A stretch of DNA of 64,000 nt, taken from NCBI RefSeq assembly GCF_000153205.1, contig NZ_CH672427.1, positions 1,148,667-1,212,666 on the forward strand, given 5' to 3'. A program made the translations under genes and the position numbers. The stretch is from Nitrococcus mobilis Nb-231. Its GTDB lineage: Bacteria; Pseudomonadota; Gammaproteobacteria; Nitrococcales; Nitrococcaceae. Each line of letters starts with the position of its first letter. Position 1 is the first letter of the stretch. This document shows, piece by piece, positions 1 to 64,000 of this stretch. The notes under the pieces were generated by a model that did not search any database, had not been told where the DNA came from, and saw nothing but the letters and a program-made list of their open reading frames with translations.

Positions 1-316
1 GCTCGCCGAGAGCGGGAATAGTGTTTTTCTGATTGTTGACGCCGTGCGCGAACTCCGAGCCGTTCACCTCCAGCGTATAGCTCATGCGTTCGATGGGTAG
101 GTCGAAACGATTCGGATTCTGAACCCGCAAGGCCAACTGATAGCGCTGCTCAAACAGGTTCAAATCAAGAATGCGGATGCCGGCCAACGTGACGCGCGGC
201 GGGTCGGCATACTGGTAGAGACCGGCGCAGCCGGCTACCGCCACGACCAAAACCAGCGCGAGTCCACCCCACACCGCCCTGCGCCAAGGCGGCTTGCCGC
301 CAATCCGAATCCGCAT
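1..316 (-). CDS. LEA14-like (LEA_2 domain) lipoprotein, 3' end cut by window
   Basis: About 105 N-terminal residues are visible. The protein starts with a basic stretch (MRIRIGGKPPWRR), a hydrophobic helix and a lipobox ending VAGC at about residue 30, so export and lipidation are expected. The mature part has the LEA14/water-stress pattern: a beta-rich opening, then RVQNPNRFDLPI and MSYTLEVNG, as in the LEA_2 (WHy) family of small periplasmic lipoproteins with a fibronectin-like fold. Family function is not established. It lies 75 bp downstream of the exporter operon on the same strand and may be a separate unit. The end of the gene lies outside the window. Confidence 0.7.
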   Translation of the reverse strand, partial: MRIRIGGKPPWRRAVWGGLALVLVVAVAGCAGLYQYADPPRVTLAGIRILDLNLFEQRYQLALRVQNPNRFDLPIERMSYTLEVNGSEFAHGVNNQKNTIPALGE

Positions 317-391
317 GCCAAATACGTCCTTATTGCCGTTCGTAAGCCACGGCTTGCCGAGCCATACGCAAACCGGGGCATCGGCATAACC

Positions 392-1504
392 TCAATGGAG
401 ACGGTGACGAAACATCCAGCCGGCCATGGCCAGGTTTACCAAGCCAATTACCAACAAGGGCCAAAATTGGCCTACCAGGAGATGCAACGAAGCGTCTTCC
501 AAAAAAACCCCGCGCAGAATATCCATAAAATAGCGCAACGGGTTGAGCAGCGTAAGATACTGCACGATCACGGGCATGTTGGCGATTGGAGTTGCAAATC
601 CTGACAGAAGCACCGAGGGCACCATGAATAGAAATGCGCCCAACAGGCCTTGCTGCATTGTTACCGCCAACGACGAGATTGCTAAACCCACACCGATCGT
701 GGCGAATAAAAATAAGGCCATACCCGCGTAGAGCACCGCTAGCCGCCCCACCAGCGGTATCTGAAACCAAAGTACGGCGATGAGCACAATCAGCGTGCCC
801 TCGGCCAAACCGACCAGGAATCCCGGCAGCGCCTTGCCGAGCAGAATCTCGAAGGGGCGCACGGGTGCCACCAATAACTGATCGAAAGTCCCGCTCTCAC
901 GCTCACGCGCAATGGAGAGTCCGGCGACCAACATCGCTACCACTTGCAGCAGCAGTCCGATTATCCCGGGAATAATGAACCAACGGCTCTCCAGGTTGGG
1001 GTTGAACCAAGCCCGGATAACCAGATGAGCCAATGGCGGTTGCCAACCGGCATGCTCGGCAATCCAGCGAGCGTTGAACCGATCGACGATCTCATGCACA
1101 TAACCCTGCGCGATCACCGCCGTATTGGAGTTGCGACCGTCGATAATCACCTGCACGGGCGCAGGCCTATGCCGCAGGAGTCGCTCGGAGAACCGCGGCC
1201 CAATATGCACCACCAATAGCAGCTCGCCTCGATCGATCAGAGCGCGCCCCTGCTCGAGGCTGTCGAGGTGCACACGCTGCGTGAAAGTCGGCGAGCCCGC
1301 GAAGCGCGCCAATAGCTCACGTGCCGGGGCCGCCCTGTCCTCGGCATAGACACCGTAGCGGATGTGGCTCAAATCCAACGTCGCGGCGTAACCGAATATA
1401 ATCGTTTGAATAATGGGCGGCAGCACCAGCACCGCGCGGCTGGCCGGATCCTTTAGGAGGGCGAGAAACTCCTTGAGCATCAGATGAAAAACGCGCTGCC
1501 ACAT
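392..1504 (-). CDS. ybhR: ABC-2 type transport permease (YbhR-like), last gene of exporter operon
   Basis: A 370-residue inner-membrane permease of the ABC-2 family. It has one N-terminal transmembrane segment after WQRVFHLMLKEFLALLKD, a periplasmic domain of about 140 residues, and a C-terminal bundle of five segments. The ABC-2 signature RERESGTFDQLLVAPVRP lies at the cytoplasmic coupling loop and resembles the paralogous gene just upstream. The start was set at ATG 1504; an in-frame TTG two codons earlier would give a TTGA overlap with the upstream stop. With its neighbours it reproduces E. coli ybhG-F-S-R order and lengths. Substrate is unknown; the E. coli homologues are drug/cation exporters. 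Confidence 0.85.
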   Translation of the reverse strand: MWQRVFHLMLKEFLALLKDPASRAVLVLPPIIQTIIFGYAATLDLSHIRYGVYAEDRAAPARELLARFAGSPTFTQRVHLDSLEQGRALIDRGELLLVVHIGPRFSERLLRHRPAPVQVIIDGRNSNTAVIAQGYVHEIVDRFNARWIAEHAGWQPPLAHLVIRAWFNPNLESRWFIIPGIIGLLLQVVAMLVAGLSIARERESGTFDQLLVAPVRPFEILLGKALPGFLVGLAEGTLIVLIAVLWFQIPLVGRLAVLYAGMALFLFATIGVGLAISSLAVTMQQGLLGAFLFMVPSVLLSGFATPIANMPVIVQYLTLLNPLRYFMDILRGVFLEDASLHLLVGQFWPLLVIGLVNLAMAGWMFRHRLH

Positions 1505-1506
1505 AA

Positions 1507-2652
1507 TCAATCAAGCCGTTTGCGCGAGCGGCGCAGGGTAATGCCGAGCAAGATCGCGGCCATGATCGCAAGGGCCGAGACGTCGACGAAGATAACAGGC
1601 CAAACATCGCCAGCAAGGAAGCCGGTTTGCAGAAAAGAAACGAAGTAACGCGCGGGGACGAGGTAGGTCAGTAAACGGATCGGGCCGGTCATGCTGTGAA
1701 TATCGAAAATGAACCCGGATAGCAGGAACGCCGGCAGAAAAGTGCTCACGATTGCCGCTTGTCCGGCGACAAACTGACTGCGGCTGCTCACCGAGATCAG
1801 CAATCCCATACCCAGCGCGGCCAACATGAACACGGCCGAAACAGCGAACAGAACCCACACACTCCCCCGCAACGGCACATCGAACAACCACAGCGCCATG
1901 GCCACTGAGGTGGCCATACCTCCCATGCCGAGGAGAAAGTATGGCAGCAGCTTGCCGAGCAGCACCTCGCCGATGGTGACCGGGGTCACCATCAACGCCT
2001 CCATGGTGCCTCGCTCCCACTCGCGAGCCACTACCAGTGCGGTCAACATGGCACCGATCAAGGTCATGATGACCGCGATCAGCCCCGGCACCAGATAATT
2101 ACGGCTGCGAACATTGGCGTTGAACCAAATACGGCTCGCCAACATCACGGGCCGGGCGGCCTGCTGCCCCTGGCGTTCGGCGCGCTGTTGCAGCCAGCGG
2201 CTCAAACTCCCTTCGATATAGCCCCGGATAATCCGAGCGGTATTGGCATCGACGCCGTTGAGCAGAACTTGGATCGGCGCACTGCGCCCTGCTTGCACTT
2301 CCCTAGCAAACTGGGAACGTAAATGAATAACCGCATCCACTCGATGGGCTCGTAAGGCGCGCTTCCCAACATGCATGTTAGGCAGTTGAACCACGCTCAG
2401 ATACTCGGACTGCCGGAAGCTGCCCGCGAAGTCAGCCGCCACGCCACTGGGCTGATCGATCACTAGGGCTACCGGGACATTGCGCGCGTTCAGCGACACC
2501 CCGTAGCCGAATAGCAGCAGCAGCACCATTGGCATAACAAACGCGATTGCGATGCTGCTTGGATCACGCACGATCTGTAAGAATTCTTTGCGCAGCAACC
2601 CCTGCAACCGCTGCATACGATTTACCCACCCCAATGCGCTCGTTTTGATCAC
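1507..2652 (-). CDS. ybhS: ABC-2 type transport permease (YbhS-like)
   Basis: A 381-residue permease, paralogue of the following gene, with the same plan: cytoplasmic N-terminal helix (LLRKEFLQIVRD), first membrane segment, large periplasmic loop, coupling motif (REWERGTMEALMVTPV), then five membrane segments. Two such half-permeases plus the double ATPase upstream make a complete transporter. The start is GTG at 2652, overlapping the ATPase stop as GTGA, a typical translational coupling arrangement. Pairing of two non-identical permeases suggests a heterodimeric membrane channel. Substrate cannot be told from sequence. Confidence 0.85.
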   Translation of the reverse strand: MIKTSALGWVNRMQRLQGLLRKEFLQIVRDPSSIAIAFVMPMVLLLLFGYGVSLNARNVPVALVIDQPSGVAADFAGSFRQSEYLSVVQLPNMHVGKRALRAHRVDAVIHLRSQFAREVQAGRSAPIQVLLNGVDANTARIIRGYIEGSLSRWLQQRAERQGQQAARPVMLASRIWFNANVRSRNYLVPGLIAVIMTLIGAMLTALVVAREWERGTMEALMVTPVTIGEVLLGKLLPYFLLGMGGMATSVAMALWLFDVPLRGSVWVLFAVSAVFMLAALGMGLLISVSSRSQFVAGQAAIVSTFLPAFLLSGFIFDIHSMTGPIRLLTYLVPARYFVSFLQTGFLAGDVWPVIFVDVSALAIMAAILLGITLRRSRKRLD

Positions 2653-4403
2653 CTGAGCTCCTCTTGGGGGGATTCGACCAGCGTGATGAAGGCCTCCTCC
2701 ATGCTGGGCAACTCCGAGCGCCCACCCGCCACCTGCCGCTTGATCGATTCAGGGGTACCCAAGGCCAGCAGTTGCCCGCCGGCCATGATCACCAGACGAT
2801 CACAATAATCCGCCTCCTCCATGAAGTGGGTCGTCACCAGCACGGTTACCCCGTATTCAGCCAGCGCATTGATCAGCTCCCAGAACTCGCGTCGCGCCAG
2901 CGGATCGACCCCGGAGGTCGGCTCATCGAGGAACAGAATCTCGGGCTGGTGCAGCAAGGCGGTGGCCAGCGCCAGGCGCTGCTTGAAGCCCAGCGAAAGG
3001 TCCTCGGCATCGACGTTGGCGAGCGCACGCAGCTCGAAGCCATCCAGTGCCCAATCGATGCGTTCGCGGCGACGGCCCCCACGCAAATTGTAAATGTTTG
3101 CGAAGAAACGCAGATTTTGCGTCACGGTCAGCTGTCCATATAGAGCGAAGCTCTGGGAGACATAACCAATACGCGCCCGAGCAGCGGCTGAGGCCCGGCG
3201 CAGATCGACCCCCCCCACGCTGAGCTCGCCGGAGGAGGGTGGCAACAGACCGCAGAGCATGCGAAATGTGGTGGATTTACCGGCGCCGTTGGCGCCCAGC
3301 AAGCCAAAGATTTCCCCCCGATACACCTCGAAGCTCAAATCACGCACCGCCTGGAAATCACCGAAGCGGCGTTCCAGGGCATTGACTTGAATTACTGTTT
3401 CAAGGCCGCCGTCAGGCTGTAGCGGCGTCCAGCCACTGACGGTCGTTCGCCATCGTGAACTCACCGCTCTAAACTCGGCGATGAACGCGTCTTCGAAGCG
3501 AGCCGGCAGCGGATTGAGCTCAAGGCCCGGGACTCCGGCGCGCCCCTTCAGTCGCTCCGGGGTCAATGTCGGCTCAGTGACGACCCGCAGCCACTCGCGT
3601 TCTATTACTGCATCGAGCACACCAGGCGCTCGAACGAGGTGCCCTTGCAACGCGCGACGATGCATCCCGGGAGCGCTCGCGGCGTAGCCATGACCCTGCA
3701 TTCGGCTGCATAACGCTTGCGGTTCGCCGTGGGAGAGCACGCAGCCGTTGTTTAGCACAAACACATACCGGCAGCGCTCGGCCTCATCCATATAGGCGGT
3801 ACTGAGCAGCACTGTGATCTGCTCTTGCTCGACCAGGCGATCAATGATCTGCCAGAGCTCACGGCGCGAAACGGGATCAACACCAACCGTGGGCTCATCG
3901 AGGAGCAACAGTTCTTTCGGCTGAACCAGCGTGCAGGCTAAGCCCAGCTTCTGCTTCATGCCGCCGGAGAGTTTGCCGGCGAGCCGGCGCTGAAACGCCC
4001 CCAACCCGGTCATTTGCATCAGCGCATCGTAGCGGGCAGAGCGGCGCGCTGGGGCGACGCCTTGCAAGTCAGCATACAAATCCAGATTCTCGCGAACCGT
4101 TAAGTCCGTATACAGACCGAAGCGCTGGGGCATGTAGCCGATTCGAGACTGGATCGTCAAGGCTTGATCTCGAGTGCTCACCCCTTGGATCCGGATCTCG
4201 CCGGAATCGGGCCGCAACAGCCCTGCGGCAAGACGCATAAAAGTCGTCTTACCGGCTCCGTCGGGACCGATCAAGCCAACCACGCCATCGTGGAAAATCG
4301 CCAAATTCACCGAGGCAAGCGCGGTAATACACCGGCGTCCCGAGCGAAACGTACGCGTGACCTCCCGCGCCTCCAAGATCGGCTGCGCCTTGGCTAGGGT
4401 CAT
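2649..4403 (-). CDS. ybhF: Double ATP-binding ABC transporter subunit (YbhF-like)
   Basis: A 584-residue protein with two fused nucleotide-binding domains. Domain 1 has Walker A GPDGAGKTT, signature LSGGMKQKL and Walker B LLLLDEPTVGVDP. Domain 2 has Walker A GANGAGKST, a divergent signature LSLGFKQRL, and Walker B ILFLDEPTSGVDP. It powers the two ABC-2 permeases encoded downstream. I set the start at ATG 4403, which overlaps the hlyD-type stop codon as ATGA; a TTG at 4421 is possible but less likely. The second signature has Leu in place of the first Gly, so the two ATP sites are probably not equivalent. Confidence 0.9.
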   Translation of the reverse strand: MTLAKAQPILEAREVTRTFRSGRRCITALASVNLAIFHDGVVGLIGPDGAGKTTFMRLAAGLLRPDSGEIRIQGVSTRDQALTIQSRIGYMPQRFGLYTDLTVRENLDLYADLQGVAPARRSARYDALMQMTGLGAFQRRLAGKLSGGMKQKLGLACTLVQPKELLLLDEPTVGVDPVSRRELWQIIDRLVEQEQITVLLSTAYMDEAERCRYVFVLNNGCVLSHGEPQALCSRMQGHGYAASAPGMHRRALQGHLVRAPGVLDAVIEREWLRVVTEPTLTPERLKGRAGVPGLELNPLPARFEDAFIAEFRAVSSRWRTTVSGWTPLQPDGGLETVIQVNALERRFGDFQAVRDLSFEVYRGEIFGLLGANGAGKSTTFRMLCGLLPPSSGELSVGGVDLRRASAAARARIGYVSQSFALYGQLTVTQNLRFFANIYNLRGGRRRERIDWALDGFELRALANVDAEDLSLGFKQRLALATALLHQPEILFLDEPTSGVDPLARREFWELINALAEYGVTVLVTTHFMEEADYCDRLVIMAGGQLLALGTPESIKRQVAGGRSELPSMEEAFITLVESPQEELR

Positions 4404-5437
4404 TGCTTTTGCCGACGACAAGCAGCCTTCGGCCCAGTCGCCGTCTGCTGGCGGGGAATGGTTACCGTTACCGGCATTCCCAGCCGCAGTTCACCTCGGG
4501 CATCGCAGACATAGATGCGCGCCTGATACACCAAATCGGTACGGACCTCGGGGCTCTCCACCGATTTAGGGGTAAACTCGGCAGTCGGCGATATATAACC
4601 GACCCATCCTTGATAAGGTTGCTCCGGATGAGTGTCAGTATGGATTGCCGCCGCCATGCCGGGACGTAAGTTGCCCAGCTCGGTCTCCGACACATAGGTA
4701 CGCACCCATAGAGGTTGGTTTAGGGCAATGGTATAAACGGGAATCTCGGGGGCAGCCATGTCACCGGGTTCCAGGATTCGGCTGCGGACAACACCCGCCG
4801 CGGGGGCACGCAAGGTCGTATCGGCCAGATTGCGCTGCGCTAGGCTGAGCTCGGCTTGCGCCATCTGCAGTTCGCCACGCGCCCGGGCGATATCCTCCTG
4901 GCGCGGCCCCGCCAAGGCCAGGGCGAGCGTCTTACGGGCCGCCACCAGCCTAGCCTGCGCCGCTTGCGCGGCGGACTTGCCGTCGTCGACGTCCTGAGGC
5001 GAGACCGCGTTCTTCGATTCCATATCCTGCAAGCGTCGGTAACGGCCCCAAGCGTTTTTCGCCTCGGCACGCGCCGCGCTCACCTCGGCGCGCGCCCGCG
5101 CGATCTCCTCCGAACGCGTACCGGCCTCCAGCTTGGCCAGTGTCTGCTCTGCAACGGTCAGTTGGCCACGGTTCTGCTCCACTGCATGCTGATAACGCTC
5201 AGGCTGCAGCTGGGCCAAAACCTGCCCGGAACGCACACGCTCCCCCTCTACCACTATCAGCTTCGCCACCCGGCCGGTTACCTCGAAGGCAAGCTGCACC
5301 TCGCGAATATCTACGTTCCCGTAAAACGTCAATGATCGATCACCGCGGCTTGCCCCGGCGTTCACGTACCACCAAGCCCCCACGGCAGCGGCTATTGTGA
5401 ACACGGCGGTTATAGATAAAAGCCTCAACACCCTCAT
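4400..5437 (-). CDS. ybhG: HlyD-family membrane fusion protein (YbhG-like)
   Basis: A 345-residue periplasmic adaptor. It has an N-terminal anchor helix (LLSITAVFTIAAAVGAWWYV), a beta-barrel/lipoyl segment (EVTGRVAKLIVVEGERVRSG), a long coiled-coil hairpin of about 110 residues rich in Ala, Glu and Arg, and the second lipoyl half (TTLRAPAAGVVRSRILEPGD). It would link the inner-membrane ABC pump to an outer-membrane channel; no TolC gene lies here. The ATG at 5437 has a strong ribosome-binding site (AAGGAG, 7 nt upstream). It is the first gene of the four-gene exporter operon and is divergent from thiI. Confidence 0.9.
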   Translation of the reverse strand: MRVLRLLSITAVFTIAAAVGAWWYVNAGASRGDRSLTFYGNVDIREVQLAFEVTGRVAKLIVVEGERVRSGQVLAQLQPERYQHAVEQNRGQLTVAEQTLAKLEAGTRSEEIARARAEVSAARAEAKNAWGRYRRLQDMESKNAVSPQDVDDGKSAAQAAQARLVAARKTLALALAGPRQEDIARARGELQMAQAELSLAQRNLADTTLRAPAAGVVRSRILEPGDMAAPEIPVYTIALNQPLWVRTYVSETELGNLRPGMAAAIHTDTHPEQPYQGWVGYISPTAEFTPKSVESPEVRTDLVYQARIYVCDARGELRLGMPVTVTIPRQQTATGPKAACRRQKQ

Positions 5438-5705
5438 GGACGCGCTCCTTCATCCGAGCCCCACGAACTTCGGACGAACCAGCGTAACGCCTTTTCCGCA
5501 AGCCGGCTGATGAATCGATCCCAGATTGCCGCCCAAGGCCAATCGCCGTAACCAATCATGTGATCTGCACCTATGCGTCGCCCTCCCAGGAGAACGACAG
5601 GGGCGTTATAATAAAATATTTGCCGCAAGTAGCGAGGAGCGAATCTACGGAACCGTTCGTCGCCCCATGGCTCCCTGCCCCGATGGCACCACGTACAAAT
5701 TGCCC

Positions 5706-6992
5706 ATGCTAAGACACCGGATCCTGCTCCATTACGCCGAGGTTGCACTCAAAGGCCATAACCGTCGCGAGTTCGAGCTGCAACTGCGACGCAATATTAA
5801 ACACCGACTGCTGCGCCGCGGTGTGCATTGGCCGGTGCAGCGCGGCCACAATCGGATCACGGTGCACATTCCAAATGCCCCGTGTGCCGATGTCTTTGAA
5901 ATCGCCGCCATGCTGCGGGGTGTGGCTGGCATCGCCTCGGCCGCACCCGCTGCGTTCCTCCCTCGTGCGGATCTGCGCTGGCCCAGCGAGTCGCCGCAAC
6001 TGCATCGGATCGAGGAAGTCGTGGTGGGCATGGCCCACGAAAACTGGCGAGCACAAGCGAGCTTTGCAGTCCGAGTTAATCGGGGCGACAAGGGGTTTCC
6101 TTTACGATCCGATGAGCTCGCCCGCCGTTTGGGCGCCACCATCATCGAACACACAAGCTGGTCGCGCGTGGATCTGTCACACCCGGATCAGCGTTTCTAC
6201 GTCGATATCTACCCCGAGGGGGTATATCTCTATGACGTGCGCTATCGGGGACTGGGCGGACTGCCAGTGTTCACCGCTGGCTCCGTATTGAGCCTGCTCT
6301 CAGGCGGCATTGACTCCCCTGTGGCGGCCTTCCTAATGGCCAAGCGAGGTTGCCGAGTGAATTTCCTGCATATGACAGCGACGCACCTCGCTGCCGACCG
6401 GCTGCGCGAGAACCTGGTCAGCCGTATTGCCAAGCGGCTGAGCATCTATACTCTGCGCTCGCGACTGTTCTTGGTACCCTATACGCATTTCGACTTAGCG
6501 CTGATCGGCCAACCACCCTCCGGCTTCGAAATGATCCTCTTCCGCCGTTTTATAGCACGCCTCGGAACCCGCCTTGTCGAACGCCATGGTGGACAAGCGC
6601 TCGTGGTCGGCGATAGCCTTGGGCAAGTCGCCTCACAAACATTGGAAAATATAGTCAGTCACTCGCAGGCAACGGCCCTGCCGATTCTGCGCCCCTTAAT
6701 CGGGATGGACAAACAAGAGATCGTCGAGCGCGCGCGGACAATCGGCACTTACGAACTATCGACCGAGCCTTACAAGGACTGCTGTGCTCTGCTCAGTCGA
6801 CACCCACGCACCAAATCCCATCCGGAGCCGCTGCAACGGCTTGAAAGGCGATTGTTCCCAAACTACGAAGCGTTGCTCGAGCACACCCTCGCCGAGATGC
6901 GGGTTTTAACGTTCGACGCGGGCGAGATGCTCGAGACGGATTCGAGCTGCGCCCGCGGCAAGCTCGGCTTGAGCCGCTCGCAACCAATCTGA
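5706..6992 (+). CDS. thiI: tRNA 4-thiouridine synthase / thiamine thiazole sulfur carrier ThiI, without rhodanese domain
   Basis: A 428-residue protein with an N-terminal ferredoxin-like/THUMP region (about 1-190) and a PP-loop adenylation domain with SGGIDSP at residues 199-205. The acceptor-type cysteine region EPYKDCCALLSRHP is present. It adenylates U8 of tRNA for 4-thiouridine formation and in some bacteria supports thiazole synthesis. The C-terminal rhodanese domain of E. coli ThiI is absent, so it resembles the shorter Bacillus-type enzyme. The frame is open upstream to 5526, but the family start aligns with MLRHRILLHYAEVALKGHNR at 5706; no clear Shine-Dalgarno sequence is seen. A TATAAT hexamer at 5607-5612 is a possible -10 element without a good -35. 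Confidence 0.88.
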   Translation: MLRHRILLHYAEVALKGHNRREFELQLRRNIKHRLLRRGVHWPVQRGHNRITVHIPNAPCADVFEIAAMLRGVAGIASAAPAAFLPRADLRWPSESPQLHRIEEVVVGMAHENWRAQASFAVRVNRGDKGFPLRSDELARRLGATIIEHTSWSRVDLSHPDQRFYVDIYPEGVYLYDVRYRGLGGLPVFTAGSVLSLLSGGIDSPVAAFLMAKRGCRVNFLHMTATHLAADRLRENLVSRIAKRLSIYTLRSRLFLVPYTHFDLALIGQPPSGFEMILFRRFIARLGTRLVERHGGQALVVGDSLGQVASQTLENIVSHSQATALPILRPLIGMDKQEIVERARTIGTYELSTEPYKDCCALLSRHPRTKSHPEPLQRLERRLFPNYEALLEHTLAEMRVLTFDAGEMLETDSSCARGKLGLSRSQPI

Positions 6993-7017
6993 TCTGGGTG
7001 GAAGCCTCGAATAAGCC

Positions 7018-7401
7018 TCAGTGCCAGCCCTTCCATACACCCCAGACCAGCAGCAGCCACGCCAGCAGAAACAACGCACCGCCAAACGGCGTCACGGCAC
7101 CCAGCCAGCGCACCTCGGTCAAAACCAATCCGTAGAGGCTACCGGAGAAGAGCGCGATTCCGATCAGCATCAACCAGCCGGCCCCGACCACAACGGCAAC
7201 CGCTGCTGTCAGATGGGACAGCACCAGCCCAACCGCAAGCAGACCCAAGGCATGGACAAGCTGATACTCCACGCCCGTATGCCAGACTTCCAACATTTCG
7301 AGCGGCACCCGCGCACGCAGGCCATGAGCGCCAAAGGCGCCCAAAGCCACGCCGAGGAAAAGATTCAGGCCACCGAGGATCACGAACAGCTTGCCATGCA
7401 T
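7018..7401 (-). CDS. DUF423 family small membrane protein (YgdD-like)
   Basis: A 127-residue integral membrane protein with four predicted transmembrane helices. The N-terminus (LGGLNLFLGVALGAFGAHGL) and the central YQLVHALGLLAVG segment are the conserved parts of the DUF423 family (E. coli YgdD). Biochemical function is unknown; the protein should be in the inner membrane. It is convergent with thiI, 25 bp apart, and no other gene shares its strand nearby, so it is probably monocistronic. Confidence 0.88.
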   Translation of the reverse strand: MHGKLFVILGGLNLFLGVALGAFGAHGLRARVPLEMLEVWHTGVEYQLVHALGLLAVGLVLSHLTAAVAVVVGAGWLMLIGIALFSGSLYGLVLTEVRWLGAVTPFGGALFLLAWLLLVWGVWKGWH

Positions 7402-7907
7402 GAAACCGTTCCGTTTTGCAGTAATACGCTTAATCCTTTGTACGCCCCATCCTCCGCGGCCGTCTGTTCACTTCAACCGCCGAGCCTGGGGCTGGTCCAC
7501 AAATACCATTTTAACGGTACGCTGTTGCTTCGGCCCATTCCACCATATCAGCGCGCGCTTGATGTTACCTGTCATGCCTCACGCGCGCCAGCGGATTCGA
7601 ATGACGCGTGTCAACCATTATTAATGGCCAAAGCACGAGCAATGGTAAATACAATGACATGCATTGGCATCCACCGTATCCTAATCTGAAGCATATAGTG
7701 CTTCGGTGCTTTTTATGCACATCGCCGATGAGATCACCTGAAGACCCCACTCGCGACTTGAACGGGAGGGTAGCAGCGGGTTTGCGACGCGCTACCAAAA
7801 CCGCAAAAAGGCCTCAGCCATAAACTCAGCCATAAACAGGGCAGTCAGCCGCGGGCCGTGCCGTTGCGAAGGGGGTAGAGCGCCCCGCATTTCGATAGAA
7901 CGACGCC
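7402..7907. other. 506-bp intergenic region upstream of the sensor kinase gene
   Basis: No protein-coding gene could be supported here. The stretch separates divergent transcription units (DUF423 gene and the quorum-sensing kinase). It contains a terminator-like hairpin at 7697-7714 and an imperfect hairpin with arms GGTAGC (7769-7774) and GCTACC (7791-7796). The length is unusual for this gene-dense window and could hold a regulatory leader or a small RNA, but no promoter was clear enough to call. Confidence 0.5.
7697..7714 (+). terminator. UUCG-tetraloop hairpin followed by T run
   Basis: AGTGC, loop TTCG, then GTGCT form a short five-pair stem (two of the pairs are G-U) with a stable UUCG tetraloop, followed immediately by TTTT. 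Outer bases GCATA/TATGC can extend the pairing. It looks like a small intrinsic terminator on the plus strand, yet no plus-strand gene ends nearby, so it would end a short non-coding transcript or attenuate the leader of the kinase gene. Confidence 0.35.
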
Positions 7908-9233
7908 ATGCCGAATAGAATTCATTGTGGGTGGAATCGACTGCTTGCACGGCTGCGCTTGGCCCTGGCACAAGGGGTGCGCCAATCGGAGCCGAACCTC
8001 TTTCCCATCGGCATAATCGGCGTTGTGGGGTTTCCAGCGTACTATTTCATCTGGCACGACTGGTTTCCGCAGCCCTACGAGAACCTCGGCTTACGGCTGA
8101 TCGGAGCGGGGATATTCTTACCCTACTTATTCCTGCCGCGTTGGCCGAAGCGCTGGCGCCCCTTGCTGGGAGTGTACTGGTTTTTCACCATGCTCTATTC
8201 CCTGCCGTTTTTTTTCACCTTTATGCTGCTGAAAAACGGCATGTCAGATGTATGGCATACATCGACCATGGCTGCGATGATCCTGCTGGTGCTGCTGGTA
8301 CAAGAATGGCTGCTGCTGAGCCTGTTGTTTGCAACCGGTACAACACTCGCTTGGCTTGCCCACATCGCAACCGGCGGCCAGCTCGTCGTTCCGCCCGACT
8401 ATTTAGCACAGCTGCCGATCTATTTGTTCGTAATGGTTACCGGCAGCATCGTCAATTATAAAGCCGCTTTAGTGAGCCAAGAGCGGTTGGACGCCATGTT
8501 CGCTGTCAGCCGCAACATCGCTCACGAGCTGCGCACCCCGCTGCTGGGCATCCGCAGCGGAGTAGGCGGCCTGAGGCGCTACCTGCCACACCTGCTCGAA
8601 GCGTACGAACTCGCTCGGAAAGAGGGCCTGTGCGTGCCTGCAATGCGTCAAGGACACCAACACGCCCTCAAATCCGTACTGGATCGCATCGAAAACGAGA
8701 CCAATTACTCGAATACGATAATCGACATGTTATTGATAAACGCTGGGCGACACCAACTGGATGCTTCAGAGTACACTGTTACACACATCAGCGAGTGTGT
8801 GGCGATCGCGCTAAAGCGCTACCCGTTTCGATCCCAAACAGAGCGCGAGCGGATCCGCTGGCGCCGGGGAGCAGATTTCGCATTCCAAGGCTCACCATTG
8901 CTCATGGTCCATGTCATTTTTAATTTATTACGCAACGCCTTGCATTTCATCGCGGAGGCCGGGCGCGGGGAAGTCGTAATCTGGACCGAACGCAACGGAA
9001 CGGACGGCACCTTGCATGTCCTGGATACCGGTACCGGGATCCGGCCGGAGGTGTTGCCTTATATTTATAATCGCTTCTATTCCTCGCGCACGATAGACCA
9101 GGGCGCCGGCATCGGGCTGGCATTCTGTAAAATGGTTGTAGGAAGCTTCGGCGGCTCTATCCATTGCAAGAGCGAATACGGCAAATACACCGAGTTCATG
9201 CTGACTTTTCCAGGAGTGGGCCATCATGGATGA
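7908..9233 (+). CDS. lqsS: CqsS/LqsS-type alpha-hydroxyketone autoinducer sensor histidine kinase
   Basis: A 441-residue membrane kinase. Residues about 30-185 hold six hydrophobic segments; EPNL and GFPAYYFIW followed by WFPQPYENLGLR match the Vibrio cholerae CqsS sensor region very closely. The kinase core follows: H box AHELRTPL (His206), N box FNLLRNALHF, G1 DTGTGI, G2 GAGIGLAFCK. In CqsS numbering, ligand-pocket residues W104 and S107 are kept (W116, S119), whereas C170 corresponds to Val182. The receiver domain fused to CqsS is absent, as in Legionella LqsS. It overlaps the response-regulator gene by 8 nt and faces the synthase gene. Sensing of a CAI-1/LAI-1-like ketone is inferred from homology. 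Confidence 0.9.
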   Translation: MPNRIHCGWNRLLARLRLALAQGVRQSEPNLFPIGIIGVVGFPAYYFIWHDWFPQPYENLGLRLIGAGIFLPYLFLPRWPKRWRPLLGVYWFFTMLYSLPFFFTFMLLKNGMSDVWHTSTMAAMILLVLLVQEWLLLSLLFATGTTLAWLAHIATGGQLVVPPDYLAQLPIYLFVMVTGSIVNYKAALVSQERLDAMFAVSRNIAHELRTPLLGIRSGVGGLRRYLPHLLEAYELARKEGLCVPAMRQGHQHALKSVLDRIENETNYSNTIIDMLLINAGRHQLDASEYTVTHISECVAIALKRYPFRSQTERERIRWRRGADFAFQGSPLLMVHVIFNLLRNALHFIAEAGRGEVVIWTERNGTDGTLHVLDTGTGIRPEVLPYIYNRFYSSRTIDQGAGIGLAFCKMVVGSFGGSIHCKSEYGKYTEFMLTFPGVGHHG

Positions 9234-10254
9234 TAAGTCAATCCCCCCCTACCGCTTTCCCTCGACCGTGCTTGTTATCGACGATGACGCAACCTTCCTC
9301 ACCAATCTCAGTTTGGAGCTCGACGAACGGCTGGCCTATCGGTTATTCGACTCGCCACTGGCGGCTCTGGAGCATCTGCAGCACTGCGAAAGCAGCGTAC
9401 GCCCTTACCAACGCTGCTTCTACCAGCACCGGGAGGCCGTCGGCTGGCCGATGCGCAATCATTTCCTGCGCGTGGATATCGCGGCGCTGGAAGAGGCGGT
9501 AACCGACCCCAAACGCTTCTCCGAGGTCTCCGTGGTGATCGTTGACTACGCCATGCCCGGTATGGACGGCTTGGAATTTTGCCGACGCATTCGCAATCCC
9601 CACATCAAAAAAATCCTCTTCACAGGAGTCGGCGACGAAAAAGTCGCCGTGGAGGGCTTCAACCAGGGACTGATCGATCGGTTCATTCGAAAAAGCTGGC
9701 AAAATGTAGCGGATGATCTAAACCAAAGCATTAAAGAGTTGCAGGCGCAGCATTTTCAGGATGCCTCCCGGTTGCTCCAACAGTCGATCGACGGCGAGGA
9801 TGCCGCATTTCTCAAAGATCCCGTTTTCATTTACCACTTCGAACGCCTATGCGAGGAATACCGGCTGATCGAGCATTACTACGTCGCCGAGCCCAGCGGC
9901 TTCTTACTGATCACCGACGATGGCCGGCCGTATCGACTGGTCGTGCTCACTGAGGAGGATCTGCAGGTGCACCAGGAGATCATTCGCGACCAAGGCGGCC
10001 CCGCACCGTTGCTGGATAAACTCGCCAGCGGCAGCGCCGTGCCCTATTTCTGGCGCTCCGCAGGCTATTATCGCCCAGAATGCCTCGATTGGGAGGATTT
10101 CCTCTTTCCAGCCAAAATGCTGCACGGCGCGCGGCGCTACTATCTCGCGCTCATCGACGACCCCCCACTCTACCGGTGGCTCGGCTGGCGGATCGCGAGC
10201 TATCGCTCGTTTCTCGACGAATTGGATGCGACGCTGGCGCTGCCCCGCCTATGA
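9226..10254 (+). CDS. lqsR: LqsR-like response regulator with unusual receiver and uncharacterised output domain
   Basis: A 342-residue protein. The receiver has the acidic pair in VLVIDDD (about 16-21), phospho-acceptor Asp107 in VDYAMPGMDG, the Thr of ILFTGVGDE and the Lys of RFIRKS. About 50 residues are inserted between the first strand/helix and the phospho-acceptor strand, so the receiver is longer than usual. Residues about 165-342 form an output region with no helix-turn-helix, GGDEF, EAL or HD-GYP motif, matching the LqsR plan. The gene overlaps the kinase gene by 8 nt, so the pair is surely coexpressed; phosphotransfer from kinase His206 to Asp107 is the expected step. The assignment to LqsR rests on architecture and context. 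Confidence 0.8.
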   Translation: MDDKSIPPYRFPSTVLVIDDDATFLTNLSLELDERLAYRLFDSPLAALEHLQHCESSVRPYQRCFYQHREAVGWPMRNHFLRVDIAALEEAVTDPKRFSEVSVVIVDYAMPGMDGLEFCRRIRNPHIKKILFTGVGDEKVAVEGFNQGLIDRFIRKSWQNVADDLNQSIKELQAQHFQDASRLLQQSIDGEDAAFLKDPVFIYHFERLCEEYRLIEHYYVAEPSGFLLITDDGRPYRLVVLTEEDLQVHQEIIRDQGGPAPLLDKLASGSAVPYFWRSAGYYRPECLDWEDFLFPAKMLHGARRYYLALIDDPPLYRWLGWRIASYRSFLDELDATLALPRL

Positions 10255-10313
10255 CAGGTTGCCCATAAACGGCATTTCGCCCCCGTCGCATCCGTTCATC
10301 CATCAAAACACCC

Positions 10314-11570
10314 TTACCGGCAGAGAACGGGGGTAGAATGTGGCTTGCGCCGAGTGGATGCCCAACTCACCAGATCCACTTCCTCACGGATGGCCGCGCA
10401 GACGTTCACGATTCGCCGCAGTTGAGCACCACAGAGCGCTGCATTCACGGACAAGCGAATCAGCGATCGATTGGTCGGCGTCGCCGGAGCGCAAAACACC
10501 GAGCCAAAGATCCCGCGTGACTCTAATGCGTCACGCAACACGATGGTTTGAGGCTCCGGCCCGGACTCAAGGCCAATAATTTGCGAATCACTTTCCAAAT
10601 TGTAGCCGAGTCGACTGAGCTCATCGCGTAAATAACGCGCGTTGCGATACAGCCGCTGACGACGCCATTCTTCCTGACGTATCACCCGCAAAGCGGTGTG
10701 CAATCCTGCAATCTCATGGGGCAGTAGCGTAGAGCTGAAAATCGCCGGACGGGCCGTGCATTTGAAGTACTCGGCAAAACGCGCCGAACAGGTAATCAGC
10801 CCGGCACGGCCGGCGAAGGCCTTAGCGAGGCTCGCAGTGCGAAAATGGACCTGATCGGCCAAACCGCAAGCGGCTACCAACCCCACCCCATCCGGCCCAT
10901 GGGTACCCAAGGAGTGCGACTCATCCACCACCAACACGCAACCGTGGCGCAATCCGATTTCTGTGAGTGCCACCAGCGGCGCTATATTGCCGGTCGTACT
11001 GTAGATCGAATCCACCACTACGATGCCCGGCCCGTAACGACGAATCTGCCGCTCCAAATGATCAACGTCATTATGCCGAAACGGCCGAGCAGTGGCACCG
11101 GCGCACAAAATACCTTGATGCAACGACATGTGGGCGAACATGTCCACGTACACGGGCACGGAAGCATCGGCGATGGCCTGGATCAGGCCGACGTTGGCAC
11201 ACCAACCGGACTGACACAGCACCGTGGCCTCACTGCCGAGATAATCGGCAAACTCGGCTTCCAGCCGCGGCTGCGGCTCGCTCCCCTGCAGAAAGACCGC
11301 CGACATGAGCAGGCCGTTGCCGGCCTGCTCGATCGCTTCGGCCTGAGCACGCAGAATAGCAGGATGCCCAGCAATCGATAGGTAATCATTGCTCTGGAGC
11401 ACTATTGAGTCGGTACTCGGTTGCCGACCGTGCATGATATGCCCGCCGTTCCAAGTTTTCTCAACCCGCTCACGGTAGTATGTCGCTACGCGATTTTTAA
11501 GAAAGGCGGGCTCCCATGAGGGCCCTTCCCACTCCACCCCACCCCGAAACTCTGCATAAGCCGTCTGCAT
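10314..11570 (-). CDS. cqsA: CqsA/LqsA-type alpha-hydroxyketone autoinducer synthase
   Basis: A 418-residue PLP enzyme of the alpha-oxoamine synthase family. It would condense an acyl-CoA with an amino acid-derived substrate to give an aminoketone precursor of an alpha-hydroxyketone signal. Diagnostic CqsA blocks are present: ILQSNDYL-like VLQSNDYLSIAGHP, SGWCANVGL, YVDMFAHMSL, VVVDSIYST, VVDESHSLGTHGP (Asp216, His219) and TASLAKAFAGRAG with PLP lysine Lys250. These separate it from glycine C-acetyltransferase and 8-amino-7-oxononanoate synthase. ATG 11570 has GGAG upstream with suitable spacing. The gene is convergent with the kinase/regulator pair, 59 bp apart. Acyl chain length cannot be predicted. 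Confidence 0.93.
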   Translation of the reverse strand: MQTAYAEFRGGVEWEGPSWEPAFLKNRVATYYRERVEKTWNGGHIMHGRQPSTDSIVLQSNDYLSIAGHPAILRAQAEAIEQAGNGLLMSAVFLQGSEPQPRLEAEFADYLGSEATVLCQSGWCANVGLIQAIADASVPVYVDMFAHMSLHQGILCAGATARPFRHNDVDHLERQIRRYGPGIVVVDSIYSTTGNIAPLVALTEIGLRHGCVLVVDESHSLGTHGPDGVGLVAACGLADQVHFRTASLAKAFAGRAGLITCSARFAEYFKCTARPAIFSSTLLPHEIAGLHTALRVIRQEEWRRQRLYRNARYLRDELSRLGYNLESDSQIIGLESGPEPQTIVLRDALESRGIFGSVFCAPATPTNRSLIRLSVNAALCGAQLRRIVNVCAAIREEVDLVSWASTRRKPHSTPVLCR

Positions 11571-12048
11571 AATAATTGTCTCCGTTTGGATACCTCAGGC
11601 CGCTCCGCGGCCACATTGAACAAAACAGGACCATTGCTGGCGACAATGCAGGACGATATTAAAGATACGAATGTTTAACGTTCTTATGTTTGCGCGCTCT
11701 GAGCGCTAGTGCGCGCGCTTCGCAACCGAATGACCCAGACACCTAGGTGGGCGTAGTGATGGTCGGGGCCTACCTGCATCCCCTGGTTTTGGGCTATACG
11801 GGACCTGCGCGCTTTTCTTTTATTGGGTCTTACAGGCTATGCCATCGATAAGCCTTGGATAGTGACTTACACCAAATCCTCGGCATTGGACGCATTTCAT
11901 AAGGGAAGGGCGCAGACGAGGAAATATCGGCTGGCGGTAGCCGCTTAGGAAAGCAAGGCTGGACAAAAGCCGCGGCATGGGGAAGGATTTTGTATGGAGG
12001 TCCCACTCGCCGAACGGGAGAGGGTGAGATGTTCTGGGTCGCGCCCCT
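11571..12048. other. 478-bp intergenic region upstream of the autoinducer synthase gene
   Basis: No supported gene. The part next to the synthase gene must hold its promoter; an imperfect dyad of two 9-nt arms (ATACGAATG and CGTTCTTAT, 7 of 9 complementary, 5-nt spacer) lies at 11665-11687, about 95 bp upstream of the start codon. The rest, toward sppA, has short open frames without codon structure or recognisable similarity. Confidence 0.5.
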
Positions 12049-13893
12049 TTACCGGATTCCCCCCAAATCCGGCCAACAGGGGCAATAGGCATAAGCGGCT
12101 TTGGGGTCCTGCAGCCAGGCGAGCGGCAGCGTTTCATCAGGCAACGGTATCAACCACACAAGCCAATCCGAAATGGGCCATGGCTTAGCATCAAGCCGTT
12201 GGGCCAACGCGACGAAACGCTGCAGCACGCGCTCACGCAGGCTTTGGGTTGTCGGTATGGGCACCAGCATGAATCGGTTCTTTGGTAGTCCCGCGAGCGC
12301 GGCAGCGGCCTCGGCCGCCTGACCCAACCCACCCAAATGGTCCACCAAACCCAAACGCTTGGCGTCCCGTCCGCTCCACACTCGGCCCTGAGCGATCCGA
12401 TCCACGGCCTCCACGCTCATGCCACGTGCCTGAGCAACCCGGTGGATAAACCGCTGATAGCCCTGCTCGATAACCAGCTGCACCAGGCGCGCGCCCTCCG
12501 GACTCAACGGCCGGTCCGCTCGCAGCGCACCGGTAAGGGCGTGGGTGCCCACCCCATCGGGGTGGATACCCAGCTTTTCCAGTGTGGTCTGAACATTGGG
12601 CAGCAAACCGAAGATACCGATGGAACCGGTCAATGTGCTGGCCTGAGCCCAGATCTGATTAGCATTCATCGCGGCCCAGTATCCGCCTGATGCAGCCACC
12701 GCCGACATGGATACCACCACCGGTTTGCCGGCCTGGCGGGTCGCGGCCACCTCACGGCGAACCACCTCGCTTGCGGTTGCGCTACCGCCCGGGCTGTTCA
12801 CACGGAGGATCAATGCGGCGATGCCGTGATCCCGCCGCGCGTCACGAATCTGCTGGGCGATGGTGTCGCCCCCCACGATTCCGGGTCGGCTCTCGCCGTC
12901 GGCGATGGGGCCCTCCATTGTGATCAAACCCACCTTGCCGGGCTGATCGTCCGCCTGCAATCCACCACTCGCCTGCAGATAATCCGGGTTGTTGATCTGC
13001 CGAAAGCCCCCGGTTTGCAAGTCCTCTCCCACAATACTCGCCAATTCGGCGCGCAGCTCGGCCGGAGTAACCAACTTATCGACCAACCCAGCCGAGCGGG
13101 CCAAAGCCGCCGTATCGCCATCGTGCGCCGCTAACTCGACAGGCAAATTATCGATGTAGCGATCGATCGCACTCGGTGGCAAACCACGCGAATGGGCCAC
13201 ATCGCTCTTGTAGACATCCCACAGCGTGTGCAACCAGATCAGATTTTCCCGACGGGCCTGCGGCGACATGTCATTGCGCATAAACGGCTCCACCGCCGCC
13301 TTGTACTGGCCCACGCGGAACACATGGACCTTCACCCCCAGCTCATCGAGAGCATCCCTGAAGTAATGTTGGTAGACGCCGAATCCTTGCAGCAACACCG
13401 CACCCAGGGGATCCAGATAGACTTTGTCCGCCAAAGCGGCCAGATAATACTGGAGCTGGGTATAGGATTGGGCATAGGCGATCACCTTCTTGCCGCTGGC
13501 TCGAAAATCGCGTATCGCGCCACCCAATTCTTGCAGCTGGGCCATACCGGCCTGCTGCAACTCATCGAGCTGCAACACGGCCAGAGTGATGCGCGAATCA
13601 CTCGCACCGCGGCGCAACGCAACCAGCAAGTCACGCAGCGGGGTTTGTTGCGGCTTCTCTTCCATGAACCGTCTGAGCAACACGCCCGGCTCGAACTCGC
13701 TGTGCTCCACTACGCTGCCCTGCGGCGCCCAAACCAATGCGACGTTGTCGCCCACCTGAGGCGCTGGCGGACCTTTGATGGCGAAGAACACGATCGCCAG
13801 GAACAATAAGACGAACAGCACGATCAGGGCACGCCATGCCACAACGATCAGGTGCCAAAGAGTGGTAAAAATCCGCTTAACCATGGCGGCCAT
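12049..13893 (-). CDS. sppA: Signal peptide peptidase SppA, long (67 kDa) form
   Basis: A 614-residue inner-membrane serine protease that degrades cleaved signal peptides. An N-terminal anchor covers about residues 12-40 after the basic start. Two tandem ClpP-like folds follow: the N-terminal one supplies catalytic Lys198 (YKAAVEPF), the C-terminal one catalytic Ser402 (AASGGYW). The VNSPGGSATASEV segment is also conserved. Length fits the E. coli long form (618 residues). ATG 13893 has a GGGAGAG ribosome-binding site. Flanks are non-coding on both sides, so it is probably monocistronic. Confidence 0.95.
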   Translation of the reverse strand: MAAMVKRIFTTLWHLIVVAWRALIVLFVLLFLAIVFFAIKGPPAPQVGDNVALVWAPQGSVVEHSEFEPGVLLRRFMEEKPQQTPLRDLLVALRRGASDSRITLAVLQLDELQQAGMAQLQELGGAIRDFRASGKKVIAYAQSYTQLQYYLAALADKVYLDPLGAVLLQGFGVYQHYFRDALDELGVKVHVFRVGQYKAAVEPFMRNDMSPQARRENLIWLHTLWDVYKSDVAHSRGLPPSAIDRYIDNLPVELAAHDGDTAALARSAGLVDKLVTPAELRAELASIVGEDLQTGGFRQINNPDYLQASGGLQADDQPGKVGLITMEGPIADGESRPGIVGGDTIAQQIRDARRDHGIAALILRVNSPGGSATASEVVRREVAATRQAGKPVVVSMSAVAASGGYWAAMNANQIWAQASTLTGSIGIFGLLPNVQTTLEKLGIHPDGVGTHALTGALRADRPLSPEGARLVQLVIEQGYQRFIHRVAQARGMSVEAVDRIAQGRVWSGRDAKRLGLVDHLGGLGQAAEAAAALAGLPKNRFMLVPIPTTQSLRERVLQRFVALAQRLDAKPWPISDWLVWLIPLPDETLPLAWLQDPKAAYAYCPCWPDLGGIR

Positions 13894-14457
13894 CGTTTTC
13901 TCTCCCGTTGCCAGGCCCGATGGCCCCGCGCTGGAAAATCCCGCTCAGCATAGCTTAATTGTTAAAATGCCAGTCCGCTGACCTGAGCTACGTATAAAGA
14001 CCCGCTGCGAACCCGACTCAAAAGATCAAGCGCGGATGCCGCACGCAGCCCCTCGCCATGCCCTCGGAAAATGGTGGACATGAGCCGTTCGCGCTAAAGG
14101 GAGCACTCCTCCCGATCCAGCCGCTTGCCGAACATCACACCCTAGCGTTGCAATACCATCCAGGCAATAGGCTCCGGAGTCTCAAGCTCCGCCATCATAC
14201 GGTGATGCTGCACGTGCGCAGCGGCCATTTCATCCATAAACACATATTAAGAGTCGTTTGTGTTCCTAGCCCGGAAGTTTCATGAATCCGCGCGATGATT
14301 AATGATTGTGCAGCTTGTGGATTCACAGGAGTTTTTGTGAAGGAGCGGCGTATCGGTGATTACGCCCGACTGAGCAAAATCTTCTGTGGATTCAAGGGGC
14401 AAGCGAGGGCGTGTGCGATTCATAAAATTTTCAGGCTGATATGTTTTAACTTGCAAG

Positions 14458-14490
14458 CAACCCTGCCAGAAAGGTTTTCTGGCAGGGTTG
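14458..14490. repeat. Perfect 15-bp inverted repeat with 3-nt loop
   Basis: Arms CAACCCTGCCAGAAA (14458-14472) and TTTCTGGCAGGGTTG (14476-14490) are exactly complementary and separated by GGT. Neither strand has a T run directly after the stem, so it is not a standard terminator; it may be an IS-derived palindrome or a dispersed repeat of this genome. Confidence 0.7.
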
Positions 14491-14757
14491 TTGACGAAAA
14501 CATTAGACATCTTGTTTGAAGTTGCGCAGCAAGTTCAAACATAGGGTCTAGACTTGCGGCAGAACGCAAGTGCAAACCGAGGCCATCACACTCGACGAGA
14601 TGGGAATACCTGGTAGCCGGGACCGGCAAAGCTCGGCGACTCATCAGGCGTACCCGAATGTTTGAATCCAAGCCGGTAGCAAAAGACCCATGATCCAGCG
14701 CACCGTCTCGCCCATCGCCCTTGCCCCACCAGCCGCCTGCGCTGCCCACGGCTTCGG

Positions 14758-14975
14758 TCATAGCCTGATGCACCCGCAAAAGGCCGGGGCGGCACAGTGC
14801 ATGGCGAGTTTCATCGTAGCCGCGATATGGCGGAATTGTTTGAATTGATTAAAGGCCTGTTCAATGAGATGACAGGCTGAGTAGTGCTGACGATCCACGT
14901 CACGCACCGCCGCACGGTTGGATCGAGGGAGACGAGCACATCTGCACCGTGGGCTTCGTTGACGATCACAGTGCC
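14758..14975 (-). pseudogene. IS5-family-type transposase remnant
   Basis: Two fragments in different frames resemble the C-terminal part of IS5/IS4-type DDE transposases. The first (about 14907-14975) reads like the conserved DKAYDAD block in decayed form (NEAHGADVL); the second (14761-14883) carries YSACHLIEQAFNQFKQFRHIA, the family's Y-(2)R-(3)E-(6)K-like region, then a decayed tail. A frameshift and a gap of about 25 residues separate them. N-terminal parts and inverted-repeat ends were not found, so it is a non-functional relic. Confidence 0.5.
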
Positions 14976-15078
14976 GAGTTGGGACGTTTGATCGAACCCG
15001 GCTCGACACGGGCGGGGGTGCGCGTGCGTAATCAGCCGCTTAACCGCGGGATGCACCCCCGAGGGCAAAGGGCTAAGG

Positions 15079-15104
15079 AAAAAGTGGCCGGCACGCGGCC
15101 GGCC
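15079..15104 (-). terminator. Intrinsic terminator downstream of astC
   Basis: On the minus strand, GGCCGGC and GCCGGCC form a 7-bp all-GC stem with loop CGCGT, followed by AC and five T. It lies about 160 nt after the astC stop codon in the direction of transcription and is the best candidate for the end of the astD-astB-astC transcript. Confidence 0.6.
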
Positions 15105-15265
15105 ATGGGATTGCCCCACACCATCGAAAAGGAGGTTGGATAAAAAGCTCAATTGTAAATTAGCGCCGACGCCGGGTTGGATTCCGTGCAGCACATCACT
15201 GTCTTGGGGGTTATCGGTCGCAAGTTCGGTGACGAGCTTAGACCCATTCCGCCAGGTAGAGAATC

Positions 15266-16489
15266 CTATAGAGTGTTAACCGCCCGCGCCAACAACCGTT
15301 CGACTCGGTGCAACCCCTCGTCGAGATCGGCTTGTGGTATCACCAGCGATGGTGCCAGCCGGAGTGTGTTCGGCCCGGCGACCAACACCATCACGCCCTC
15401 CTCCAAGCCCATGTGTAAAAGCTCCCGGGCTCGTCCTCGCCAACGCTCGCTCAAAGCGCAGCCGACGAGCAGACCACGGCCGCGGATTTCATCAAACACC
15501 TCATAGCGTGAAGCAAGCGCGCGCAGCGCATCGGTCAGTCGTCGGTGGCGCTCCCGCACCCCGGCCAGCACTTGAGGTTCGCTGACGATGGCCAATACTT
15601 CATTGGCCACCGCACAGGCCAACGGGTTGCCGCCGTATGTGCTGCCATGGCTACCCACACTGAAGCTCGCCGCCAGGGCGGCATTGGTGAGCATGCCACC
15701 GATCGGAAAGCCACCCCCCAATGCTTTGGCCGTGGTCAAGATATCTGGCGTCACGCCTAACCCCATATAGGCATAGAGCTCACCCGTGCGGCCCACTCCG
15801 GTTTGCACTTCATCGAAGATCAACGCCGCCGAGTAGCGATCGCAGAGCTTGCGAAGCCCACCTATGAACGCCGGATCAGCCGGTACGATACCCGCCTCTC
15901 CCAACACAGGTTCGACGATCACCGCGCAGGTGCGCTCCGAGATCACCGCCTCCGCGGCCGCCAGATCATTATAGGGCACATGGTGGATTCCGGCGGGCAA
16001 CGGCTCGAACCCTTGGGTGTACTTGGGCTGCCCGCCGACACTGACCGTAAACAACGTGCGACCGTGAAACGCCTGTTCGAAGGCGACGATCTCGTACTTC
16101 TGTGCTCCGAAACGCACGCTCGCATGCTTGCGCGCCAGCTTCAGCGCCGCTTCGTTGGCCTCGGCTCCGGAATTGGCGAAAAACACCCGCTCGGCGAAAG
16201 TCAGCTCACAAAGTCGGCGCGCGAGCGACAACGCCGGTTCATTGGTCATGACATTGCTGAGGTGCCATATTTTCGCGGCCTGCCTCTGCAGAGCGGCCAG
16301 CAAACGCGGGTGGCCGTGCCCCAGACAGGTAACGGCGATACCGCCAGCGAAGTCGATGTATTCACGCCCCTGCTGATCCCAAACGCGAGAACCCTCGGCA
16401 CGCACCGGAATGACCGCAAGGGGGTTATAAGTAGGAACCATCACCTGATCGAACAGCTCCCGAGTAATGGGGGCATTCTGCGATTGCAT
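15266..16489 (-). CDS. astC: Succinylornithine / acetylornithine transaminase
   Basis: A 407-residue class III PLP aminotransferase of the ArgD/AstC group. AstC-like features include the opening [26 protein letters not shown]-type block, [19 protein letters not shown], the PLP-binding [17 protein letters not shown] and lysine in [14 protein letters not shown]. It converts N2-succinylornithine to succinylglutamate semialdehyde in arginine catabolism and could also serve as acetylornithine aminotransferase in biosynthesis. Last gene of astD-astB-astC, 36 bp after astB. The catabolic role rests on the neighbours. Confidence 0.93.
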
Positions 16490-16525
16490 CGTCCATCTCC
16501 CGAGCAGTGACCGACTCCATTGGCT

Positions 16526-17869
16526 TCAAGCGCCATAGAGCTGAAAAGGATAGATCGGGCCCAACCGCAGAATCCTGGTGAGCTCGTCCAAGGCTGTGCG
16601 CGATTCCCCGAGCAGCGCCGGATCGGCCAGCTCCGCTGCCGTGAGACGGTCGCGGTAATGGCGATCGATCCAAGCGCTCAGCGCGGCAAATAGCGACTCA
16701 TCCAGAAACACGTCGGCATTCACGGCCGCAAGCTCCGTAGCCGTGAGCACCACGCGCAACCGCAAACAAGCCGGGCCTCCGCCGTTGCGCATGCTCTGCC
16801 TCACATCGCTCACCAACACCCGCCGAATCGGCGTTTGCTGCTCCAAAAGCTCGCCGAGCCAGCCCCACACCGGCGGCGAGCGACGGCACTCTTCCGGCAC
16901 AACCAATGCCATGTCCCCGGCTGGCAACGTCACCAGCTGACTATTGAACAAATAGGAGTCCACGGCCTGCGCCACGCTGATTCTCACCGCGGGCACCACG
17001 ATGAAACACACCGGCGGTTCACCAAAAACACGTTGCAGCTGCCGATGCACGACGGCCGAGTCGAGAAAGGCTTGTTCATGCTGCAGCAGTACCTGCGCAT
17101 TGCCTACCGCTATGACATCGTTGTGAAACACCCCGGCGTCGATCAGCGCTGGATTCTGCTGGACGAATACGCAGCGTTGCGGATCCAGGCCGTGCAACCG
17201 CGCCACCGCCTGCGAGGCTTCCAGCGTCTGGCGGGCCGGATAACGCCGCGGAGTGGGACCGGCTGCGCGGGTACTCCGGCCGTAGACGAAAAGCTCCAGC
17301 CCGGCGGCGCCATACTCCGGACACAACCGGGTATGATTGGCGGCCCCTTCGTCGCCGAACGGCTCGACCGCGGGTAACGGCGCATGGTGAGCGAAATGGG
17401 CTTCATCGGCGAAAATGGCTCGCAGCACCCGAGCCGTCGTGGGCGGTTCGATCGCACGGTGCAAGCCATTGATCAGGTTGGCCGGGGTCAAGTGCACGCG
17501 CCCATCCGCCGTATCCGCGCTGGGGGAGACGGTGGCGGCATTAGCCGCCCACATACTGGAGGCCGAGCAGCAGGCCGCAAGCAATTCCGGGGCGGCGCGG
17601 GCCGCGCCGCCGAGCACAGCCCCATCGCTGCCGCCGAAACCGAGCCGGCGCAGCACGTCGATTGCCGGGCGCTCATGCGGTGGCAACACGGCTTGGCGAA
17701 GCCCCAAATCGTGCAGCGTCTTCATCTTACGCAGCCCCTGCTGCGCCGCCGCGCGAGGATTAGACATCGCCCCGGCGCTGCGCTGCGAGGCGAGATTGCC
17801 GAGTGACAGCCCAGCGTAGTTGTGCGTGGTGCCGACCAGGCCATCGAAATTCACTTCTACCGCGCTCAT
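16526..17869 (-). CDS. astB: N-succinylarginine dihydrolase
   Basis: A 447-residue enzyme that hydrolyses N2-succinylarginine to succinylornithine, CO2 and two ammonia. It carries family blocks such as [16 protein letters not shown] at the start, [22 protein letters not shown] with a catalytic His, and the C-terminal [12 protein letters not shown] with the nucleophilic Cys. Length equals that of E. coli AstB (447). The start ATG overlaps the astD stop as ATGA. Without this pathway the enzyme has no known other role, so succinylarginine must be made somewhere in the cell. Confidence 0.96.
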
Positions 17870-19335
17870 AGCTTGATCCCTGGGCTAAGGCGCTCCGGCA
17901 ACGTCAGCTTATCGGCCTGCAACGAAGCGACCGGGTAGGCACAGTAATCCGCCGCATAGTAGGCGCTGGGGCGATGGTTACCACTGCACCCCACCCCACC
18001 GAATGGCGCGGCGGAGCTTGCGCCGGTAAGCGGTCGGTTCCAATTGACGATACCGGCACGGATACGCCGGAAGAAGCGTTCGAAATCGCTTTGTCGGCCA
18101 CCCAGCAAACCTGCAGAGAGCCCGAAACGAGTGGCGTTGGCCAACGTAATGGCCTGCTCGAACGTATCGTAACGCGCCACCTGGAGGAACGGGCCGAAAT
18201 ACTCCTCATCGGGTAGCTCGGTAATAGCGCCCACATCCATGAGCCCCGGCGACAACAAGCCGGTGGCCTCGCGCAGCCGACGCATCGCAAGGAGCGCCCG
18301 CCCCCCCAGCTGCTCCAGTTGTGCCTGCGCCGCGAGCAGCCCGGTCGCGGCTGCCACCGAAATGACCGGTCCCATGAAAGGCGTCTCGGCATCCAGCCAG
18401 CTACCGACCCGCAGCCCCGCCACGGCCTCGAGCAGGGCATCGAGCAGCTCATCTCCGGCCTCGCCTTGCGGCAAGTAGAGACGCCGAGCACAACTACAAC
18501 GCTGCCCAGCCGTCAGATAGGCGGACTGAATGATCGAGTACACGGCCGGTCGGATATCGACCCCCGGCATTACGATCAGCGGATTGTTGCCGCCCATCTC
18601 CAAAGCCAGAATTTTTCCCGGCTGCTCGGCAAACTGGCGGTGCAGCAAGCGGCCGGTGGCGGCGCTGCCGGTGAACAACAGCCCGTCGATACCCGCCTCG
18701 GCGGCGAGCGCTCCCCCAACCTCGCGACCGCCCTGCACCAAATTGATGACACCGCTCGGCAACCCGGCTTGCAACCACAGACGCAGCACATGCTCGGCAC
18801 ACAGCGGGGTGAGTTCGCTCGGCTTGAAAACCACGGTATTACCGGCGAGCAGAGCGGGGATAATATGGCCGTTCGGCAGATGCCCAGGGAAGTTGAACGG
18901 TCCGAAAACCGCGATCACGCCGTGCGCCTTATGGCGCAGAATAGACCGGCCCGCGTCGATCTCCCGCTCGCGCAAGCCGGTTCGCTCCTTGTAAGCACGC
19001 GCCGATAGGTCGATCTTGCCGATCATGGCCGCCACCTCGGTGAGCGCCTCCCAAGTTGGCTTGCCCGTCTCGCGGGAGATTATCTCGGCCAACGCGCGTT
19101 TGTCCGTCTCCAAACGATTACCGAAGCGGCGGACGATTTGTAAGCGTTCGTTAAAACCACGCTCGCTCCAGCCGTCGAAAGCGGCATGCGCCGCCTGCAC
19201 CGCCTGCCCGACCTGCTCGGTGCTGGCCTGCGCCCCCTCCCAGAGCACCTCGTTGCTGGCGGGATCGCGGGAGTCGAACGCGACTCCGTCACCGACTACC
19301 CAATCACTGCCAATCAGCTGATCCTTTCTCTGCAT
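17866..19335 (-). CDS. astD: Succinylglutamic semialdehyde dehydrogenase
   Basis: A 489-residue NAD(P)-dependent aldehyde dehydrogenase oxidising succinylglutamate semialdehyde to succinylglutamate. Key features: [14 protein letters not shown], the cofactor lysine in VFKPSELTP, general base Glu in LEMGGNNP, and nucleophile Cys in GQRCSCARR. The frame is open to 19431, but ATG 19335 ([13 protein letters not shown]) matches the family start and has AGGGA upstream. First gene of the ast group; no astA or astE lies next to it. Confidence 0.94.
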
Positions 19336-19437
19336 AGAGCTTCCCTGGTGGGCTGCGCTCGATTGCTTGCCAGGCGGCGGTTGGATCGGGCGACGCAGCA
19401 TGCCGGACGAACATTGACCCCGCACCTCCAAACATGG

Positions 19438-20118
19438 CTAAGCACGGATTAGCCGGCAGCCAATGCTGCCCGACGTACGCGTGCGAGCGGTCTGTCGCTC
19501 ATCGACCAGCTGGGATGTTTTGCGCTGCAGTTCCTCGATGAGCGCCGCGAAGCCATGATCGCGGATAAACGCAGTGTACTCGGAACGTTTGATGGCCAAT
19601 TCGCTGACACCATTGGCGAGAACATTGATGATCCGCCACTGGCCATCTTGTAGATAGAGCAGGTAGTCGAGCCGTATCTGAGCACCATCGCTTAGTAAAA
19701 GCTTGGTATGTACCAGGCTCTTGCCCTCGGCGAGCCTGCGCTGCCCTGACTGGACAAAGCGTTCGCCGTCATACTCATCGAAGCGATCGGCATAGGTGGC
19801 AATCGTCAGGCGCTGAAAGGTCGCCAAAAACTGCTCGCGTTGCGCCGCGCTCAGCCCCTGCCACTGACTGCCAAGTGCAAACCGAGCCATGCTCGCCAAA
19901 TCGTGACTGGCTTCGATGGGGGACGCAAGGGCTTCGAAACGCTGCTCGAAGTCCATATTCGAGCGCCAGACCGCAACGAGCTTTTGCTGCAAATCGGTCA
20001 CCACCACCACCGCCGCCGGGCTTTGCTCCGCTGCCACCGCAAGACTCAGCCAGAATAACACAGCCCCTAGTACCACCCTCTTGGCAGCAACCGAGTTTGC
20101 GAAAATGCGGCGAAGCAT
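19438..20118 (-). CDS. mlaC: MlaC/Ttg2D-family periplasmic phospholipid-binding protein
   Basis: A 226-residue exported protein. The start ATG 20118 was chosen because AAGGAG lies 7 nt upstream and a signal peptide follows (hydrophobic LGAVLFWLSLAVAAEQ); the frame itself is open to 20265. The mature part has the family pattern: periodic helices, LASMARFALGSQWQGLSAAQREQFLATFQRLTIATYADRFDEY, then strands ending DGQWRIINVLANGVS. MlaC proteins ferry phospholipids between the outer-membrane Mla complex and the MlaFEDB ABC system, none of which is nearby. A hopanoid-associated HpnM-like role is an alternative. Confidence 0.82.
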   Translation of the reverse strand: MLRRIFANSVAAKRVVLGAVLFWLSLAVAAEQSPAAVVVVTDLQQKLVAVWRSNMDFEQRFEALASPIEASHDLASMARFALGSQWQGLSAAQREQFLATFQRLTIATYADRFDEYDGERFVQSGQRRLAEGKSLVHTKLLLSDGAQIRLDYLLYLQDGQWRIINVLANGVSELAIKRSEYTAFIRDHGFAALIEELQRKTSQLVDERQTARTRTSGSIGCRLIRA

Positions 20119-20543
20119 GGCTGCGCTCCTTCTCATATACCACCAATTGAACACCATCGACCCGTGTTCGCCCGTGTCGAGAGTCATCAGCCAGCATTCG
20201 AGGGCAAACACTCCGGGAAGTCGCACTCCCCAGCGATGCGCTCGCCTGCAGCGGTCCTTGGGCAAATTGCGAACTGCTGGGCGGAACGACGGTCAGCACG
20301 GTGTTGTAATACCTTACCGGCCAGGCCACTTTGACGGTGATCGGGATTGTGTAGCCTGCGCGGGCTTCCCGCGATCCTTCGAAGACCCGCTCCGATTGGC
20401 GGCCGTGCATTGATCAAGTCCATGATCCCTAAAATGGAACAGACAGGCCGTTGATTTTACCAAGCGTCGCTCCTGCAAGGTAGGAACATGTTGCCCACCT
20501 CTGTAGACAAACCCAACGCCCGAGTACGGAGAAGGGTCTGCAT
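20119..20543. other. 425-bp intergenic region between mlaC and pilB
   Basis: The region separates divergent genes and must hold promoters for both. No pilA-like pilin gene, sigma54 -24/-12 element or other feature could be supported. pilB is preceded directly by GGAGAAGGG as ribosome-binding site. Confidence 0.5.
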
Positions 20544-22262
20544 ATGGCCACCGCCAATCCCTCGTTAAAGCTCGGCGGCCTTGCCCGGCGCCTGGTTCAG
20601 AACCGCTTGATCGGGGAGGACGAGGTCCGACAGGCCCTGCACGATTCTAAAAAAGCGAACACTCCGTTCGTCACCTACCTGATCGAACAGGGTTTGCTTG
20701 CAGCAAAAAACATCGCGGCGGCCGCATCGAGTGAATTCGGCGTACCGCTGTTCGATTTGACCGTGCTGGAGATAAACCACAGCGTGGTCTCGCTGGTCAC
20801 CGAAAAACTGATCCGCCACCACCGAGCCTTGCCGATTATTAAACGCGGCAAACGCCTATACGTGGCCGTATCCGACCCTACCAATCTGGAGGCACTCGAC
20901 GAGTTCAAATTCCATACCGGGCTCAGCACTGATCCAGTGCTGGTCGAGGACGATCAACTCGGTCGGATCATCGATCAAGCGCTGGAGCGTGCCGACGATG
21001 TTCTCTCGGATATGGATCTCGACGAGGATTTGGAAAACCTCGATATCAGCGCTGGGGATACCGAGCGCGAATCGGATGTCGGCGACTCCGATGCCGCCGA
21101 CGACGCGCCGGTGGTACGGTTCGTCAACAAGGTGCTCTTGGATGGGATCAACAAGGGAGCCTCCGATATCCACTTCGAGCCCTACGAAAAACAGTATCGG
21201 GTCCGCTTTCGCCAAGATGGCGTATTACGCGAGGTAACCGCCCCTCCCATCCAGCTTGCGCCAAGATTGGCCGCGCGGCTCAAGGTAATGGCGCGGCTCG
21301 ATATCGCCGAGCGTCGGGTGCCGCAAGACGGGCGCATCAAGATGAACCTATCCAAACGCCGCGCCATCGAGTTTCGCGTCAACACCTGCCCCACTTTGTT
21401 TGGCGAGAAGATCGTCCTGCGCATCCTGGATCCTACCAGCGCCCAGATGGGTATCGAGCAGTTGGGCTACGAAGAAGAGCAAAAGGAGATCTTCCTCAAA
21501 TACATCCACAAACCATACGGGATGGTGCTGGTGACCGGGCCTACGGGTTCGGGCAAGACGGTTTCGCTGTATACCGCGCTCAACATACTCAATACCGCCG
21601 ATCGCAACATTTCGACGGTCGAAGACCCGGTGGAGATCAATGTGCCGGGCATCAATCAGGTCAACCTGAACATGAAAGCCGGTCTCTCCTTCGCCGCCGC
21701 ATTGCGCGCCTTTTTGCGCCAAGATCCGGACATCATCATGGTGGGTGAAATCCGCGATCTGGAAACCGCCGAGATCGCCATCAAAGCCGCGCAGACCGGC
21801 CATCTAGTGCTCTCGACACTGCATACTAACGATGCCCCGCAAACGCTCTCCCGCATGGCCAACATGGGGGTTGCGCCGTACAACATCGCCTCTTCGGTAA
21901 GCTTGATCATCGCCCAGCGGCTAGCCCGACGGCTTTGCAAACATTGCAAGCAGCCGGTCGATATCCCCAGAGAAGCGCTGCTCAAAGAGGGCTTTGACGA
22001 AGCCATTGTCGATGAGTTGGTAGTCTATGCCGCGCAAGGCTGCGCGCAATGTACTGACGGCTACCGCGGCCGGGTGGGCATCTATCAAGTGATGCCGGTA
22101 ACAGATGCCATGGGGCGGATCATCATGGAGGGCGGGAATGCCATGCAGCTGGCCGAGCAGGCTCGCCGCGACAAAGTCAACGACCTACGCCAATCAGGCC
22201 TACTGAAGGTCAGGCAAGGTGTAACGAGTCTGGAAGAACTCAATCGAGTAACGGTGGACTGA
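20544..22262 (+). CDS. pilB: Type IV pilus assembly ATPase PilB
   Basis: A 572-residue hexameric ATPase powering pilus extension. An N-terminal GspE/MshEN-type domain (about 10-150) precedes an acidic linker (about 155-190) and the ATPase core: Walker A GPTGSGKT at 332-339, an Asp box, Walker B QDPDIIMVGEIRD, and a His box QTGHLVLSTLHTND. A tetracysteine zinc element (CKHC and CAQC) lies near residues 470-510. Directly followed by pilC and pilD, the standard pilBCD operon. The major pilin gene and the retraction ATPase are not in the window. Confidence 0.96.
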   Translation: MATANPSLKLGGLARRLVQNRLIGEDEVRQALHDSKKANTPFVTYLIEQGLLAAKNIAAAASSEFGVPLFDLTVLEINHSVVSLVTEKLIRHHRALPIIKRGKRLYVAVSDPTNLEALDEFKFHTGLSTDPVLVEDDQLGRIIDQALERADDVLSDMDLDEDLENLDISAGDTERESDVGDSDAADDAPVVRFVNKVLLDGINKGASDIHFEPYEKQYRVRFRQDGVLREVTAPPIQLAPRLAARLKVMARLDIAERRVPQDGRIKMNLSKRRAIEFRVNTCPTLFGEKIVLRILDPTSAQMGIEQLGYEEEQKEIFLKYIHKPYGMVLVTGPTGSGKTVSLYTALNILNTADRNISTVEDPVEINVPGINQVNLNMKAGLSFAAALRAFLRQDPDIIMVGEIRDLETAEIAIKAAQTGHLVLSTLHTNDAPQTLSRMANMGVAPYNIASSVSLIIAQRLARRLCKHCKQPVDIPREALLKEGFDEAIVDELVVYAAQGCAQCTDGYRGRVGIYQVMPVTDAMGRIIMEGGNAMQLAEQARRDKVNDLRQSGLLKVRQGVTSLEELNRVTVD

Positions 22263-22266
22263 AGCG

Positions 22267-23496
22267 ATGGCGGAAAAGGCAATCAGGCTGACGAGCTTCA
22301 CCTGGGAGGGGGTCGATCGCAACGGGCGCAAACTGACCGGCAGCAGCCGAGCCGAAAACGCCACGAAGTTGCGAACCAACTTGCGCCAGCAAGGCATCGC
22401 CGCACAGAAGATCCGGCGCAAATCGACTCTGCTGAGTCTGGGTCAGGGCCCGCGCAAGAAGAAGATCACCCCCGGCGACATCGCAGTCCTTACTCGACAG
22501 CTCTCCACTATGCTCAACTCCGGCGTACCGCTGGTGCAAGCGTTCGACATCATCGGTCGCGGTCACGAAAATCCGAGCATGCAAAAGCTGGTACTGAGCA
22601 TCAAGGAGGATGTTGAAGCCGGCATCGGGCTCTCCGATGCGCTGCGCAAGCATCCACTCTATTTCGACGAGCTGGTGTGCAACCTGGTTGCCGCCGGCGA
22701 GCAAGCCGGCGTACTGGATACCTTGCTCGACAAAATCGCCACCTACAAGGAGAAGACCGAGTCCATCAAGAAAAAAATCAAAAAGGCCTTGTTCTACCCG
22801 ACGGCCGTGTTGGTCGTCGCCTTTATCGTCACCGCAATTCTATTGATCTTCGTGGTACCGCAATTCGAAGAGCTGTTCCGCGGTTTTGGCGCGGATCTGC
22901 CTGCCTTTACTGTGCTGGTCATCCAGCTCTCGGATGCCTTTCAGCAATACTGGTGGCTCATTCTCGCTGGACTCGGCGCCGCCACAACGGCTTTTGCCCA
23001 GGCGCACAAACGTTCGCTCCGAGTAGCTTATGCGGTGGACCGCGTCTCTTTGCGTATCCCGATCATCGGTGCGATTTTGCGCAAAGCGGCGCTCGCGCGC
23101 TTCGCCAGGACGCTCTCGACGATGTTTGCCGCTGGTGTGCCGTTGGTGGACGCACTCGAATCCGTTGCCGGCGCCACCGGCAACCGCGTTTACGGCCAGG
23201 CAGTGCGCGCCATGCGCGAGGAGGTGACCGCCGGACAGCCGCTGCAATGGGCGGCAAGCCGCACGGAACTTTTCCCGCATATGATGGTGCAGATGATTGC
23301 AATCGGCGAGGAAGCGGGTTCGTTGGATGCCATGCTGGCCAAGGTCGCCGATTTCTACGAGGAAGAGGTCGATAACGCCATCGACAGTTTGAGCAGCCTG
23401 CTCGAGCCTCTAATCATGGCCATCCTCGGTATCTTGGTCGGTGGCCTGGTAATCGCCATGTATCTGCCGATCTTTAAACTCGGCGCGGTCGTTTAG
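22267..23496 (+). CDS. pilC: Type IV pilus inner-membrane platform protein PilC
   Basis: A 409-residue polytopic protein with two GspF-like repeats. Each has a cytoplasmic helical domain followed by membrane helices (for example the segment around VVAFIVTAILLIFVVPQFEE and the last one AILGILVGGLVIAMYLP). Motifs ILTRQLSTMLNSGVPL-type (AVLTRQLSTMLNSGVPLVQA) and its second copy FARTLSTMFAAGVPLVDALE mark the repeats. It transmits PilB activity to pilin assembly. It starts 4 nt after the pilB stop and overlaps nothing. Confidence 0.96.
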   Translation: MAEKAIRLTSFTWEGVDRNGRKLTGSSRAENATKLRTNLRQQGIAAQKIRRKSTLLSLGQGPRKKKITPGDIAVLTRQLSTMLNSGVPLVQAFDIIGRGHENPSMQKLVLSIKEDVEAGIGLSDALRKHPLYFDELVCNLVAAGEQAGVLDTLLDKIATYKEKTESIKKKIKKALFYPTAVLVVAFIVTAILLIFVVPQFEELFRGFGADLPAFTVLVIQLSDAFQQYWWLILAGLGAATTAFAQAHKRSLRVAYAVDRVSLRIPIIGAILRKAALARFARTLSTMFAAGVPLVDALESVAGATGNRVYGQAVRAMREEVTAGQPLQWAASRTELFPHMMVQMIAIGEEAGSLDAMLAKVADFYEEEVDNAIDSLSSLLEPLIMAILGILVGGLVIAMYLPIFKLGAVV

Positions 23497-23524
23497 CCAC
23501 ATACGGCGCTCCTCACCTAAACCA

Positions 23525-24442
23525 ATGCAGGCCCCGAGCGTGACGGCAGTACCCATACTCGATCTTTTGCAAAGCAACCCGGGGTTGCTTTGGGTTGCGA
23601 GCTTTGTGCTCGGCCTCATGGTCGGCAGCTTCCTCAACGTGGTTATCCTACGCCTGCCGCGCCAGCTCAACCGCGAATGGCGTGCGCAATGCGCCGAGCT
23701 CATAGCAAATGGCGAGTCGGGCCCGCCAATTCAACCGAACGATGACGAGCGCTTCGATCTGCTCACACCGCCTTCGCAATGCCCCCTTTGTCGCCACCGC
23801 ATCCGCCCTTGGGAAAACATCCCGCTTTTGAGTTATCTGCTCCTGCGCGGGCGCTGCTCGGGTTGCAATGCGCGCATCTCGCCGCGCTACCCAACGGTCG
23901 AACTGCTCACCGGCGTTCTCTCGGTTATCGTTGTAGTACACTTTGGTGTTTCGATCGCCGCCCTCGCGGCCCTGCTCCTGACCTGGGTGCTCATCGCCCT
24001 CGCCGGCATCGATCTAGACCATCAACTACTGCCCGACGATCTCACGCTGCCGGCATTATGGCTGGGCCTGTTGCTCAGCTTAGTGCCCGTGTTCGTCCCC
24101 GCGACCACGGCCATCGTCGGCGCCGTAGTCGGTTACCTGGTACTGTGGAGCGTTTATCATCTCTTCCGCTGGCTCACTGGCAAACAGGGTATGGGTTATG
24201 GGGATTTCAAGCTGCTCGGTATGCTGGGCGCCTGGCTTGGCTGGCAGGCACTGCCCCTGATCGTGGTTCTCGCCTCGGTCGTGGGCGCCGCGGTCGGCAT
24301 TGCGCTGATCGCCGGCCTGGGCCGGCATCGCGATCAACCCATACCCTTCGGCCCCTTCCTCGCTGCCGCCGGATGGATCTACCTGCTATGGGGCGACGAA
24401 CTGATGCCGGCCTATCTTGCCCTCGCCGGGCTGTCCCGATGA
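23525..24442 (+). CDS. pilD: Prepilin peptidase / N-methyltransferase PilD
   Basis: A 305-residue membrane aspartyl protease that cleaves type IV prepilins and methylates the new N-terminus. The cytoplasmic methylation domain has paired CxxC motifs (CPLC and CSGC), and two catalytic Asp lie in GIDLDHQLLPD and GMGYGDFKLLG. About seven to eight membrane segments are visible. It would also process pseudopilins of a type II secretion system if present. Third gene of pilBCD, 28 bp after pilC. Confidence 0.96.
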   Translation: MQAPSVTAVPILDLLQSNPGLLWVASFVLGLMVGSFLNVVILRLPRQLNREWRAQCAELIANGESGPPIQPNDDERFDLLTPPSQCPLCRHRIRPWENIPLLSYLLLRGRCSGCNARISPRYPTVELLTGVLSVIVVVHFGVSIAALAALLLTWVLIALAGIDLDHQLLPDDLTLPALWLGLLLSLVPVFVPATTAIVGAVVGYLVLWSVYHLFRWLTGKQGMGYGDFKLLGMLGAWLGWQALPLIVVLASVVGAAVGIALIAGLGRHRDQPIPFGPFLAAAGWIYLLWGDELMPAYLALAGLSR

Positions 24443-24577
24443 ATCGCTGCTGAAAGAGGCCTCCTACGCGCTGTGAACCGCGCACCCGGCTACCCTCCAG
24501 TTCGCCATTAGCCGGCCCACGTGGTGAAATAAACAGCTCGGCAACGGTGACACACGTTTGGTACAAGGCAGTACAAA

Positions 24578-25180
24578 ATGTTGATCGTTGGACTCACCGG
24601 CGGCATCGCCAGCGGCAAGAGTGCGGCCGCGAAGTGCTTCGCCACCCGAACAGTGGAAATCATCGACACCGATTGCATTGCCCGAGAGGTCGTACAGCCC
24701 ACAAGCGCGGGCTTGCGGCAACTCGTCGAGCACTTCGGTGCTACCATTCTGACTCCCGCAGGTGAACTCGATCGTGCGCAACTGCGCCGGCGCGTGTTTG
24801 CCGACCCGACCGAGCGCGCGCGGCTCGATAACATTCTCCATCCCCTGATCCGTACCAAAACCATTGCCCTGCTCGAGCACCGTCGCGGTCCTTACACAAT
24901 CCTGGTCGTGCCCTTGTTGCTGGAAAGCTCAATGACCGACCTTGTGAACCGAATCCTGGTGGTGGACGTACCGGTGGTACTTCAACGCCAGCGGCTGCTC
25001 AAGCGGATGGAGACCTCTGATGAGGAGATCGAGTGCATCCTCGCAGCGCAGGCTTCCCGCGCCGCACGGCTAACCCGTGCCGATGATGTCATCGATAATT
25101 CCGGCTCGCTAACCGCCTTGGATGCGCAGGTAGCGCATCTGCATGCGCGCTACCTGCGCTTGGCGCAGCATCGGCCTTGA
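24578..25180 (+). CDS. coaE: Dephospho-CoA kinase
   Basis: A 200-residue P-loop kinase carrying out the last step of coenzyme A synthesis. The P-loop GLTGGIASGKS is at residues 6-16, and the CoA-binding DTDCIAREVVQP and LDNILHPLIR blocks follow. Length fits the family. It lies 135 bp after pilD and just before zapD; pilBCD-coaE-zapD-yacG is a conserved arrangement in gammaproteobacteria. Confidence 0.95.
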   Translation: MLIVGLTGGIASGKSAAAKCFATRTVEIIDTDCIAREVVQPTSAGLRQLVEHFGATILTPAGELDRAQLRRRVFADPTERARLDNILHPLIRTKTIALLEHRRGPYTILVVPLLLESSMTDLVNRILVVDVPVVLQRQRLLKRMETSDEEIECILAAQASRAARLTRADDVIDNSGSLTALDAQVAHLHARYLRLAQHRP

Positions 25181-25248
25181 GTCCAGCCCGGTTGGCTATG
25201 GCCCAAATCTGGGCGAGAATGGTCGCGGATTTTCTGTCGATCGCCAGT

Positions 25249-26037
25249 ATGAGGAACGCCGCCCTGCAAGCGCCGAGCATCGCCTATGAGCAGCCGCTCA
25301 ATGAGCGCGTCCGTACCCTGCTGCGCGTGGAGTTCTTGCACCATCAAGGCCGGTTTGGCATCGCCGGCGAATCGCAATGGCACTCGCGCCTCGCGCTGAG
25401 CACATTCGTCGAGCTCATCGACTTACTCGGTCGGGGTGATCTGCGCTACGAGCTCCAAAAAGAATTGCAGCGGCTATCGAACACTCTGCTGGCTCTACAG
25501 CAAGCTCCCGGCGTCGATCCGACTCGCCTGCAGGCTATACTCTGCGAATGCGAGCACCTCGTCGAACAGTTGCGCGCTACCCCCTACGGGGCCGGCAACG
25601 AAATCAAAAACAACGATTTCCTTTATACCGTATCCCAACGCAGCGGCATTGCGGGGGGAACCTGCGGCTTCGATCTCCCCGTCTACCATCGCTGGCTGCA
25701 TCAATCGCCTGAGCTCCGGCGCGCCGATCTGGAACATTGGTTCGAGGGCTTGGAAGCGGTGGGTAAGGCAACCCATCTGGTCCTCCGGCTGCTGCGCGAA
25801 AGCGCCGATGCTGTTCCGGAGATTGCCTACGGCGGCACCTTCCAGGCCAGCTTGGACCGGACACCCCCCTATCAGATGCTGCGCGTTCTACTGGCTCAGG
25901 GGGAACCCCACTTCCCTGAGATCAGCGGCAATCGGCATTTCTGTACCATCCGCTTTCTGGAACAGACATCCTTGCGGGAGCGTCCACAGCAAGTAGCGAT
26001 GGACGTGGAATTTCGACTCGAACGATGTACCGTGTGA
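25249..26037 (+). CDS. zapD: Cell division protein ZapD
   Basis: A 262-residue cytoplasmic protein that cross-links FtsZ filaments. The N-terminal [18 protein letters not shown] is the family hallmark, followed by an all-helical domain and a beta-rich C-terminal domain that binds the FtsZ tail. I chose ATG 25249 because it places 13 residues before EQPLNER, close to E. coli; the open frame begins at a TTG (25177) overlapping the coaE stop and also has ATG 25198. The ribosome-binding site is weak for all of them. Confidence 0.93.
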
Positions 26038-26059
26038 CTCACACGGTAGGAGTGTGCGC

Positions 26060-26272
26060 ATGCCTGAAACGCCAGTGACCGTTCACTGCCCTACCTGCAA
26101 CCGCCCGGTTGAGTGGTCGCAGCACAGCCCTTACCGGCCGTTTTGTTCCCGGCGTTGCAAGTTGATCGATTTGGGTGCTTGGCTGGACGGCAGCCATCGC
26201 ATCCCGGGATCGGAGCTGGATGGCGAATCCAGCAGCACTGCTGGGGATTCGAACGACGAGGGGGAACGGTAA
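26060..26272 (+). CDS. yacG: DNA gyrase inhibitor YacG, zinc-binding
   Basis: A 70-residue protein with one treble-clef zinc site: CPTC (cysteines 9 and 12 from ATG 26060) and [23 protein letters not shown] is the family core. E. coli YacG binds GyrB and inhibits gyrase. ATG 26060 is preferred to a GTG two codons earlier because GGAG at 26049-26052 gives 7-nt spacing. The acidic tail ([13 protein letters not shown]) is typical. Confidence 0.93.
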
Positions 26273-26327
26273 TAACGAGCACCGGCCTTGCCGCGGCTTC
26301 CACGCCAGCGCGGTTGCTGGCGATTCG

Positions 26328-27278
26328 TCAGCCAGCACGCCAAAACTTGCGGATCCCAGCCACGCCTTGAGCACGCGCACGCCAAGCCCGCTCCATATCT
26401 GCCGGACCGACACCGCCCAAAGCATAGACCGGGATGGACACGTCGCGGATCCAGGCCGCGAAGGTCTGCCATCCCAACGGTTCACGACCTGGATGGCTGA
26501 GGGTGGCGCGCACCGGAGAGAGCACCGCGAAGTCAACACCGATGGTGCAGGCCCGCGCCAAATCCTCGGGATTGTGGCAAGAGGCACCCACCAGAAGGCT
26601 GGCCGGCAAGGGCCGCGCTCGCAGCGCCCATAGCTGGGCGGTGGACAGATGCACACCGTCGGCCCCCACTCGCCGAGCGATGTCCACTCGCCGACTGACC
26701 AGCAACTTTCCTCCTGCTGCGCGAACCACTGCCAGCAGCGTGTGCGCCAGCTTCTCGAGCTGCACCTCACTGAGGCCGTCGGTACGCAACTGCACGAGCT
26801 TGCAGCCGAGGCTTAAGCCTTGCTGCACTCCTCTGAGCAAGCCCTCGGCACCGGCCAGGGAGGGGGTAATGAGGTAGCGGGCCGGCAAGCCAGCAGCGAG
26901 TACAATCGGATGATTCGCCGGCGGAAAGCGGAAATCGGCCAGCGCCGGGGGCATGACCCACTGACAGCACTGACCTTCCCGGCCCTGGGCCGCTCCGGTG
27001 AAACGCGAAACACGCCAGACGTCGAGCAACACCTCTTTGTCCGGATAGCGGTAAGGCACGCGAATCAGAGGCCAGGCCAGCTCGGGGCGAATGCCGACCT
27101 CTTCGGTCAACTCCCGATCAAGCGCCGCACAAACATCTTCACCCGGCTCCACCTTGCCGCCGGGAAATTCCCATAGCCCGCCTTGGTGACGGTGCGCGCC
27201 TCGCCGGCAAATCAACACGCGCGCGGCCGCATCGGTGACGACGCCAACTGCCACGTGCACCGGCTTGCTCGCGCTCAT
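26328..27278 (-). CDS. mutT: Fused MutT-type Nudix hydrolase and ThiE/TenI-like domain protein
   Basis: A 316-residue two-domain protein. Residues about 8-130 are a MutT 8-oxo-dGTP pyrophosphatase with the full Nudix box, GGKVEPGEDVCAALDREL followed by TEEVGI. Residues about 132-316 form a TIM-barrel related to thiamine phosphate synthase ThiE/TenI (YLITPSL, LVQLRTDGL, LLVSRRVDIARRVGADGVHL, VGASCHNPEDL, PVYALGGVGP). In this fusion family the second domain has no proven activity. MutT cleanses oxidised nucleotide pools. Convergent with yacG, next to argJ and secA. Confidence 0.92.
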   Translation of the reverse strand: MSASKPVHVAVGVVTDAAARVLICRRGAHRHQGGLWEFPGGKVEPGEDVCAALDRELTEEVGIRPELAWPLIRVPYRYPDKEVLLDVWRVSRFTGAAQGREGQCCQWVMPPALADFRFPPANHPIVLAAGLPARYLITPSLAGAEGLLRGVQQGLSLGCKLVQLRTDGLSEVQLEKLAHTLLAVVRAAGGKLLVSRRVDIARRVGADGVHLSTAQLWALRARPLPASLLVGASCHNPEDLARACTIGVDFAVLSPVRATLSHPGREPLGWQTFAAWIRDVSIPVYALGGVGPADMERAWRARAQGVAGIRKFWRAG

Positions 27279-27337
27279 ATCAATCCACCCGTTCGCGCAC
27301 CATCCATGGGCCGATCGCGAGTGAATCGGTCGATCGC

Positions 27338-28555
27338 TCAGGTACGGTAATCCGCGTTGATCGTGATGTAGTCATAAGACAAATCACAAGTCCAAACGCT
27401 CGTTGCGGCATCGCCCCGGCCCAAGACGACCCGAATCTCGATCTCCGCTGCGCTCATGCGCGCCACCGCCTCGCTCTCTTGATAGGATCCGCTGCGAGCA
27501 CCGTTTTCGGCCACACAAAGATCATTCAGAAAGATTCGGACTCGCTCGAGCTCCATATCCGCAATGTCCGCACGCCCTACGGCCGCCAGGACACGGCCCC
27601 AGTTGGGGTCACCGGCAAACACTGCTGTCTTGACCAAAGGTGACTCGGCGATAGCAAATGCCACGCGTGCCGCTTCAGCCTCGTCAGCTGCCTCCGCTAC
27701 CGCTACATGCACCAGCCGCGTGGCGCCCTCACCGTCACGGACGATGGCCAGCGCCAGGGTCCGACAAACCTCACTCAATGCCGCTAGAAAACGCCGGCCG
27801 CTGTCACCCGCACCGTCGATCCGCACACCGGAACGTCCCGTCACCGCAAGCGCACAGGCATCGTTGGTGGAAGTATCTCCATCCACCGTGATCCGATTGA
27901 ACGAGACATCGACTGCGGCACCCAGAGCCTGCCGAGCCCAAACCGGATCAAGCACGGCATCGGTTGCTAGAAAAGCCAACATGGTGGCCATATCGGGGCG
28001 GATCATACCTGCCCCCTTGGCGATGCCGGTCAGCGTCACCGGTCGGCCCTCTATAGATATCACGCTGGAGGTCCCTTTAGGGCGAGTATCTGTGGTCATG
28101 ATGCCGTGGGCAGCGGCCTCCCAAGCATCGTCGGTTAGTTCCGCGAACGCGCTCGGTATCGCTCTGACGATCCGATCGACCGGCAAGGGCTCACCGATTA
28201 CCCCGGTAGAGAACATCAAGACCTCCGGCACGGCGCAACGGGCCTGCTCAGCCACTCGGCGCACGCAGCTCAGTGCATCACTGAGGCCTTGCGCCCCGTT
28301 GCCAGCATTAGCATAACCGGTATTGACCAACCAATAGCGCGGGTGGCAACTCGCTGCAAGGTGTTGCTCGGTAAGCAGGATAGGGGCCGCCCGGAAGCGG
28401 TTGCGGGTCAGCACGGCGCTGCAGTGCGCGCCTTCGGCTAGCTCGAATAATACCAGGTCACGCCGATTGGGTTTGCGAATGCCGGCCGCCACCGTACCGA
28501 GGCGCACGCCCGGAATCGGTCGAAGCCGCCCCAGCGAGCTCTCACCAACTGCCAT
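27338..28555 (-). CDS. argJ: Bifunctional ornithine acetyltransferase / N-acetylglutamate synthase
   Basis: A 405-residue self-cleaving Ntn-hydrolase-like enzyme of arginine synthesis that transfers acetyl from acetylornithine to glutamate. The autocleavage site is Ala190-Thr191 in RPDMATMLAF; Thr191 becomes the nucleophile. The oxyanion region (STGVIGEPLP) and the C-terminal NDLCVAENGARS are also present. The window thus holds an arginine biosynthetic gene and three arginine catabolic genes. It lies 12 bp after secA on the same strand. Confidence 0.95.
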   Translation of the reverse strand: MAVGESSLGRLRPIPGVRLGTVAAGIRKPNRRDLVLFELAEGAHCSAVLTRNRFRAAPILLTEQHLAASCHPRYWLVNTGYANAGNGAQGLSDALSCVRRVAEQARCAVPEVLMFSTGVIGEPLPVDRIVRAIPSAFAELTDDAWEAAAHGIMTTDTRPKGTSSVISIEGRPVTLTGIAKGAGMIRPDMATMLAFLATDAVLDPVWARQALGAAVDVSFNRITVDGDTSTNDACALAVTGRSGVRIDGAGDSGRRFLAALSEVCRTLALAIVRDGEGATRLVHVAVAEAADEAEAARVAFAIAESPLVKTAVFAGDPNWGRVLAAVGRADIADMELERVRIFLNDLCVAENGARSGSYQESEAVARMSAAEIEIRVVLGRGDAATSVWTCDLSYDYITINADYRT

Positions 28556-28567
28556 GGTCCGCGAGCC

Positions 28568-31282
28568 TCACTCAAGTTGGCCGTGACAATGCTTGTATTT
28601 TTTCCCGGAATCGCAGGGACAGAGCTGATTGCGACCGACCTTGCGTTGCGCGCGCACATAGGGCTTGGTAGAGGTATGTACCGCCGCGGCAACGGAATCA
28701 TGGTCATCGGCGGCCGCAAGGGTGTTTGCCTCTTCATGCTGGAACTGCATCGCTCCTTGCGGCTCAGTTGGCTGCTCGAGCACTCGCGCCTCCTCTTCGG
28801 TGCGCACTTGCACATGGCACAGAATCTTGATTGTTTCGCGCTTGATCCCTTCCAGCATTTCCTGAAACATCGCAAAGCCCTCGCGCTTGAACTCCTGCTT
28901 GGGATCACGCTGTGCCATGCCACGCAACCCGATCCCTTGGCGCAGATAGTCCATGGCCGCCAGGTGATCCTTCCAGTGAGAGTCCAGCACCTGGAGCAGA
29001 AAGCTCTTCTCGACTTGGCGCATGATCTCCGGGCCGATCGGTTCCTGCCTGAGCTCGTATTGCTCCTCGACCGCCTGCGCAATCCGCTCGCGCAGCGCCT
29101 CCTCGTGCAGCGCTTCCTCCTGATCGAGCCATTCCTGCACCGGTAGGCGGATGTTGAACTCCGCCTGCAGTGCCCCCTCCAGACCCGGTATATCCCATTG
29201 CTCATCGACGCTGTTGGGCGGGACATGCTCATCGATGACGCTGCCGATCACGTCCAAGCGCATGGCCTTGATGGTATCCGAGATTTCCTCGGCCTCGAGC
29301 AATTCATCGCGCTGCTGATAGATCACCTTGCGCTGATCGTTGGCGACATCGTCGAACTCGAGCAGGTGCTTGCGAATATCGAAGTTGTGCCCTTCGACCT
29401 TGCGCTGGGCATTCTCGATGACCCGCGAGACCATACCGCTCTCGATAGCCTCGCCCTCCTGCATACCCAGGCGCTGCATTAGCGAAGAGACGCGCTCGGA
29501 GGCGAAGATGCGCAGCAAGCTGTCCTCGAGCGAGAGGTAGAAACGGGTCGAACCCGGATCCCCCTGGCGGCCACAACGGCCGCGCAGCTGATTATCGATG
29601 CGCCGCGACTCGTGTCGCTCGGTGCCGATCACGTGCAGCCCGCCGGCCTCGAGCACCTGATTATGCCGCTTCTGCCATGCCTTGCGCAGTGCATCCAAGG
29701 TCGCCTCGTCGGGTTCATCGAGCGCTGCGATTTCGGCTTCCACGTTACCGCCCGGCACAATATCGGTACCGCGGCCGGCCATATTGGTCGCAATCGTCAC
29801 CGCACCCGCTCGCCCGGCTTGGGCAACGATCCCTGCCTCACGCTCATGCTGCTTGGCATTGAGGATCTCATGGGCGATGCCTTCCTTGTGTAATCGCTTG
29901 GAGATGTATTCCGAGTTCTCGATGGAGGTCGTGCCGACGAGCACCGGTTGGCCGCGCCGATGACAGTCTTTAATGGCTTCGACAATGGCCGCGTATTTCT
30001 CCCGCTGGGAGAGAAACACCAGGTCATGCAGGTCCTCTCGAATCATCGGCTTGTTGGTCGGGATGACCACGACCTCGAGGCCATAGATTTGCTGGAATTC
30101 AAAGGCCTCGGTATCCGCCGTTCCGGTCATGCCGGAGAGCTTGTCGTACATGCGGAAGTAATTCTGAAATGTAATCGAGGCGAGCGTCTGATTCTCAGCC
30201 TGGATCGGCACTCCCTCTTTAGCCTCGACGGCTTGGTGCAACCCTTCCGACCAGCGCCGCCCCGGCATGGCTCGACCAGTGAACTCATCGACGATGACGA
30301 TCTGCTGATCGCGTACCAGGTAGTGCACATCGCGTTGGTAGAGCGCATGCGCCCGCAAGGCAGCGTTCAAATGATGCAACATCGTGATGTTGCGGGCATC
30401 GTAGAGACTTTCCTCGGGCTGCAGAAGACCGACTTGCCTGAGCAATTCTTCGGCTCGTATTTGGCCTTCCTCGGTCAAAAAGGCCTGCCGAGCCTTTTCA
30501 TCGACAAGGTAATCCCCTGGGCCATCCTTCTCCTGCTGGCGAACGAGCCTGGGCACCAGCGTGTTCATCCGCAGGTAAAGCTCGCTGCTCTGCTCCGCCT
30601 GTCCCGAAATGATCAGCGGAGTACGCGCTTCATCGATGAGAATGGAATCGACTTCGTCGACGATCGCGTAATGACGGCTGCGCTGCATACGCTCATCCAC
30701 CCGCAGCGCCATGTTGTCACGCAAATAGTCGAAGCCGAACTCGTTATTGGTCCCGTAAATAATGTCCGCGCGGTAGGCCTCACGCTTCGCCGCCACCTCC
30801 ATGCCGGGCACGACCACACCGACCGACAGCCCTAGGAAGCGATAGATTTTGCCCATCCAATCGGCATCGCGGCGAGCCAGATAATCGTTGACGGTGACAA
30901 CATGCACGCCGGCGTCGGTCAACGCATTGAGGTAGGCGGCTAAGGTGGCGACAAGGGTTTTACCCTCGCCTGTTTTCATCTCGGCAATTTTGCCCTCGTG
31001 CAGAACCATGCCACCGATGAGCTGAACGTCGAAATGACGCATAGCAACCGTGCGTTGCCCCGCCTCTCGAACGACCGCAAACGCCTCCGGGAGCAACTCG
31101 TCCAAGTGCTCACCGTTACGATAACGGTCGCGGAATTCGTCCGTTTTTCGGCGCAGCTCGGCATCGGAGAGCGCCTGCATCGCACCCTCCAGAGCGTTGA
31201 TTTGCCCAACGGCCTTGCGCATTCTCCGGATGACGCGATCATTACGACTACCGAATACCTTCTTCGCGATGGTGTTCAGCAT
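28568..31282 (-). CDS. secA: Preprotein translocase ATPase SecA
   Basis: A 904-residue motor of Sec export. Walker A MKTGEGKT and DEAD-like [13 protein letters not shown] lie in NBD1, the preprotein cross-linking domain follows, and motif VI reads [16 protein letters not shown]. The C-terminus is the zinc-binding SecB-interacting tail with [14 protein letters not shown]. Length and order are standard. Oriented head-to-head with dciA; a 124-bp gap holds both promoters. No secM gene is found between it and lpxC. Confidence 0.98.
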
Positions 31283-31406
31283 AAGGTACTCACCCGAGTG
31301 GGTTTAGCTCGCATGGATAACGGGGCGGCTCGGCCACCGTGAGGGGCCCGCCCACGACCTGAACGGGAAGAAGCTGTACTATAGCGTATCTGTCGATGAA
31401 TTTTTA

Positions 31407-31916
31407 ATGCAAACATGGGTTCAATTGCTACCGCCGCCCCTAAAAATGACTGCTTTTGACGATCATCCACACGATCACCGAGGTCCGCAGAGCCTACAGT
31501 GGTGGTTCCGCGAGGATCGTGGCGTCTTGGCCCGAATTGCCCAGTCGACCCGTACCAACACCCGCCTGCAGCGACAATTGCAGGCCTTGCTGCCGCCGGA
31601 GCTAACCGGGCATTGGCGCGTGGCGAAGCTCGATGTACAGACCTTATGCCTTGCCACCGAAAACCCACTGTGGGCTACTCAACTGCGCTATCGCCGCACG
31701 CTCTTGCTGCGCGGTGCCGAAGCTATTTTGGGACAACGCCCACGGCAACTCCAAATCCGGATCGAGCCAAGTATGAGCGCGCGCCGACCGGCGCAGCCGG
31801 CGCGCTTGCTGTCCGCGAGTGCCGCCGAGAGCCTGCGGCGCAGCGCCGCGTGCATGGACCCTGGTCCATTGCGCGCGGCGTTGCTGCGGCTTGCCTCACG
31901 GCACCGGCCAAAGTGA
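31407..31916 (+). CDS. dciA: DciA (DUF721) replicative helicase loader
   Basis: A 169-residue basic protein. The central part, WRVAKLDVQTLCLATENPLWATQLRYRRTLLL, has the DUF721 pattern of alternating strand and Trp-Ala helix, shared with DciA, which loads DnaB in bacteria without DnaC. The N-terminus may start at 31407 or at ATG 31446; neither has a clear ribosome-binding site. Its stop is 4 bp from the lpxC stop (tail-to-tail). The secA-dciA-lpxC arrangement is conserved in gammaproteobacteria. Confidence 0.78.
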   Translation: MQTWVQLLPPPLKMTAFDDHPHDHRGPQSLQWWFREDRGVLARIAQSTRTNTRLQRQLQALLPPELTGHWRVAKLDVQTLCLATENPLWATQLRYRRTLLLRGAEAILGQRPRQLQIRIEPSMSARRPAQPARLLSASAAESLRRSAACMDPGPLRAALLRLASRHRPK

Positions 31917-31920
31917 TGCC

Positions 31921-32832
31921 TCAGACTGCGGCCAGCGGCTGTTCGAAAGCGATGGGAACCTCCGCGACATGATCGAATGTGACCCGTTCCCAAGCGTCAC
32001 GCTCGGACAGCAGCCTCTGCAGTAATTTGTTGTTCAGCGCATGCCCAGACTTGTAGCCCTGGAAGGCACCGATCAGGCTGTGACCGAGTAAATAAAGATC
32101 GCCGATGGCATCCAGGATTTTGTGTTTGACGAATTCATCACCGTAGCGCAAGCCGTCCTCATTGAGGATACGGTGATGATCGATCACGATCGCATTGTCC
32201 AAACTGCCACCCAGCGCCAACCTACTCTGTTGTAACTGTTTAATATCGCGCATAAACCCGAAGGTGCGCGCGCGACTTATCTCCTTGATGAAGGACGTGG
32301 TGGAGAACTCGAGCTCCCCGTGCTGCGGCCTGGAATTGAACATGGGATGATCGAATTCTAAAGTGAACGAGACCTTTAGGCCTTCGAACGGCGCCAAAGC
32401 CACCCATTTTTCACCGTCACTGACGCACAACCGGCGTTTGATGCGAATGAACGATTTGCCTTCTGTTTGTTCCCGGATTCCCGCCGAGCGAATCAAAAAC
32501 ACGAACGGTCCGGCGCTGCCGTCCATGATGGGCACCTCGGGGGCGCTCAGATCAATATAGGCGTTGTCTATCCCCAGCCCCGCCAAGGCAGAGAGCAGAT
32601 GCTCCACCGTGGAGACCCGCACCCCGTCCTGGACCAAGCAGGTCGATAGCGATGTATCACCTACGTTGTCAGGATGGGCGCGGATCTCCACCGGTTTTTC
32701 CAGGTCGACCCGACGGAATACGATGCCGGTATTGGATGGTGCCGGCCGCATCGTTAAACATACCTTCTCACCTGTATGCAGACCGACACCAGTTGCCCGG
32801 ATACTGTTCTTGAGCGTGCGTTGCGGTATCAT
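31921..32832 (-). CDS. lpxC: UDP-3-O-acyl-N-acetylglucosamine deacetylase LpxC
   Basis: A 303-residue zinc deacetylase, the committed step of lipid A synthesis. Zinc ligands are in [14 protein letters not shown] and HKILDAIGD; the core motif [12 protein letters not shown] is intact. The start was placed at ATG 32832 ([21 protein letters not shown]), which has AAGGAAG upstream and fits the 305-residue E. coli enzyme; the frame is open 48 nt further. Last gene of the division cluster, separated from ftsZ by 164 bp with room for its own promoter. Confidence 0.97.
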
Positions 32833-32996
32833 TTCGCTTCCTTTTTCCCCACCCCCTCGTGACATTAACCACCTGGTCAAGGCACGCCGTCCGGATTAGG
32901 GCCCCTGATTATCATTTTCGATAAACGAATACCCGCCGGTTCGGCCGCTATGGTAAACGATAAGGGCCATGCGTTTTAGTCATAAAACCCTTAGGC

Positions 32997-34139
32997 TCAA
33001 TCCGCTTGGCGACGTAGAAACGCCGGAATATCCAAATAGTCTAAATCACCGTCGGCCTGTACCGGATAGCGGTCGTTGGCCGCTTGCTTACGGATGATCG
33101 TCGGCCGATCGAGCTTGCTGTAGTCGATCTCGCCGCTCGCCGTGCGGGCCACCGGTCGAACCCGCGATTCCAATGCCTCTACCGGATTACCGAGTCCCGT
33201 GGCTACCACCGTGACCCTAAGTTCGTCCTCGAGCTCCGGATCGATCACCGTGCCCACCACCACGGTGGCATCGTCCGCGGCGAGCTCCTTGACCGCGTTG
33301 CCGACCTCGTCAAATTCGCCGATGGACAGCTCCAAGCCAGCGGTCACATTGACCAGAATGCCACGCGCACCGGAGATGTTGGCATCCTCCAACAACGGGC
33401 AGGCGATGGCACGCTCGGCGGCTTCGCGCGCCCGCCCTTGTCCACACGCCGCACCTGAGCCCATAACGGCCATACCCATCTCCGCCATAACTGTGCGCAC
33501 ATCGGCAAAGTCAACATTGATCACGCCGGGGCGGGTGATGAGCTCGGCAATGCCCTTGACCGCACCGAGCAACACATCATTGGCCGCTTTGAAAGCATTG
33601 AGTAGGGTCAGTTCCTTGCCCAGCACGGTGAGCAGCTTTTCGTTAGGGATGGTAATCAACGAGTCGACATGGCGACTAAGCTCCTTGATGCCCTCACTAG
33701 CCACTTGCATACGCTTACCGGCTTCGAAGCTAAACGGTTTGGTGACCACGGCCACCGTCAGGATGCCCAATCCTTTGGCGATCTCCGCGACCACGGGTGC
33801 CGCGCCGGTACCCGTGCCACCACCCATGCCGGCGGTGATGAATACCATATCGGCCCCTTCCAACACCTCAGCGATCCGATCTCGGTCCTCCATCGCCGCT
33901 TCGCGGCCCACGTTCGGGTTTGCCCCGGCCCCGAGCCCCTTCGTGATGCTCGACCCGAGTTGCAAAGCCGTTTTGGCTGAGGTGTTTTGCAGCGCCTGGG
34001 CATCGGTATTCGCATAAATGAAATCGACGCCCTCGATATCGGCCGCCGCCATATGCTGCACGGCATTACCGCCGCCGCCCCCGACCCCGATTACCTTAAT
34101 GACAGCACTCTGACTATAGGAGTCCATCAGCTCGAACAT
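32997..34139 (-). CDS. ftsZ: Cell division GTPase FtsZ
   Basis: A 380-residue tubulin homologue forming the Z ring. The tubulin signature GGGTGTG, the switch regions and T7-loop (NVDFADVRTVM) are present. The conserved C-terminal peptide DYLDIPAFLRRQ binds FtsA, ZipA and ZapD. The start is ATG 34139 (MFELMDSYSQSAVIKVIGVGG) with a GGAGG ribosome-binding site. The linker is short, about 35 residues. It follows ftsA by 59 bp. Confidence 0.98.
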   Translation of the reverse strand: MFELMDSYSQSAVIKVIGVGGGGGNAVQHMAAADIEGVDFIYANTDAQALQNTSAKTALQLGSSITKGLGAGANPNVGREAAMEDRDRIAEVLEGADMVFITAGMGGGTGTGAAPVVAEIAKGLGILTVAVVTKPFSFEAGKRMQVASEGIKELSRHVDSLITIPNEKLLTVLGKELTLLNAFKAANDVLLGAVKGIAELITRPGVINVDFADVRTVMAEMGMAVMGSGAACGQGRAREAAERAIACPLLEDANISGARGILVNVTAGLELSIGEFDEVGNAVKELAADDATVVVGTVIDPELEDELRVTVVATGLGNPVEALESRVRPVARTASGEIDYSKLDRPTIIRKQAANDRYPVQADGDLDYLDIPAFLRRQAD

Positions 34140-34198
34140 GATCCACCTCCAGTTGCTACCCAGCTCTTCAATCTGCCTACCACTAACTACTCCAGTAA

Positions 34199-35437
34199 TT
34201 AGCAGTTGCCCTGAAACCAACCTTTCATGCGTTGCCAAAGCCCGGCGATCCCACCGTCCGCCGCATTGAGCTCCATTCGATGGCTGCCGCGGCTATTGCT
34301 GCCGAATAGGAGCAAGCCGAGTCCGGTTGCATAGACGGGATTACACACAACATCGCTGAGGCCGGTGGCATGCTTGGGCATTCCAAGTCGCACCGGCATA
34401 TGGAAGACCTCTTCGGCAAGGTCGATCACTCCTTCCATCTTGGCGCTGCCACCGGTCAACACGATGCCGGCGGCGATCAGATCCTCGAAACCACTACGCC
34501 GCAACTCCGCCTGCACCAAGCTCATCAGTTCCTCATAGCGCGGTTCGACAACTTCCGCCAACGTCTGCCGGGACAGCCGTCGCGGCGGCCGATCGGCAAC
34601 CGATGGCACCTCGATGGTCTCCTCCGCGCTCGCCAACTGGGAGAGAGCACAGGCATAGCGAACCTTGATCTCCTCGGCATACTGGGTCGGCGTACGCAAC
34701 GCCACCGCGATGTCATTGGTAACCTGATCGCCGGCGATCGGGATCACCGCGGTATGGCGAATCGCGCCGTCGGTAAATACCGCGACATCAGTGGTGCCGC
34801 CACCGATGTCGACCAGGCACACACCGAGCTCTTTTTCGTCGTCGGTGAGCACTGACTGACTGGAGGCAAGCTGTTGGAGGATGATATCGTCGGCTTCCAA
34901 ACCGCAGCGGCGCACGCACTTGATGATGTTCTGGGCGGCACTCACAGCGCCTGTCACCATGTGCACCTTCGCCTCCAGCCGGACTCCGGACATCCCGATC
35001 GGCTCGCGAATGCCCTCCTGACTGTCGATCAAAAACTCCTGGGGCAGGATATGGATGATCTTCTGGTCTGCCGGGATAGCAACGGCGCGGGCGGCGTCGA
35101 TCACCCGCTCGACATCTCCCGCGGTCACCTCTTTGTCTCGGATCGCCACGATCCCATGTGAATTCAGCGAGCGTACGTGGCTCCCGGAAATGCCCGCGTA
35201 AACCGAATGGATCTGGCAGCCGGCCATGAGTTCGGCTTCCTCCACTGCGCGCTGGATTGACTGCACGGTCGATTCGATATTGACCACGACCCCTTTTTTT
35301 AGTCCACGAGACGGATGCGAGCCGATACCGACGACTTCGACCTCGCCGGCGGGCTTGGTTTCACCCACGATTGCGGCCACTTTCGAGGTTCCGATATCTA
35401 ACCCTACGAGTAAGCTGCGTTCCTGTTTCTTTGTCAT
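34199..35437 (-). CDS. ftsA: Cell division protein FtsA
   Basis: A 412-residue actin-like ATPase that tethers FtsZ to the membrane. LLVGLDIGTSKVAAIVGE opens the fold, CLVDIGGGTTDVAVF is the phosphate-2 loop, and GIVLTGGSAKMEGV the adenosine motif. The C-terminal amphipathic helix GLWQRMKGWFQGN is the membrane-targeting sequence. ATG 35437 has AGGA upstream; the frame is open 30 nt further. Stands between ftsQ and ftsZ as usual. Confidence 0.98.
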   Translation of the reverse strand: MTKKQERSLLVGLDIGTSKVAAIVGETKPAGEVEVVGIGSHPSRGLKKGVVVNIESTVQSIQRAVEEAELMAGCQIHSVYAGISGSHVRSLNSHGIVAIRDKEVTAGDVERVIDAARAVAIPADQKIIHILPQEFLIDSQEGIREPIGMSGVRLEAKVHMVTGAVSAAQNIIKCVRRCGLEADDIILQQLASSQSVLTDDEKELGVCLVDIGGGTTDVAVFTDGAIRHTAVIPIAGDQVTNDIAVALRTPTQYAEEIKVRYACALSQLASAEETIEVPSVADRPPRRLSRQTLAEVVEPRYEELMSLVQAELRRSGFEDLIAAGIVLTGGSAKMEGVIDLAEEVFHMPVRLGMPKHATGLSDVVCNPVYATGLGLLLFGSNSRGSHRMELNAADGGIAGLWQRMKGWFQGNC

Positions 35438-35587
35438 GCACTCAATCCTTTCGGACCGTTCGAGCACCGGTCATCTCATCCTGGCCCCGATCGCACGGGT
35501 ACCGCGCCGCCGATCCTCTGGACGCGTTCTTTAAGCAATTCCATACCGCGCTCGGAGACACGGTCCATCGAAACCAATCACTCCAGT

Positions 35588-36382
35588 TCATTCGCCACGT
35601 CCTCGTGCATGAGTCAACTCGGCCGACTCGGCCCAGCGAATCGACAAACCATTCGGATAACGCAGATCGGCGACGCGCAAAACCCGACTCCGACCGGCTG
35701 TAAGATGCGGCCAAACCGCCGCGAACTGCCGCAACCGCACCTCGACGTGCTCGCGACCGATCCGGATCACGGCACCGTCGTCTAGTCTGGCCGTCCAGGA
35801 GCGACGCGCATCCAGTACCAAACCGGCCAATTTCAGGCCTACCGCATTTAGCTGCTTCTGGTAACGATGAAACTGCCGCAAGACTCGACTTTCGCTGCCC
35901 TCGGGCCCGGCCAGGTGCGGCAACCCTTTTGGTAGAATGCTCGGGCGAAAGGCCTCACCCCGATCATTAAGCAGCGCCGTTTTACCCCAGCGCGCCACCG
36001 CCACCTGCTCCGTTAAGCTGATTCGCAACGCATCCGGCCAGACTCGATGCACCGTGGCGTGATCGACCCACGGCAGCGCCTCCACCGCTAATCGTACCGC
36101 GGTTACATTCACGCCCAGCAGGCCGCCACGCAGCAAGGGTCCGATAGCCGAACGCAGATGGGCCTCGGAGACATGGATCAGATCCCCCTCCAGCGCCACC
36201 GTGTGCAGCGGCAACCACCGCTCAACAGGCAAGCGCCGCAGAGCCAGTGCGCTGCTGCCCACAATCAACATCGCCAGTACGGCCAGCGCCAGACTGCGCA
36301 TCGCTGCGAAACCTACTCTCGGGCTTTGCCGCGGGTCATCACCCCAGCGCACGGCATTCGACTCCATGCTCACCGCGCTCAT
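35588..36382 (-). CDS. ftsQ: Cell division protein FtsQ
   Basis: A 264-residue bitopic division protein. A cytoplasmic tail of about 30 residues and one membrane helix (SLALAVLAMLIVGSSALAL) precede the POTRA domain (TVALEGDLIHVSEAHLRSAI) and the beta-domain. It links FtsBL to the rest of the divisome. ATG 36382 overlaps the ddl stop as ATGA. A 150-bp gap to ftsA probably holds a promoter for ftsAZ. Confidence 0.95.
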   Translation of the reverse strand: MSAVSMESNAVRWGDDPRQSPRVGFAAMRSLALAVLAMLIVGSSALALRRLPVERWLPLHTVALEGDLIHVSEAHLRSAIGPLLRGGLLGVNVTAVRLAVEALPWVDHATVHRVWPDALRISLTEQVAVARWGKTALLNDRGEAFRPSILPKGLPHLAGPEGSESRVLRQFHRYQKQLNAVGLKLAGLVLDARRSWTARLDDGAVIRIGREHVEVRLRQFAAVWPHLTAGRSRVLRVADLRYPNGLSIRWAESAELTHARGRGE

Positions 36383-37326
36383 TGCAGACCTCGGCTGCGC
36401 CAACTGCTCAGCAGAATCCGCCAAACCAGCTCATCCATATCGAGCCCAGCCGCCCGGGCTGCCATCGGGACCAAGGAGTGATCCGTCATACCCGGCACAG
36501 TATTGACTTCCAGTAACCAAGCGACGCCCTCCGCGTCACGCAGCAAATCGACCCGCCCCCAACCACTGCCGCCCACAGCCTCGAAAGCCGCGGCCGCGAG
36601 TTCCGCCAGTGCCGCCTCTGCTAAGGCCACCAATCCGCAAGGACAATGCAAGCGTGTCTCAGCGGCGCGGTATTTGGCATCAAAGTCATAAAATACGCCG
36701 GCCGACTCGATCCGGATCACCGGCAATGCCTGCTCACCGAGTAAGCTCACCGTATACTCTTGCCCGTCGATCCAGCGCTCGGCAAAAACCTCGCGGTCAT
36801 AACGGCAAGCTTTGCGCCAGGCTTCCAACAGCGCGGCGGACCCGTTCACACGCGTCATACCCAGACTGGAGCCCTCACGATTCGGCTTGACCATGACCGG
36901 ATAGCCGAGTTCGGCCTCCACTCGGTCGAGTGCGGCCTCCGAGTCCAGCCGCAGAAAGGCCGGTGTTGGCAACCCCAAGGCACGCCAGACCAGTTTGGTG
37001 CGCAGCTTGTCCATACCCAGCGCCGATCCCAACACGCCGGTGCCGGTGTAAGGCAGGCCCATGACCTCCAAAGCACCTTGGATCACGCCGTCCTCACCGC
37101 CACGGCCATGAAGCGCGATAAAAGCGCGATCGAATTCGCCGAGCGCGCCGAGCGGGCGCTCATCAGGATCGATGTGGTGAGCCTCGACTCCGCGGCGGCG
37201 CAGCGCTTCCAAAACGACTGCGCCGCTCTGCAGAGATATTTCGCGCTCAGCCGACCAGCCGCCGGCCAGCACCGCCACGCGTCCTACCGCCGCGCGACCC
37301 GAGCCGGTGGAATCAACCGCCAGCAT
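36379..37326 (-). CDS. ddlB: D-alanine--D-alanine ligase
   Basis: A 315-residue ATP-grasp ligase that makes the D-Ala-D-Ala dipeptide of peptidoglycan. Substrate motif GGWSAEREISLQSG, ALHGRGGEDG, the ATP-binding PVMVKPNREGSSLGMTRV and metal-binding LLEVNTVPGMTDHSL are intact. The start at ATG 37326 overlaps murB by 14 nt. Position between murB and ftsQ is that of DdlB in the dcw cluster. Confidence 0.96.
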   Translation of the reverse strand: MLAVDSTGSGRAAVGRVAVLAGGWSAEREISLQSGAVVLEALRRRGVEAHHIDPDERPLGALGEFDRAFIALHGRGGEDGVIQGALEVMGLPYTGTGVLGSALGMDKLRTKLVWRALGLPTPAFLRLDSEAALDRVEAELGYPVMVKPNREGSSLGMTRVNGSAALLEAWRKACRYDREVFAERWIDGQEYTVSLLGEQALPVIRIESAGVFYDFDAKYRAAETRLHCPCGLVALAEAALAELAAAAFEAVGGSGWGRVDLLRDAEGVAWLLEVNTVPGMTDHSLVPMAARAAGLDMDELVWRILLSSWRSRGLQ

Positions 37327-38212
37327 GGCTTGGCGCCTCCCCGACAATGCACACCTCGGTCTGCAGTTCCACCCCATAGAGATCGCGGATCCGGCCGCGC
37401 ACGTAACCGATCAGCCGCTCAATATCCGCAGCCGTGGCCGCGCCGTGGTTGAGGATGAAATTGGCATGCTTCGTGGATACACAGGCCTCCCCGAAACCTC
37501 GGCCTTTCAAGCCCGCCTGCTCGATCAAACGGGCTGCGAAATCGCCCGGCGGATTGCGGAACACCGAGCCGCAACTCGGGCGCCCCAACGGTTGCGTCGC
37601 CCCGCGCCGTGCCAACAGAGCCCGCACGCGCGCATGTAAAGCCTGCGGGTCGCCACCGGGCTCGAACCGCAGCGTAGCGCCCAAAAATACCTCCGGCCCC
37701 GGAGCGCTCACCGTGCGATAGCCGACCCGGTATTCGCCCGGACTGCGTCGATGCCGCACACCGTCTCGATCAAGCGTCTCGAGCGCCACCACTCGCGACC
37801 AAGTCTCGGCGCCCCACGCCCCAGCATTCATAGCCAGCGCGCCACCCACCGTGCCCGGAATACCGATCAGAAACTCCGCTCCCGCCAAACCCCATCGTAC
37901 GCACGCCCGCGCCACTTTAGCGCAGGCCACCCCGGCGCCGATGCGCACGCACCCGCCTGGCAATTGCTCCAAGGCGGTCAAAGCCGTGCGGGTTTGAATT
38001 ACCGTTCCCCGCACACCACCGTCGCGCACCAAAAGGTTGCTGCCCAGACCGAGCCAGACCACCGGTTCAGTCGCGGGCAGCTGACGCACGAACGCCACCA
38101 AGTCCTCGACGTCAGCCGGCTCGAAGAACCGCTTGGCATACCCACCAGCCCGCCATGAGGTGTGCCGCCGCATCGGCTCGTTCTCACGCAGAGTCCCGCG
38201 CCAAAGCGTCAC
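37313..38212 (-). CDS. murB: UDP-N-acetylenolpyruvoylglucosamine reductase
   Basis: A 299-residue FAD enzyme producing UDP-MurNAc. FAD-binding blocks [16 protein letters not shown] and [18 protein letters not shown], and catalytic Ser in [11 protein letters not shown], are present. No ATG lies at the family start; GTG 38212 overlaps the murC stop as GTGA and gives the expected N-terminus, so I chose it. The longer open frame upstream overlaps murC and is not coding. Confidence 0.93.
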
Positions 38213-39657
38213 CTTTCGCCCTCCACAGCGCCGTAACGACCCAGCAAAAGCGCCGCTGCGTTGCCGATACTGCCTGCCCCCAGCGTAATCAGCAGATCGT
38301 CGTCGCGTACCACATCCGGTACGAGTTCGATTAACTCCTCCACGCTCAACGCGAACACGGGATCGATCTGGCCACGCATCCGGATTGCTCGGCACAGACT
38401 GCGCCCGTCGGCGCCAGCAATGGCTGCCTCACCCGCCGCATAGACTTCTGTGAGCAGCAGCGCATCGGCTGCCGAAAGCACCCGTGCAAAGTCCTCAAAC
38501 AAATCCCGAGTCCGGCTGTAACGGTGCGGCTGGAAAGCCACCACGATGCGGCGACCGGGCCAACCTTCTCGGGCCGCTCGCAGCACCGCCGCTATCTCCC
38601 GTGGGTGGTGGGCGTAATCATCGACCAAACTGACCCGCCCCCCCCCTAGGGCGAGAACGCCGCACGGCTGGAAACGCCGGTCGATGCCGGCAAACTCGGC
38701 CAGACCCCGCACAATGGCCGCGCGGGATACACCGAGTTCCAAGGCCACGGCAATCGCCGCCAGCGCATTCAGTGCATTGTGGCGACCCGGCAGGTTCAGA
38801 TCCACGGAAAAAGGCGCCTCATCACCGACCCGGACCGCGAAACTGGTGCGCAGGCCCCGCTGGACCACGGCGGTGGCGCGCACGTCGGCATCGGCACTGT
38901 AGCCATAGGAGCGAGCAGGCCGAGTCGTCCGATCCAGCAACGCGCGGACCTCGGGATCGTCGATGCACAACACCGCCAAGCCATAGAAGGGCAAGTGATG
39001 TAGGAACTCGAGAAAGCTCGCACGCAAACGGGCAAAATCTCCCTGATAGGCACCGAGATGATCGGCGTCGATGTTGGTCACCACCGCAATCATTGGCTGC
39101 AGATAAAGGAAAGAAGCATCGCTTTCGTCGGCTTCCGCCACCAGGTAATGCCCCGCGCCCAAACGGGCGTGGCTCGCTACACTGTTGAGCCGCCCGCCGA
39201 TCACGAAGGTGGGATCCAGACCGTCCTCGGCAAGCAGACTCGCAATCAGGCTGGTCGTCGTGGTCTTGCCGTGGGTACCCGCCACCGCGACCCCATAGCG
39301 GAACCGCATCAACTCCGCGAGCATTTCGGCGCGCGGAACGACGGGAATCCGGTGTTGGCGGGCAGCCACGACCTCGCTATTGTCCGGACCTACAGCGCTG
39401 GAGGTCACCACGGCGTCCATACGCGCTACCCGCCGACCGTCATGGCCATACCAGATACAGGCACCGAGATCGCTCAGGCGTCGAGTGACGGCATTCTCAC
39501 GCAAATCCGAGCCGAAAACCTCGTAGCCAAGGTTTAGTAGTACCTCGGCGATCCCACCCATTCCGGAACCGCCGATACCGACAAAGTAAATGCGTCGAAC
39601 CCGGCGCATCGCTCCCGGCGCATTCGGATCCCAACAACGGTTCCAAGCCACACTCAT
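38209..39657 (-). CDS. murC: UDP-N-acetylmuramate--L-alanine ligase
   Basis: A 482-residue Mur ligase adding the first stem residue. The N-terminal Rossmann motif [19 protein letters not shown]-binding GTHGKTTT, and the central-domain [10 protein letters not shown] block define the enzyme. ATG 39657 overlaps the murG stop as ATGA, and MurB follows with a GTGA overlap, so murG, murC and murB are translationally coupled. Confidence 0.97.
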
Positions 39658-40736
39658 GCCGCCATCTCCAGGCACAACGCGGCCACACACGCCGTGGCCT
39701 GCGGGCGAGCTTGCTGACGGGCCCGCTGTGCCATAATCCAGAGCCGATCGCGATCGCCGAGCAGACTCACGAGCACGCGACTTAGATGCTGTGCGCTAAA
39801 CGCGTGCTGCGGAACGAGCACGGCGGCACCGGCCCGACTCAGGTAACGGGCATTGGCTGTCTGATGGTTGTCCACGGCGTGCGGAAACGGCACCAACACC
39901 GATGCAACGCCGACCACGGAGAGCTCGGCCACGGTCAGCGCACCGGCTCGGCAAATTACCAAATCGGCCCACCCGTATGCCTCAGCCATGCTATCGATGA
40001 AGGCGCTCACTTGCGCCACGATCGCGTGCCTACAATAGGCTTCCCGCGCCAGCGCCAGAGTTCGCTCACCGGCCTGATGTCGAACCACCGGGCGTTGCGC
40101 TGAGGCCAACTCGGCCAATGCGGCCGGAACGATCTGATTGAGCACCGCGGCACCCTGGCTACCACCCAGGACCAGCAAGCGCGGTGGATCCTGACGCACC
40201 GCGTAGCGCCGCTGCGGGGCCGCAACGCGGGTGATTTCGGAGCGCACCGGATTGCCGGTCCAGACGCAGGGCGCGCCTCGCCCTGCAACCTCCCCCGGGA
40301 AACCGGTCATCACGACCCGAGCCAGTCGGCGCACCAACCGATTGGTAAAACCGGCGGTGGCGTTCTGCTCATGAATCAACAACGGCCGGCGCAGCAGCCA
40401 CGCCGCCAATGCCCCTGGCCCTGCGGCATACCCTCCCATACCCAATACGGCCTGCGGCCGATAGCGGCGCACCAGGGACAACGCCTGCCACAGAGCGCGC
40501 AGCAACATCGCGGGCGCACCGAGCCAACCGCGCCAGCCCTTGCCCCGCAACCCCCGCACTTCGAGCCACTCTATGGCGATCCCTGCCGCCGGCACCACCC
40601 GCGCCTCCAAACCTCGCCGAGTCCCTATCCAAATCACCGCTACCCGCCGCCGTCGTAGTTCCTCGGCCACGGCAAGGGCCGGGAACACGTGGCCCCCGGT
40701 TCCACCGGCCAGAATCATCACCGGCGCGTCTTTCAT
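39654..40736 (-). CDS. murG: Lipid II synthase MurG
   Basis: A 360-residue GT-B glycosyltransferase transferring GlcNAc to lipid I at the inner face of the membrane. Glycine-rich loops [14 protein letters not shown] and [14 protein letters not shown], the [10 protein letters not shown] loop of the C-domain, and the nucleotide-sugar motif [11 protein letters not shown] are all intact. The start overlaps the ftsW stop as ATGA. Confidence 0.97.
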
Positions 40737-41938
40737 AACCCATGCTCCCTAGCCACGGTGCGGGCACTCACCGCGGCAACTCGGTTCTCGTAGTCGACTC
40801 GCACCAAGAGCGTGAGCAGGAGCACACTGATCACCAAGCTGCTGCCGCCATAGCTCATGAGCGGCAAAGTCATACCTTTGGTAGGTAGCAAGCCCATGTT
40901 GACGCCAATATTGAGAAAAGCTTGCAGCCCCAGCCAAGTGCCCACAGCATAAGCGAGATAGCCACCAAAGCGCCGTTCCAGGGCCATAGCCCGCGTGGCT
41001 ATTCGAAAGGCGCGCCAAACAACGAATCCATAGAGACCGATGGTCACGCTCACCCCGAGCAAACCGAGTTCCTCGGCCAGTACCGCAAAAAGGAAATCGG
41101 TATGCGCTTCTGGCAAATAGAACAACTTTTCTACGCTATTGCCGAGCCCTACACCCAGCCACTGCCCGCGACCGATCGCGATCAGCGACTGAGTAAGCTG
41201 GAATCCGGAGTGGAATGGATCCGCCCAAGGATTGAGGAAACCCGTCAGCCGCTGCCAACGATACGGTTCGGTGACGATCAATGCGACGCCGGTGGCGGCA
41301 ACCGGTATGAGCAACAGACCGAAGTGCCACAACGATACGCCGGCGATGAACAATAACGCCAGACCAGTCGCCATGAGTACAACGGCCGCACCGAAGTCCG
41401 GTTCGAGCAGCAGCAGCAAAGAGATCAACGCCAAGACCCCGAACGGGATCAACAGACCGCGCAAGGTGGCACGAACCGCCTCACCACGGCGGACCAGGTA
41501 GCCAGCGAGATAGACAAAGACACAAAGCTTGGCAAGCTCTGAGACCTGCAGATTAAAAACGCCCAATGCCAGCCAACGGACGCTGCCGTTGACCGAGTGC
41601 CCCACACCGGGGAGCAGCACCAACGCCAGCAGCCCAATTCCCAATGCCAACAGCACAACGCCGAGTCGCTGCCATTGAATCATAGGAACCCGGAGCACAA
41701 ACCAAGCCAACAAGGCGGCGAGCAGTAGATAACCACCTTGCCGGCGCAGGTAAAACCACGGCTGGCCAAGCTCTCGATCAGCGACGGCCACCGAAGCGGA
41801 GGCCACCATGACGAGCCCTAACGCCGCAACCGCTAGCACCACGCCGCACAGCGTCCAATCCAAATTGGCCGTCAACGCAGGCTCTCGGCGGCGGGGGCGC
41901 GCACTGCGCAAAACGGTGTTGGCGGCGGTCTCAGCCAT
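40733..41938 (-). CDS. ftsW: Peptidoglycan glycosyltransferase FtsW
   Basis: A 401-residue SEDS-family septal glycosyltransferase with ten membrane segments. Conserved elements include LLLEPDFGAAVVL (catalytic Asp in EPDFG), the extracellular loop with QLTQSLIAIGRGQWLGVGLGNS, and the terminal TLPLMSYGGSS. It partners with FtsI encoded five genes upstream. Overlaps murD by 8 nt. Confidence 0.97.
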   Translation of the reverse strand: MAETAANTVLRSARPRRREPALTANLDWTLCGVVLAVAALGLVMVASASVAVADRELGQPWFYLRRQGGYLLLAALLAWFVLRVPMIQWQRLGVVLLALGIGLLALVLLPGVGHSVNGSVRWLALGVFNLQVSELAKLCVFVYLAGYLVRRGEAVRATLRGLLIPFGVLALISLLLLLEPDFGAAVVLMATGLALLFIAGVSLWHFGLLLIPVAATGVALIVTEPYRWQRLTGFLNPWADPFHSGFQLTQSLIAIGRGQWLGVGLGNSVEKLFYLPEAHTDFLFAVLAEELGLLGVSVTIGLYGFVVWRAFRIATRAMALERRFGGYLAYAVGTWLGLQAFLNIGVNMGLLPTKGMTLPLMSYGGSSLVISVLLLTLLVRVDYENRVAAVSARTVAREHGL

Positions 41939-43268
41939 TTATTGCCGCCTCTACTGCCGTACGGAACACCTCACCGCGCTCGGCGTAGCTCGAAAACATA
42001 TCGAAGCTCGCGCAGGCCGGAGAGAGCAGGACGATGTCACCGGCTCGTGCCAACCGCGCAGCGCCCGCTACAGCAGCGGATAGATCCACAGCCCGCTCCA
42101 CGGGACAAACTCCACCGAGGGCGCTTGCCAGGCGCTGCGCATCCTCGCCGAGCACCACGGCGGCGCGCGCCCGCGCGCGCAACGCCGGCCCCAGCGCCGT
42201 AAAGTCCTGGCCCTTGCCCTGGCCGCCCAGAATCAGGATCAGCGGTCGCTCGAGTCCGGCCACGGCCGCTAAGGTTGCCCCGACATTGGTGCCTTTGGAG
42301 TCGTTGATCCAGAGCACGCCGTCATGCTCGATCACCGGCTCCATGCGATGCGGTAACCCCCTGAATGTCTGCAACCCCTGCAACAGCGCCGACAGTGACA
42401 GCCCCGCGGCACTGCCAAGAGCAAGCGCCGCCAGCGCATTGGCCTGATTGTGCCGGCCCACCGGCTGAAATGCCGCGCACGGAGCGAGTCGATTGCGACC
42501 GCGGCAAAACCACGACTCGCCGCCCCAGTAGTCGATGCCGAAGGTACGCGCATCGACCGGCGCGGCGAGCGTAAAGTAGAGTGTCTCGCGCCCGGCACTC
42601 GCCAGGGCGCACACGGCTGGATCATCGGCATTCAGGATCATGACCCCATCGCCGCGGAAAATAACCGCCTTAGCCTCAAGATAGGCGGCAATATTGGGGT
42701 AACGGTCCAAATGGTCGGGTGCAATGTTGAGGAGACTCGCCGCTTGGGCGTTGAGGCTATAAACGCTCTCAAGCTGAAAGCTCGATAGCTCGAGCACGAA
42801 TAGCTGCACTTGCGGGAGTTGCAACAGCTCCAATGCCGGCGGCCCTAAATTGCCGCCAACCGCCACATTGAGGCCGGCCGCCCGAGCCATCTCACCCAGC
42901 AAAGCGGTGACCGTACTTTTGCCGTTGGTCCCGGTGACCGCAAGCACTGGCGCCGCCGCGGCGCGCGCGAACAACTCGATGTCCCCGATCACGGGGATGC
43001 CCTCGGCGCGTGCCGCGCACAGTGCCGGCTCCGCGAGCGACACTCCGGGACTGACCACAATTTCCTCCGCCGTCAGCAACCAGTCCCGCGCGAGGCGGCC
43101 GCAGGCCACCGGCACCTCGGGATACGCCGCACGCAGTGGCGCAAGTCGGGGCGGCTCCATGCGGCTATCGGTCACCGCGATCCGCCACCCCTCGCTCAGT
43201 AGGTGGCGCACGCAGGAGAAGCCGGTTTCCCCGAGCCCGACGATCACCTTGTCAAACCCATTCACCAT
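41931..43268 (-). CDS. murD: UDP-N-acetylmuramoylalanine--D-glutamate ligase
   Basis: A 445-residue Mur ligase adding D-Glu. GTNGKST is the ATP loop, followed by VLELSSFQLE, NIAPDHLDRY and INDSKGTNVGAT. The frame is open to 43961, but the part above 43268 lies over mraY and has no similarity; ATG 43268 (MVNGFDKVIVGLGETG) gives the family N-terminus. It starts 14 nt after mraY and overlaps ftsW. Confidence 0.96.
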   Translation of the reverse strand: MVNGFDKVIVGLGETGFSCVRHLLSEGWRIAVTDSRMEPPRLAPLRAAYPEVPVACGRLARDWLLTAEEIVVSPGVSLAEPALCAARAEGIPVIGDIELFARAAAAPVLAVTGTNGKSTVTALLGEMARAAGLNVAVGGNLGPPALELLQLPQVQLFVLELSSFQLESVYSLNAQAASLLNIAPDHLDRYPNIAAYLEAKAVIFRGDGVMILNADDPAVCALASAGRETLYFTLAAPVDARTFGIDYWGGESWFCRGRNRLAPCAAFQPVGRHNQANALAALALGSAAGLSLSALLQGLQTFRGLPHRMEPVIEHDGVLWINDSKGTNVGATLAAVAGLERPLILILGGQGKGQDFTALGPALRARARAAVVLGEDAQRLASALGGVCPVERAVDLSAAVAGAARLARAGDIVLLSPACASFDMFSSYAERGEVFRTAVEAAING

Positions 43269-43282
43269 TCGACTCTCGACTC

Positions 43283-44365
43283 TTAGCGCAGCTTCAGTGT
43301 CGCCAACCCGATGAGGACCAGAATGATGGTGACGATCCAGAACCGAACGATGACCCGCGGCTCCGGACAGCCCTTGAGCTCGAAATGATGGTGCAGTGGC
43401 GCCATTCGCAACACGCGCTGACCGGTCAGCTTGAAAGCGGCGACTTGCACCATGACCGACAGCGTCTCGATGACGAACACGCCACCCATAACGAACAGCA
43501 CCAATTCCTGGCGCACCACTACGGCCAGTACACCCAGTGCTGCGCCCAACGCCAACGCCCCCACATCGCCCATGAACACCATGGCGGGATAGGTGTTGAA
43601 CCAGAGAAAGCCCAATCCTGCACCCACCAGTGCTCCGCAGAATACCACCGCCTCGCCGACACCCTGGATGTATGGAATGCCGAGATACTGTGCGAACGTG
43701 ATATGGCCTGTGGCATAGACGAACACCGCCAGCGCGGCACCGACCAAGACCGTGGGCACAATGGCCAACCCGTCGAGCCCATCGGTGAGGTTCACCGCGT
43801 TGGAAGAACCCACGATGACGAAATAGGTCAGCGGGATGAACAACCAATCCAGCGAGATCCGCACCGACTTGAAGAAGGGGACGATTAAAGAGGTCTCGAC
43901 CGGCGCTTGCGCCGTGGCATACAGCACCAACGCCACGAGCAACCCGAGTGCCGACTGCCAACCATACTTGATTCGCGCCGACAGCCCCTTGCTGTTACCG
44001 TGAACGAGCTTGAGATAGTCGTCCACCCCGCCGACCGCACCGAAGGCCAGCGTGGCCAACAAAACGATCCAGACGAAACGATTACTGAGATCGCTCCACA
44101 GCAGCGTCGATACGGCAATACTCAGTAGGATCAGCGTACCGCCCATGGTCGGTGTCCCGGCCTTCGAGAAGTGGGTCTGCGGGCCGTCCTGGCGGATCTG
44201 CTGGCCAACCTGGTATTGAACCAGCCAACGAATGAGCAGCGGCCCCACCGCCAGCGAAATGATCAACGAAGTCAACGCTCCGACAATGGCGCGGAAAGTC
44301 AAATACTGGACGACGTTGAAAACGCCGTAGTATTGCGCCAGCCATTCGGCCAGGACCAGCAGCAC
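43283..44365 (-). CDS. mraY: Phospho-MurNAc-pentapeptide translocase MraY
   Basis: A 360-residue membrane enzyme with ten helices that makes lipid I. Conserved cytoplasmic loops: [11 protein letters not shown], the DDYLK aspartate pair ([11 protein letters not shown]), [13 protein letters not shown], and the C-terminal [12 protein letters not shown]. Length equals E. coli MraY (360). Begins 2 nt after the murF stop codon. Confidence 0.98.
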
Positions 44366-44367
44366 GT

Positions 44368-45729
44368 TCAGCCCTCCATCTCGGCCGCATCCGGCTTGTC
44401 GGCCGCCAATCGATCGGCAACGATGTCCATGGCCGCCGAGCGCGAGCCCTTGATGAGCACCGCAATATCCGGCCCAAGGCCACCGGATAGGGCTTTGACA
44501 AGCGCCTCACGATCATCGAAACACTCGGCTCCGAGCCCGAACCCGGCGGCGCTTGCAGCGGCGAGTTCGCCGATCACGAACAGTCGTTCGACCCCACCCG
44601 CGCGCGCTAACTGGCCTGCACGCCGATGCAGGCGACCAGCCGTCTCGCCCAGTTCGGCCATATCGCCCAACACCAGCCAACGACGCTGCGAGTTTTCGGC
44701 CAATACGCGAATCGCCGCCGCCAGTGAAGCGGGATTGGCATTGTAGGTATCGTCCAAGATACGGGCCCCGCCGATCCCCTCACGCCAGCACAACCGCCCC
44801 GGCACCGGGCGCATCGCTTCCAGACCGGCCCGGATCGCTGCACCTGGTAGCTCGAGCGCCAACGCGGTTGCGGCACTCGCCAGTGCATTGAGCTGGTTAT
44901 GGCGCCCGAGCAAGGGCAAGCGCACGGGCAACACCCGACCATCCCAACGCAACTCCAACTGACCGTCCGCCGCTGTAGTGGCACGGACCTCGGCTCGCCG
45001 ATCGAGTCCAAAAGTAATGCAGCGTCGGGGGCGAGCCAGTCGCTGCCAGAGGTTCGCAAAAGCATCGTCGACGTTGATTACGGCGATCCCATCGTCGGGC
45101 AACGTCTCGAACAGCTCACCCTTACCTCGCGCCACCCCGGCCACCGAGCCGAAACCGTCTAGGTGGGCCGGGCCGGCATTGGTGATGACGCCAACGCTCG
45201 GGCGAACCCACTGCGTCAGACGTCGGATTTGCCCAGGAGCACTGGCGCCGAGCTCGAGCACGGCGTAACGGTGGCGGCGCTGCAGACGGCACAGGGTCAG
45301 CGGTACGCCGAGTTCGTTGTTGTAGTTCCCCGAGGTGGCCAAGGTCGCACCGTGGCGGGCGAGTATCGCTGCCAACATCTCCTTGACGGTGGTCTTGCCA
45401 TTGCTCCCGGTCACGGCCACGATCTGAGTCGCAGCGCAGTGCTCTCGCACCCAGCAGCCCAAGGCGGCCAGCGTCCCGCGGCCATCGGCTACGATCCACT
45501 GCGGCAACGGTTCCGGCACGGCACGCTCGAGCAACGCCGCCGCGGCCCCGGCGGTACGGGCAGCGCTCAGGTAATCATGCCCGTCCGCTCGGCTACCCGT
45601 AAGGGCGACAAAGAGTTCACCCGATCGGATGCGGCGTGAATCGAGCGCCGCCCCGATGACCTCGGTATCCGGCCCGCGCAGATGCCCGCCCAGATCGGCG
45701 ACCAGCCGGCTGAGTGACACCGCATCCAT
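44368..45729 (-). CDS. murF: UDP-MurNAc-tripeptide D-alanyl-D-alanine ligase
   Basis: A 453-residue Mur ligase joining the D-Ala-D-Ala made by Ddl[15 protein letters not shown] marks the N-domain, [11 protein letters not shown] the ATP loop, and LDDTYNANP the family-specific C-terminal block. Its ATG shares one base with the murE stop (TGATG), so translation is probably coupled. Confidence 0.97.
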
Positions 45730-47237
45730 CAGTGCCCCCCCCCCAGCGCTTGTTTAACGGTCTCGCGGTCACTGTAAGGCAATTGCCGGGTTCCTATAAG
45801 CTGATACTCCTCATGACCCTTGCCGGCAACCAGGATGGCATCTTCAGGAGCCGCCGCTCGAATACTATGGATAACCGCTTCCCTGCGATCTTCAATGACC
45901 CTCACGCGACTGTCCGCGCCGGCCCCGGCCTGGATCTCGGCTATGATGCGCCGGGGATTTTCGGTACGCGGATTATCGTTGGTGATGATAATCCGATCCG
46001 CGCTGGCGCGGGCGAGCGCGCCCATGAGCGGCCGCTTACCTCGATCGCGGTCCCCGCCGCAACCGAAAACGCACCAGATGCGCCCCGCAAAATGCTCGCG
46101 CATCGCCGCCAACGCCGCCTGCAGACCCGCCGGCGTATGGGCGTAATCGATCACCACCGTGGGCCGGCCCTCGCTCCCGTAACGCTCCATCCGCCCGCTG
46201 ACCGGTTGCAATAAAGACAATCGCTGCAGTGCTTCCCGGAGCGGGACGTCCAGCGCCAACAAAGCACCGAGCGCTGCGAGCACGTTGGCCGCATTGAAGC
46301 GTCCCAACAGGCCGACCCGGACGGCGGCTCGACAACCGCCGGCATCCAGCAGCAACCGCAACCCATCGGACTGGGCCGCGAGGCGCAGACAGCGCAGCTG
46401 CGCCGTCTCGATACCGGCCAGCGAGTAACCGATCACCCGGGCGTGGCGCACGCTCGCCCGTAGACTGCGACCGAAATCGTCATCGACGTTGACAACCACG
46501 GTATGGAGTTCGGGCCGCTGGAACAGCAATGCCTTGGCCTGCGCATAAGCGGCCTGCGAGGGATGGTAGTCCAAGTGATCGCGACTGAGATTGGTGAGCA
46601 CTGCGACATCGAAACCGACTCCGGCGAGGCGTTGCTGATCCAGCGCGTGTGAGGACACCTCGATCACAACCGCCTGGGCGTGCCGAGCTCGTAACTGGTT
46701 CAGTTCGCACTGGAGCGTTATCGGATCCGGGGTGGTCAGGCTTGTGACTCTTCGCAAATGGCCCGGCAATCCACAGCCGAGCGTGCCGAGAATCCCGCAG
46801 CGGTACTCTTTGCGGCCCAAGGCGTGGGCGATAAACTGACTGACCGAGGTTTTACCATCGGTACCCGTTACACCGATCACAGTCATATTCGCGCCTGGAT
46901 CGCCATAGAAACGGGCCGCGATAATCCCCACCTGCGCGTGCAAGGAGTGCACTGCTATACACGGCACGGCTTGTTTGGCGCAACGTGCACTCAACGCTTG
47001 GTCATCAAAGCCAGGGGTAGGCTGCCAAAGAATCGCGGCCGCACCTTGGGAGAGCGCCTCGGCGGCAAACTCCCCGCCATGGTGTAACGTGCCTTGGACC
47101 GCCATGAACAGATAACCGGGGCGCACTGCTCGGCTGTCCACGGCAACTCCATGGATCGGCCGCTCGTCGGCTTCGATCCCGAGCGGTTCGAGAAGCCCCC
47201 GCAATCGATGCGCTGCCCGAGCCAAGGGGGCGGTCAT
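45729..47237 (-). CDS. murE: UDP-MurNAc-tripeptide synthetase MurE, meso-diaminopimelate type
   Basis: A 502-residue Mur ligase adding the third stem residue. GTDGKTSVS is the ATP loop; TTPDPITL and SSHALDQQR blocks follow. The DNPR motif (NDNPRTENP) is that of enzymes specific for meso-diaminopimelate, as in other proteobacteria. The start ATG overlaps the ftsI stop as ATGA. Confidence 0.97.
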   Translation of the reverse strand: MTAPLARAAHRLRGLLEPLGIEADERPIHGVAVDSRAVRPGYLFMAVQGTLHHGGEFAAEALSQGAAAILWQPTPGFDDQALSARCAKQAVPCIAVHSLHAQVGIIAARFYGDPGANMTVIGVTGTDGKTSVSQFIAHALGRKEYRCGILGTLGCGLPGHLRRVTSLTTPDPITLQCELNQLRARHAQAVVIEVSSHALDQQRLAGVGFDVAVLTNLSRDHLDYHPSQAAYAQAKALLFQRPELHTVVVNVDDDFGRSLRASVRHARVIGYSLAGIETAQLRCLRLAAQSDGLRLLLDAGGCRAAVRVGLLGRFNAANVLAALGALLALDVPLREALQRLSLLQPVSGRMERYGSEGRPTVVIDYAHTPAGLQAALAAMREHFAGRIWCVFGCGGDRDRGKRPLMGALARASADRIIITNDNPRTENPRRIIAEIQAGAGADSRVRVIEDRREAVIHSIRAAAPEDAILVAGKGHEEYQLIGTRQLPYSDRETVKQALGGGH

Positions 47238-48961
47238 GGTGTCATCTCTCCGGCGGCCAACAGCGCCGGTTGCCGCAAGCGGCCATCGGGCGGCACGTTG
47301 CGCAACCGCAGCGCCCCCTCGATCACGTGCCTAAAGATCGGTGCGGCCACCAGCCCGCCATAGTACGGCTTCCCGGTCGGCTCGTTGATGATCACGGCGC
47401 AGACAAAACGAGGCGCGCTGGCGGGTGCGATACCGACAAACAAGGCCGCATAACGGCGATCCGAATAGCCGCCGGAGGCGGACTTCTTCACGGTCCCGGT
47501 CTTGCCGGCGATGCGATAGCCCGGAATGGCGGCCTTGGGCGCCGTGCCCTCGCTGGAGACCACCTGTTCCATCATGGAGCGTACGGCTCTAGCACTGCGC
47601 GCGCTTATGACAGACTGGCCCGCCGGCGCGTTGTTCACGCGCAGCAGCGATACCGGCAGCAGCCGTCCATCATTGGCGATGGCGGTGTAGGCTTGCGCGA
47701 GCTGCAAAGCCGTGGCGGAGACTCCATAGCCAAAAGCCAAGGTCGCCCGGTCGATCGGGTAGCGCGGCGGTCGTCCCGAGAGATAGCCACCCGCCTCTCC
47801 TGGAAACCCGCTGCCCGTGGAACGACCGAAACCAACCCGACCAAGCATCCGCCATACGGTGCCCGGCTTCAGATCCAGCGCGATTTTTGCTGCCCCAACG
47901 TTACTCGACTTCTCGATCACCGTCATGACATCGATGACGCCGTAGTTGCGCACGTCGTGCACGGTGTCACTCGCCACACGCAACACGCCGGGTGTCGTGT
48001 CCACAAGCGAATGGGGAGCGAACCGACCACTGTCCAGCGCGGCTGCGATCGTAAACGGCTTGAGACTTGAGCCGGGCTCGAAGGCATCCGTGACAGCTCG
48101 GTTGCGATAATGGCTAGGAATCAGCTCCGCGCGGTCGTTGGGGTTGAATGCCGGCTGGTTGACCATGGCCAAAACTTCGCCCGTACGGGCGTCCAGCAAC
48201 ACCAGCGAGCCGGACCGCGCGCCGTGTTTCCGGACCGCCGCCTTAAGGGCGCGATAAGCGATGTACTGAAGCCGGCGGTCCACGCTGAGCACGAGGGCAT
48301 GTCCCGGTTTGGGCTCGCGCAGCCGCTCTATATCTTCTATCACCCGGCCCAGTCGATCCTTGATCACCCGCTTCGCACCGGGCTCCCCGCGTAACCAGTT
48401 GTTAAAGGCGAGTTCTACGCCCTCTTGGCCCACATCGTCGACATTGGTAAAACCGACGAGTTGACCAGCCACCTCACCGGCCGGATAGAAACGCCGGTAT
48501 TCGCGCTGCAGCGCGACGCCCGGCAACCGCAGATCGACCACTTCCTGGCCCAAAGTCGGCGTAATGCGTCGACGCAAGTAGACAAATTCACGATCCTGCC
48601 GAGCGCGCAGATCGGCGCGCAAACGCTCGGCATCAAGCTGCAATAGTTGCGCAAGCCGCGCTATTTTATCGCGGCTTGCCAGCAGCAGATCGCTCGGGTC
48701 GGCCCAAACCGAGTCCACCGGTGTGCTGATGGCCAGCGGTTCACCATTACGGTCTCGGATCACCCCTCGGTGGGCCGGGATCTCTACATCGCGCAGAAAC
48801 CGCGCGGCACCTTGGTTGAGCAGGAAATCTCGGTTCAAAACCTGCAAATCCACGGCACGCCAAAGCAACGCACCCGCAAACCCGATGAAACAGCACATCA
48901 GCGCCACCGGGCGCCACCGGGACAAAGGCTGCGGCTTGCTATCCAAAGCATGCCTGATCAA
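47234..48961 (-). CDS. ftsI: Septal transpeptidase FtsI (PBP3)
   Basis: A 575-residue class B penicillin-binding protein. One N-terminal anchor (VALMCCFIGFAGALLW) precedes the pedestal domain and the transpeptidase with SSLK in FEPGSSLKPF, SSN in KSSNVGAAK, and KTGT. It crosslinks septal peptidoglycan with FtsW. The start appears to be TTG 48961, 7 nt after a GGGGGG ribosome-binding run; the first in-frame ATG falls inside the membrane helix and is unlikely. Stands 48 bp after ftsL. Confidence 0.96.
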   Translation of the reverse strand: MIRHALDSKPQPLSRWRPVALMCCFIGFAGALLWRAVDLQVLNRDFLLNQGAARFLRDVEIPAHRGVIRDRNGEPLAISTPVDSVWADPSDLLLASRDKIARLAQLLQLDAERLRADLRARQDREFVYLRRRITPTLGQEVVDLRLPGVALQREYRRFYPAGEVAGQLVGFTNVDDVGQEGVELAFNNWLRGEPGAKRVIKDRLGRVIEDIERLREPKPGHALVLSVDRRLQYIAYRALKAAVRKHGARSGSLVLLDARTGEVLAMVNQPAFNPNDRAELIPSHYRNRAVTDAFEPGSSLKPFTIAAALDSGRFAPHSLVDTTPGVLRVASDTVHDVRNYGVIDVMTVIEKSSNVGAAKIALDLKPGTVWRMLGRVGFGRSTGSGFPGEAGGYLSGRPPRYPIDRATLAFGYGVSATALQLAQAYTAIANDGRLLPVSLLRVNNAPAGQSVISARSARAVRSMMEQVVSSEGTAPKAAIPGYRIAGKTGTVKKSASGGYSDRRYAALFVGIAPASAPRFVCAVIINEPTGKPYYGGLVAAPIFRHVIEGALRLRNVPPDGRLRQPALLAAGEMTP

Positions 48962-49009
48962 GTTTTGCCCCCCGTTTTTCGTAGATCGACCCCCTGGAGG
49001 GCCAGCAAA

Positions 49010-49291
49010 TCATTGGCTGTCTACCGATAGAATCACCACATCGCCCTGCCTCGGTATCCTCATCTCGAGCCGCTCACGAGCAATGCGCTCGACTCGCCCA
49101 TGGGTTGCCCATGCACCCTGCTCGAGCTGCAGCCTGCCCCATTCGGTTTTGAGTTGATCACGCTCCTGCTGTAGATCTTGTAATTGTATAAACAACCGTC
49201 GACTCTTATGTTTGCTATAAACGACCCCGACGGCAGAGCCGACGGCCATCGCCAGTAAAACGAAGACCGCTGCGGCGGATCGAGCCTTCAA
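49010..49291 (-). CDS. ftsL: Cell division protein FtsL
   Basis: A 93-residue bitopic protein: a short basic start, one membrane helix ([20 protein letters not shown]), then a periplasmic coiled coil ([27 protein letters not shown]) pairing with FtsB. It recruits FtsI/FtsW. Sequence is poorly conserved in the family; size, topology and position between rsmH and ftsI decide the call. Overlaps rsmH by 4 nt (ATGA). Confidence 0.92.
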
Positions 49292-50271
49292 GGTAATCGC
49301 TCCGTTACTCGCAACACGGCACTGCGCGCTCGTGGGTTGACTCTTATCTCCTCGGCGCCTGGGCGTACGGGCTTCGCTGGCCGCCGCAGCCGCGGGCGCA
49401 TGGAGTGCGCCACGATTGGAATACCCGGGGGTAGATCACCGATCCGGCTATGGTCACGCATGAAGCGTTTCACCAGCCGATCCTCGAGCGAGTGGAAACT
49501 GATCACCACCAACCGACCGCCTGGGCAGAGTAAATCGCAGATCCCTGCGAGAAAGCACCGCAATTCCTCCAACTCATCGTTAATTGCGATGCGAATGGCC
49601 TGGAAGCTACGGGTCGCCGGATGCTTACCGACTTCGCGGCGCGGCACAGCCGCGGCGATCAATGCAGCGAGCGCGCCGGTCGTCTGCGGCAATCGTCCGG
49701 CTTGCCGAGAGGCATCGATGGCTTGCGCGATACGGCGAGCATAGCGCTCTTCGCCGTATCGCCTGATCACACTCTCGATCTCCGAAAGTGGCGTATCTGC
49801 AAGCCACGCGGCGGCTGATACGCCCTTGGAAGGGTCCATGCGCATATCAAGCGGCCCATCTCGCAGAAAACTAAATCCCCGTCGTGCCTCGTCCAGCTGT
49901 GGAGACGAGGCCCCCAGATCAAGCAGCACTCCGTCGATGCGACCTCGCACACCGCACGTATCGGCAAGCACACCGAGCTCGGCATAAGAACCGTGATGAA
50001 TAAAGCAACGCGCATCGGCCGCAAACTTCTGCTGAGCTCGACTGATGGCGCTCGGATCCTTATCGATCAGTCCCAATCGACCGCCCGTTGCCAGCCGTTT
50101 TAAAATTGCCGCTGCGTGGCCACCGCAGCCAAAGGTTCCATCCACATAAACTCCATTGGCCTGAATACGCAGAGCGTCAATGGCCGCTTCCAACAACACC
50201 GGGCGATGATGCGGCCCTCGATGGTTCTGCGCATCATAGTGAAAGCGCTTCGAGCTCCTCAGGCAGTTCAT
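49288..50271 (-). CDS. rsmH: 16S rRNA m4C1402 methyltransferase RsmH (MraW)
   Basis: A 327-residue SAM-dependent methyltransferase modifying 16S rRNA C1402 N4; RsmI, encoded 1.1 kb away, modifies the 2'-OH of the same base. Motifs [50 protein letters not shown] and ISFHSLEDR are intact. The N-terminus is uncertain: ATG 50271 overlaps mraZ by 38 nt with a ribosome site only 2 nt away, and no other ATG precedes [14 protein letters not shown] in frame. Confidence 0.95.
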
Positions 50272-50686
50272 TCTCCTGCGCGGCCTCCGCGAGCCATTGG
50301 TCGCGCCGCTCGTGCCAGACCGGCTCATCCCAAAGCTCGAATTTATTGCCCTGCCCGATCAGCACGGCCTTCTTGTCCAGCCCAGCGAACTCGCGTAGCG
50401 GTTGCGGCAACAGAATTCGGCCGTTTCCATCCAGTTGGCATTCCGTGGCATGACCTATGAGCAACCGCTGCAACCGCCGCGCCGTGCGGTTCAAAGTCGG
50501 GAGCTTGATCAATTTTTGCTCGATCCGCTCCCATTCGGGCAAAGGATAAATAAGTAAGCAATGATCTCGGTCCACCGTCACCACAACCTGGCCATCGCTG
50601 CTCTGCAGAAGTCTATCGCGGTAGCGGCCAGGAAATGCCATCCGCCCCTTTACGTCCAGATTGATTTGAGCGACGCCACGAAACAC
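50234..50686 (-). CDS. mraZ: Transcriptional regulator MraZ
   Basis: A 150-residue AbrB-fold protein with two MraZ repeats (each with the DXXXR signature: DVKGRMAFP and DGNGRILLP). It forms rings and represses its own division operon. The start is GTG 50686, preceded by AGGGGA with 5-nt spacing. First gene of the dcw cluster; the promoter and four direct repeats just upstream fit autoregulation. Confidence 0.97.
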
Positions 50687-50708
50687 CTATATCCCCTGCC
50701 ATATCCCT

Positions 50709-50748
50709 CGGCTCCATTTATTACCACTCTCACCCACTTTTTTCCACA
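50709..50748 (-). promoter_or_regulatory. Four MraZ-box direct repeats
   Basis: Minus-strand TGG trinucleotides fall at exactly 10-bp intervals (50746-44, 50736-34, 50726-24, 50716-14), in 10-mers TGTGGAAAAA, AGTGGGTGAG, AGTGGTAATA and AATGGAGCCG. MraZ is known to bind TGGG-type direct repeats with about one helical turn spacing. The set covers the predicted start site, a position suited to repression. Confidence 0.7.
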
Positions 50749-50776
50749 CTGTAAATTTCCAAAAATCCGACGTCAA
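50748..50776 (-). promoter_or_regulatory. Sigma70-type promoter of the mraZ/dcw operon
   Basis: On the minus strand, TTGACG (50776-50771), a 17-bp spacer and TACAGT (50753-50748) match five of six and four of six consensus bases. Expected start is about 50741, giving a leader of some 55 nt. It lies in AT-rich DNA unlike its surroundings. Confidence 0.65.
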
Positions 50777-50894
50777 GCAAAAATATTTAAATTATTCTTT
50801 TCATAACAATTGCTTAAAGTGAGCTTTACAGGTTACACAGCAACACATTAGGTTCGCTAAAAATTGAACTAATAAACAATAAGTTGAAAGGCGG

Positions 50895-50910
50895 GCAGCA
50901 TTAATGCTGC
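50895..50910. repeat. 16-bp perfect palindrome between rnpB and mraZ
   Basis: GCAGCATTAATGCTGC is fully self-complementary. It lies in AT-rich DNA after the 3' end of rnpB and about 120 bp upstream of the mraZ promoter. Neither strand has a convincing T run next to it. It could be an operator or processing hairpin. Confidence 0.5.
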
Positions 50911-50977
50911 AAAATACAATTGCATGATTTAACAGGGTGCGAAATTTTACGGTGCCGGAACGAGTCGCAAATAAGTA

Positions 50978-51338
50978 GACGGGAAGCCGGCCTATAAGCC
51001 GGGTTCTGTCGAAGGCAGCCATTCCTCTGGAGTACGCGTCACCGCGCACCTCAAGCGACCTACCCGAAAGCCGTGCGGGCCACACGCTCGCTTCCCTATT
51101 TGGTCTTGCTCCAGGTGGGGTTTACCGTGCCACGGAGTGTTGCCACCCGCGCGGTGCGCTCTTACCGCACCTTTTCACCCTTGCCTGAGCCCGTTGGTCG
51201 GGCCATCGGCGGTCTGTTTTCTGCGGCACTTTCCGTCGGCTCACGCCGCCCAGGCGTTACCTGGCACCTCGCCCTACGGAGCCCGGACTTTCCTCTGCAC
51301 CGTTAACGACACAGCGACTGCCCAGCCAACTTCCCGTC
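50978..51338 (-). ncRNA. rnpB: RNase P RNA (bacterial type A)
   Basis: The minus strand carries the conserved core: near the 5' end GAGGAAAGTCCGGGCTCC, then GTGCCAGGTAACGCCTGGG, then AGGGTGAAA-type sequence (AAGGGTGAAAAGG), and near the 3' end GACAGAACCCGGCTTATAG. The ends pair as P1 (GACGGGAAGTTGGC with GCCGGCTTCCCGTC), which sets the limits within a few bases. It is the catalytic part of the tRNA 5'-processing enzyme. Location between rsmI and mraZ matches Pseudomonas. Confidence 0.95.
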
Positions 51339-51377
51339 TGCCGGATAGCTTAACGCACCACTGCCAAACGCGCACTG

Positions 51378-52244
51378 TCAATGTCGCTGCTTGAGGGCAA
51401 GACGATAAAGTTCGTTACGCGGAGCACCGGTCAGACGCGCTACCAAGCGGGCGGCCTGTTTCACCGGCAGCTCTTCGAGCAGCACGCCAAGTGCCATCTC
51501 GGGGGCCAGACTGGCGGCATGCTGCGGTTGCAGCTCGGCGCTCGCGCCCGCCACTACGAGCACGAACTCGCCGCGTTCGCGCTCCGCCTGTGCCACTACC
51601 CAGCTGGCCAGTCCAGTCAATGTGTCGAGCCGAACCGTCTCGTAGCGCTTGGTCAGCTCACGGGCCAGCGTGGCCATACGGGTGGCACCAAATACCGCCA
51701 CGAGATCGTATAAGGCGGCGCCGATTCGATGACTCGACTCTAGAAAAATCAAGGTTCGTGGCTCGCTACGTAACCCCTGCAGGTAGCGTTGCCGTGCGCT
51801 CGGGCGCGCCGGAAGAAAACCCTCGAAAACGAAGCGATCCGTGGGTAAACCTGCCACCGAAAGCGCCGCAATGATACTGCAGGCGCCGGGAATCGGCGAA
51901 ACCGGCAGCCCTCTAAGGCGCGCTTCCCGTACCAAGCGAAAACCCGGATCGCTGATCAGCGGCGTGCCGGCGTCACTGACCAAGGCGATCGACTCCCCTG
52001 CCTCTAATCGAGCAAGGAGCATGGGAGAACGTTGCGCTTCATTATGCTCATGAAAACTGAGTAGCGGCCTACTGATTGCAAAATGCGCAAGCAGCCGGCC
52101 GGTGTGGCGGGTATCCTCAGCGGCAATAACAGCGACCCGCCCCAATACATCGAGCGCGCGGTGGCTGATATCGGCGAGATTACCGATCGGTGTGGCAACA
52201 CAATACAACACACCGAGAGTGGATTGACAGGCTTGCTCTTGCAT
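51378..52244 (-). CDS. rsmI: 16S rRNA 2'-O-ribose C1402 methyltransferase RsmI
   Basis: A 288-residue tetrapyrrole-methylase-fold enzyme. Signatures YCVATPIGNLADIS, AAEDTRHTGRLL, SLVSDAGTPLISDPG-type block, and LARELTKRYET are intact. It completes m4Cm1402 together with RsmH. ATG 52244 gives the family N-terminus; a GTG at 52277 is an alternative. It is divergent from lpoA, and rnpB starts about 40 bp beyond its stop on the same strand. Confidence 0.96.
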   Translation of the reverse strand: MQEQACQSTLGVLYCVATPIGNLADISHRALDVLGRVAVIAAEDTRHTGRLLAHFAISRPLLSFHEHNEAQRSPMLLARLEAGESIALVSDAGTPLISDPGFRLVREARLRGLPVSPIPGACSIIAALSVAGLPTDRFVFEGFLPARPSARQRYLQGLRSEPRTLIFLESSHRIGAALYDLVAVFGATRMATLARELTKRYETVRLDTLTGLASWVVAQAERERGEFVLVVAGASAELQPQHAASLAPEMALGVLLEELPVKQAARLVARLTGAPRNELYRLALKQRH

Positions 52245-52465
52245 CCGGATACTTGCGTCTTTGCTTAGGAGACTCACCGGCGAGTTTCGTGCGAGCGACG
52301 CCGGAGAGCTACGAGTCGTCGATTGCTACGGGCAACCAGCAGGTGATTCTAATTCTAAGCCATACCACCCCAGGGTCCGCTTATATACTATGGCCGCCCA
52401 GTCGCATCGGCAATAATGCATGCAGAGACGGAACCGCGCCGCAGGCTCACCATGCAAAGATTGGC

Positions 52466-54440
52466 ATGGCGGGCGGCCAAGGGGCACCGGCTGGTGCGGC
52501 GAGTGCCAAGTGGTTGGCCCCGGCGCATCCGGGCCCAACCGCTCGTCTTTTAGGCGTTCTTTGCGGATTGCTGTTACTGGCTGGCTGCGTACAAACGCCT
52601 ACGGGCCCAACCCGTCCACCCGCGGCCGTGCAGACACTGCTCCGACAGGCCACGGCCGCCCAGGCAAACGGTGACTTGCCGCGCAGCGCCTTGCTTTACG
52701 AGCAGGCAGCCGCCGCGGCGCCCCCCTCGCCACAGCAAGCAGAGCTGCGGCTACAGGCGGCCCAGCTCTATCTCGAGCTGAACGAGCCCAGCCGCGCGCG
52801 CGCCCTTGTGGAGCAAACGCACGGGCACACGCTGCCCCCCTCGAGTGCCGCCTTACGGCGCATCGTCCAGGCGCGGCTTGCACTCGCCGCCGACCGGGGT
52901 GCCGATGCCCTAGCGGCGCTAACCCCTCGTCCCGCGCCGCTACCCGATGCGCTGCACCCGGCCTGGCTAGCCGTAGAGTCCGATGCCCGGCTAGCCGCAG
53001 GAGAACCGCTCGCCGCCGCCCGCCTGCGGGATCAGCGCAGCGAGCTATTGCAAAATCCCTCGAGCCGCCAAGCCAATCGACAGACGCTTTGGTCCGCCCT
53101 GCTCGCGATCCCCATGCAGCAACTCGTCGGACTGATTCCTCCCGTTCCCGACCGCTTCGGTGGCTGGCTCGAGCTCGCTTATTTTTATCGCACGCGCCAA
53201 CTCGATCCGCAGGCGTTGCCCGCGGCGCTGCACGCCTGGCAACAACGCTACCCCAACCATCCAGCCGATGGAACATTCATCGAAACCCTGCTAGCCACAG
53301 CCAAGCGATCGCTGCAGAAGCCTAAGGCAATCGCACTGTTGTTGCCACTTTCGGGATCGTTGGCCGCCGTGGGCCACGCCGTCGAACACGGCTTTCTGGC
53401 CGCCTACTACCAGGATCCACCGCAACAAAGGCCGAGTCTGTGGGTCTATGATGTCGGCGAGGCCGGCCTGGACAGCCTGAGCGCCTATCAAGCCGCTGTA
53501 GCCGAGGGAGCCCAGGTAGTGGTCGGCCCGCTCACGAAGAGCGCCCTACAGCGCCTCACCGTACTGGATTTTGCCGCCACGCCGATTCTGGGACTCAATA
53601 CGCTGCCCAGTTCCACCGCCGGTATCCAAGGGCTGTATCAATTCGGTCTGGCCCCGGAAGACGATGCCTTCGCGGCGGCCGAGCTGGCCTGGCAACGTGG
53701 CTACCAAACCGCACTGACCCTCACCTCGGACAGCGATTGGGGTGACCGCGTAGCACAGGCATTTCAGCAGCGGTTCCAGGCGTTGGGCGGGCGCGTACTC
53801 GAACAGACGCGCTATACGCCCGAAGCAAGTGATTTCGGCGACCCAATCGAAGCGTTGCTTAACCTCGATGTTGGCATACGGCGGTACAAGCAATTGCGCT
53901 TGTTACTGCAGCGGGATCTCCAGTTCCAGCCCCGGCGCCGCCGGGACATGGATTGCATCTTCGTCGGTGCCTTCCCGCGCGAGGCTCGACTCATACGCCC
54001 ACAGATTCGCTTCCACCACGGCGTAGGCGTGCCGATCATAGCCACGGCCCAAGCCTATGAAGGAACCCCCCAACCGGTCACGGACCGCGACATGGACGGC
54101 GTGCTACTTGCTGATATTCCTTGGCTCATACCAAACCCTGATACAGTCACCGATGACCCGCTCTCCCGCGATCGCCTTGCCCGGCTCTGGCCGGAGAATA
54201 CGCGAGACTTTCCCCGACTCTATGCATTGGGTATGGACGCCTATCGACTTATCTCTATGCTTGCTCTATTGCAAAATGATGCCGGGGCGCAGTTCAAGGG
54301 ACGCACCGGCCGACTAACGATGGACGAGCATGGGGTCATCCACCGCAACTTGCACCCGGCCCAGTTCGTTGATGGATTGTTGCAACCGCTCTTCATTGCC
54401 CCGAATTCGGTAGCCCGACAGAACTCAGGCCAGCCCTCGC

Positions 54441-54448
<8 letters not shown>
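52466..54448 (+). CDS. lpoA: Penicillin-binding protein activator LpoA
   Basis: A 660-residue outer-membrane lipoprotein that stimulates PBP1A. The start at 52466 puts a signal sequence with lipobox LLLLAGC about 40 residues in. The N-terminal part (about 50-280) is TPR-like and helical; the C-terminal part (about 290-620) resembles a periplasmic binding protein (IALLLPLSGSLAAVGHAVEHGF, VVGPLTKSAL, DCIFVGAFPREARLIRPQ). A TATACT hexamer at 52384-52389 may be its -10. First of lpoA-yraN-diaA. Confidence 0.93.
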
Positions 54449-55422
<974 letters not shown>

Positions 55423-55532
55423 TGGCTGCGCGGACGCTGCAGTTTAAGGCGAGCGTATTCGAGCATCAGTCCTACGTCACCGCAAAAAACCGCCCAGTGC
55501 ATCGAGCCATGTGTTTTAGGGGAAGAGAGATA

Positions 55533-55937
55533 TCACTTGATTACCCGCAGGTGGGGTTTTTTGCGGCCATTACCGGCACCGGCGTTGCTTCCTCCCGGGC
55601 CCGAAGGTGGCTCGTCACCATCCGGCTCCTCGCTGAAAAGCATTCCCTGGCCGTTCTCCCGGGCATAGACCGCCAACACAGCCTGCACGGGGAGGTGGAC
55701 ATCACGCGCCGCCCCCCCGAAGCGGGCATTGAAATCGATGGCGCTGTTACCAAGGTTCAAGGCCCGCACCGCACGCGGCGCCACATTGAGCACCAGCTTG
55801 CCCTTATCGGCATATTCAAGTGGCGCGTCTAAGCCTTCCTGAGTCGCATCGATCAGCAGATAAGGCGTCAACCCATTGTCGACGATCCACTCATATAAGG
55901 CGCGAATGAGATAAGGCCGACTAGAGGTCATACTCAT
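55533..55937 (-). CDS. sspB: ClpXP adaptor SspB
   Basis: A 134-residue protein. The substrate-binding domain (about 1-105) begins SSRPYLIRALYEWIVDNGLTPYLLID and contains NLGNSAIDFNARFGG. A flexible acidic/glycine linker leads to the ClpX-binding tail RKKPHLRVIK (XB motif). It delivers ssrA-tagged proteins from stalled ribosomes to ClpXP. Directly downstream of sspA; convergent with diaA. Confidence 0.97.
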   Translation of the reverse strand: MSMTSSRPYLIRALYEWIVDNGLTPYLLIDATQEGLDAPLEYADKGKLVLNVAPRAVRALNLGNSAIDFNARFGGAARDVHLPVQAVLAVYARENGQGMLFSEEPDGDEPPSGPGGSNAGAGNGRKKPHLRVIK

Positions 55938-55955
55938 GGTTCGGTTCAGCGCCGA

Positions 55956-56585
55956 TCAAGCGCGCATGGCCCGCTCCGCTTCACTGAGGCTCTTCTGAAA
56001 GGATTCCAACGCGAATAGCCGTTCCTGATAGTCGTGTATCCCTTCAGAGCTCGGTGGAATCTCGACTCCGTAATGCGGCAACCGCCACATAAGCGGTCCG
56101 AGGGCACAGTCCATCATGGTAAGCTCATCGCTGAGAAAAAATGGTGTTCCCGAAGCGAACACCTCGTTACTGGCCACCAAGCTCTCCCACAACTCTTTGC
56201 GCAGGGCCGCCACGGTTTCGCTGTCCGCCGAATCGAATTGCATCAAAAGGCGACACCAATCTCGCTCGATACGATAGACTACCAGCCTTGCCTTGGCCCG
56301 CGAAACCGGATCAACCGGCATCAGCGGCGGATGCGGGAAACGCTCGTCAAGGTATTCGCTGATTACTTTGGAATCGTACAGGACAAGGTCGCGATCCACC
56401 AAGGTTGGGATCTCCCCGTACGGATTGAGATCCACCAGATCCATGAGTCGCTCCTCTTCAAGGTCGACCGAAATGATCTCGGCGGAAATTCCCTTCTCCG
56501 CCATTACGAACCGTACCCGGTGGCTATCGCAATGGGTGGGTCCGGAGTACAACGTCATTATGGATCGTCGGCTTACCGCCGCCAT
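55956..56585 (-). CDS. sspA: Stringent starvation protein A
   Basis: A 209-residue glutathione-S-transferase-fold protein that associates with RNA polymerase. MTLYSGPTHCDSHRVRFVMAEKG, the PHPPLMPVDPVSRAKARL-type block (ERFPHPPLMPVDP) and WRLPHYGVEI are diagnostic. ATG 56585 (MAAVSRRSIMTLYSG) aligns with the E. coli start and has GGAG upstream; the frame is open 36 nt further. Lies 52 bp after petC and 18 bp before sspB. Confidence 0.97.
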   Translation of the reverse strand: MAAVSRRSIMTLYSGPTHCDSHRVRFVMAEKGISAEIISVDLEEERLMDLVDLNPYGEIPTLVDRDLVLYDSKVISEYLDERFPHPPLMPVDPVSRAKARLVVYRIERDWCRLLMQFDSADSETVAALRKELWESLVASNEVFASGTPFFLSDELTMMDCALGPLMWRLPHYGVEIPPSSEGIHDYQERLFALESFQKSLSEAERAMRA

Positions 56586-56637
56586 GTGCCAGCTCCACCA
56601 CAGTTTGGATAGGCAACCCAAGCAAGGCCGCCCACTC

Positions 56638-57405
56638 TCAGTGCACGTCCTTCCAGTATTCCTGCTTGAGCAGATAGATAATGGCCAAGAAAACGATCAG
56701 AAATAATAGCACCGGCAGACCGAGTGCCTTCCGCGTGGTCTGGATCGGCTCCGAGGCATAGGCTAAAAAATTCACGATATCCCGCGTCATGCGCTGATAC
56801 TCGGCCTTGCTGAGCGCCCCACCCCCGTCGGGCATTTTAAGACCGACCACCTTGCGCTGTTTGCTCGACTCGTCACCATCCGCCCGTTGATAGACCGGCT
56901 CCGGAATGCCCTGTAGCCGCCAGAGGACGTGCGGCATAGAAGCATTGGGTATCACGAGATTGTTTACTCCGGTAGCCGTCTTATCATCACGATAGAAGGT
57001 ATTGAGGTAGGTAAATAACCAATCCGCGCCACCGTCCACATCCAACCCGCCAGAGCGGCGTCGAATCACCAGCGTCAGATCCAGCGGAGCAGCGCCAAGC
57101 CAGCCGTTGGCATCCTTTTCGCGCATTGCACTCGTGATGGGTGAGCTGATTTTGCTATCACCCCAAATGAGGTACTTCTCCACGAGTTCGTCCGGTATGT
57201 CGAGATCCTGCCCCAGGCGTTGATAGCGCAAATATTTCAGCGAGTGACAGCCCAAGCAGTAATTGACGAAGTATTTCGCACCCCGCTGCAAAGAGGCCTT
57301 ATCGCTCAAATCAGTCTGCGCGTTCATGAGCCTGAGGTTCTCTTCGGCCGCCCCGACCAACCCTGGCAGCAGCATCATCGCGAGCAAGCAGGCAAGCTTT
57401 CTCAT
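56638..57405 (-). CDS. petC: Cytochrome c1 of the bc1 complex
   Basis: A 255-residue protein. A cleavable signal (LACLLAMMLLPGLVGAAE) is followed by the heme site CLGCH, the axial Met in NASMPHVLW, and a C-terminal anchor (LGLPVLLFLIVFLAIIYLL). It passes electrons from the Rieske centre to cytochrome c. ATG 57405 overlaps the petB stop as ATGA. The upstream open frame overlaps petB and is not used. Confidence 0.96.
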   Translation of the reverse strand: MRKLACLLAMMLLPGLVGAAEENLRLMNAQTDLSDKASLQRGAKYFVNYCLGCHSLKYLRYQRLGQDLDIPDELVEKYLIWGDSKISSPITSAMREKDANGWLGAAPLDLTLVIRRRSGGLDVDGGADWLFTYLNTFYRDDKTATGVNNLVIPNASMPHVLWRLQGIPEPVYQRADGDESSKQRKVVGLKMPDGGGALSKAEYQRMTRDIVNFLAYASEPIQTTRKALGLPVLLFLIVFLAIIYLLKQEYWKDVH

Positions 57406-58721
57406 TTTGGGCTCACCCTTTCCGGCTCCGGTTTGGTTTTCCCCAAACGCTGTTGTTGTATCCATTCCCATAGCCATTTAAAGGAGCCATTTGTCACCCT
57501 TTCCGGCTCCGGCTTGGTTTTCTCCAAATCGAAGAAAGTGTAGATCCAGAGGAACACGAAATAGCCGAAATAAAGCACCGCACAGATACGTGCCACCAAA
57601 TTGCGTCCTGGGCTGGGAGGGTTCGCACCGAGATGCCCCAAAATCAACACGGCGATCACGAACACCGCCAAGGCGATCTTGAACCCACGCCCTCGATAAC
57701 GCACTGAGCGCACCTTGCCACGATCCAACCAGGGCAGAAGGAACAACATGAAGATCGACGCGGCGAGCGCAACGACCCCCCAGAGTTTGTCGGGCACACA
57801 GCGCAGAATCGAGTAGAACGGAGTGAAGTACCAAACCGGTGCGATGTGCTCAGGGGTCTTGAGGGGATTGGCGGGCTCGAAGTTCTCGGGCTCCAAAAAT
57901 AGCCCCAACATGGTGGGTGAGTAGAAGACGACTAGGACGAACACAATCAAAAACACCACCACACCTACCATGTCCTTGACAGTGTAATAGGGGTGGAACG
58001 GGATGCCATCCAGTGGAATACCGTTAGTGTCCTTGTGGCGCTTGATGTCGATGCCATCCGGATTGTTCGACCCCACCTCATGCAGAGCCATGAGATGCAC
58101 CGCCACCAGCAAGACGAGCAGCAGCGGCATTGCCGCCACGTGCAGCGCGAAAAAGCGGTTCAAGGTAACATCGGAGACGGTGTAATCGCCCCGAATCCAA
58201 ATCATGAGCTTTTCGCCGATCCCAGGGACCGCACCGAACAGCGAGGTGATCACCTGCGCACCCCAGTACGACATTTGTCCCCAAGGAAGCAAATAGCCAA
58301 AGAAGGCCTCCGCCATAAGAATGGCGTAAATCGCCATGCCGATGAGCCAGAGCAACTCACGCGGCTTACGGTAAGAGCCGTACAGCAGCCCTCTGAACAT
58401 ATGCAGATAAATAACGACGAAAAAGGCTGATGCGCCGGTGGAATGCAGGTAACGGATGAGCCAGCCCCAGTGCACATCGCGCATAATGTACTCGACCGAG
58501 GCGAAGGCTTGCGCGGCGCTCGGTTTGTAGTACATCGTCAGCCAGATGCCGGTAAGCAACTGCAAAACCAGCACGAATATCGCCAAGGAACCGAAATAAT
58601 ACCAAAAGTTGAAATTCTTCGGCGCGTAGTATTTAGCGGCGTGATCTTCCCACAGCTTGGTGAAGGGAAAACGTGCGTCGATCCAGCCCAGCAGCCCCCG
58701 AGTCTTGGCATCATCGCTCAT
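57402..58721 (-). CDS. petB: Cytochrome b of the bc1 complex, with duplicated C-terminal tail
   Basis: A 439-residue fused-type cytochrome b with eight membrane helices. The bis-heme His pairs are in helices B and D ([15 protein letters not shown] and [17 protein letters not shown]), and the Qo-site motif appears as [13 protein letters not shown]. The usual tail KTKPEPERV occurs twice, 27 residues apart, due to an 81-bp in-frame tandem duplication (57413 and 57494 copies). Overlaps petA by 4 nt and petC by 4 nt. Confidence 0.97.
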
Positions 58722-59323
58722 GAGGCGCCCCCCTTCTCTTGGTGTTCACCGATAACGATGCGCGATTCGCTCGGATACCAATACGGCGGTACCGCAAGAT
58801 TGAGCGGGGCCGGCACGCCTTTGTAAACACGTCCGGCAAGATCGTATTTGGAACCATGGCATGGGCAGAAAAAACCGCCCAGCCATTCATCGTCAACTGA
58901 ACCAGGCTTCGGCTGGTAGAGCGGTATGCAGCCGAGGTGCGTACAGATGCCGACCATGACGCCATATTCGGGTTTGATTGATCGAGGCAGATTCTGGCAG
59001 TACGGCGGCTGCTGGGTGATGATCTCGGAGTGAGGATCCCGCAGCAAGTCATTGAGCTTCGGCAAGGTATCCAGCTCTTGTTGGGTGCGGCGGAAAATCC
59101 AAATTGGCTTGCCCCGCCAATCGACATCAATCTTCTGACCCGGTTCGAGCTTGCTGATATCCACTTCGACCGGCGCGGCCGCCGCTTCCGCCTGCACGCT
59201 GGGCTGCCAATAACCAATGAATGGTACGGCGGCATATGCCACGCCCACGCCACCGACTACACCAGCCGCCCCGGTGAGCAAACGCCGCCTTCTTAAGTCC
59301 GCCCCCTCTGGTTTCATCCACAT
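58718..59323 (-). CDS. petA: Rieske iron-sulfur subunit of the bc1 complex
   Basis: A 201-residue protein. A twin-arginine type start ([11 protein letters not shown]) and one membrane helix precede the soluble domain, with 2Fe-2S ligands in CTHLGC (Cys127, His129, Cys132) and CPCHGS (Cys153, Cys155, His156). First gene of petABC; its promoter must lie in 59324-59366, after the terminator of the nif3-like gene. Confidence 0.97.
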
Positions 59324-59366
59324 CTCCCCTTTAGGCTGGGTCTGGGTTAGCTGAACATATGGCCAG

Positions 59367-59387
59367 AAAAAACGGCCTGAACGGCCG
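59367..59387 (-). terminator. Intrinsic terminator of the nif3-like gene
   Basis: On the minus strand CGGCC, loop GTTCA, GGCCG, then TTTTTT: a short all-GC stem followed directly by six T. It lies about 110 nt after the stop of the nif3-like gene and insulates petABC from it. Confidence 0.75.
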
Positions 59388-59498
59388 ACTCTCGGGGCTC
59401 GCTAATGACTACAAGCTGCGTGCAGCGTGCAAGGATCTTACATAGCGTTCCGGTCGTCAAGCACATCACCGAACATGCGGCAAACTGCCCACGGGAGG

Positions 59499-60257
59499 TC
59501 AGACCGGATTCGGGTCGTCAACAAAGCGGTGCTCAAGACACAGCTTTGCGGCGAGGTGCTCGCCCAGTGCCTGCACTCCGTAGCGCTCGGTCGCATGGTG
59601 CCCAGCGGCAAAGTAGTGAATTCCATGCTCCCTGGCCTCATGAGTGGTTGGCTCGGAGACCTCGCCACTGATGTAAGCGTCGGCCCCAAGGGTTACGGCC
59701 TCGCCGAGGAAGCGCTGCGCTGCGCCGCTACACCAGGCCACTTTACGGATAATCCGCGGGCCGGCCCCCACATGGAGCGGGGCACGCCCAAGCAGACGAG
59801 CCAGCCGATCGGCCAGTTCGCCCGGGGTAGACGCAACATCAAGACGCCCGAAGGCCAGCAATCTCGGTACCCCACCGGCCTCGGCGTAACCGTCTACCTC
59901 AAAGGCAAGCCGTTTGCCAAGTTGCGCATTATTGCCGAATACTTCGTGGGTATCCAAAGGCAAATGATAGGCGATCAGACTGACTCCATGCCGCAACAGC
60001 ATACTCAGACGCCGCGCCTTCAGGCCGGTCACCGGCAGCGGCTCTCCCTTCCAAAAATAGCCGTGGTGTACGAGCACGGCATCCGCGCCGAGGGCAATGG
60101 CCTGCTCAAGCAACGCCATCGAAGCTGTAACCCCGGTGACGATGCGAGCCACCTCGTCGCGGCCTTCTACTTGCAATCCATTGGGGGTGTAATCGTGAAA
60201 GCCGCTGGTGCCGAGCAGCTCATCACAGTAACGAACCAACTCGGAAAGTTGTATCAT
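59499..60257 (-). CDS. Nif3-like dinuclear metal protein (YbgI family)
   Basis: A 252-residue protein of the hexameric Nif3/YbgI/DUF34 family. Metal-binding His/Asp/Glu residues are in VLVHHGYFW, YHLPLDTH and GHHATERYGVQALGEHL. A GTP cyclohydrolase-like role was once proposed; the true role is unknown, with a link to metal or NIF3-dependent metabolism inferred only. Divergent from the algW/degS gene, a common pair in gammaproteobacteria. Confidence 0.92.
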   Translation of the reverse strand: MIQLSELVRYCDELLGTSGFHDYTPNGLQVEGRDEVARIVTGVTASMALLEQAIALGADAVLVHHGYFWKGEPLPVTGLKARRLSMLLRHGVSLIAYHLPLDTHEVFGNNAQLGKRLAFEVDGYAEAGGVPRLLAFGRLDVASTPGELADRLARLLGRAPLHVGAGPRIIRKVAWCSGAAQRFLGEAVTLGADAYISGEVSEPTTHEAREHGIHYFAAGHHATERYGVQALGEHLAAKLCLEHRFVDDPNPV

Positions 60258-60358
60258 GAAGGTGTCAACTCTCCGTTCGAATCCATGCAGCCCAACTTGC
60301 TGTCCTCCTGGATTCCTCGCGCTGCGGCGTGAGCAAGTGAAATGTGAGATAAAACGGC

Positions 60359-61528
60359 GTGCAGCCGCATAAGCGTGTAACGCAGTTCATACTCAGATAC
60401 CTTAGTATCGGCGTCGCCGTTGCGGGGGTCACGATCTGGCTGGCGCCCCGATTGTTACCCACTGAACGACCGATCGTGGAGATCCACGAAGCACCACTTG
60501 TAAGCCGCATCGCCCTGGTAGGGGCAACAACGGCACCGGTCTCTTACGCCGAAGCCGTCGTGCGAGCAGCCCCGGCGGTGGTGAATATTTATACCACTAA
60601 GCAGGTGGCCGAACCACGCCACCCGTTTTTCGACGAACCCATGCTGCGCCGCTACTTCGGCAAACGCTACGAACAACCCCGCAAACGCCTGGAGACCTCT
60701 CTGGGCTCCGGCGTCGTGATCAGCAGCAAGGGCTATGTGCTGACGAATAATCACGTGATTCATGGCGCGGATGAAATCCAAGTGCTGCTCTCCGACGGGC
60801 GCAGCACCGCGGCGCTCATCGTAGGCAGCGATCCCGAAACCGACCTGGCGGTGTTGCGAATCGACCTGCAGGGACTGCCCACCGTAACGCTCGGCCATTC
60901 GCAAACCTTGCGGGTCGGCGACGTCGTGCTCGCCATTGGCAACCCTTTCGGTATCGGACAAACGGTCACTCAGGGTATTGTAAGCGCGACCGGGCGCAGC
61001 CAACTCGGCTTGGCCACGATCGAGAACTTCATTCAAACGGATGCCGCCATTAATCCCGGCAACTCCGGCGGTGCGCTGATCAACGTGCACGGGGAAGTAG
61101 TGGGTATTAATACCGCCATTTTTAGCCGTACCGGAGGATCACTGGGCATCGGTTTTGCCATCCCGATCAGCCTGGCGCGTGGCGTTTTCCAAGGCATCGT
61201 CGAAAACGGTCGCGTGATCCGCGGTTGGATCGGCGTTCAGATCCAGACGATCACACCGCAGCTGGCCGCTGCATACGGGTTAGACGCCTCGGCACATGGG
61301 GTACTCATTGCCGGTGTGCAACGCGGCGGTCCGGCGGCCCGGGCCGGGTTAAATCCAGGGGATATGGTGCTGAACATAAATGGGAACCCGATCGCCGACA
61401 TCCACGATCTCCTTACAGTAATTACGGCCCAAAAGCCGGGTACCACAATCGTGGTATCTGGACTGCACAACGACGGCCTCGCTTTCCAACGCCGCGTCCC
61501 AATTGAGGAGCGCCCGCGCCGATTATAG
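60359..61528 (+). CDS. degS: DegS/AlgW-type periplasmic serine protease
   Basis: A 389-residue inner-membrane-anchored trypsin-like protease. An N-terminal anchor (about 10-33) precedes the catalytic triad His132 ([10 protein letters not shown]), Asp162 ([10 protein letters not shown]) and Ser236 (NPGNSGGAL), and a single PDZ domain (about 280-375). One PDZ plus anchor indicates DegS/AlgW, the sensor that starts RseA cleavage in the envelope stress response, not DegP. Start is GTG 60359 with a weak ribosome site. Its end overlaps the hisD end by 6 bp, tail-to-tail. Confidence 0.93.
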
Positions 61529-62851
61529 GGGCGGTTGCTGTTCGTCGTCAGATTCTTGCACTCTATATTCAGCCGACCGTGCATGCGCGGTCAGTCCCTC
61601 GCCTCGCGCGAGCCGCCCAGCGATGCGCCCCAGGCGAGCGGCGCCGTCGCCAGAACAGCGTACCAAGCTGGTGCGTTTCTGAAAATCATACACTCCGAGC
61701 GGCGAGGCAAAGCGCGCTGTGCGCGAGGTCGGCAAGACATGATTGGGTCCCGCACAGTAGTCGCCGAAGACTTCGGCGGTATTTTGGCCCAGGAACACCG
61801 CCCCGGCGTGGCGCACGGCGCTGAGCATTCGTTCAGGCTCGATCAGCGACAATTCCAGATGCTCCGGGGCGACGAAATTGACCACATCCGCTGCTTCGGC
61901 AAGGTCCCGGACGCAAATCAACGCTCCGCGGCTGTTGAGGGCAGCGCGAATAATCTCGGAGCGTTCCATCGCAGGCAAAAGTCGTTCCATAGCGCTTTGC
62001 ACTTGATCCAAATACAACGGATCGGGACAGACGAGCATGGCGCGGGCATCTTCATCGTGTTCGGCCTGGGCGAACAGGTCGACAGCGATCCACTCGGGAT
62101 CGGTTTGGCCATCGCAAACGACCATGATCTCCGAAGGCCCGGCTATCATGTCGATCCCGACCTGACCGAAGACCCGACGCTTAGCCTCCGCAACATAGGC
62201 ATTGCCCGGACCAACGATCTTGTCCACTGCAGCAATAGTCTCGCTGCCATAGGCCAAAACACCGATGGCCTGGGCGCCACCGATGGTAAACAATCGGTCC
62301 ACTCGCGCGATCTGTGCCGCAGCGAGAACCAAGGGATTGATCTCGCCTCCCGGCGCCGGGGCGAGCATGGTGATTTCATCGACTCCGGCCACACGCGCGG
62401 GCAACACATTCATAAGCACCGAGGAAGGGTAAGCCGCTTTACCGCCCGGCACGTACACTCCCACGCGCTCCAACGGCGTCACCTGCTGGCCGAGAATGCT
62501 GCCGTCGGGCTCGGTATAAGACCACGACTCGGTTTTCTGCCGCTGATGATAAGCGCGGATTCGCTCCGCGGCGAATTCCAATGCCTCGCGTTGCATACTC
62601 GGAAGCCTGTCCAGAGCGGTGGCCCTGCGCTCGGGCGAAATCTCCAGCTCAGCGACACAGCTTGCCGTGATGCGGTCGAAGCGGGCCGTATACTCCAGCA
62701 CGGCGGAATCGCCGCGCCGTCGTACCGCCTCAAGGATCTCGACGACGACTTGCTCTACCTGTCCTGTGGCGCCGCTATCCCAATCCATTAGCCGCCGAAG
62801 GCTGCCCCAAAAATCCGACTGTGTAGTACTCAGACGTTTGATCGTAAGCAT
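61523..62851 (-). CDS. hisD: Histidinol dehydrogenase
   Basis: A 442-residue zinc enzyme performing the last two oxidations of histidine synthesis. The signature block [11 protein letters not shown], the catalytic VAPEHLEL and the zinc/substrate region around [23 protein letters not shown] are present. It follows hisG by 18 bp in the same direction. A long antisense frame over this gene is not coding. Confidence 0.97.
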
Positions 62852-62869
62852 CTCCCGCTCCCAGCGTGA

Positions 62870-63550
62870 TCAGGATTTGCCGGTTGTCCCTGAATTCGCC
62901 GCCGAGCGGTGCATTGCCGCTACAGCGGCCTGCATCCGCGCCAGAAACGGCTTGATCAGCCGATGTTTGGTCTTCATCGCCGCCCGATTGACCACCAAGC
63001 GCGAGCTGATGTCGGCGATGTGCTCAAGTGGCGCGAGACCGTTGGCTTGTAGGGTGCGGCCGGTGTCGACAAGGTCGACGATCAAATCGGCCAATCCAAC
63101 CAGCGGCGCAAGCTCCATTGAACCGTAGAGCTTGATAAGCTCCACCTGCCGCCCCTGTTCGGCAAAATAACGGCGGGTGATGTTGACGTATTTCGTTGCC
63201 ACACGAACGCGGCGGGCGGTCACGTTTGCGCCGGGTCTACCGGCGATTACGAGACGACAGCGGGCGATGCCGAGGTCCAGCGGCTCATAGAGCCCCTGCC
63301 CGCCATACTCCATGAGCACGTCCTTGCCCGTCACACCTACATCGGCGCCACCATACTCGACGTAGGTCGGCGCGTCCGCGGCGCGCACGATCACCAGCCG
63401 TACCTGCGCCACGCCGGTAGCCAAAAGCAACCGGCGGCTCACCTGCGGCGGCTCCACCGGCTCGATGCCAGCGTGACCCAGCAGCGGCAAGGTTTCCCTT
63501 AGAATCCGGCCCTTCGACAGAGCAATAACTAGTGTATCGTCGTCGCTCAC
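62870..63550 (-). CDS. hisG: ATP phosphoribosyltransferase, short form
   Basis: A 226-residue enzyme for the first step of histidine synthesis. [16 protein letters not shown] opens the fold, and [15 protein letters not shown] is the PRPP-binding motif. The C-terminal regulatory ACT-like domain of long HisG is absent, so activity should need HisZ, which is not in the window. No ATG fits; GTG 63550, 12 nt after AGGAG, gives the expected N-terminus. The longer open frame upstream lies over murA. Confidence 0.94.
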
Positions 63551-63572
63551 GGCAAACAGTGGCTCCTGCGCT

Positions 63573-64000
<428 letters not shown>

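Follow-up and report, generated by a model that had tools for sequence, protein, structure and literature searches.

We conclude that positions 7908-11570 of a 64,000-nucleotide stretch of the Nitrococcus mobilis Nb-231 genome (the window) very probably encode an lqs-type alpha-hydroxyketone (AHK) quorum-sensing cassette, an assignment made by sequence comparison, and that what is new lies outside these coordinates, in the loss of lqsS, the move of lqsA, and the persistence of lqsR among relatives. Kinase, regulator, and synthase adjoin as the initial annotation had them, coordinates and strands agree with the ORF list, and the two plus-strand genes do converge on a synthase encoded on the minus strand:

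7402-7907, no strand: non-coding sequence upstream of the kinase, 506 bp, likely promoter, carrying a CAATG-N5-CATTG dyad
7908-9233, plus strand: LqsS-type sensor histidine kinase, 441 aa, with a membrane sensor (about residues 1-190), HisKA with H206, and HATPase (Pfam)
9226-9233, plus strand: overlap of kinase stop and regulator start, 8 nt, ATGGATGA (read from the sequence)
9226-10254, plus strand: LqsR-family response regulator, 342 aa, phospho-acceptor D107 (full-length 6sy9 match)
10255-10313, no strand: 59-bp intergenic space between the convergent transcription units (ORF map, three-genome comparison)
10314-11570, minus strand: CqsA/LqsA-type AHK autoinducer synthase, 418 aa, PLP lysine K250 (NF005526, 3hqt, tree)
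11571-12048, no strand: non-coding sequence upstream of the synthase, 478 bp, likely promoter

We take the three cassette ORFs to be real genes because they match known families and recur in two genomes with low dN/dS. Specifically, i) the three genes, together with an identical 8-nt overlap, are found in two other Nitrococcus-type genomes (L001 and L002); ii) the encoded proteins are 89-96% identical to those of these two genomes; and iii) dN/dS of the three genes among N. mobilis and two near relatives is 0.03-0.13. The overlap has the length originally given for it, and probably couples translation of the regulator to that of the kinase.

The regulator, at first described as LqsR-like, matches the "Response regulator" structure 6sy9 along its whole length (residues 4-336, E 3.8e-80) and conserves the receiver aspartate, D107; this is a match to LqsR, since the matched stretch of 6sy9 is 89% identical to LqsR of L. 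shakespearei. Assignment of the kinase sensor to the CqsS/LqsS type also held up: homology extends across the sensor, H206 is present, and in a tree the kinase groups with LqsS-type kinases. In an alignment with Vibrio CqsS and Legionella-type LqsS (V. cholerae CqsS numbering taken from PMC3376566/PMC3285556), W116 corresponds to VcW104, S119 to VcS107, F174 to VcF162, and V182 to VcC170, and the sensor keeps the FPQPYENL motif as well as W116, S119, and F174. In the hydropathy profile, about 5-6 peaks lie between residues 31 and 189, against the six transmembrane helices expected of this type of sensor. Pfam recognizes HisKA and HATPase domains only, with no fused receiver in the kinase, which ends after HATPase.

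The synthase scores 598.9 bits against the curated AHK synthase model NF005526 (cut-off 428) and 245 bits against the BioF model, far below the BioF cut-off; the Kbl model is also matched at a lower score. It matches the V. cholerae CqsA structure 3hqt with an E value of 2e-117, and the catalytic residues are kept, K250, D216, H219, and H147 all aligning with CqsA. The initial annotation would have fallen had the synthase branched with Kbl or BioF enzymes; in our tree all AHK synthases, the Nitrococcus one included, stand apart (SH-aLRT 100) from an outgroup of genome matches below the AHK cut-off, which are of the BioF/Kbl family by homology and not individually named.

Among the closest characterized systems is lqsA-lqsR-hdeD-lqsS of Legionella, with which the cassette shares a separate receiver-less LqsS, an LqsR-family regulator aligning over its full length, an LqsA-type synthase, and convergence on the synthase; it differs in having an 8-nt overlap rather than hdeD between regulator and kinase, and no second AHK kinase (LqsT) was found in the Nitrococcus genome. 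The same three genes occur in jqsA-jqsS-jqsR of Janthinobacterium and in other environmental lqs-like clusters (PMC3566124, PMC3376566). Vibrio cqsA/cqsS is similar in synthase family, sensor domain, and convergent genes, but the CqsS proteins of the Vibrio loci read are hybrids 681-690 aa long, compared with the receiver-less 441 aa and separate LqsR of Nitrococcus. The portions of the literature on lqs-like clusters available to us name N. mobilis in a review as a carrier of such a cluster, and in those portions we found no description of the 8-nt overlap or of the losses in sister species (PMC3566124, PMC3376566).

Two Nitrococcus congeners (G001 and G003) have lost lqsS, leaving a decaying relic, and their lqsA has moved elsewhere; the cassette is therefore dispensable in the genus. 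In both species lqsR and lqsA are still open and under purifying selection, which is relaxed for lqsR; dN/dS between the two is 0.28 for lqsR (vs 0.03-0.05) and 0.22 for lqsA (vs 0.10-0.13). The relic and the raised ratios for both genes would fit a signaling cassette on its way out in Nitrococcus, with no take-over of LqsR by another kinase, and we regard this as a serious possibility falling somewhat short of an even chance. Against it stand the purifying selection on lqsR and lqsA in the species lacking lqsS, the constraint on all three genes in N. mobilis and its two near relatives, and a family relative, G007, which keeps lqsR (54% identity) and in which we found neither an AHK synthase above the cut-off nor an LqsS sensor match. 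Loss of lqsS with retention of lqsR hints instead that LqsR was taken over by a second signaling system.

A phcB-like gene is present in both lqsS-less congeners and in G007, and the N. mobilis operon that we read is phcBSRQ-like. Its gene order is the same as in three loci, two from Cupriavidus-type genomes (L159 and L161) and one from another genus of the same family (L160), to which B is 44-46%, the C-terminal half of S 40-43%, R 31-34%, and the receiver region of Q 49-56% identical. The REC-kinase core of the PhcR-like protein, which is encoded at G000:C1:131728-132912, is 42% identical to LqsS and 26-28% identical to Cupriavidus PhcR, and the AU test does not reject placing it with Cupriavidus PhcR in one clade (p-AU 0.16). 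A separate membrane kinase of 475 aa in a Cupriavidus-type genome (L179) has a core 36% identical to LqsS and 40% identical to the PhcR-like core; because this core is similar, the LqsS/PhcR-like kinase core is a wider subfamily. The identities suggest a domain swap between LqsS and PhcR, but with a common PhcR clade not rejected and the L179 core similar, we do not regard a swap as proven. Ralstonia and Cupriavidus phcBSRQ systems resemble the Nitrococcus operon in gene order and likewise have an LqsR/PhcX homolog, PhcX being a member of the LqsR family (PMC10653808); they differ in that Nitrococcus LqsR still lies beside lqsA and lqsS, and that the PhcR-like core is nearer LqsS. We propose, only tentatively and at rather less than even confidence, that LqsR is the meeting point of the AHK cassette and the phcBSRQ-like system in Nitrococcus and the family relative, and that in G001, G003, and G007, which have lost or do not have LqsS, the Phc-like system alone runs LqsR, a parallel to Ralstonia PhcX that arose in a different lineage.

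In the lqsS-less species, LqsR could also take its input from a sensor kinase of the LqsT type encoded at an unlinked locus; Legionella has such an orphan AHK kinase, LqsT, which converges on LqsR (PMC5289986). We consider this unlikely: no second gene with an AHK sensor domain was found in five Nitrococcus genomes or in G007, and the nearest kinase core in the lqsS-less species is the PhcR-like one. Barring a sensor that has diverged beyond detection, the LqsT-like candidate is refuted.

The initial annotation saw a hybrid Vibrio/Legionella layout, which we have dropped on layout counts: kinase and regulator converge on the synthase in 16 of 24 distinct loci with a separate kinase and regulator, Legionella included, making this the commonest arrangement of the family; the Vibrio hybrid CqsS gene likewise converges on cqsA; and several relatives have kinase/regulator overlaps of 4 nt. 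Nor do the comparisons support sensor and synthase sequences closer to Vibrio, as had been suggested. The whole kinase is 41-43% identical to Legionella-type LqsS vs 31-33% to Vibrio CqsS, and over the sensor domain alone the two are level (34-37% for Legionella-type vs 36-40% for Vibrio); for the synthase, identity is 51% to CqsA of V. cholerae and 44% to that of V. campbellii, two Legionella-type sequences giving 48% and 45%, and AU tests reject grouping with neither Vibrio (p 0.65) nor Legionella (p 0.46). In trees, all three proteins are nearest to their counterparts in other Nitrococcus (the kinase to those of genomes keeping lqsS) and then to Halorhodospira (SH-aLRT 95-99%), and these common nearest relatives imply that the cassette was inherited as one unit; by AU tests, the backbone branches place it firmly with neither Vibrio nor Legionella. 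A true hybrid, recombined from cqsA/cqsS of Vibrio type and lqsR of Legionella type, is most improbable: the evenly matched sensor domain and the equivalents of Vibrio W104 and S107 would suit it, but the nearest relatives common to all three proteins, the greater likeness of the whole kinase to LqsS, and the usual layout argue against it. Least credible, and in practice refuted by the sequence comparisons, is the reading of the synthase as a primary-metabolism enzyme of the BioF/Kbl type, with an unrelated two-component pair beside it. The common fold family and the lower-scoring BioF and Kbl matches would allow this, but the far higher AHK score, the outgroup split, and the constant association of the synthase with LqsS/LqsR homologs across loci all speak against it.

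The two non-coding flanks of about 500 bp are where the initial annotation placed them, but their contrast with tightly packed surroundings is incomplete, as 13894-15265 also holds only short ORFs; the two of these that were scanned belong to no Pfam family. Special conservation of the flanks was ruled out, because they diverge faster than the genes (three-genome identity 55-59% vs 82-88% for the three cassette genes). No Rfam match was obtained on 6900-12300 at E values up to 1, which argues against a regulatory RNA in the flanks, and promoter- or terminator-like sites were no more frequent there than in shuffled sequences. The flanks are ordinary; the dyad (7652-7666) falls within the best-conserved 30-bp block on the kinase side.

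A phage or defense link was also rejected: no PADLOC family was matched, viral contigs, when scanned for the regulator by degenerate pattern, gave one receiver match (35%), and synthase matches in "phage" records are 26-32% identical, the few gene-named ones being BioF or Kbl.

By analogy with characterized relatives, the synthase would form an AHK by condensing an acyl-CoA and a substrate of the SAM or aminobutyrate type. The chain-length residue of the AHK sensor has been described (PMC3285556), and a non-aromatic residue there, V182, points to a tail of roughly C10 or more, not C8. Binding of the AHK by the LqsS membrane domain would alter autophosphorylation at H206, and phosphoryl flow between H206 and LqsR D107 would set LqsR dimerization and output, much as LqsS autophosphorylation, LqsR D108, and dimerization are described for the Legionella homologs (PMC5289986). 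With less certainty, the phcBSRQ-like system, encoded at another place in the genome, may feed LqsR as well. Lacking a receiver on its kinase, the cassette encodes no Vibrio-style relay.

Among relatives we also observed one fusion of an AHK sensor with a cyclase and another of an AHK synthase with an MMPL transporter; the former would open to testing whether a nucleotidyl cyclase is naturally under AHK control, and the latter whether AHKs have a dedicated export route.

The sequence points to a nitrite oxidizer with a complete AHK system, yet the cassette on its own is a small addition, many environmental Proteobacteria, including N. mobilis, being known to carry AHK clusters. What one family displays is sensor decay, synthase move, and regulator persistence beside a Phc-like system: a natural series for studying the rewiring of an orphaned LqsR-family regulator, a problem that has also been posed with respect to PhcX of Ralstonia (PMC10653808).

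We consider it well supported that the window carries an ordinary alpha-hydroxyketone (AHK) quorum-sensing cassette; what was observed are the genes present, their homology and layout, the conservation of catalytic and signalling residues, and constraint. The initial annotation, made from sequence alone, identified the genes correctly and over-read their layout. The three genes do stand together (cassette genes from ORF reading, neighbours from Pfam):

7018-7401, DUF423 gene, neighbour of the cassette
7402-7907, non-coding flank, 506 bp
7908-9233, plus strand, kinase gene (lqsS), 441 aa
9226-10254, plus strand, regulator gene (lqsR), 342 aa
10314-11570, minus strand, synthase gene (lqsA), 418 aa
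11571-12048, non-coding flank, 478 bp
12049-13893, peptidase S49 gene, neighbour of the cassette

The 8-nt overlap first noted is real (ATGGATGA, in which the kinase gene stops and the regulator gene starts), as are the non-coding flanks of about 500 bp, which are 55-59% identical across three genomes versus 82-88% for the cassette's three genes. Neither flank holds a known RNA by Rfam search or an excess of promoter- or terminator-like sites by a site scan against shuffles; a conserved dyad, CAATG-N5-CATTG, at 7652-7666 has 1 match in the window versus 0.08 expected. The window's sole Rfam match is a bacterial RNase P class A RNA (50979-51333, minus strand), and about 1.4 kb beside the peptidase S49 gene (13894-15265) contains short ORFs only, two of which were scanned and matched no Pfam family.

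Placement of the synthase among Kbl or BioF enzymes is contradicted by i) NCBIfam's equivalog model of AHK-type autoinducer synthases, on which it scores 598.9 bits (cut-off 428 bits) versus 245 for BioF; and ii) a 72-row tree placing it within the CqsA/LqsA family, with an SH-aLRT 100 split from outgroup rows that are genome matches scoring below the AHK cut-off and stand for the BioF/Kbl family as a group, not as individually named enzymes. Vibrio cholerae CqsA is the best solved relative, with which the PLP lysine K250, D216, H219, and H147 align. The nearest named record is an N. mobilis MAG (91% synthase identity), and seven of the genomes searched as relatives pass the AHK cut-off: those of five Nitrococcus, one of them the window's own, plus two from elsewhere in the order. 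Clusters of the lqsA/lqsS type had already been ascribed to N. mobilis, along with other bacteria, in a 2012 review (PMC3376566).

In the kinase, Pfam finds HisKA and HATPase domains and no receiver. As initially proposed, the N-terminal sensor is of the CqsS/LqsS type: it can be aligned with both and keeps W116, S119, and F174, equivalent to V. cholerae W104, S107, and F162 (numbering from PMC3376566 and PMC3285556); V182 occupies the position that governs chain length, where V. cholerae has C170 and V. harveyi F175 (PMC3376566, PMC3285556), and this non-aromatic residue suggests a longer acyl tail. The regulator matches PDB 6sy9 (residues 4 to 336, E 3.8e-80), which we take to be Legionella LqsR because the matched stretch is 89% identical to the L. 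shakespearei regulator; regulator D107 corresponds to LqsR D108. By analogy with Legionella (PMC5289986), LqsA would make an AHK; sensing by LqsS would alter kinase activity at H206; phosphoryl groups would be exchanged between LqsS and LqsR D107; and LqsR would then dimerise.

The layout, initially considered an unusual Vibrio/Legionella hybrid, is the usual one of the family. We compared synteny in 24 distinct loci in which a synthase accompanies a kinase and a regulator encoded separately, a tally that leans to relatives of the query because loci were fetched with the query sequence or a family model: i) in 16, kinase then regulator converge on the synthase, as in the window; L. shakespearei and another Legionella-type genome are among them, and the regulators are weak in two of the 16 (24-29% identity); ii) the tandem order kinase-regulator-synthase occurs in five and synthase-kinase-regulator in two, and one locus is divergent; iii) the regulator also converges in four further loci cut by contig ends; and iv) Vibrio-type hybrid kinases likewise converge on cqsA (L132, L135-L137, L145), whereas in the window a receiver-less kinase and separate regulator do so. 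Kinase and regulator overlap by 8 nt in L001 and L002 and by 4 nt in L009, L011, L138, L139, and L143.

The proposal that sensor and synthase lie closer to Vibrio is not supported. The synthase shares 51% identity with V. cholerae CqsA but 44% with V. campbellii, versus 48% with L. shakespearei and 45% with another Legionella-type sequence; the whole kinase shares 41-43% with Legionella-type LqsS versus 31-33% with Vibrio CqsS, and the sensor alone 34-37% versus 36-40%, overlapping ranges. AU tests reject neither a Vibrio nor a Legionella grouping. The nearest relatives are shared by all three proteins: first other Nitrococcus, then Halorhodospira (two congeners, having lost lqsS, are naturally missing from the kinase tree). 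This pattern favours joint inheritance over a mosaic.

Those two congeners (the MAGs G001 and G003, both 95% complete and 5-6% contaminated) have a relocated synthase (80%) downstream of a MASE8-GGDEF gene, and a regulator (82% and 79%) remaining beside DUF423 and thiI. Upstream of the intact lqsR lies just a decayed C-terminal kinase stretch in G001 and a shorter, frame-broken one in G003; a search for other genes with an LqsS sensor found none in either genome:

L099:3046-3695, decaying lqsS remnant
L100:5990-6440, decaying lqsS remnant

The MASE8-GGDEF genes upstream of the relocated synthases (L004:3045-4199, L101:2811-4010) encode diguanylate cyclases. The presence of lqsS relics argues against mere missing data. 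Between G001 and G003, lqsR has a dN/dS of 0.28 and lqsA one of 0.22, versus 0.03-0.05 and 0.10-0.13 among three lqsS-bearing genomes; by this measure selection is still purifying, but relaxed.

Neomarinimicrobiota MAGs encode proteins in which an AHK-type sensor (36-39% identical to that in the window) is joined to a class III adenylate/guanylate cyclase domain (L020:7204-8913, L023:7209-8927, L026:7209-8927, all minus strand; Pfam E 6.7e-8 in L020); the fusions converge on an AHK synthase and look like a natural counterpart of an engineered CqsS-cyclase chimera (PMC4821796). Six loci encode plus-strand proteins of about 1190 aa with a C-terminal AHK-type synthase:

L021:3637-7224
L024:3646-7209
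L025:3577-7170
L028:3616-7191
L031:3628-7209
L032:3607-7188

Each lies beside a second, stand-alone synthase, and both copies preserve the catalytic residues; the N-terminal MMPL transporter (Pfam-confirmed in L021 and L024) may couple synthesis with export. Divergent synthase-like proteins with catalytic residues preserved occur in L116 (5955-7163, minus strand, 38%), whose genome also has a normal AHK synthase, and L117 (5920-7149, plus strand, 34%).

The window's genome also carries a Phc-like system:

G000:C1:127727-134098 (= L102:3728-10099), phcB-S-R-Q-like operon: methyltransferase, hybrid kinase, REC-kinase, REC protein

Its order and homology are those of phcB-S-R-Q in L159-L161 (the genomes of L159 and L161 have AHK synthases that group with a named Cupriavidus; L160 is from another genus of the same family). 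The phc cluster has been reported from Betaproteobacteria (PMC10653808). The five Nitrococcus genomes searched all have a phcB-like gene, as does G007, another member of the family. G001-G004 and G007 also yielded PhcR- and PhcQ-like genes, although in G001 and G003, both fragmented MAGs, the operon was not seen on a single contig. The PhcR-like core of Nitrococcus shares 42% identity with LqsS versus 26-28% with Cupriavidus PhcR. In the tree it falls among LqsS-type cores, a kinase core type wider than LqsS (L179), but the AU test does not reject one clade with Cupriavidus PhcR (p-AU 0.16). Searches of G007 found no AHK synthase above the cut-off and no LqsS sensor; it has lqsR (54% identity), and its kinase nearest LqsS by far is PhcR-like (E 6e-67, against 1e-13 for the runner-up). 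In Ralstonia, the LqsR-family regulator PhcX is tied to Phc (PMC10653808). We speculate that LqsR may be shared between the AHK cassette and the Phc-like system.
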